Translations under genes and position numbers: made by a program
Notes under the pieces: generated by a model
Database searches by the model: none
What the model was told of the DNA's origin: nothing
Seen by the model: the letters and a program-made list of their open reading frames with translations, nothing else
Shown here: piece by piece, positions 1 to 20,823 of the stretch
Layout of the letters: every line of letters starts with the position of its first letter
Numbering within the stretch: position 1 is the stretch's first letter
Source of the DNA: a virus
Direction: 5' to 3' (one strand)
Virus record (IMG/VR): IMGVR_UViG_3300032073_003854
Span: 1 to 20,823 of that record
Length of the DNA: 20,823 bases

Positions 1-2
1 CA

Positions 3-1379
3 CAAGCAGAAATAAATCGTTTACTAGAAATGAGCCACGAGATGTTCAAACACGTTGTGGCACTTAACACTTATACTGAACCTTTTTTAAGTTTAAAAAG
101 TAATGACCAACGAGCAATCATTGAACAGCTTTTGGGTATTACACTTCTAAGTGAAAAAGCAGAAAAACTTAAAGAAGAAATGAAAATTAATCGCGATAGA
201 GCAAAAGAAGAAGAATATCGAATACAGGGTGTTGAAAGAGCAAACGAACATATTAAAGAACAAATTGAAAAGCTAAAGCGTAGTAGTAAACTTTGGGAAG
301 ATAAAAAAGATGAAGATATACAAAAGCTACAAAAAGCAATTATTGATTTAGGTGATGTTGATATCGACAAAGAATTAGAGCAACACACCTTACTAGCTGA
401 GTGGAACGAACAACAGTCACAAATCAATTCAGCTAACTCTTGGATAGAGAGTATTACAAGTGACAATAACAAAAATGACAAACACAAAGAGAAATTAACA
501 GAAGAAATAAAACTACTCGAAGAGCATAAGTGTCATGCTTGTGGACAAGAAATACACGATAACAAGCAAGAAGAAATAATCAAGAGTAAGCAAGAACAAG
601 TAAAAGGCATCGAAGAACATTTACTAGCTAACAAAGAGAAATTTACAGAATACTCTGAAATACTAAAAACAGTTGGCGAACTAGGTGATAAGCCTGAAAC
701 ATTTTATCCTAGTATTACTGAAGCACACAATCACAAGACTACTTTAACTACTTTAGAGAATGAGCTTTCTAATAAAACAGCAGAAGAGAATTCTTATCTA
801 GAACAAATTAAAGAAATGGAAGAAAATGGAATACAGGAAATTAACTTTGATGAATTAAACAACTTAAACTTTAAAAAAGAACATCAAGAGTTCTTACAGA
901 AGCTTTTAACAAGCAAAGATAGTTTTGTTCGTAAACGTATTATTGAACAAAATTTAGCGTTCTTAAATAAACGTTTAACATACTATCTAAACACTATTGG
1001 ACTACCACATAAAGTAGTATTTCAAAACGATTTATCAATTGAGATCACCGAGTTAGGTCGAGATCTCGACTTTGATAACTTATCCAGAGGCGAAAGGAAT
1101 AGACTAATTTTATCATTAAGTTGGTCATTCCGCGATGTTTGGGAAAACTTATACCAACCTATTAACTTGTTGTTTATCGATGAGTTAGTTGACTCAGGCA
1201 TGGACGCCTCTGGTGTTGAAAGTTCTCTAGCTGTACTAAAAAAGATGTCTAGAGATAGAAAGAAAAGCATATGGCTCATTTCACATAGAGATGAACTAGC
1301 AGGGCGAGTGAATAATGTTTTAACAGTACAGAAAGAAAACGGATTTACAAGCTATAATAATGACGTAAAATTAACCTAA
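3..1379 (+). CDS. gp46: Recombination endonuclease subunit gp46 (Rad50/SbcC-like), 5' partial
   Basis: ATPase subunit of the T4-type gp46/gp47 nuclease (Rad50/Mre11, SbcC/SbcD family), which resects DNA ends for recombination-dependent replication. The frame is open to the window edge, so the N-terminal Walker A part lies upstream; the first internal Met is at base 30. Counting from that Met, long charged coiled coils flank a zinc-hook motif CHAC (C168, C171). The C-terminal half-ATPase shows a signature motif LSRGERNR (about 350), a Walker B strand INLLFIDEL (about 380) and an H-loop LISHRDE (about 420). Family knowledge: two hooks join through zinc and the ABC heads pair. It ends 10 nt before the ProX-like gene, with an AGGAG site between, so the two are probably co-transcribed. 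The family call is firm; the gp46 name rests on phage context. Confidence 0.92.
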   Translation, partial: QAEINRLLEMSHEMFKHVVALNTYTEPFLSLKSNDQRAIIEQLLGITLLSEKAEKLKEEMKINRDRAKEEEYRIQGVERANEHIKEQIEKLKRSSKLWEDKKDEDIQKLQKAIIDLGDVDIDKELEQHTLLAEWNEQQSQINSANSWIESITSDNNKNDKHKEKLTEEIKLLEEHKCHACGQEIHDNKQEEIIKSKQEQVKGIEEHLLANKEKFTEYSEILKTVGELGDKPETFYPSITEAHNHKTTLTTLENELSNKTAEENSYLEQIKEMEENGIQEINFDELNNLNFKKEHQEFLQKLLTSKDSFVRKRIIEQNLAFLNKRLTYYLNTIGLPHKVVFQNDLSIEITELGRDLDFDNLSRGERNRLILSLSWSFRDVWENLYQPINLLFIDELVDSGMDASGVESSLAVLKKMSRDRKKSIWLISHRDELAGRVNNVLTVQKENGFTSYNNDVKLT

Positions 1380-1389
1380 AGGAGATTAA

Positions 1390-2391
1390 ATGAAACGTTT
1401 GTTAACAATCGTGAGTTTACTCATGCTGATGTCATTTTCAGCTAAAGCTGATGACATTAAAATTGCTGAGTTAAATTGGCAATCGGGATCTATGATAGCC
1501 AACATAGATGCTTATATATTAAAACACGGCTATGGACACAACGTTGAAATTGTTCCAGGTGGTATTGACGCTACTATTCAATCAATGATGGCAACAGGCG
1601 AACCTAATATTTTTGGAGAAGCTTGGACATCATTATTAGGCGATGGTGCTAAAGATTATATTAACAGAGGATTACTTATTCTAGTTCGAGATGAAGTTGT
1701 AGTAGGAGCAGGTGAAGGGTTTTATATCCCAGACTATATTGCTTTAGAATACGGCTTTACAACAATTGAACAAGTATTAGAAAGACCAGATTTATTTCCA
1801 CATCCAGAAGATCCTTCAAAGGGTGGAATTGTAATTTGTCCAGAAGGTTGGAGTTGTTTAAAACATAACAACAATCTGTTTAGAGCTTTTGATATGGAAG
1901 CTAAAGGCTGGAAAACTATTGACCCAGGTTCAGGTACAGGATTAAATTCTGCTTGGGAAGGTGCTGTAGCAAAAGAGCAACCTTTTGTAGGATACTATTG
2001 GGAGCCTACTTCGTTTGTAGGTAAGCTAGGTTTAATTAAACTAGATGCTGATGTAGGTTATGCTGGTGACGATAACTGGACTAACTGTATTTCTTTGTCA
2101 GTAGAAGAATGTGAAAACCCACAACCGTCTGCTTGGCCAACTTCAGCAACAGGTACTATTATAACACCAAGCATTCAATTAAACAAAGGCGTAGTTGATT
2201 ATCTTTCTAAAAGATCAATTGACGGTAAAATAGTTACAGCTATGCTTGTATGGTTTGATGATAATCAAGCAACAGCAGAAGAGGCCGCGATAGAGTTTTT
2301 AAAACAATATCCTCTACTTTGGTCTAAATGGGTTACACCTGACGTAGCAGAAAAACTTACTACTGAACTAACAAAAGATTTGTTGGATTAA
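1390..2391 (+). CDS. proX: Glycine betaine/proline-betaine ABC transporter substrate-binding protein (ProX/OpuAC-like)
   Basis: Periplasmic binding protein that would capture glycine betaine or a related compatible solute for ABC import. The first 20 residues form a Sec signal peptide (MKR start, hydrophobic core, cleavage after AKA). The mature part has OpuAC-type motifs GEAW, CPEGWSC and GYYWEP. W79, W154 and W204 have nearly the spacing I recall for the E. coli ProX tryptophan cage (W65, W140, W188), and C150/C156 flank W154 as the E. coli disulfide pair flanks W140, so the ligand pocket looks intact. The full-length 333 residues match the family. An AGGAG site precedes the ATG, only 10 nt after gp46. 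ProW follows after 4 nt. A transporter gene in a phage replication operon is best read as host-derived auxiliary metabolism. The ligand could also be proline betaine, choline or another quaternary amine. Confidence 0.9.
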   Translation: MKRLLTIVSLLMLMSFSAKADDIKIAELNWQSGSMIANIDAYILKHGYGHNVEIVPGGIDATIQSMMATGEPNIFGEAWTSLLGDGAKDYINRGLLILVRDEVVVGAGEGFYIPDYIALEYGFTTIEQVLERPDLFPHPEDPSKGGIVICPEGWSCLKHNNNLFRAFDMEAKGWKTIDPGSGTGLNSAWEGAVAKEQPFVGYYWEPTSFVGKLGLIKLDADVGYAGDDNWTNCISLSVEECENPQPSAWPTSATGTIITPSIQLNKGVVDYLSKRSIDGKIVTAMLVWFDDNQATAEEAAIEFLKQYPLLWSKWVTPDVAEKLTTELTKDLLD

Positions 2392-2395
2392 GAAT

Positions 2396-3271
2396 GTGAG
2401 CTTTCCGTCATTAGACAAGCAAACTATTACAGCTTTAAAAAAGTCTATTGATGCGACCTTTAGGGAATTTGCTAGTAATTGGGGAGAGTGGTTTACTGAA
2501 TTACTTTCCCCACTTCACTGGTTACTAATTCATTTTGAAAAGTTATTACTTGTTACACCTTGGTATGTATTTTTAGGCTTAACAAGTTTATTAATTTGGA
2601 AACTTACTACCAGTTGGAAAATAGTACTAGGATTTTTATCTAGTTTTACTCTAATTGGTTTAGTAGGTATGTGGGACGACACAATGAGGACACTTGCCAT
2701 TGTTGTTATCTCCACATTTGTTTGTATTGTAATTGGTATACCTGTAGGTATATTAATGTCTAAAAAGGAAACAGCAAAAAAGATTATGTTACCTATACTA
2801 GACTTAATGCAGACTATTCCAAGTTTTGTATATCTAATTCCTGTTATAATGTTATTTGGACTTGGCAAAGTTCCTGGCTTAATTGCTATATGTTTCTTTG
2901 CTATACCACCAGTGATTAGATTTACAAACCTTGGTCTTCGAGAAATAGATAAAGACTTAACTGAAACAGCACACGCTTTAGGATTAAAACCTAGACATAT
3001 ATTATTATTTGTAGAGTTACCTTTAGCAAGAAGTGTTATACTAGGAGGTGTAAACCAAACTGTAATGATGTCATTAGCAATGGTTGTTATTGCTTCAATG
3101 ATAGGTGTACGTGGTTTAGGCTCTCAAGTTATGAATGCTGTTGGTAACGGATATCTAGGTTTGGGTGTTATTAGCGGGTTGTCAATTGTTGCTTTAGCAA
3201 TAGTCATTGATAGGACTATTCAAGCATATAGTAACAAGAAAGACTGGCGTAATAAGACAGGAAATAACTAA
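2396..3271 (+). CDS. proW: Glycine betaine ABC transporter permease (ProW/OpuAB-like)
   Basis: Inner-membrane permease that would partner the upstream binding protein. The 291 residues start with an amphipathic region and early membrane segments (about 50-95), followed by the BPD_transp_1 core (about 95-275) with several hydrophobic helices. The ABC-coupling EAA loop is visible as ETAHALGLKPRHILLFVELP (about 190-209), the contact site for the ATPase. The start is GTG at 2396, 4 nt after the ProX stop; the overlapping ATG at 2394 is closed at once by TGA. No strong Shine-Dalgarno is visible, so translation is probably coupled to proX. No ATPase (ProV/OpuAA) gene is present in the window, and the next gene is unrelated. 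The permease would therefore need a host ATPase or one encoded elsewhere in the phage. Confidence 0.9.
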   Translation: MSFPSLDKQTITALKKSIDATFREFASNWGEWFTELLSPLHWLLIHFEKLLLVTPWYVFLGLTSLLIWKLTTSWKIVLGFLSSFTLIGLVGMWDDTMRTLAIVVISTFVCIVIGIPVGILMSKKETAKKIMLPILDLMQTIPSFVYLIPVIMLFGLGKVPGLIAICFFAIPPVIRFTNLGLREIDKDLTETAHALGLKPRHILLFVELPLARSVILGGVNQTVMMSLAMVVIASMIGVRGLGSQVMNAVGNGYLGLGVISGLSIVALAIVIDRTIQAYSNKKDWRNKTGNN

Positions 3272-3304
3272 ATTTCCAGAACTAGACATATATAGTTCAG
3301 AAAT
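3272..3304 (+). terminator. Hairpin directly after proW
   Basis: ATTTC (3272-3276) pairs with GAAAT (3300-3304), and GAACTA (3279-3284) pairs with TAGTTC (3293-3298), around an 8-nt loop and a small internal loop. It begins on the base after the proW stop. No T-run follows, so it is a weak terminator at best; it could protect the 3' end of the mRNA. Confidence 0.35.
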
Positions 3305-3306
3305 CG

Positions 3307-3328
3307 CTGTTTAAGATACCTTAGACAG
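3307..3328 (+). other. 9-bp stem-loop in the proW / histone-like spacer
   Basis: CTGTTTAAG (3307-3315) pairs with CTTAGACAG (3320-3328) with one G-U pair and an ATAC tetraloop. No T-tract follows. It is the second of three consecutive hairpins in this 106-nt spacer and may be an RNA processing or stability element. Confidence 0.4.
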
Positions 3329-3341
3329 TAAATATTAGGAC

Positions 3342-3360
3342 AAAGCTGATTTACAGCTTT
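3342..3360 (+). promoter_or_regulatory. 5'-leader hairpin before the histone-like gene
   Basis: AAAGCTG (3342-3348) pairs perfectly with CAGCTTT (3354-3360) around ATTTA. A late-promoter-like GTAAATA lies at 3328-3334, which would place the transcript start near 3340, just before this stem. An AAAGGAG ribosome site follows, then the ATG at 3378. Confidence 0.4.
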
Positions 3361-3377
3361 ATACAAAGGAGAAAGTA

Positions 3378-3557
3378 ATGTCAACATTACATGAACAAAT
3401 TAAAGAAGCATACGAAAACTACCTAGCAGAAGCTGACAAGTTCGACGATAAAGGGAACAAAGCCGCGGCTACTAGAGCTCGTAAGGCACTTGGTGATATG
3501 GGCAAACTTGCTAAATCACGTAGAGCTGAAATTCAAGAAAAAAAGAACTCTATGTAA
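3378..3557 (+). CDS. Small basic histone-H1-like (Hc1-type) protein
   Basis: 59 residues. The start is fixed by a strong AAAGGAG site 8 nt before the ATG. The N-terminal half is an acidic/neutral helix (LHEQIKEAYENYLAEADKF). The C-terminal half is rich in Lys, Arg and Ala (NKAAATRARKALGDMGKLAK), resembling the Hc1/histone-H1-like small proteins common in T4-like marine phages. A role in nucleic-acid binding or nucleoid compaction is plausible but inferred; no enzymatic motif is present. It stands between hairpin-rich spacers and is probably its own transcription unit. Its TAA stop lies in the loop of the terminator-like hairpin at 3542-3569. A generic small helical phage protein is the alternative. 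Confidence 0.7.
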   Translation: MSTLHEQIKEAYENYLAEADKFDDKGNKAAATRARKALGDMGKLAKSRRAEIQEKKNSM

Positions 3558-3569
3558 TTAGAGTTCTTT
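3542..3569 (+). terminator. Perfect 11-bp hairpin enclosing the histone-like stop codon
   Basis: AAAGAACTCTA (3542-3552) is the exact reverse complement of TAGAGTTCTTT (3559-3569), with loop TGTAAT containing the TAA stop. The 3' arm ends in CTTTCTT, a short pyrimidine tract, so it may act as an intrinsic terminator. It overlaps a 20-bp palindrome at 3564-3583. Confidence 0.55.
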
Positions 3570-3583
3570 CTTATAAGAAAGAA
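3564..3583. repeat. Perfect 20-bp palindrome
   Basis: The sequence centred on TTA/TAA at 3573/3574 (arms TTCTTTCTTA and TAAGAAAGAA) is an exact palindrome. Its left arm is shared with the preceding hairpin, so the two RNA folds are mutually exclusive. It sits 8 nt before the nuclease start codon and could be a protein-binding operator or a second hairpin. Confidence 0.6.
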
Positions 3584-3591
3584 AAAGAATA

Positions 3592-4104
3592 ATGCCAAGC
3601 CCACAAAAAGCAAAAGGATCAGCCTGGGAAAGAGATGTTGCAAAGTTTCTTACCGGCTTATACGGTGAAACTTTTATACGAGCACCTGGATCAGGTGCTT
3701 ATGTGGGCGGCACAAATAAAGTAAGAAAAGAAATACTACACGAAGGCCAAGTACGGGCTTTCAAAGGAGACATTGTTCCAGGACAAAGTTTTCCTAAATT
3801 TAATGCTGAATGTAAAAGTTATAAAGCATTTCCTTTCCATAGGTTAGTACAACCTTATCCTATTCCTCAATTAGAAGAATGGATATCACAACTTATGGAC
3901 GTGGCAGACATAGGCGACTTCAATATACTAATAATGAAATTCAATCAAATAGGCAAATTCATTGCTATAGAATCTAAGCACAAATCAAAATCAAAAAACT
4001 ACATAGACTACTGGTCAAACACTACAGGCTCCAATTGGCGAATAAGCGATTACGAAGAATTCTTCACTAGAAATTCAGATTTAGTGAAATCACTTTGTGC
4101 TTAA
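3592..4104 (+). CDS. PD-(D/E)xK nuclease, Holliday-junction-resolvase-like
   Basis: 170 residues with the pattern of an archaeal Hjc-type or related PD-(D/E)xK endonuclease: E13 in KGSAWERDVAKFL, a GSGA segment (about 33-36), GD60, then E73-x-K75 in NAECKSYK. The D60 to E73 spacing of 13 and the ExK pair match the Hjc active site as I recall it. A role in resolving recombination or packaging intermediates, replacing T4 endonuclease VII, is plausible with gp46 nearby. The ATG at 3592 has only a weak purine-rich upstream tract (AAGAAAAAGAA). The gene follows a terminator-like hairpin and a 20-bp palindrome, and precedes candidate ncRNA A. A free-standing homing-type nuclease is an alternative given the adjacent structured RNA, but no HNH or GIY-YIG motif is present. 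Confidence 0.65.
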   Translation: MPSPQKAKGSAWERDVAKFLTGLYGETFIRAPGSGAYVGGTNKVRKEILHEGQVRAFKGDIVPGQSFPKFNAECKSYKAFPFHRLVQPYPIPQLEEWISQLMDVADIGDFNILIMKFNQIGKFIAIESKHKSKSKNYIDYWSNTTGSNWRISDYEEFFTRNSDLVKSLCA

Positions 4105-4148
4105 CATAACATACTAATAACAACTTAACGAACAACTATATAGCTACT

Positions 4149-4465
4149 CCGCAAATATGCCCTTGAGGGTACAGACACCTGTACTCAGAACTGGGTTGTA
4201 GCAAGTGAAGGCCATTATACTTAAAGGCTAAAAGATGGTGCTCTGTAGAACAGATACAACACCGACATTTAAACATTCGACGTTCTGGGTGAATAAATGT
4301 TCCGAGACTTATGTGAAGCTGAAGTAGGGGGTTAGCGGGTTTCCGCCTCCGTTAGTAGAAATACTAAATCTTCTTAGACGTTGTGGGTGACTACTCAGAT
4401 GATGACAGTCCACTTTTACTTCACCCCATAGCGGGTGAAGTATGGGCAAAATATCTAGATGATAA
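4149..4465 (+). ncRNA. Candidate structured ncRNA A (unknown class)
   Basis: No convincing gene occupies this stretch, but it is dense in stem-loops: GGGTACAG/CTGTACTC (4167-4186), GTTGTA/TACAAC (4195-4200 with 4255-4260) enclosing TCTGT-AGA-ACAGA (4242-4254), ACATTTA/TAAATGT (4265-4271 with 4294-4300), GCGG-GTTT-CCGC (4335-4346), TTAGTA-GAAA-TACTAA (4352-4367), GTGG..GACT/AGTCCAC (4383-4413) and ACTTCACCC/GGGTGAAGT (4418-4441). TGCCC (4158-4162) can pair with GGGCA (4444-4448) to close the whole element. It is visibly richer in G+C than flanking DNA. A TATATA box at 4137-4142 could set the 5' end, but no good -35 is visible. Ends are approximate. I see no tRNA, tmRNA, RNase P or group I intron signature. 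Confidence 0.55.
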
Positions 4466-4507
4466 CGAAGTAAGATGTAAATCATTTGTGAGTGAAAACG
4501 AACAAAT

Positions 4508-4526
4508 AAATCAACGAAGTTGATTT
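4508..4526. terminator. Hairpin between ncRNA A and the minus-strand genes
   Basis: AAATCAAC (4508-4515) and GTTGATTT (4519-4526) form a perfect 8-bp stem with a 3-nt loop. Read on the minus strand it is followed by a T-rich stretch (ATTTGTT), so it may terminate the leftward gp26 unit; on the plus strand it could end ncRNA A. Confidence 0.45.
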
Positions 4527-4630
4527 CAATAACGTTGTTAATAATAAATGAATAGTTCTAACTTTTCAAGAACATTATCCAATGTGTACAATCATCACAC
4601 GGATCATCTACATCATTTAAAAACTCAAAG

Positions 4631-4819
4631 TTAGTGTAAGTCCGGGTCTCTTCCGAAGCCTGATTTAACTGATGACTCTTTGACTTCAACAACTTCTATC
4701 TCAATGTGCGGATTATTAAGTCGCTCCATTTCTACGACTTGCTGTGCTTCTTCTTCAGAATAAACAACACCTAAGACTTTATTAGTAGACTTCTCTACTA
4801 TATTAAATCTAGTATACAT
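4631..4819 (-). CDS. Small hypothetical protein (62 aa)
   Basis: I do not recognise the family. The product begins MYTRFNIVEKSTNKVLGVVYSE, a beta-strand-like segment, followed by a helix-prone EEEAQQVVEMERLN and a Val/Glu-rich strand (IEIEVVEVKES). There are no membrane segments or Cys. It is third in the leftward gp26/gp51-like group, 60 nt after the previous stop. A CTAAATA late-promoter box on the minus strand (4827-4833) is only 7 nt upstream of the ATG and no Shine-Dalgarno is visible, so a nearly leaderless transcript is possible. A second frame overlaps its 3' end and stays open to 4558, ending with a plausible-looking Cys-containing peptide; a frameshifted longer product cannot be excluded. 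Confidence 0.5.
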   Translation of the reverse strand: MYTRFNIVEKSTNKVLGVVYSEEEAQQVVEMERLNNPHIEIEVVEVKESSVKSGFGRDPDLH

Positions 4820-4826
4820 ATAGAGT

Positions 4827-4833
4827 TATTTAG
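4827..4833 (-). promoter_or_regulatory. Late promoter box CTAAATA (minus strand)
   Basis: On the minus strand the sequence reads CTAAATA, the variant late box of T4-like marine phages. With T4 spacing the start would fall at about 4821, 2 nt before the ATG of the 62-aa gene. Confidence 0.4.
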
Positions 4834-4879
4834 GTGTGTGGTAAAAGTTATTAAACAGTCAGATTTGGTTCTATGTAGG

Positions 4880-5098
4880 TTACAGTAAAGGAAGTTTTGT
4901 TTCGTTAACGTTTTTAATGTTTTGTTTAATAATTTCAGCTATTTGAGTTCGTTCACTAGGAGATAACATCGAGGCTTCGCTATAAGAGATACCGCCTCTC
5001 ATATACCAACTGATCTCCAACAACTCTTTCTGTAGGGCTTTTGACTCGTTATCAAATTGTTGGAGCAACTTGACAACGTCTTCATTGCCTAGTGCCAA
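4880..5098 (-). CDS. gp51: Baseplate hub assembly protein, gp51-like
   Basis: 72 residues: a helical N-terminus (VVKLLQQFDNESKALQKELLEIS), then WYMRGGISYSEASMLSPSERTQIAEIIKQN, which resembles the WYMRGG(V/I)SY..A..LS..ER pattern of small proteins encoded next to gp26 in T4-like marine phages. In T4, gene 51 (hub assembly catalyst) lies immediately after gene 26 on the same strand, and the same order is seen here: it starts 5 nt after the gp26 stop. T4 gp51 is about 249 residues, so this would be a much shorter version; the name rests mainly on gene order and the recalled motif. It probably helps baseplate hub assembly without being a virion part. A small tail-assembly chaperone is the alternative. 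Confidence 0.6.
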   Translation of the reverse strand: MALGNEDVVKLLQQFDNESKALQKELLEISWYMRGGISYSEASMLSPSERTQIAEIIKQNIKNVNETKLPLL

Positions 5099-5103
5099 AA
5101 GCC

Positions 5104-6036
5104 TTACCCGAAAAAAGTTGAATTATCTATGGTAAAATTCTGTTCCCATTTGTTATCGCAAGGTGTATGTTTACCTTCAGTATCTGTTTCTCCAGCACAT
5201 TCAAATTGAATAGGCTTAACAGTAGTTGAGTCTTTAGTTCTTTCTAAATGACCTTTTATTTCAGTAAACGTTGCTCGATCTGCGTTAGCAACAAACTCAG
5301 CTATTTGCTCTCTATCAGTTACTTTAGTGCCATCGGGTAAGTTAATAGCCATAATAGTTTCTGATAAGATACCAACAGAATAAACTGTTAGTCTAACAAA
5401 AGCATCTCTAAATTTTTCAAGTCTTTCTTCTTCGCTAACTTCAGCATTAGAAACTGATTGAATCATACGTTGCTGTTCAAAACTTTTTAAAGCTTCTTTT
5501 GTAGCAGTTTCGTATGTTAATGGTCTAAACAGAATGTTTAACCCGTTAGCAATATCTAAATTTTCTTGAAAAATTGGATTAGAGGTTTGTTCAACAATAG
5601 TTCTTAGATCTAATTCAAAAGTATTTTCTGAATTACATTTTGGACAGACGCCTTTAATTTCAGTAGTCTCACCATATGTAGCAATTCGTATACTAATAAG
5701 AATTAAGTCAATATCCAAAGCTGAAAGTTTCCAAGCATTTTTAATGTTTGGACAACAACTTTGTATAACGTCAACTGTAGTAGCACCGTTCATTAATGAA
5801 TCAGGTGTTCTCATAAGTATTTCGTCTTTAGCTGTCATAGGGTATACTGGAATTTCTCCAGTTCCGCCTGGTAAATCTATTTCGTCTGGAGTATTGAATT
5901 TACCCTCACTTGGCAATTTTACATAGATAGCCGGTTTTCTGAAATATGCTTGTAGAGGATTTTTTGCTTCTACAGACTCTTTCCCTGTACTAATCGGTTC
6001 TAGTGTTGTTGCCATATTTGGTTTTTCATTTTCCAT
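5104..6036 (-). CDS. gp26: Baseplate hub subunit gp26
   Basis: 310 residues matching the T4 baseplate gp26 family (T4_baseplate, PF12322): KPAIYVKLPSEG (34-45), EIPVYPMTAKDEILMRTPDSLMNG (61-84) and the SCCPNIKNAW / LDIDLILISIRIATYG block (93-122). T4 gp26 is about 208 residues, so this one is longer. Two Cys pairs, C131-P-K-C134 and C280...C293, could bind zinc; that is inferred from spacing only. The start at 6036 is supported by a GGAG site about 9 nt upstream. A consensus late promoter TATAAATA on the minus strand (6085-6092) lies about 50 nt before it. The gene is transcribed away from the tape-measure gene, as T4 gene 26 is opposite to its plus-strand neighbours. It heads a three-gene leftward unit. 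Confidence 0.85.
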   Translation of the reverse strand: MENEKPNMATTLEPISTGKESVEAKNPLQAYFRKPAIYVKLPSEGKFNTPDEIDLPGGTGEIPVYPMTAKDEILMRTPDSLMNGATTVDVIQSCCPNIKNAWKLSALDIDLILISIRIATYGETTEIKGVCPKCNSENTFELDLRTIVEQTSNPIFQENLDIANGLNILFRPLTYETATKEALKSFEQQRMIQSVSNAEVSEEERLEKFRDAFVRLTVYSVGILSETIMAINLPDGTKVTDREQIAEFVANADRATFTEIKGHLERTKDSTTVKPIQFECAGETDTEGKHTPCDNKWEQNFTIDNSTFFG

Positions 6037-6049
6037 TGATTTTTCTCCG

Positions 6050-6056
6050 CTAAATA
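6050..6056 (+). promoter_or_regulatory. Possible late promoter box CTAAATA
   Basis: CTAAATA on the plus strand, about 64 nt before the tape-measure ATG. The same bases form one arm of a hairpin in the leftward gp26 leader (CTA.ATACA at 6050-6058 with TGTATTAG at 6069-6076), so the match may reflect that RNA structure instead. Confidence 0.35.
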
Positions 6057-6084
6057 CATTATAATAAGTGTATTAGTCTAACAG

Positions 6085-6092
6085 TATTTATA
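6085..6092 (-). promoter_or_regulatory. Consensus T4-type late promoter TATAAATA (minus strand)
   Basis: The plus strand reads TATTTATA, so the minus strand carries an exact TATAAATA. T4 spacing puts the start at about 6079, giving the gp26 mRNA a leader of about 43 nt that starts with an 8-bp hairpin (6076-6050). Confidence 0.7.
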
Positions 6093-6119
6093 TGACTATA
6101 TAATGGTGGTTTTAAGAAT

Positions 6120-8660
6120 ATGGCAACAACAATTCAAATAGATGGCGATCAAATTCAAATTAATGATGCGGCCAGTGAAGAAACATTAAAAGAACTAGTA
6201 GATCTACTAAAACGTCAATCAGGGACTAGCTCTGGTAGTACAGCTACCAATAATCAACAGAAAAAAGCGGCCGATGATATGTCAAAAGCGGCCAAAGGTC
6301 TTAAGAATGCTTCTGTTGATTTAGGTAAAGTAGTTGAAACGTTTGATGATATTGAAACAAAAACAAATGCCACCTTTGCTAGTGTTGGTGCTAAAATATC
6401 TAAAGAATTAAAAACAATATCTAAAAATACTGGTAATGTAATAAGTGACCTTATAAGAGGTCCTGCTAGTTTTGAAACATTAGGTAGAGCTGTACAAGCC
6501 GGTTCACAACAAGCTGGTGAACTTATGGAAGAGTTTGCTCAAGGCGCCGCAGGTGCTGTGCCTGGTATAGGTGCTGTTGGAACAGCCGGTAAGGCTGTTG
6601 CTGGAGCCTTAGGAGCCGCGGCAATGGGTATCGCCGCTTATGCTCAAAACATGACAGATGGTTTTGTAGCGTTAAGCCAAAGTGGAGCAAACTATAATGG
6701 TGACATAGTAAAAACAGCCGCACAAATAAACGGCTTAGGCCTAACACTGAATAGCTTTACACAAATAGTTCAACAGAACGCGGCAGGTTTAGCCACTTAC
6801 GGTGGATCAGTTACCAATGGTACTAGAGCATTTGTTGAATTAGCTGAAGTAATGAGAGGTTCTTATGGTGGTGAACTATATGCTTTAGGATTGAGATACG
6901 AAGAACAAGCAGAGCAGTTAGCGAAATATACATCAGTACAAAGTAGAAACACAATCTTCAGTACATTAAGTTACCAAGAACAAAGTGCGGCCTTTAAAGA
7001 ATACATAACAGATTTAAATGAACTAGCGTCTATAACAGGTAAAAGTAGACAGCAACTAGCTGAAGAAATGGCTCAAAATAATTTAAGAGCTGACGCTAAT
7101 ATAAGATTACAAGGTGCTACAGAAGAAGCTCAAAAAATGATGTCTATGGCCTTTAAGATGGGAGGTGAAGGAAGTCCTTTATCAAACATTATGATGGCAG
7201 GTGCGGCTGGTAGAAGTTTAGCACAAGAAATCGCCGCAGGTACTCCAGGTATTAGAGAATTTGTTGCGGCTAATCCAGAAGCGGCAGAAAAACTAAGAAC
7301 TATGGCAGACCAAATGGCTAGGGGAGAAATTGACCAAAAGGGATTCTTAGCAGGATTAAAGGCATTAGGTCCTGGCATAGAAAATTCAGCACAAGAATTA
7401 AGAAGTTTATATGGTATAAGTGATATTGCTACAGTAACAGTACAAGCCGCAAGTGACCTACAACAATTCCAAGTACAGTTACAAAAAATTGACACATCTG
7501 CCGGCAAGGCTGAAACAGGATTAGACCATGTAGGCAAAAAGGCAACAGGAGCTGGTGGTCAATTTATATTAGCCGAATCGGCTCTAAGAGATGCGGCTGG
7601 CACTATAAAACAAGGAGTACAAGATGCTATTTCTGAAGGTGTTACTAAAATGGGACTCGATGATGTAGATATTGGTGATGCTATTCAAAGAGTTATAAAC
7701 CAATTAGACAGAGTAGCAACAATATTTAAACTGTTTGCTAACGATCCGTTAGATTTTATTATAGGCGGACTTGACAAAGGCGATATAATAGACCAAGTAT
7801 ATGATGCTCATAATAAAAAAGATTTAGCAAACAAAACAGGATTATCTAAATCAGAGGTTGATACTGCTTTGAATAGCATGGATCAGAAAACACTTGAAGG
7901 TTTAGTATTTTCTCCTACACCGGCAGTGGTAGAAGCAATTAAAGGAGCTTCTGTAACAAATGCCTCTGGTAACTTAAATGCTGAAACAGAAAAAATTGAA
8001 GGCTCAGACGAAACAGATGTATATGCTAATAAAAAATACAACTCAATTAATCAATTAAAAGAGTATCTAAACACAATTACATATAATCCAGCTATGTGGG
8101 GTCATGAAGCTGGACAGTTTGCTACAGCAATTATAAAAGAATTAAAAACATTAGAAGCTAATGACCCAAAGGCTGTCAACGGTTTCTATGATCAAATAAG
8201 AACAATGATAGGCGGTAATTTATTTTCACCTGAGGAAATGAGTGAAATTAATCCTATGGATCTTCCAAAAGGTGATGCAACCAAATATATTAAAAGTAAT
8301 TTTAGACAATACTTTAATGGACTTGCTGGTAGAGCCGGCCTTCCGGGTTTACAATACGGTGGACCAATTGGATTAGGAATGCCACATATTGTTGGAGAAC
8401 GTGGAGCAGAATTATTTACACCTGGTACATCGGGTACAATTACTCCAAATAATGAACTAGCAACAGCAAAAGATAGTTTAGCAATAGCTAACAAGTTAGA
8501 CCAATTAAATGCTACTATGAAGCTAGTAGCTAGTAATACTAATAATGCCGCGTCAACAGAAGCTATGAATGAGCAAATAAGTACATTGAGATCATTACTA
8601 GGTGAAGCAAAACGAACATATCGAGTGAGTCGAGATTTAAGGGATTCAAACTATTCTTAA
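6120..8660 (+). CDS. Tail tape-measure-like protein (gp29-equivalent)
   Basis: 846 residues. The N-terminal part is helical and polar (DDMSKAAKGLKNASVDLGK). A Gly/Ala-rich hydrophobic stretch (about 142-175) is typical of the membrane-active segment of tape-measure proteins. A long Ala/Gln/Glu-rich helical middle follows (about 190-620). Near the C-terminus (about 743-775) it carries GGPIGLGMPHIVGERGAELF followed by TPGTSGTITPN, a motif common in tape-measure proteins of many tailed phages. Such proteins set tail length and pass through the tube during DNA injection. The position next to the gp26/gp51-like pair fits the T4 order, where gene 29 is close by, but T4 gp29 is only about 590 residues. 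The start has a weak ribosome site (TTTTAAGAAT). A large structural protein of other role is the alternative. Confidence 0.7.
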   Translation: MATTIQIDGDQIQINDAASEETLKELVDLLKRQSGTSSGSTATNNQQKKAADDMSKAAKGLKNASVDLGKVVETFDDIETKTNATFASVGAKISKELKTISKNTGNVISDLIRGPASFETLGRAVQAGSQQAGELMEEFAQGAAGAVPGIGAVGTAGKAVAGALGAAAMGIAAYAQNMTDGFVALSQSGANYNGDIVKTAAQINGLGLTLNSFTQIVQQNAAGLATYGGSVTNGTRAFVELAEVMRGSYGGELYALGLRYEEQAEQLAKYTSVQSRNTIFSTLSYQEQSAAFKEYITDLNELASITGKSRQQLAEEMAQNNLRADANIRLQGATEEAQKMMSMAFKMGGEGSPLSNIMMAGAAGRSLAQEIAAGTPGIREFVAANPEAAEKLRTMADQMARGEIDQKGFLAGLKALGPGIENSAQELRSLYGISDIATVTVQAASDLQQFQVQLQKIDTSAGKAETGLDHVGKKATGAGGQFILAESALRDAAGTIKQGVQDAISEGVTKMGLDDVDIGDAIQRVINQLDRVATIFKLFANDPLDFIIGGLDKGDIIDQVYDAHNKKDLANKTGLSKSEVDTALNSMDQKTLEGLVFSPTPAVVEAIKGASVTNASGNLNAETEKIEGSDETDVYANKKYNSINQLKEYLNTITYNPAMWGHEAGQFATAIIKELKTLEANDPKAVNGFYDQIRTMIGGNLFSPEEMSEINPMDLPKGDATKYIKSNFRQYFNGLAGRAGLPGLQYGGPIGLGMPHIVGERGAELFTPGTSGTITPNNELATAKDSLAIANKLDQLNATMKLVASNTNNAASTEAMNEQISTLRSLLGEAKRTYRVSRDLRDSNYS

Positions 8661-8667
8661 CTAAATA
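8661..8667 (+). promoter_or_regulatory. Late promoter box CTAAATA before gp20
   Basis: CTAAATA starts on the base after the tape-measure stop. The predicted start is near 8673, followed by a CCCA-GTTAA-TGGG hairpin (8676-8688) and the AGGA ribosome site of gp20. Confidence 0.55.
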
Positions 8668-8702
8668 GTAATATACCCAGTTAATGGGATTAGGAAAATA
8701 AA

Positions 8703-10391
8703 ATGAGTTGGAAAAAATATTTTAAAACAGTAGATACAGGAAACCTAAGCCCTATTGGAGCAAGAGGAGGAAGTACTCCCGATTTAGGTTTTAAGAACTA
8801 CCAAAGTACATTACCTGAAGTTTATATTGGACATCCAAACAGGATTGAAAGATATAACCAATATGAATCAATGGATGCTGATTCGGAAGTAAATTCTGCT
8901 ATTGATATTCTTGCTGAGTTTTGTACTATGAAGTCGCCTGAAAATGGCACACCATTTAAGTTTAAATTTAAAGAGAGTCCAACTGAAACTGAAGTAAAAG
9001 TTTTAAGTGAGCAACTTAAAAACTGGACTAGCTTAAATGATTTTAATAAAAGAATTTTTAAGATTTTTCGTAATACTTTAAAGTATGGTGATCAAACATT
9101 TATTAGAGACCCAGAAACTTATGAGTGGTATTGGGTTGAACCTCAAAACGTTGTTAAGGTAATTGTTAACGAAGCAAAAGGTAAAGAGCCAGAAGTTTAT
9201 GTGTTAAAAGATGTAGCACCTAACTTTGAGAACTTAACAATAACAGCACCACAACATACAGAAACAGCTACAGTACAACCAAGTTCTTCAACAACAGGAT
9301 TTAATAATTCAAGTTCTTATGCTGGTAGACAAACAGAAGTAAGAGAAAATTCAATTGAAGCAGACCACGTTGTACATTTAAGTTTAACAGAAGGGTTAGA
9401 TCACAACTGGCCATTTGGTACTTCAGTACTAGAAGCAATATTTAAAGTATTCAAACAAAAAGAATTACTAGAAGACGCTATTATAATTTACAGAGTCCAA
9501 AGAGCACCTGAAAGAAGAGTGTTTTACATTGACGTTGGTAATATGCCAACACATATGGCAATGGGTTATGTAGAAAGAGTTAAAAACGAAATACACCAAA
9601 GACGTATTCCTACTCAAAGTGGCGGCGGAAGTAATATGATGGATGCTACTTACAATCCATTATCAATCAATGAAGATTATTTCTTCCCTCAAACAGCAGA
9701 AGGTAGAGGTTCTAAAGTTGAAACATTACCAGGTGGTGAAAACCTAGGTGAAATTTCAGACTTGAAATACTTTACTAATAAACTGTACAGAGGATTGAGA
9801 ATTCCAAGTACATACCTACCTAGTTCTCCAGACGATGGATCAAACACGTTTGTTGACGGTAAAGTTGGAACAGCGTTAATACAAGAACATAGATTTAACC
9901 AATACTGTATGAGATTACAAAGTTTAGTATCTAGTACATTTGATAGTGAATTTAAATTGTGGTTACGTTGGAGAGGTATTAACATAGATAATTCAATATT
10001 TGATATTGAATTTAATGAGCCTCAAAACTTTGCTAGTTACAGACAAAGTGATATTGATGCTAGTAGAATTAGTAACTTCACACAAACAGAAGGCATTTCT
10101 TACATTAGTAAGAGATTTGCTTTACAACGTTTCTTAGGCTTAACTGAAGAAGAAATGAAACAAAATGATATACTGTGGAGAGAAGAACAGGGCGATGCTG
10201 AAAATGTTATGGGCGGAAAAGCTCTTAGAAGTGCTGGATTAACACCGGGTGGTTTAGGTGCTGACTTAGATGGGTTAGGCGGAGACGACTTAGGCGGTGA
10301 AGAAGGCGGAGCAGAAGCTGAAGGCGGAGCAGAAGCAGAACCTGGAGCAGATGCTGGCGGAGGCGACGAAGGCGCCGATATTTCAATATAA
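8703..10391 (+). CDS. gp20: Portal vertex protein gp20
   Basis: 562 residues, close to T4 gp20 (524). It matches the T4-like portal family: N-terminal YNQYESMDADSEVNSAIDIL (about 50-69), KYGDQTFIRDPET, HLSLTEGLDHNWPFGTSVLE (about 225-244), VQRAPERRVFYIDVGNMP (about 264-281) and LPGGENLGEISDLKYF. Family knowledge: twelve copies form the portal ring that nucleates the prohead and is the DNA channel and terminase dock. The last 50 or so residues are a Gly/Asp/Glu/Ala-rich acidic tail, partly built from an 18-bp near-repeat around 10307-10342. A TTAGGA site precedes the ATG. It opens the gp20-gp23 capsid block and has its own late box at 8661. Confidence 0.95.
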   Translation: MSWKKYFKTVDTGNLSPIGARGGSTPDLGFKNYQSTLPEVYIGHPNRIERYNQYESMDADSEVNSAIDILAEFCTMKSPENGTPFKFKFKESPTETEVKVLSEQLKNWTSLNDFNKRIFKIFRNTLKYGDQTFIRDPETYEWYWVEPQNVVKVIVNEAKGKEPEVYVLKDVAPNFENLTITAPQHTETATVQPSSSTTGFNNSSSYAGRQTEVRENSIEADHVVHLSLTEGLDHNWPFGTSVLEAIFKVFKQKELLEDAIIIYRVQRAPERRVFYIDVGNMPTHMAMGYVERVKNEIHQRRIPTQSGGGSNMMDATYNPLSINEDYFFPQTAEGRGSKVETLPGGENLGEISDLKYFTNKLYRGLRIPSTYLPSSPDDGSNTFVDGKVGTALIQEHRFNQYCMRLQSLVSSTFDSEFKLWLRWRGINIDNSIFDIEFNEPQNFASYRQSDIDASRISNFTQTEGISYISKRFALQRFLGLTEEEMKQNDILWREEQGDAENVMGGKALRSAGLTPGGLGADLDGLGGDDLGGEEGGAEAEGGAEAEPGADAGGGDEGADISI

Positions 10392-10396
10392 TAACA

Positions 10397-10403
10397 CTAA
10401 ATA
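10397..10403 (+). promoter_or_regulatory. Late promoter box CTAAATA giving a predicted leaderless start
   Basis: CTAAATA between the gp20 stop and the next ATG. Counting as in T4 (last A at -6), position +1 falls on 10409, the A of the start codon, and no Shine-Dalgarno is present. Confidence 0.45.
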
Positions 10404-10408
10404 AAAGT

Positions 10409-10624
10409 ATGAGTGCTAATGGAATATCACATTTAGAATTTAAAAGACAACGCCAAGAAGCAAAGTTAAAACTTGCGGCTGAAAAACGTGTAGCACAAGG
10501 ACATCCAAGGGCTACACTTAAAAAAGGCAATATGCCTACATTATATAAACCGGGCAATAACGACTCTAGTGATTTAAAAATAATTACAACCGGTACGTTA
10601 AAAGTCGGTCGTCCTTTTATATAG
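10409..10624 (+). CDS. Small conserved capsid-cluster protein (71 aa)
   Basis: 71 residues, basic: a helical QRQEAKLKLAAEKRVAQGHPRA segment, then an extended Gly/Pro-rich tail with PTLYKPGNN and TTGTLKVGRPF. I recall similar small proteins between portal and prohead genes in marine T4-like phages but know no function. In T4 this position holds gene 67 (prohead core), so a capsid-assembly role is possible, though sequence resemblance to gp67 is not evident. No Shine-Dalgarno precedes the ATG, and a late box ends 5 nt upstream, which suggests leaderless initiation or read-through from gp20. Confidence 0.65.
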   Translation: MSANGISHLEFKRQRQEAKLKLAAEKRVAQGHPRATLKKGNMPTLYKPGNNDSSDLKIITTGTLKVGRPFI

Positions 10625-10640
10625 AAAGAATAGGTGTACT

Positions 10641-10862
10641 ATGAAATTATTTGAATTAAATCAACAAGATGACAAATTTTATGATCCTACAAAGGATGAT
10701 AGCGTTTTAGCACAAGGAGATACTCGTAAGAGTAAGCTCACTTTAGGCCAACTTAATAGCTTGAGAAAAATGTATGACGCCAAAAAGTTTGAAAAATCAA
10801 AAATGATTGAAAAAATTAAGGCACAATACGGGCAAAAAGACGAAGAATCCTCAGGCATATAA
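10641..10862 (+). CDS. Small conserved capsid-cluster protein (73 aa)
   Basis: 73 residues, highly charged. The N-terminal part KLFELNQQDDKFYDPTKDD is acidic; the C-terminal part LTLGQLNSLRKMYDAKKFEKSKMIEKIKAQY is a basic amphipathic helix. It resembles small conserved proteins between gp20 and gp21 in marine T4-like phages, of no known function. It starts 16 nt after the previous gene, and a weak terminator-like hairpin follows at 10893. A prohead-core role is possible by position only. Confidence 0.65.
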   Translation: MKLFELNQQDDKFYDPTKDDSVLAQGDTRKSKLTLGQLNSLRKMYDAKKFEKSKMIEKIKAQYGQKDEESSGI

Positions 10863-10892
10863 AAACAACAAAAATAACAAATTTAGATGAAG

Positions 10893-10913
10893 CGAGCCAA
10901 AAGTGCTCGTTTT
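10893..10913 (+). terminator. Weak intrinsic terminator
   Basis: CGAGC (10893-10897) pairs with GCTCG (10905-10909) across CAAAAGT, followed by TTTT. The next 30 nt hold a second stem, TATGCTAT/ATAGCATA (10913-10920 with 10935-10942). Together they may attenuate transcription between the small genes and gp68. Confidence 0.5.
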
Positions 10914-10945
10914 ATGCTATTATAACTAATTAACATAGCATATTT

Positions 10946-10952
10946 GTAAATA
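10946..10952 (+). promoter_or_regulatory. Possible late box GTAAATA before the prohead-core gene
   Basis: GTAAATA lies 45 nt before the ATG at 10997, the same spacing as the GTAAATA box before the 3378 gene. It departs from the consensus at the first base, so support is modest. Confidence 0.3.
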
Positions 10953-10996
10953 CTATTACGAAAATGCGCCATATCTCATTGAAAAGGAGTCAAAAC

Positions 10997-11845
10997 ATGA
11001 ATGACAAATGGAAATCACTTATTGAACTAGTAGTCAATGAGGAAGAAGATAAGGCTAAAGAACTCTTTCATGAGATCGCTGTTGATGAGTCTCGTAAAAT
11101 TTACGAAAACTTAATCGATGAAGAAGATCTTGCTGATATCGACGAAGCTTCTGAAGAAGCAGTTGATGAAGCCACTGATGAAACAGTTGAAGAAGCCGAA
11201 CAAACTGAAGAATCAAAATCAGAAGAAGTTGAAGAAGCATCTGACGAAGCTGTTGAAGAAACAGTAGCAGGTGACCAAACAGCTGATATGATTGATGATA
11301 TTAAAGCTGATGAAGTTGGAATGACAGCAGAAGAAGACGATGAAGGCGAAGAGCCTGAAGCAGATGCTGATGCTATGTCTGACGAAATGGGCATGGATAG
11401 TGACGAAGATAAAATGGACGACGACGATGCGGAACGTATGGAAGACGAACTTATGGATCTTCAAACAGCTATTGATGACTTAAGAAGCGAATTTGAACAA
11501 ATGACTGGTAAAGAAGACGAAGCACCAGCTGAAGAGCCAGCTATGGAACCTGAAGAAGCAGTAGCTTTTGAAGGCGAAGAAGCAGTTGACGAAGCTGAAG
11601 CAGTTGAAGAAGATAAAGCAGAAGAAGTTGTTGAATACACTCAAAAAGCACCTGCTCCTGTAACTTCTGAAGGCGGTGACGGTTCAAGTGGCCCAGTTGC
11701 TAAACAACAACCAGGTGGTATTAAGACTGCTAATAAAGAAGAAGCATCTAAACCAGCACCTAAGGCTAGTGTTAGTGACGCAGGTAATAAAAACAAGCCT
11801 GGCGCCAAACAAGCTCTTTCACCAGCACCAAAAGCCAAAGCATAA
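10997..11845 (+). CDS. gp68: Prohead core protein, gp68-like, with a long acidic extension
   Basis: 282 residues from the ATG at 10997, chosen because AAGGAG lies just upstream; an in-frame ATG at 10964 precedes that site and is less likely. The N-terminal about 40 residues (MNDKWKSLIELVVNEEEDKAKELFHEIAVDESRKIYENL) resemble the start of T4-like gp68 prohead core proteins. From about residue 40 the protein is dominated by Glu, Asp and Ala (runs such as EEAVDEATDETVEEAEQ), with a short helical island LMDLQTAIDDLRSEFEQM (about 155-172), then a Pro/Ala/Lys-rich basic tail (last 55). T4 gp68 is only about 141 residues. It sits directly before gp21, as in T4. As a core component it would be cut by gp21 during maturation. 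Confidence 0.75.
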   Translation: MNDKWKSLIELVVNEEEDKAKELFHEIAVDESRKIYENLIDEEDLADIDEASEEAVDEATDETVEEAEQTEESKSEEVEEASDEAVEETVAGDQTADMIDDIKADEVGMTAEEDDEGEEPEADADAMSDEMGMDSDEDKMDDDDAERMEDELMDLQTAIDDLRSEFEQMTGKEDEAPAEEPAMEPEEAVAFEGEEAVDEAEAVEEDKAEEVVEYTQKAPAPVTSEGGDGSSGPVAKQQPGGIKTANKEEASKPAPKASVSDAGNKNKPGAKQALSPAPKAKA

Positions 11846-11859
11846 TAAGGACATAGGAA

Positions 11860-12492
11860 ATGAGACCTTTATTACAAGAAAATTTAACGTTCGACCAAGC
11901 AGGACTAGTAATGGAATCTGCCAACGACGGTAAAGATCTTTACATGAAAGGTATTTGTATACAAGGTGGGGTAAAAAATGCTAACCAACGTGTATATCCT
12001 GTGAACGAAATTGCTTCGGCAGTAAAAACATTAAATGACCAAATCTCTACAGGCAATAGTGTGCTTGGAGAAGTTGACCACCCAGAAGGGTTACAAGTTA
12101 ATCTAGATAGGGTATGCCACATGGTAGAAAATATGTGGATGGATGGTCCAAACGGGTTTGGTAAATTAAAGATTCTCCCTACGCCAATGGGACAACTAGT
12201 GAAAACTATGTGTGACAGTGGTGTTAAGTTGGGAGTAAGCAGTCGCGGAAGCGGCAACGTCAATGAAGCTACCGGTGAGGTAAGCGAATTCGAGATAGTC
12301 ACAATAGATGTTGTGGCACAACCGTCGGCACCAAATGCCTACCCTACGGCAATATACGAAGGACTTTTGAACATGAATCATGGACATAAAGTTTTAGAGA
12401 TTGCCAAAGAAGCACAGCATGATACTAAGGTGCAGACGTACTTAAAGGATGAAGTACTAAAACTCATCCGTGAATTAAAAGTTAGGAGTTGA
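11860..12492 (+). CDS. gp21: Prohead core protease gp21
   Basis: Serine protease that cleaves scaffold and capsid proteins during prohead maturation. 210 residues, close to T4 gp21 (212). Family motifs: NANQRVYP (40-47), GEVDHP with catalytic H74 (70-75), GVSSRGSG with the nucleophile Ser at 127/128, and the acidic block EIVTIDVVAQPSAP (145-158). The arrangement matches the U9/S78-type prohead proteases related to herpesvirus assemblin. A GGA ribosome site precedes the ATG, 14 nt after the gp68-like stop. The stop TGA lies 5 nt before the gp22 start, and its ribosome site is inside the gp21 end, so gp22 translation is likely coupled. Confidence 0.93.
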   Translation: MRPLLQENLTFDQAGLVMESANDGKDLYMKGICIQGGVKNANQRVYPVNEIASAVKTLNDQISTGNSVLGEVDHPEGLQVNLDRVCHMVENMWMDGPNGFGKLKILPTPMGQLVKTMCDSGVKLGVSSRGSGNVNEATGEVSEFEIVTIDVVAQPSAPNAYPTAIYEGLLNMNHGHKVLEIAKEAQHDTKVQTYLKDEVLKLIRELKVRS

Positions 12493-12497
12493 CCAAT

Positions 12498-13577
12498 ATG
12501 TTAGAAGTCATCAAACCGTTGCTTGACAGCGATTTAGTAAACGAAGAAACTCGTAAGCAAATTTCTGAAGCTTGGGATAAGAAATTATCTGAAGTTAAAG
12601 AAGAAGTTCGTGCCGAGTTAAGAGAAGAGTTTGCTGGTCGTTATGAGCATGATAAAACGACTATGGTTGAGGCTCTCGACAAGATGGTAACAGAAAACTT
12701 GGCTCAAGAAATTGAACAAGTAGTAGCTGAGAAGAAGGCATTAGCAGAAGACAGAGTTAAGTACAATGCTACAATGTCAGAAGCGGCTGAGAAATTCAAT
12801 AGCTTTTTAGTTAAGAAATTAGCTGAAGAGATTAGCGAATTAAGATCAGATCGTAAATCTCAACAAACTACTATGGAAAAACTTGAGAAGTTTGTAATTG
12901 AAAACTTAGCATCAGAAATTACTGAGTTCCACAAAGACAAAAAAGACGTCATTGAAACTAAAGTAAAATTAGTATCTGAAGCAAAAGATCAACTTGCTAA
13001 ACTCAAAGGTAACTTTGTAGAAAAAGCAAGTAAACTTGTTAAAGAATCTGTAACATCAACTTTAAGAGACGAACTAACTCAACTTAAAGAAGATATCAAA
13101 CAAGCTCGTGAAAATAACTTTGGTCGTAAACTGTTTGAAACATTTGCCGCTGAATATTCAACTAGTTACTTGAACGAAAATCAAGAAATGAAAGAATTGG
13201 AAGCTGTAATTGTTGCTAAAGACAAACAGTTAAAAGAAGCAACTGAGAAATTAGACGCTTCTACAACTGAAGTTGACGCTCAAAAGGCAAAGATTGAGCA
13301 AATCAACGAGGGTATCAACAGAAAAGAAAAACTCAATGAATTAATGAAGCCACTTGCTAACAAGCAGGCAGAAGTAATGCAAAGTTTACTCGAAAGCGTC
13401 GCAACTGATAAGATACAATCAGCTTACGACAAATATTTGCCAGCAGTACTAAAAGACGAAGCTCCAAGCAAAAAGATTATTGCTGAGTCTCGTAAAGAAG
13501 TTACTGGAAATAAAACTACTAACACCAGCCAAGCTGATGAGGGGGTTGTACTCCTTAAGAAGCTGGCAGGAATGTAA
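12498..13577 (+). CDS. gp22: Prohead scaffold protein gp22
   Basis: 359 residues from the ATG at 12498, which has TAGGAG 9 nt upstream; an in-frame TTG at 12489 overlaps the gp21 stop and is less likely. The protein is almost wholly charged coiled coil (Lys/Glu-rich heptads from about 25 to 300), with EMKELEAVIVAKDKQLKEAT in the middle and a conserved-looking end with RKEVTG and ADEGVVLLKKLAGM. T4 gp22 is about 269 residues, so this is longer. Family knowledge: gp22 forms the inner prohead core around which gp23 assembles, and gp21 then digests it. Its place between gp21 and gp23 is diagnostic. Confidence 0.9.
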   Translation: MLEVIKPLLDSDLVNEETRKQISEAWDKKLSEVKEEVRAELREEFAGRYEHDKTTMVEALDKMVTENLAQEIEQVVAEKKALAEDRVKYNATMSEAAEKFNSFLVKKLAEEISELRSDRKSQQTTMEKLEKFVIENLASEITEFHKDKKDVIETKVKLVSEAKDQLAKLKGNFVEKASKLVKESVTSTLRDELTQLKEDIKQARENNFGRKLFETFAAEYSTSYLNENQEMKELEAVIVAKDKQLKEATEKLDASTTEVDAQKAKIEQINEGINRKEKLNELMKPLANKQAEVMQSLLESVATDKIQSAYDKYLPAVLKDEAPSKKIIAESRKEVTGNKTTNTSQADEGVVLLKKLAGM

Positions 13578-13602
13578 ATTAAATATAAGGGAGACATCTA
13601 AA

Positions 13603-14775
13603 ATGTCAGATACATTAATTGAAAGCCGTTGGGATGACACTAAATCGGCTCTTATGGAAGGCTTAGAAGGAAATTCTAAATCTACTATGAGCGTTGTTTT
13701 AGAAAACACCCGTAACTACTTAAAAGAGGCTGCAACTGCTGGCGCTACATCAGCCGGTAATGTTGCTACTCTAAACCGTGTGATTCTACCTGTAATCAGA
13801 CGTGTAATGCCTACTGTAATCGCTAACGAAATCGTTGGTGTACAACCTATGCAAGGTCCAGTAGGACAAATCCATACTCTAAGAGTAAGATATGCTGAAA
13901 CAACAACTGGTGGTGCTACAAACATCACAGCTGGCGATGAAGCATTATCACCGTTCAAAATTGCTGAGTCTTACAGTGGTAACGACGCTAACCCAGGAGC
14001 AGGTGCTTCTACGGCTAGCTTAGAAGGTTCTGCTGGTAAGAAATTGAACATCCAAATCTTAAAGCAACCTGTTGAAGCTAAAACTAGAAAGCTATCAGCA
14101 CGTTGGACTTTTGAGGCGGCTCAAGACGCTCAGTCAATGCACGGAATCGACGTTGAAGCAGAAATTATGGCGGCGTTGGCTCAAGAAATTACTGCTGAGA
14201 TTGACCAAGAAGTTCTTACTTCTTTAAGATCTTTAGCGGCAACTGAAGAGACATACAACCAATCTGCTGTAAGTGGTACTGCTACTTACGTTGGTGACGA
14301 GCATGCGGCTCTTGCTGTATTGATTAACAGAACAGCAAATAAAATTGCTCAAAGAACTAGACGTGGTGCTGGTAACTGGGCTGTGGTTTCTCCACAAGCA
14401 CTAACAGTACTTCAATCTGCTTCTACTTCAGCGTTTGCAAGAACAACTGAAGGAACTTTTGAAGCTCCTACAAACAACAAGTTTGTTGGTACTTTAAATG
14501 GCGCTATGAAAATTTATGTAGACACTTATGCCGCTGATAACTCAGCTGTATTAGTTGGTTACAAAGGTTCAAGCGAAGCGGACGCGGCTGCGTTCTATTG
14601 TCCATATGTACCTCTAATGAGCTCAGGAACAGTACTTGATCCTGATACTTTAGAGCCAGTAGTTGGTTTCATGACTAGATACGGTTATGTTGAATTAACT
14701 AACACAGCATCATCACTTGGTAATGCTGGTGACTACTTGGGCGAAATTGCTATGTCAAACATTTCGTTTGCTTAA
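13603..14775 (+). CDS. gp23: Major capsid protein gp23
   Basis: 390 residues from the ATG at 13603, selected by the strong AAGGGAG site upstream; the frame is open further 5' but that part overlaps the gp22 end. T4-like gp23 signatures: LNRVILPVIRRVMPTVIANE (about 58-77), IVGVQPMQGPVGQIHTLRVRY (about 78-98), KTRKLSARWTFEAAQDAQSMHGIDVEAE (about 160-187) and LVGYKG / YCPYVPL near the end. It is shorter than T4 gp23 (521). A gp21-type cleavage site, L-x-E, occurs at LKE (40-42), which would remove about 42 residues during maturation; this is inferred. The gene is followed within 30 nt by a strong terminator, so it ends the capsid block. Confidence 0.95.
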   Translation: MSDTLIESRWDDTKSALMEGLEGNSKSTMSVVLENTRNYLKEAATAGATSAGNVATLNRVILPVIRRVMPTVIANEIVGVQPMQGPVGQIHTLRVRYAETTTGGATNITAGDEALSPFKIAESYSGNDANPGAGASTASLEGSAGKKLNIQILKQPVEAKTRKLSARWTFEAAQDAQSMHGIDVEAEIMAALAQEITAEIDQEVLTSLRSLAATEETYNQSAVSGTATYVGDEHAALAVLINRTANKIAQRTRRGAGNWAVVSPQALTVLQSASTSAFARTTEGTFEAPTNNKFVGTLNGAMKIYVDTYAADNSAVLVGYKGSSEADAAAFYCPYVPLMSSGTVLDPDTLEPVVGFMTRYGYVELTNTASSLGNAGDYLGEIAMSNISFA

Positions 14776-14802
14776 TAGCATCGAGCTTAATAGCTAATAT
14801 TA

Positions 14803-14829
14803 GAAAGGCGCTTAGGCGCCTTTCTTTTT
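14803..14829 (+). terminator. Strong intrinsic terminator after gp23
   Basis: GAAAGGCGC (14803-14811) pairs perfectly with GCGCCTTTC (14816-14824) around TTAG, followed by TTTTT. It closes the gp20-gp23 block and insulates the next promoter. Confidence 0.9.
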
Positions 14830-14849
14830 GACTAAAATATCTTTCTCCA

Positions 14850-14906
14850 AAAAATCCAAAAAAAAAATAAAAAAAGGTTGACTTTAGGTTGTACTTGTGT
14901 TATATT
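14850..14906 (+). promoter_or_regulatory. Sigma70-type promoter with upstream A-tract for ncRNA B
   Basis: TTGACT (14878-14883) and TATATT (14901-14906) are separated by exactly 17 nt. Directly upstream lies an almost pure A-tract (about 14850-14875) resembling an UP element. The start site would fall near 14913, the first base of the closing helix of ncRNA B. It differs from the T4-type late boxes elsewhere in this structural region, implying transcription by unmodified host polymerase. Confidence 0.75.
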
Positions 14907-14912
14907 ATATAC

Positions 14913-15170
14913 ATAAGCAACAAAAGAGTAATTAGCTTTTGTTTGTAGTGCTAGGAAGAGGCTCTTACCAGAGGGTCGAACTAGGCTAGTTAGGGGTGGT
15001 ACCCAGGCTTGGTAGTAGAAATACGCTGAGTCACATCGCTCTCCCGAGTGGAACTAGGCTCCCTGGATTCAGACAGGTATCTGTGTCGAGGGGTTGGAGG
15101 TGTAACCGAGTCCTCCCTACTTTGCTTATTTTTTTAAAAAGGCTCGTTGTTGCTCCTTCGGGCCTTTTTT
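14913..15170 (+). ncRNA. Candidate structured ncRNA B with its own promoter and terminator
   Basis: No frame looks coding, but the RNA folds densely. Closing helix ATAAGCAA (14913-14920) with TTGCTTAT (15122-15129), continued by GTAG/CTAC (14945-14948 with 15117-15120). Inside: CAAAAG/CTTTTG (14921-14941), AACTA-GGC-TAGTT (14979-14991), GGGT-GGT-ACCC (14994-15004), an 8-bp stem plus bulged A and GTA-GAAA-TAC (15006-15032), CGCTC-TCCC-GAGTG (15037-15050), CCCT...AGGG enclosing ACAG-GTAT-CTGT (15061-15092), and GGAGG/CCTCC (15096-15116), where GGTT/AACC could add a pseudoknot. GAACTAGGCT occurs twice (14978, 15051). It is G+C-rich against AT-rich flanks and bounded by a sigma70 promoter and a terminator. 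I recognise no known class. Confidence 0.75.
15136..15170 (+). terminator. Intrinsic terminator of ncRNA B
   Basis: AAAAAGGCTCG (15136-15146) pairs with CGGGCCTTTTT (15159-15169), 11 bp with one G-U, ending in a T-run. A first T-run (15129-15135) directly follows the closing helix, so the mature 3' end could lie there. Confidence 0.85.
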
Positions 15171-15175
15171 CTTGA

Positions 15176-15182
15176 CTAAATA
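15176..15182 (+). promoter_or_regulatory. Late promoter box CTAAATA
   Basis: CTAAATA just after the ncRNA B terminator. The predicted start near 15188 is followed at once by a leader domain closed by CGTTC (15190-15194) with GAACG (15226-15230). Confidence 0.6.
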
Positions 15183-15259
15183 TTCTTATCGTTCAGCCAT
15201 TAGGCCGGAAGTAGCATAAGCGAAGGAACGCACCTAACTTTAACAATAAGGAGGGTGAT

Positions 15260-15403
15260 ATGAACTTTAAATGGGATTTAAAGAAACCCTTAGATGAACT
15301 AAAACGTAAAGTAAGTGCTTTAGCTGTACTTAGAAAACGTTCAAAAGATAGTGTTGCTAGACCATTAGCAAAGCCTAGTTCTAAGCCAAAAGCAGATAAA
15401 TAA
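15260..15403 (+). CDS. Small basic protein (47 aa)
   Basis: 47 residues, supported by a near-perfect AAGGAGG site 5 nt before the ATG and a late promoter 78 nt upstream. Sequence features: an amphipathic start (MNFKWDLKKPLDELKRK), a central hydrophobic ALAVLRKRSKD, and a Lys/Pro/Ser tail. It is strongly basic with no Cys or membrane helix. I do not recognise a family. It lies first in the unit downstream of ncRNA B and before a virion protein, so a minor virion or nucleic-acid-binding role is possible but unproven. Confidence 0.65.
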   Translation: MNFKWDLKKPLDELKRKVSALAVLRKRSKDSVARPLAKPSSKPKADK

Positions 15404-15500
15404 TATTGTCAAATAGTGTGCCGCAAGGCGGACTTATGCTGTTTAACCCACAGCGTACTGGATAGAACCCAGATAGGACTACTTATATAGGAGAAAAAAA
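15404..15500 (+). promoter_or_regulatory. Structured 5' leader with three consecutive stem-loops
   Basis: CCGC-AAG-GCGG (15421-15431), GCTG/CAGC (15438-15454, loop TTTAACCCA) and CTGG/CCAG (15458-15472, loop ATAGAAC) follow each other, ahead of GGAG (15490-15493) and the ATG at 15501. No clear late box is visible, so the RNA may be processed from a longer transcript. Confidence 0.45.
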
Positions 15501-15962
15501 ATGGGAAGACCAATTAACAAAAGATTTTTCGGTGTAGAAGGCACAGGCCCTACAGCTGGAAGTTCAGAAATCAAAGTAAACTTTCATAACGGCTCTGCTG
15601 TTAAAGAAGGTTATATCGTTAAGCAATTAGGTTCAAAAAAATTCCGTGTTGAAGAAATTGGAACAGCAGGAACTTTTGATTGTACACTTGCTACAGGAAA
15701 ATTACCGGCGGCTTTAACTGCTGGTGAAATGTCAATTTCAGTACAAGGTGCTGATTCAGAAACTTATGGCGTGAGCAAAATTTCAGGTCGTACAGTTACA
15801 CTAGCAAAACCTAGTAATACTGGATCTAACGCTTTAGACGGAGAAAAAGTATCATGGGCATTAACTGGAGCGGCGGCTACAGGTGTTGTTAGAATGGAAG
15901 AAGCTGGTGATGACAATACATTATCAGGAACTGATGACGACGATCTAACAGAAGACGCTTAA
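15501..15962 (+). CDS. Conserved virion structural protein (153 aa)
   Basis: 153 residues. The start MGRPINKRFFG matches small structural proteins I recall from T4-like marine phages (MGRPINK..FG...). The body is beta-rich: EIKVNFHNGSAVKEGYIVKQLGSKKFRVEEI, then TFDCTLA and GVSKISGRTVTLAKPS. The C-terminus is acidic (DDNTLSGTDDDDLTEDA). The Shine-Dalgarno GGAG is 7 nt before the ATG. A strong terminator follows, so it is the last gene of its unit. A role as a head or neck decoration protein is possible; the exact function is unknown. Confidence 0.7.
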   Translation: MGRPINKRFFGVEGTGPTAGSSEIKVNFHNGSAVKEGYIVKQLGSKKFRVEEIGTAGTFDCTLATGKLPAALTAGEMSISVQGADSETYGVSKISGRTVTLAKPSNTGSNALDGEKVSWALTGAAATGVVRMEEAGDDNTLSGTDDDDLTEDA

Positions 15963-15994
15963 GATATCTAATTCAGATACAAAATCTTAATTAT

Positions 15995-16034
15995 AAATGA
16001 CTGCTAATTAATATTATTAGCAGTCATTTTTTTT
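15995..16034 (+). terminator. Strong intrinsic terminator (14-bp stem)
   Basis: AAATGACTGCTAAT (15995-16008) is the exact reverse complement of ATTAGCAGTCATTT (16016-16029), with a 7-nt loop; a run of eight T (16027-16034) ends it. It separates the 153-aa virion gene from the fibre/enzyme group. Confidence 0.92.
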
Positions 16035-16046
16035 CAAAGGAATACA

Positions 16047-16721
16047 ATGGATCGGGCATTTGTAATAGGCAACGGGCAATCAAGATTACAGTTTGATTTA
16101 AATAATTTAAGAAGTAAAGGAACTATATATGGGTGTAATGCTCTTTATAGGGACTTTATACCTGATGTTCTTGTTGCTACTGATTGTAAAATGAGAGAAG
16201 AAATCGAATTGTCTGATATTAATCCTGACTACTTAAAAAACATACCTGCTATTATACCTTTTTATACTAGAAGACCTTGTAAAGAAATTAAAACTAACAC
16301 AGACAGACCATGGCAAGAATCTGATCATATTAATAGATCTAGCAGAAAAATAGATGAAGCGTGTTGGGGATATAGTAGTGGATCTGTAGCTTTATGGTAT
16401 GCTTGTCAGCCAGGTGGAGGCACAGAAAACCCTAATATCAATCATATGTATGTTTACTTTATAGGCGTAGATTTAATGGGCATAGGCGACGATATTAATA
16501 ATGTATATGCTGGAACTAATGCTTATAAACCCAAAACAGCCGGTGCTATATATTATATGAATTGGGTAGAGCAAATTCGTAAAATAATGCTAGAATTTGA
16601 CAAAATAAACTTCGCTAGAGTGGCACCATTAAACAATTTTACCCCAGATCAGTGGAATCAAGTACCTAATTACAGAGAAATAGATTTTGAACAGTTTGAA
16701 AAAGAAATAAATAATGTATAA
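16047..16721 (+). CDS. Rossmann-fold MptE/DUF115-like protein, possible glycosyltransferase-related
   Basis: 224 residues. The N-terminus MDRAFVIGNGQSRLQFDLNNLRSKGTIYGCNALYRDFIPDVLVATD fits the Rossmann pattern of the MptE-like/DUF115 group (PF01973) and some sialyltransferase-like phage proteins: a nucleotide-loop-like GNGQSR (8-13), then GCNALY, then VATD. Further on are SSGSVALWYA (about 110-119) and a conserved-looking YFIGVDLMG (about 137-145). Relatives act on nucleotide-activated substrates or sit in flagellin or glycan modification loci, so a role in modifying virion or host glycans is inferred. An AAAGGAA site precedes the ATG. It follows a strong terminator and starts a compact run of fibre-type genes. 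The family call is tentative. Confidence 0.5.
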   Translation: MDRAFVIGNGQSRLQFDLNNLRSKGTIYGCNALYRDFIPDVLVATDCKMREEIELSDINPDYLKNIPAIIPFYTRRPCKEIKTNTDRPWQESDHINRSSRKIDEACWGYSSGSVALWYACQPGGGTENPNINHMYVYFIGVDLMGIGDDINNVYAGTNAYKPKTAGAIYYMNWVEQIRKIMLEFDKINFARVAPLNNFTPDQWNQVPNYREIDFEQFEKEINNV

Positions 16722-16733
16722 GGATTATTAAAA

Positions 16734-17465
16734 ATGGCAAAAATTTCAGAAAAAAGATTTGACGGACATTATAAGATTACCACTACTGGTACAGATTCTA
16801 ATGTTACCGTAACAACACATTCTCTTACAGTAGCAGGAAACCTTGTTGTTCAAGGTACTAAAACTGAAGTAGAAACAACTAACTCTACAATTTCTGATAA
16901 TACTATTATCTTAAACAAAAACGAAACTGGCGCTGGTATTACAGCAACAACGGCTGGTATCGAAATAGAAAGAGGAACGGCAACAAACGTGTCTTTTTTA
17001 TATGATGATAGTATTGATAGTTGGACTGTTAAAGAAGGCAGTTCTTTAACAAAGTTAGCCGCGGCAACACCTACAGGAAATGATCATGTAGCTACTAAAA
17101 GCTATGTAGATGGTGTATCTGGATCTGGTATTTCTTTAACTGGATCGACTAATAACACTATTACTACAATTACAGGATCAAATGCTATGCAAGGTGAAGC
17201 AAATTTAACATTTGATGGTACAACATTAGGTGTTACAGGAGCGGCAACTATATCAACAACATTAGATGTTACTGGAAATGTTACAACTGATGGCCTTTTA
17301 AGAATGACACAAACAAGCGATCCGAGTGCGGTTTCAGGAAAATCATTAGTTTATGCTAAAGCACCAGGCGGCGGTGGAACAGGAGTTTATGTTCAGCCTC
17401 CATCAGGAGCGGCACAAGAAATGGTAAGTAAAAGTAAAGCAATCGTATACGGATTGATATTTTAG
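16734..17465 (+). CDS. Tail-fibre-type virion protein (243 aa)
   Basis: 243 residues, rich in Thr, Ser and Gly. It carries fibre-type motifs: LTVAGNLVVQGTKTEVETTN followed by STISDNTIILNKNE (residues about 31-64), TPTGNDHVATKSYVDG (about 111-126; the DxxATKxYVD signature of phage fibres), and repeating beta-type TLGVTGAATIST-TLDVTGNVTTDG. The C-terminus SKAIVYGLIF recalls the ends of other marine phage structural proteins. It is probably a trimeric fibre or baseplate-attached protein. It starts 12 nt after the Rossmann-fold gene and ends 9 nt before the next. Confidence 0.7.
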   Translation: MAKISEKRFDGHYKITTTGTDSNVTVTTHSLTVAGNLVVQGTKTEVETTNSTISDNTIILNKNETGAGITATTAGIEIERGTATNVSFLYDDSIDSWTVKEGSSLTKLAAATPTGNDHVATKSYVDGVSGSGISLTGSTNNTITTITGSNAMQGEANLTFDGTTLGVTGAATISTTLDVTGNVTTDGLLRMTQTSDPSAVSGKSLVYAKAPGGGGTGVYVQPPSGAAQEMVSKSKAIVYGLIF

Positions 17466-17474
17466 GAAAAGAAA

Positions 17475-17783
17475 ATGGCGTTAGCAAAAGCAACTTTAGG
17501 AACAAGCATAGGTACAGTTTATACTAGTACTAATGATTCTGCTACTACATCGATATTTTTTACAAATGATAATGCGGCGGCAAGAACTATTGATGTTCAT
17601 CTTGTAGCAAACGGTGGCACAGCAGATGCTACTAATAGAATTATTAAAGAATTGTCAATTGATGGTAGCGACACATATATTTTAAGTGCTGAAAAAATTG
17701 TATTATCAAATGGTGATACAATACAAGCAAAAGCATCAGCGGCAACATCAATATATGCTACAGTTTCATACGTGAGTATTTAA
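17475..17783 (+). CDS. Small beta-rich virion-associated protein (102 aa)
   Basis: 102 residues, Thr/Ser/Ala-rich with alternating strands (GTVYTSTNDSATTSIFFTNDN, RTIDVHLVANGG, IVLSNGDTIQAKA, SIYATVSYVSI). It resembles small proteins encoded among fibre genes of marine T4-like phages. No enzymatic motif is visible. The GGAAAAG site ends just before the ATG. It lies 2 nt from the next gene, so the two are translationally linked and may form one sub-assembly. Confidence 0.6.
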   Translation: MALAKATLGTSIGTVYTSTNDSATTSIFFTNDNAAARTIDVHLVANGGTADATNRIIKELSIDGSDTYILSAEKIVLSNGDTIQAKASAATSIYATVSYVSI

Positions 17784-17785
17784 AA

Positions 17786-18196
17786 ATGGGATACTTTTTA
17801 AAGTCTAGATCATCAGGAACTGCAACAGCATCAGGCACAACAGCACAAAGACCAGCTGTTGCTGATAAAGGATTTATTCGTTTTAACGAAACTACAAGCA
17901 GAATGGAATACTTTGATGGTTCTGCTTTTAGATCTATAGCACCACAAGGTAGTACAGCGGTTGTACTTGATACAGCAACAGGTGATGGAACACAAACAGC
18001 TTTTACTAATTTTTTCACTACAGCACCAGCAGACGAAAATAATGTTATTGTTGTTGTAGGCAACGTTGTACAAGAGCCTGATCAGGCTTATACTATCTCA
18101 GGTAGAAATATAACATTTACATCAGCACCACCTAACACACACAGAATTTACTCTTTTGCAGGGTTTGACAGTACAGTAACTGGCACTTTAGCATAG
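17786..18196 (+). CDS. Tail-fibre-type protein with two fibre modules (136 aa)
   Basis: 136 residues. The first half has the common phage-fibre module SGTTAQRPAVADKGFIRFNE...MEYFDGSAFRSIA (about 17-53). The second half has TGDGTQTAFTNFFTTAPADE, VVVGNVVQEPDQAYTISG and FTSAPPNT, matching repeats in marine phage fibre and adhesin proteins. Its start overlaps the upstream unit closely (2-nt gap) and no strong ribosome site is visible, which suggests coupled translation. It is likely a minor fibre component. Confidence 0.65.
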   Translation: MGYFLKSRSSGTATASGTTAQRPAVADKGFIRFNETTSRMEYFDGSAFRSIAPQGSTAVVLDTATGDGTQTAFTNFFTTAPADENNVIVVVGNVVQEPDQAYTISGRNITFTSAPPNTHRIYSFAGFDSTVTGTLA

Positions 18197-18207
18197 TAGG
18201 TTAGTCC

Positions 18208-19224
18208 ATGATTCCTATCAAGGGATATGCTACATTTCATCAACTAAAACATTGTTTACTAGGTAAACATTTTACTAGCGATTATTTTGCTAGACACGTT
18301 TCTATTCCTAAAGTTTTAGATCCTCTAAAAAGAATAGCAGACGAAACAGAAGAAGATTTTCAAAAACTAGATTCTATTTTAAAAGAACATGGCGTAACAA
18401 CTTACAGACCAGAGTTTGATGAAAACAATTTTAACTTATTTGAAGAACCACATCCTCCTGTAACACCACGTGATCATTATGCTGTAGTAGGAGAAACTAT
18501 ATACGGCACTGATGGACATAGAGGTATGTACGATAGTGTCTTTAAAAATATAAATCCTCAAAATACATTTATTAGAGATTGGGAAGGAAGTGACCAAGGA
18601 TCACTTTTAACTACAGCTAATATCTGTAGAGTAGGTAAGGATATATTTTGGGATTACCTTGTAAATGATCCTAGTAGATTTAGCAATTCAAACGTAGAAG
18701 AAATTAAAAGCAAATGGGAAAGTGAAGGATTTAGAGTACATATTTCCCACAGAGGATATCACAGTGATGGAAGTTTTTGTGTAGTAAAACCAGGACTAAT
18801 TGTTACCCTAGGTGATGTACAAGATTATACTAAAACATTTCCAGGTTGGGAAGTTATAACAGTACCTGAAAATCCTTTTGATACACTATCTGATTTTTAC
18901 AAAGTTAAAAAACAAGTAGATGGTAAATGGTGGGTGCCTGGAGAAGAGAACAATTTAGAGCTTATTAGATTTGTAAATCAATGGTTAAATCATTGGGTAG
19001 GATATGTAGAAGAAACTATATTTGATGTTAATATGCTGTCAATAAATGAGAATTTAATACTATGTAACAACTACAATAAACAGATATTTGATGCTTTTAA
19101 ACGCCATAAAGTAGAGCCTATTGTATTCAACTTTAGACACAGGTTTTTTTGGGACGGGGGAGTACATTGTATTACACAGGATTTATACCGAGAAGGCACG
19201 ATTGAAACTTACATTGATTATTAA
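18208..19224 (+). CDS. Amidinotransferase-like enzyme (glycine/inosamine amidinotransferase family)
   Basis: 338 residues with the pentein fold pattern of arginine:glycine amidinotransferase (AGAT) and StrB-type enzymes. Visible motifs: PVTPRDHYAVVGETIYG (about 90-106), ANICRVGKDIFWDYL (about 147-161), RVHISHRGYHSDGSF with the H-x-D pair, VKPGLIV, LSINENLILCN, and the C-terminal GGVHCITQDLYREGTIETYID with the nucleophilic Cys in HC. These align well by eye with AGAT, including the end. In relatives a triad Asp lies in a DAA(N/D) motif just before R-x-G-[RK]-D; here that stretch reads TTAN, so the position appears to be Thr. Family reaction: transfer of the amidino group of arginine to an amine acceptor; the acceptor here is unknown. 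It lies inside the fibre cluster, 11 nt after its neighbour. Confidence 0.8.
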   Translation: MIPIKGYATFHQLKHCLLGKHFTSDYFARHVSIPKVLDPLKRIADETEEDFQKLDSILKEHGVTTYRPEFDENNFNLFEEPHPPVTPRDHYAVVGETIYGTDGHRGMYDSVFKNINPQNTFIRDWEGSDQGSLLTTANICRVGKDIFWDYLVNDPSRFSNSNVEEIKSKWESEGFRVHISHRGYHSDGSFCVVKPGLIVTLGDVQDYTKTFPGWEVITVPENPFDTLSDFYKVKKQVDGKWWVPGEENNLELIRFVNQWLNHWVGYVEETIFDVNMLSINENLILCNNYNKQIFDAFKRHKVEPIVFNFRHRFFWDGGVHCITQDLYREGTIETYIDY

Positions 19225-19232
19225 TATAAATA
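19225..19232 (+). promoter_or_regulatory. Consensus T4-type late promoter TATAAATA
   Basis: Exact TATAAATA directly after the amidinotransferase stop. The predicted start near 19238 is followed by a GCAGAG-TAA-CTCTGT hairpin (19241-19255) and a second GC-rich stem around 19266-19280, then GGTGAAGGAG and the ATG at 19306. Confidence 0.75.
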
Positions 19233-19305
19233 ACAATGTAGCAGAGTAACTCTGTTATATTATACCCGGGCTCACCCTGGAATGAAATGAGGTGAAGGAG
19301 ATAAA

Positions 19306-20823
19306 ATGGCAATTGGAAGAATTTCTGGTGCTATGCTTAAGGCTAACCTTGAGCGATTAGGTACCGATATAGCATTTGAGACAGACCTATTATACATAGA
19401 CGTAGTCAATGACCGTATTGGTATAAACACTAACTCCCCCACAAAAAGTTTACAAGTAGATAACATTACCCTAGAAGGAAGATCAATCCGAGCGGTTGGT
19501 GGTGACTTAGATTTAGGTGCTGTAGAAGATATTACAATAACAGGTGGCTCAGCAAGTCAAGTACTAAAAACAGACGGTTCAGGAAACTTATCTTGGGTAA
19601 GTGTTGGCGGTGGTGGCCTAGTTACTGGTAGAGATGTAACATTAAGTTACCCAGATGACAGTTCATTATATCCAACAGGTGCTATTAGAAATTGGGCAGA
19701 TTCTACTAATGTTAGTACAGCTATTGATGATTTAAACGAATTAACAAATAATATTATTAATAATACAGCCGTTGCTAATGTTGATTTCACAGCAGATGTT
19801 ACAACAGGCGGTGCTGGATTAGTAGTAACACTTACAATCACAGCAGACGGTAACCCAACACATTATGATATTGATTGGGGTACTGGAGAAACAGCAACAA
19901 CGAATACAACAGATACAACTCCGTCACATACTTACAATTCAAATGCTAATTCACCTTTTACTGTAACAGTAACAGCAAAAAATAATAGTGGAGCAGGAAC
20001 AGGTTCTACAAATACTAAAACAAGAGCAGGCTATATTATTTTATTTACAGCAACTCCTGTTACAGGATTTAAGGCATACTTGGCACCAAGTGGTGGATCT
20101 GAAGTTACACAATGGGACGACGGTGCTACAGTTTATTTTGAGAATACAACAACAAATACATCAGGAGCAACAATTCAATATACTTGGGATTGGGGCGACA
20201 GTGAATCAGATGATGTTATTAGTAGTGACTCGTCAGCAGGTGGATCAGGTGGAGCAAGATTGGCTCACACATTTACAGCAAGTAATGAACAAGAACAAAC
20301 AAGAGTAGTAAGGTTAACACTTGATAGTCATAGTACAGCATTACCAAGTGATACACCTACATCAAACACAACATCAAACAAAATTTATGATACACATACT
20401 CCAACAGTAACATTGTCGAGTACAAGTGGAATTAACGAAGCAGGAACAAATGGACATCCTGTAACATTTACAAATACTACAGAAAATACAATTGGTTCTT
20501 ATTCAACATACGGAATTAGATACAAGTATACTTGGGGTGACGGCCAAACACAGTTTGTTAACACAGGATCAAATCAATCTGGTGATACAAACAGAACAAT
20601 AAATCATACTTACACATTAAGCAACAGTAATCAGAATAGCGGAACGCCGGCAGATTACACAGGTAAGTTAGAAGTTTTAAGTGATCACTCTAGTTCACCT
20701 TTTGCTAGTTCGAACTTTACAGTACACGTTGAACCTGATATGAGAGCAAGTGCTACAGCATCGGCTGTAACAACAAGTGACGGAAGTGGTGATAACCAAT
20801 ATGACATATATGATTATACAGAT
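19306..20823 (+). CDS. Tail fibre / adhesin with PKD-like repeats, 3' partial
   Basis: The frame is open to the window edge (506 codons), so the C-terminus is missing. The start is fixed by a GAAGGAG site 7 nt upstream. The N-terminal part (1-55) MAIGRISGAMLKANLERLG...LLYIDVVNDRIGINTNSPTKSLQVDN is the attachment-type module of marine phage fibres. At least three PKD-like immunoglobulin-type domains follow, each with a W-G-[DT]-G/S core and an H-T-[YF] strand: YDIDWGTGE...SHTY (about 187-210), YTWDWGDSESDD...LAHTF (about 288-325) and YKYTWGDGQTQF...NHTY (about 407-435). PKD domains are typical of surface adhesion proteins. Thr, Ser and Asn dominate. It begins its own late unit. Function as a host-binding long fibre is inferred. 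Confidence 0.8.
   Translation, partial: MAIGRISGAMLKANLERLGTDIAFETDLLYIDVVNDRIGINTNSPTKSLQVDNITLEGRSIRAVGGDLDLGAVEDITITGGSASQVLKTDGSGNLSWVSVGGGGLVTGRDVTLSYPDDSSLYPTGAIRNWADSTNVSTAIDDLNELTNNIINNTAVANVDFTADVTTGGAGLVVTLTITADGNPTHYDIDWGTGETATTNTTDTTPSHTYNSNANSPFTVTVTAKNNSGAGTGSTNTKTRAGYIILFTATPVTGFKAYLAPSGGSEVTQWDDGATVYFENTTTNTSGATIQYTWDWGDSESDDVISSDSSAGGSGGARLAHTFTASNEQEQTRVVRLTLDSHSTALPSDTPTSNTTSNKIYDTHTPTVTLSSTSGINEAGTNGHPVTFTNTTENTIGSYSTYGIRYKYTWGDGQTQFVNTGSNQSGDTNRTINHTYTLSNSNQNSGTPADYTGKLEVLSDHSSSPFASSNFTVHVEPDMRASATASAVTTSDGSGDNQYDIYDYTD

Follow-up and report, generated by a model that had tools for sequence, protein, structure and literature searches.

Sequence comparison places the structured RNA encoded behind the major capsid gene of this phage in a known structural family, the manA RNA (RF01745), of which it is a divergent member. 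The window, meaning the whole 20.8-kb stretch of DNA analysed, is a fragment of a T4-like marine phage and carries genes for the portal protein, the prohead protease and the major capsid protein. Its manA RNA is probably free-standing, produced by the host polymerase from its own short transcription unit, and most likely trans-acting. The structural family has been known since 2010, and the promoter-RNA-terminator architecture may be a new aspect of it. After gp23, the order of elements is terminator, A-tract, promoter, structured RNA, terminator, a unit comprising a glutamine riboswitch and a 47-residue ORF, and freshwater-2 (Table 1). The next ORF is 136 nt from the manA RNA core, 3' of the glutamine riboswitch, which has its own late box. 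Elsewhere in the window (1390-3271), two adjacent genes of a glycine-betaine-type ABC transporter encode its substrate-binding protein (PF04069) and its permease (PF00528); no ATPase gene was recognised within the window.

Table 1. Features surrounding the manA RNA, in window coordinates.
Feature	Position	Strand	Evidence
gp23 major capsid protein gene, upstream neighbour	13600..14775	+	phrog_138, E 1.4e-99
gp23 intrinsic terminator (AGAAAGGCGCTTAGGCGCCTTTCTTTTT)	14802..14829	+	direct reading; same terminator behind gp23 in L002
A-tract, 5' of promoter	14849..14875	+	direct reading; A-rich tracts before promoter in many relatives
Sigma70-type promoter TTGACT-17-TATATT	14878..14906	+	near-fixed distance in 166/179 relatives, ~19 expected
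manA-family structured RNA including outer closing helix	14913..15129	+	RF01745 match 14921-15126 and covariation
Intrinsic terminator of manA RNA	15136..15170	+	separate from closing helix; little predicted pairing with remaining RNA
Late-promoter-like box CTAAATA of following unit	15176..15182	+	direct reading; late-box statistics
Glutamine riboswitch aptamer RF01739, neighbouring unit outside manA RNA	15188..15234	+	53.9 bits, cut-off 35
47-aa ORF 3' of glutamine riboswitch	15260..15403	+	direct reading; no family match
Late-promoter-like box ATAAATA preceding freshwater-2	15396..15402	+	direct reading
freshwater-2 RNA (RF02980), leader of next gene	15417..15503	+	70 bits, cut-off 49.9

Relatives were gathered from IMG/VR by three DNA patterns, supplemented from phage records, and aligned by a profile HMM, a procedure that may miss distant ones. 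This yielded at least 181 flanked, non-redundant copies: 61 window-like (subgroup A), 21 resembling locus L053 (subgroup B), 97 cyanophage-like (subgroup C) and 2 other; the 179 manA RNAs referred to below are the copies assigned to subgroups A, B and C among the matches listed. Because the sampling was motif-seeded and drawn from the matches listed, and the sequences are phylogenetically related, the counts do not represent independent events. Promoter and terminator scans were home-made, with shuffle controls, and neighbour gene names were partly assigned by eye. One pattern scan for host genomes returned two contigs with Gammaproteobacteria MAG titles, and a search for plasmid-borne spread gave no match.

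At Rfam's own cut-offs, a scan of the stretch returns no match, whereas at relaxed settings the window RNA aligns end to end with the manA model (positions 1-192 of 192, 52.3 bits, E 1.7e-12), slightly below the curated gathering cut-off of 55.2 bits. Its close relatives score 45-76 bits against RF01745, the RNA of Pelagibacter phage Mosig 64 bits, L053 79.9 bits, other pelagiphage-like loci 75-92 bits and cyanophages 124-193 bits. Of 46 sampled records with window-like members, 23 exceed the cut-off and 15 further ones match below it (38/46 in all). The full-length match and the relatives bridging the score gap therefore make the window RNA a divergent member of the known family, with which it also shares helix order, conserved bases and occurrence in T4-like marine phages (PMC2864571). 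At 31 window positions, the identical base occurs at 85% or more in each of subgroups A, B and C, though the helices vary. The initial annotation had recognised no published class here; the match to a family described in 2010 overturns that view and rules out a new RNA class. Among other candidate identities, ARAGORN found no tRNA or tmRNA in the window, a weak match to RsaE (19.9 bits, where the cut-off is 79) is due to chance, and a coding gene was rejected, the sole candidate and best frame through the RNA being a 59-aa GTG ORF, in keeping with the non-coding character first proposed.

The manA RNA was described from marine sequences and T4-like cyanophages and marked as cis-regulatory and a possible riboswitch, with mannose/fructose, nucleotide, ibpA and photosynthesis genes named (Weinberg et al. 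2010, PMC2864571). According to Rfam's authors, its ZWD alignment contains 48 significantly covarying pairs (PMC7779021). The cis label is retained in the S-CREM1 paper (PMC9964418), and a 2025 review lists the RNA as 'cis' (PMC12197685). A search of openly accessible papers turned up neither binding data nor measurements of manA RNA expression during infection. Published RNA-seq data for P-HM2 (PMC5082946) include counts of intergenic reads. GenBank hypothetical proteins overlie the RNA in P-HM1 (PHM1_121), P-SSM4 (PSSM4_169.1), S-SSM5 (SSSM5_127) and P-HM2 (PHM2_011/012), and these are probably spurious.

Structurally, compensatory changes in relatives back the fold. In alignment A1, which comprises the 61 non-redundant window-like sequences of subgroup A, RNAalifold predicts 47 pairs, 30 of them showing such changes. 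With the outer helix included, 37 of 55 pairs are changed on both sides among these 61 relatives, a level that none of 500 shuffles reaches, and standard pairs fill 95.6% of pair cells, compared with 80.5% when shuffled and at most 51% when slid. Against dinucleotide shuffles, the stability of this fold in the window RNA has a z of -1.9, with 9 of 200 shuffles equally stable; among 414 segments of the same size from the contig it is beaten by only 1, a rank owed in part to the GC content of the RNA (48.6%, compared with 36.5% for the window). The outer closing helix, pairing 14913-14920 with 15122-15129, extends beyond the Rfam model. It is weaker than the core, with 83.9% of cells paired in its main part and 59.2% in its two inner pairs, and is absent from some relatives; in its main part, each of the six pairs shows compensatory changes (variants AUAAGC/GCUUAU, AAUGC/GCAUU, AUAUGC/GCAUAU and AUACC/GGUAU). 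A hairpin 5' of the core keeps its shape while its sequence and loop vary. The structured, G+C-rich element of the initial annotation is thus upheld, including the compensatory substitutions by which it was to be checked.

The promoter likewise lies where it had first been placed, with TTGACT at 14878-14883 and TATATT at 14901-14906 separated by a 17-bp spacer, and the predicted +1 falls, as claimed, on 14913, where the closing helix begins. Under a criterion of TTGACA/TATAAT with at most three mismatches, a sigma70-like promoter abuts the structure in 166 of the 179 manA RNAs among the matches listed, where about 19 would be expected by chance; by subgroup, again among the matches listed, the counts are 53/61 (A), 21/21 (B) and 92/97 (C), compared with 7.2, 2.8 and 8.6 in shuffles. 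In all three subgroups, the distance between the -10 box and the RNA core takes a few near-fixed values, and this same spacing would make the predicted +1 the opening base of the structure in the relatives as well. Only the promoter type points to the early or constitutive expression initially suggested. In L132, L133, L135, L138, L142 and L146, the -35 TTGACA 5' of the manA RNA sits within a hairpin before a T-run (for example GGGTGCTTGACACCC-TTTTTTT), so that terminator and promoter are combined, and this occurs at several distinct genomic sites. A small window-like subset (L088, L091, L163, L170, L178, L201, L209 and L231) lacks both a good sigma70 promoter and a terminator, and its first hairpin is of the (G/A)(A/T)CCGACGG type; these copies may be under different control.

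On the 3' side, a strict terminator occurs within 130 nt in 35/61 A, 21/21 B and 9/97 C copies among the matches listed (0.0, 0.4 and 0.4 expected), mostly 12-21 nt beyond the RNA core in A and B. The first terminator scan missed a long-loop hairpin in subgroup C, which a later recount took in by motif. In the window, the intrinsic terminator sits where it had been annotated, and the unit is indeed isolated by terminators on both sides amid genes with T4-type late boxes; its own promoter and terminator signals bound a discrete RNA and are conserved. The closing helix and the terminator occupy separate stretches, and the predicted fold contains both. Predicted pairing between terminator and RNA amounts to 0.11 for the window and averages about 0 over 56 terminated A/B copies, which therefore give no sign of a switchable terminator; the computed fold of the window RNA contains no competing expression platform of the kind that marks a riboswitch.

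The next gene has its own late box in 28 of 35 terminated A and 21 of 21 terminated B copies among the matches listed. Signs that the next gene does not simply form the body of an mRNA headed by the manA RNA (a terminator, a conserved hairpin with AAGATGCAACU, a direct tRNA or a late box before the next ORF, the hairpin and late-box classes being weaker evidence than terminators) are present in 40/61 A, 21/21 B and 58/97 C copies among the matches listed. An ORF within 60 nt, with none of these signs in between, follows 35/97 C and 10/61 A copies among the matches listed; this arrangement fits a 5' leader, a role compatible with many cyanophage copies and with Mosig. In at least 8 loci, tRNA-Gly(TCC) or tRNA-Asn(GTT) directly abuts the manA RNA (L061:4505-4579, L145:1683-1753, L266, L284, L297, L312, L346 and L351). 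In 21/97 subgroup C copies among the matches listed, another conserved element, AGACC-UAAGAUGCAACU-hairpin-GGGCAGAU-GGUCU, lies 21-29 nt past the last manA core motif, in most cases with a T-run behind it (L315, L321, L347, L354, L289 and 16 others). An Rfam scan of this element in five loci gave no match, and it may be either an RNA in its own right or a terminator whose internal loop is conserved.

Genomic neighborhood analysis reveals 55 gene families downstream and 70 upstream of manA RNAs among the matches listed. The gp23 family lies directly upstream in 33/172 among the matches listed, spanning all subgroups; most copies are elsewhere, behind pstS, regA, ferredoxin or ribonucleotide reductase genes or before gp32 or talC. 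Behind terminated A/B copies, the next gene mostly belongs to one family (39 members among the matches listed) that includes the freshwater-2 gene of the window, by its MGRPINK start; other next genes include gp32-like and transaldolase-like proteins, named by eye from sequence and annotated relatives. In the close relative L002, whose gp23 is 96% identical, the gp23 terminator is joined straight to the late box and freshwater-2, and the manA cassette is absent; this empty site indicates that the cassette is optional. In L053 the manA RNA follows the glutamine-riboswitch module, in the window it precedes it, and this opposite order indicates that the two move independently.

Among phage records, extended BLAST similarity (77.6% across 69% of the query) is confined to Pelagibacter phage Mosig EXVC030M (MT647606.1). 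Its manA RNA belongs to the same subgroup and has a TTGACA/TATATT promoter directly upstream; unlike that of the window, it is without a terminator, and an annotated rubrerythrin ORF starts 24 bp past the match. The manA RNAs of P-HM1, MED4-213, P-RSM4, S-TIM4 and S-SSM5 resemble the window RNA in lying directly behind gp23 with a host-type promoter, and that of metaG-MbCM1, also with a host-type promoter, lies directly behind a gene annotated as gp24. Unlike the window RNA, all six are in subgroup C, score 169-190 bits and have a classical terminator in fewer cases.

In the proposed mechanism, host sigma70-type RNA polymerase would start at 14913 and stop at the terminator, so that the non-coding product would be about 258 nt long. 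Its multi-helix scaffold would display the conserved unpaired core during infection to a partner from the host or the phage, for which a protein, a ribonucleoprotein and a small molecule are candidates. Action in trans is favoured because no coding sequence lies on the same predicted transcript. An unlikely alternative is a cis-acting riboswitch or leader, in which the manA fold would sense a signal and the terminator at 15136-15170 would serve as expression platform for read-through downstream. The filing of manA as cis-regulatory and a possible riboswitch, by the 2010 description (PMC2864571) and by Rfam, speaks for it, as do the common riboswitch layout of aptamer then terminator, the ORFs within 60 nt of many cyanophage copies and the uninterrupted approach to the Mosig rubrerythrin ORF. 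Rfam's 'Cis-reg' type implies a 5' UTR location, whereas the window RNA has its own promoter and terminator, a difference that concerns the functional label and not the structural family. The separate closing helix and terminator with their near-absent pairing, the late box of the downstream unit in the window and the incoherence of the downstream genes, with 55 families among the matches listed, all argue against a leader.

Still less probable is a module for stabilising or processing transcripts at the 5' or 3' side, which would protect or space mRNA or tRNA precursors and have no partner of its own. Such a module would agree with an RNA that starts at the predicted +1 and precedes many unrelated genes and tRNAs, but conservation at 31 positions in all three subgroups exceeds what a plain stabiliser needs, and terminated copies leave nothing downstream to protect. 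The virion-associated or packaging RNA raised in the initial annotation is very improbable: the site behind gp23 is recurrent, but most copies lie elsewhere, and a host-type promoter does not point to late expression.

The independent, trans-acting RNA gene favoured for the window can be extended only tentatively, at somewhat less than even chances, to manA RNAs generally, as free-standing, host-polymerase-transcribed, trans-acting RNAs in movable promoter-RNA(-terminator or -tRNA) cassettes of T4-like marine phages. If this holds, the label of cis-regulatory element or riboswitch candidate would be wrong for the whole family. For an independent RNA gene, the search for function would move away from ligands and downstream genes and towards the partners that the RNA binds in infected cells, with the terminated subgroups as a clean test case, since no downstream gene confuses the result. 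The relevant infections are those of Pelagibacter and picocyanobacteria, whose cells rank with the most abundant in the sea.
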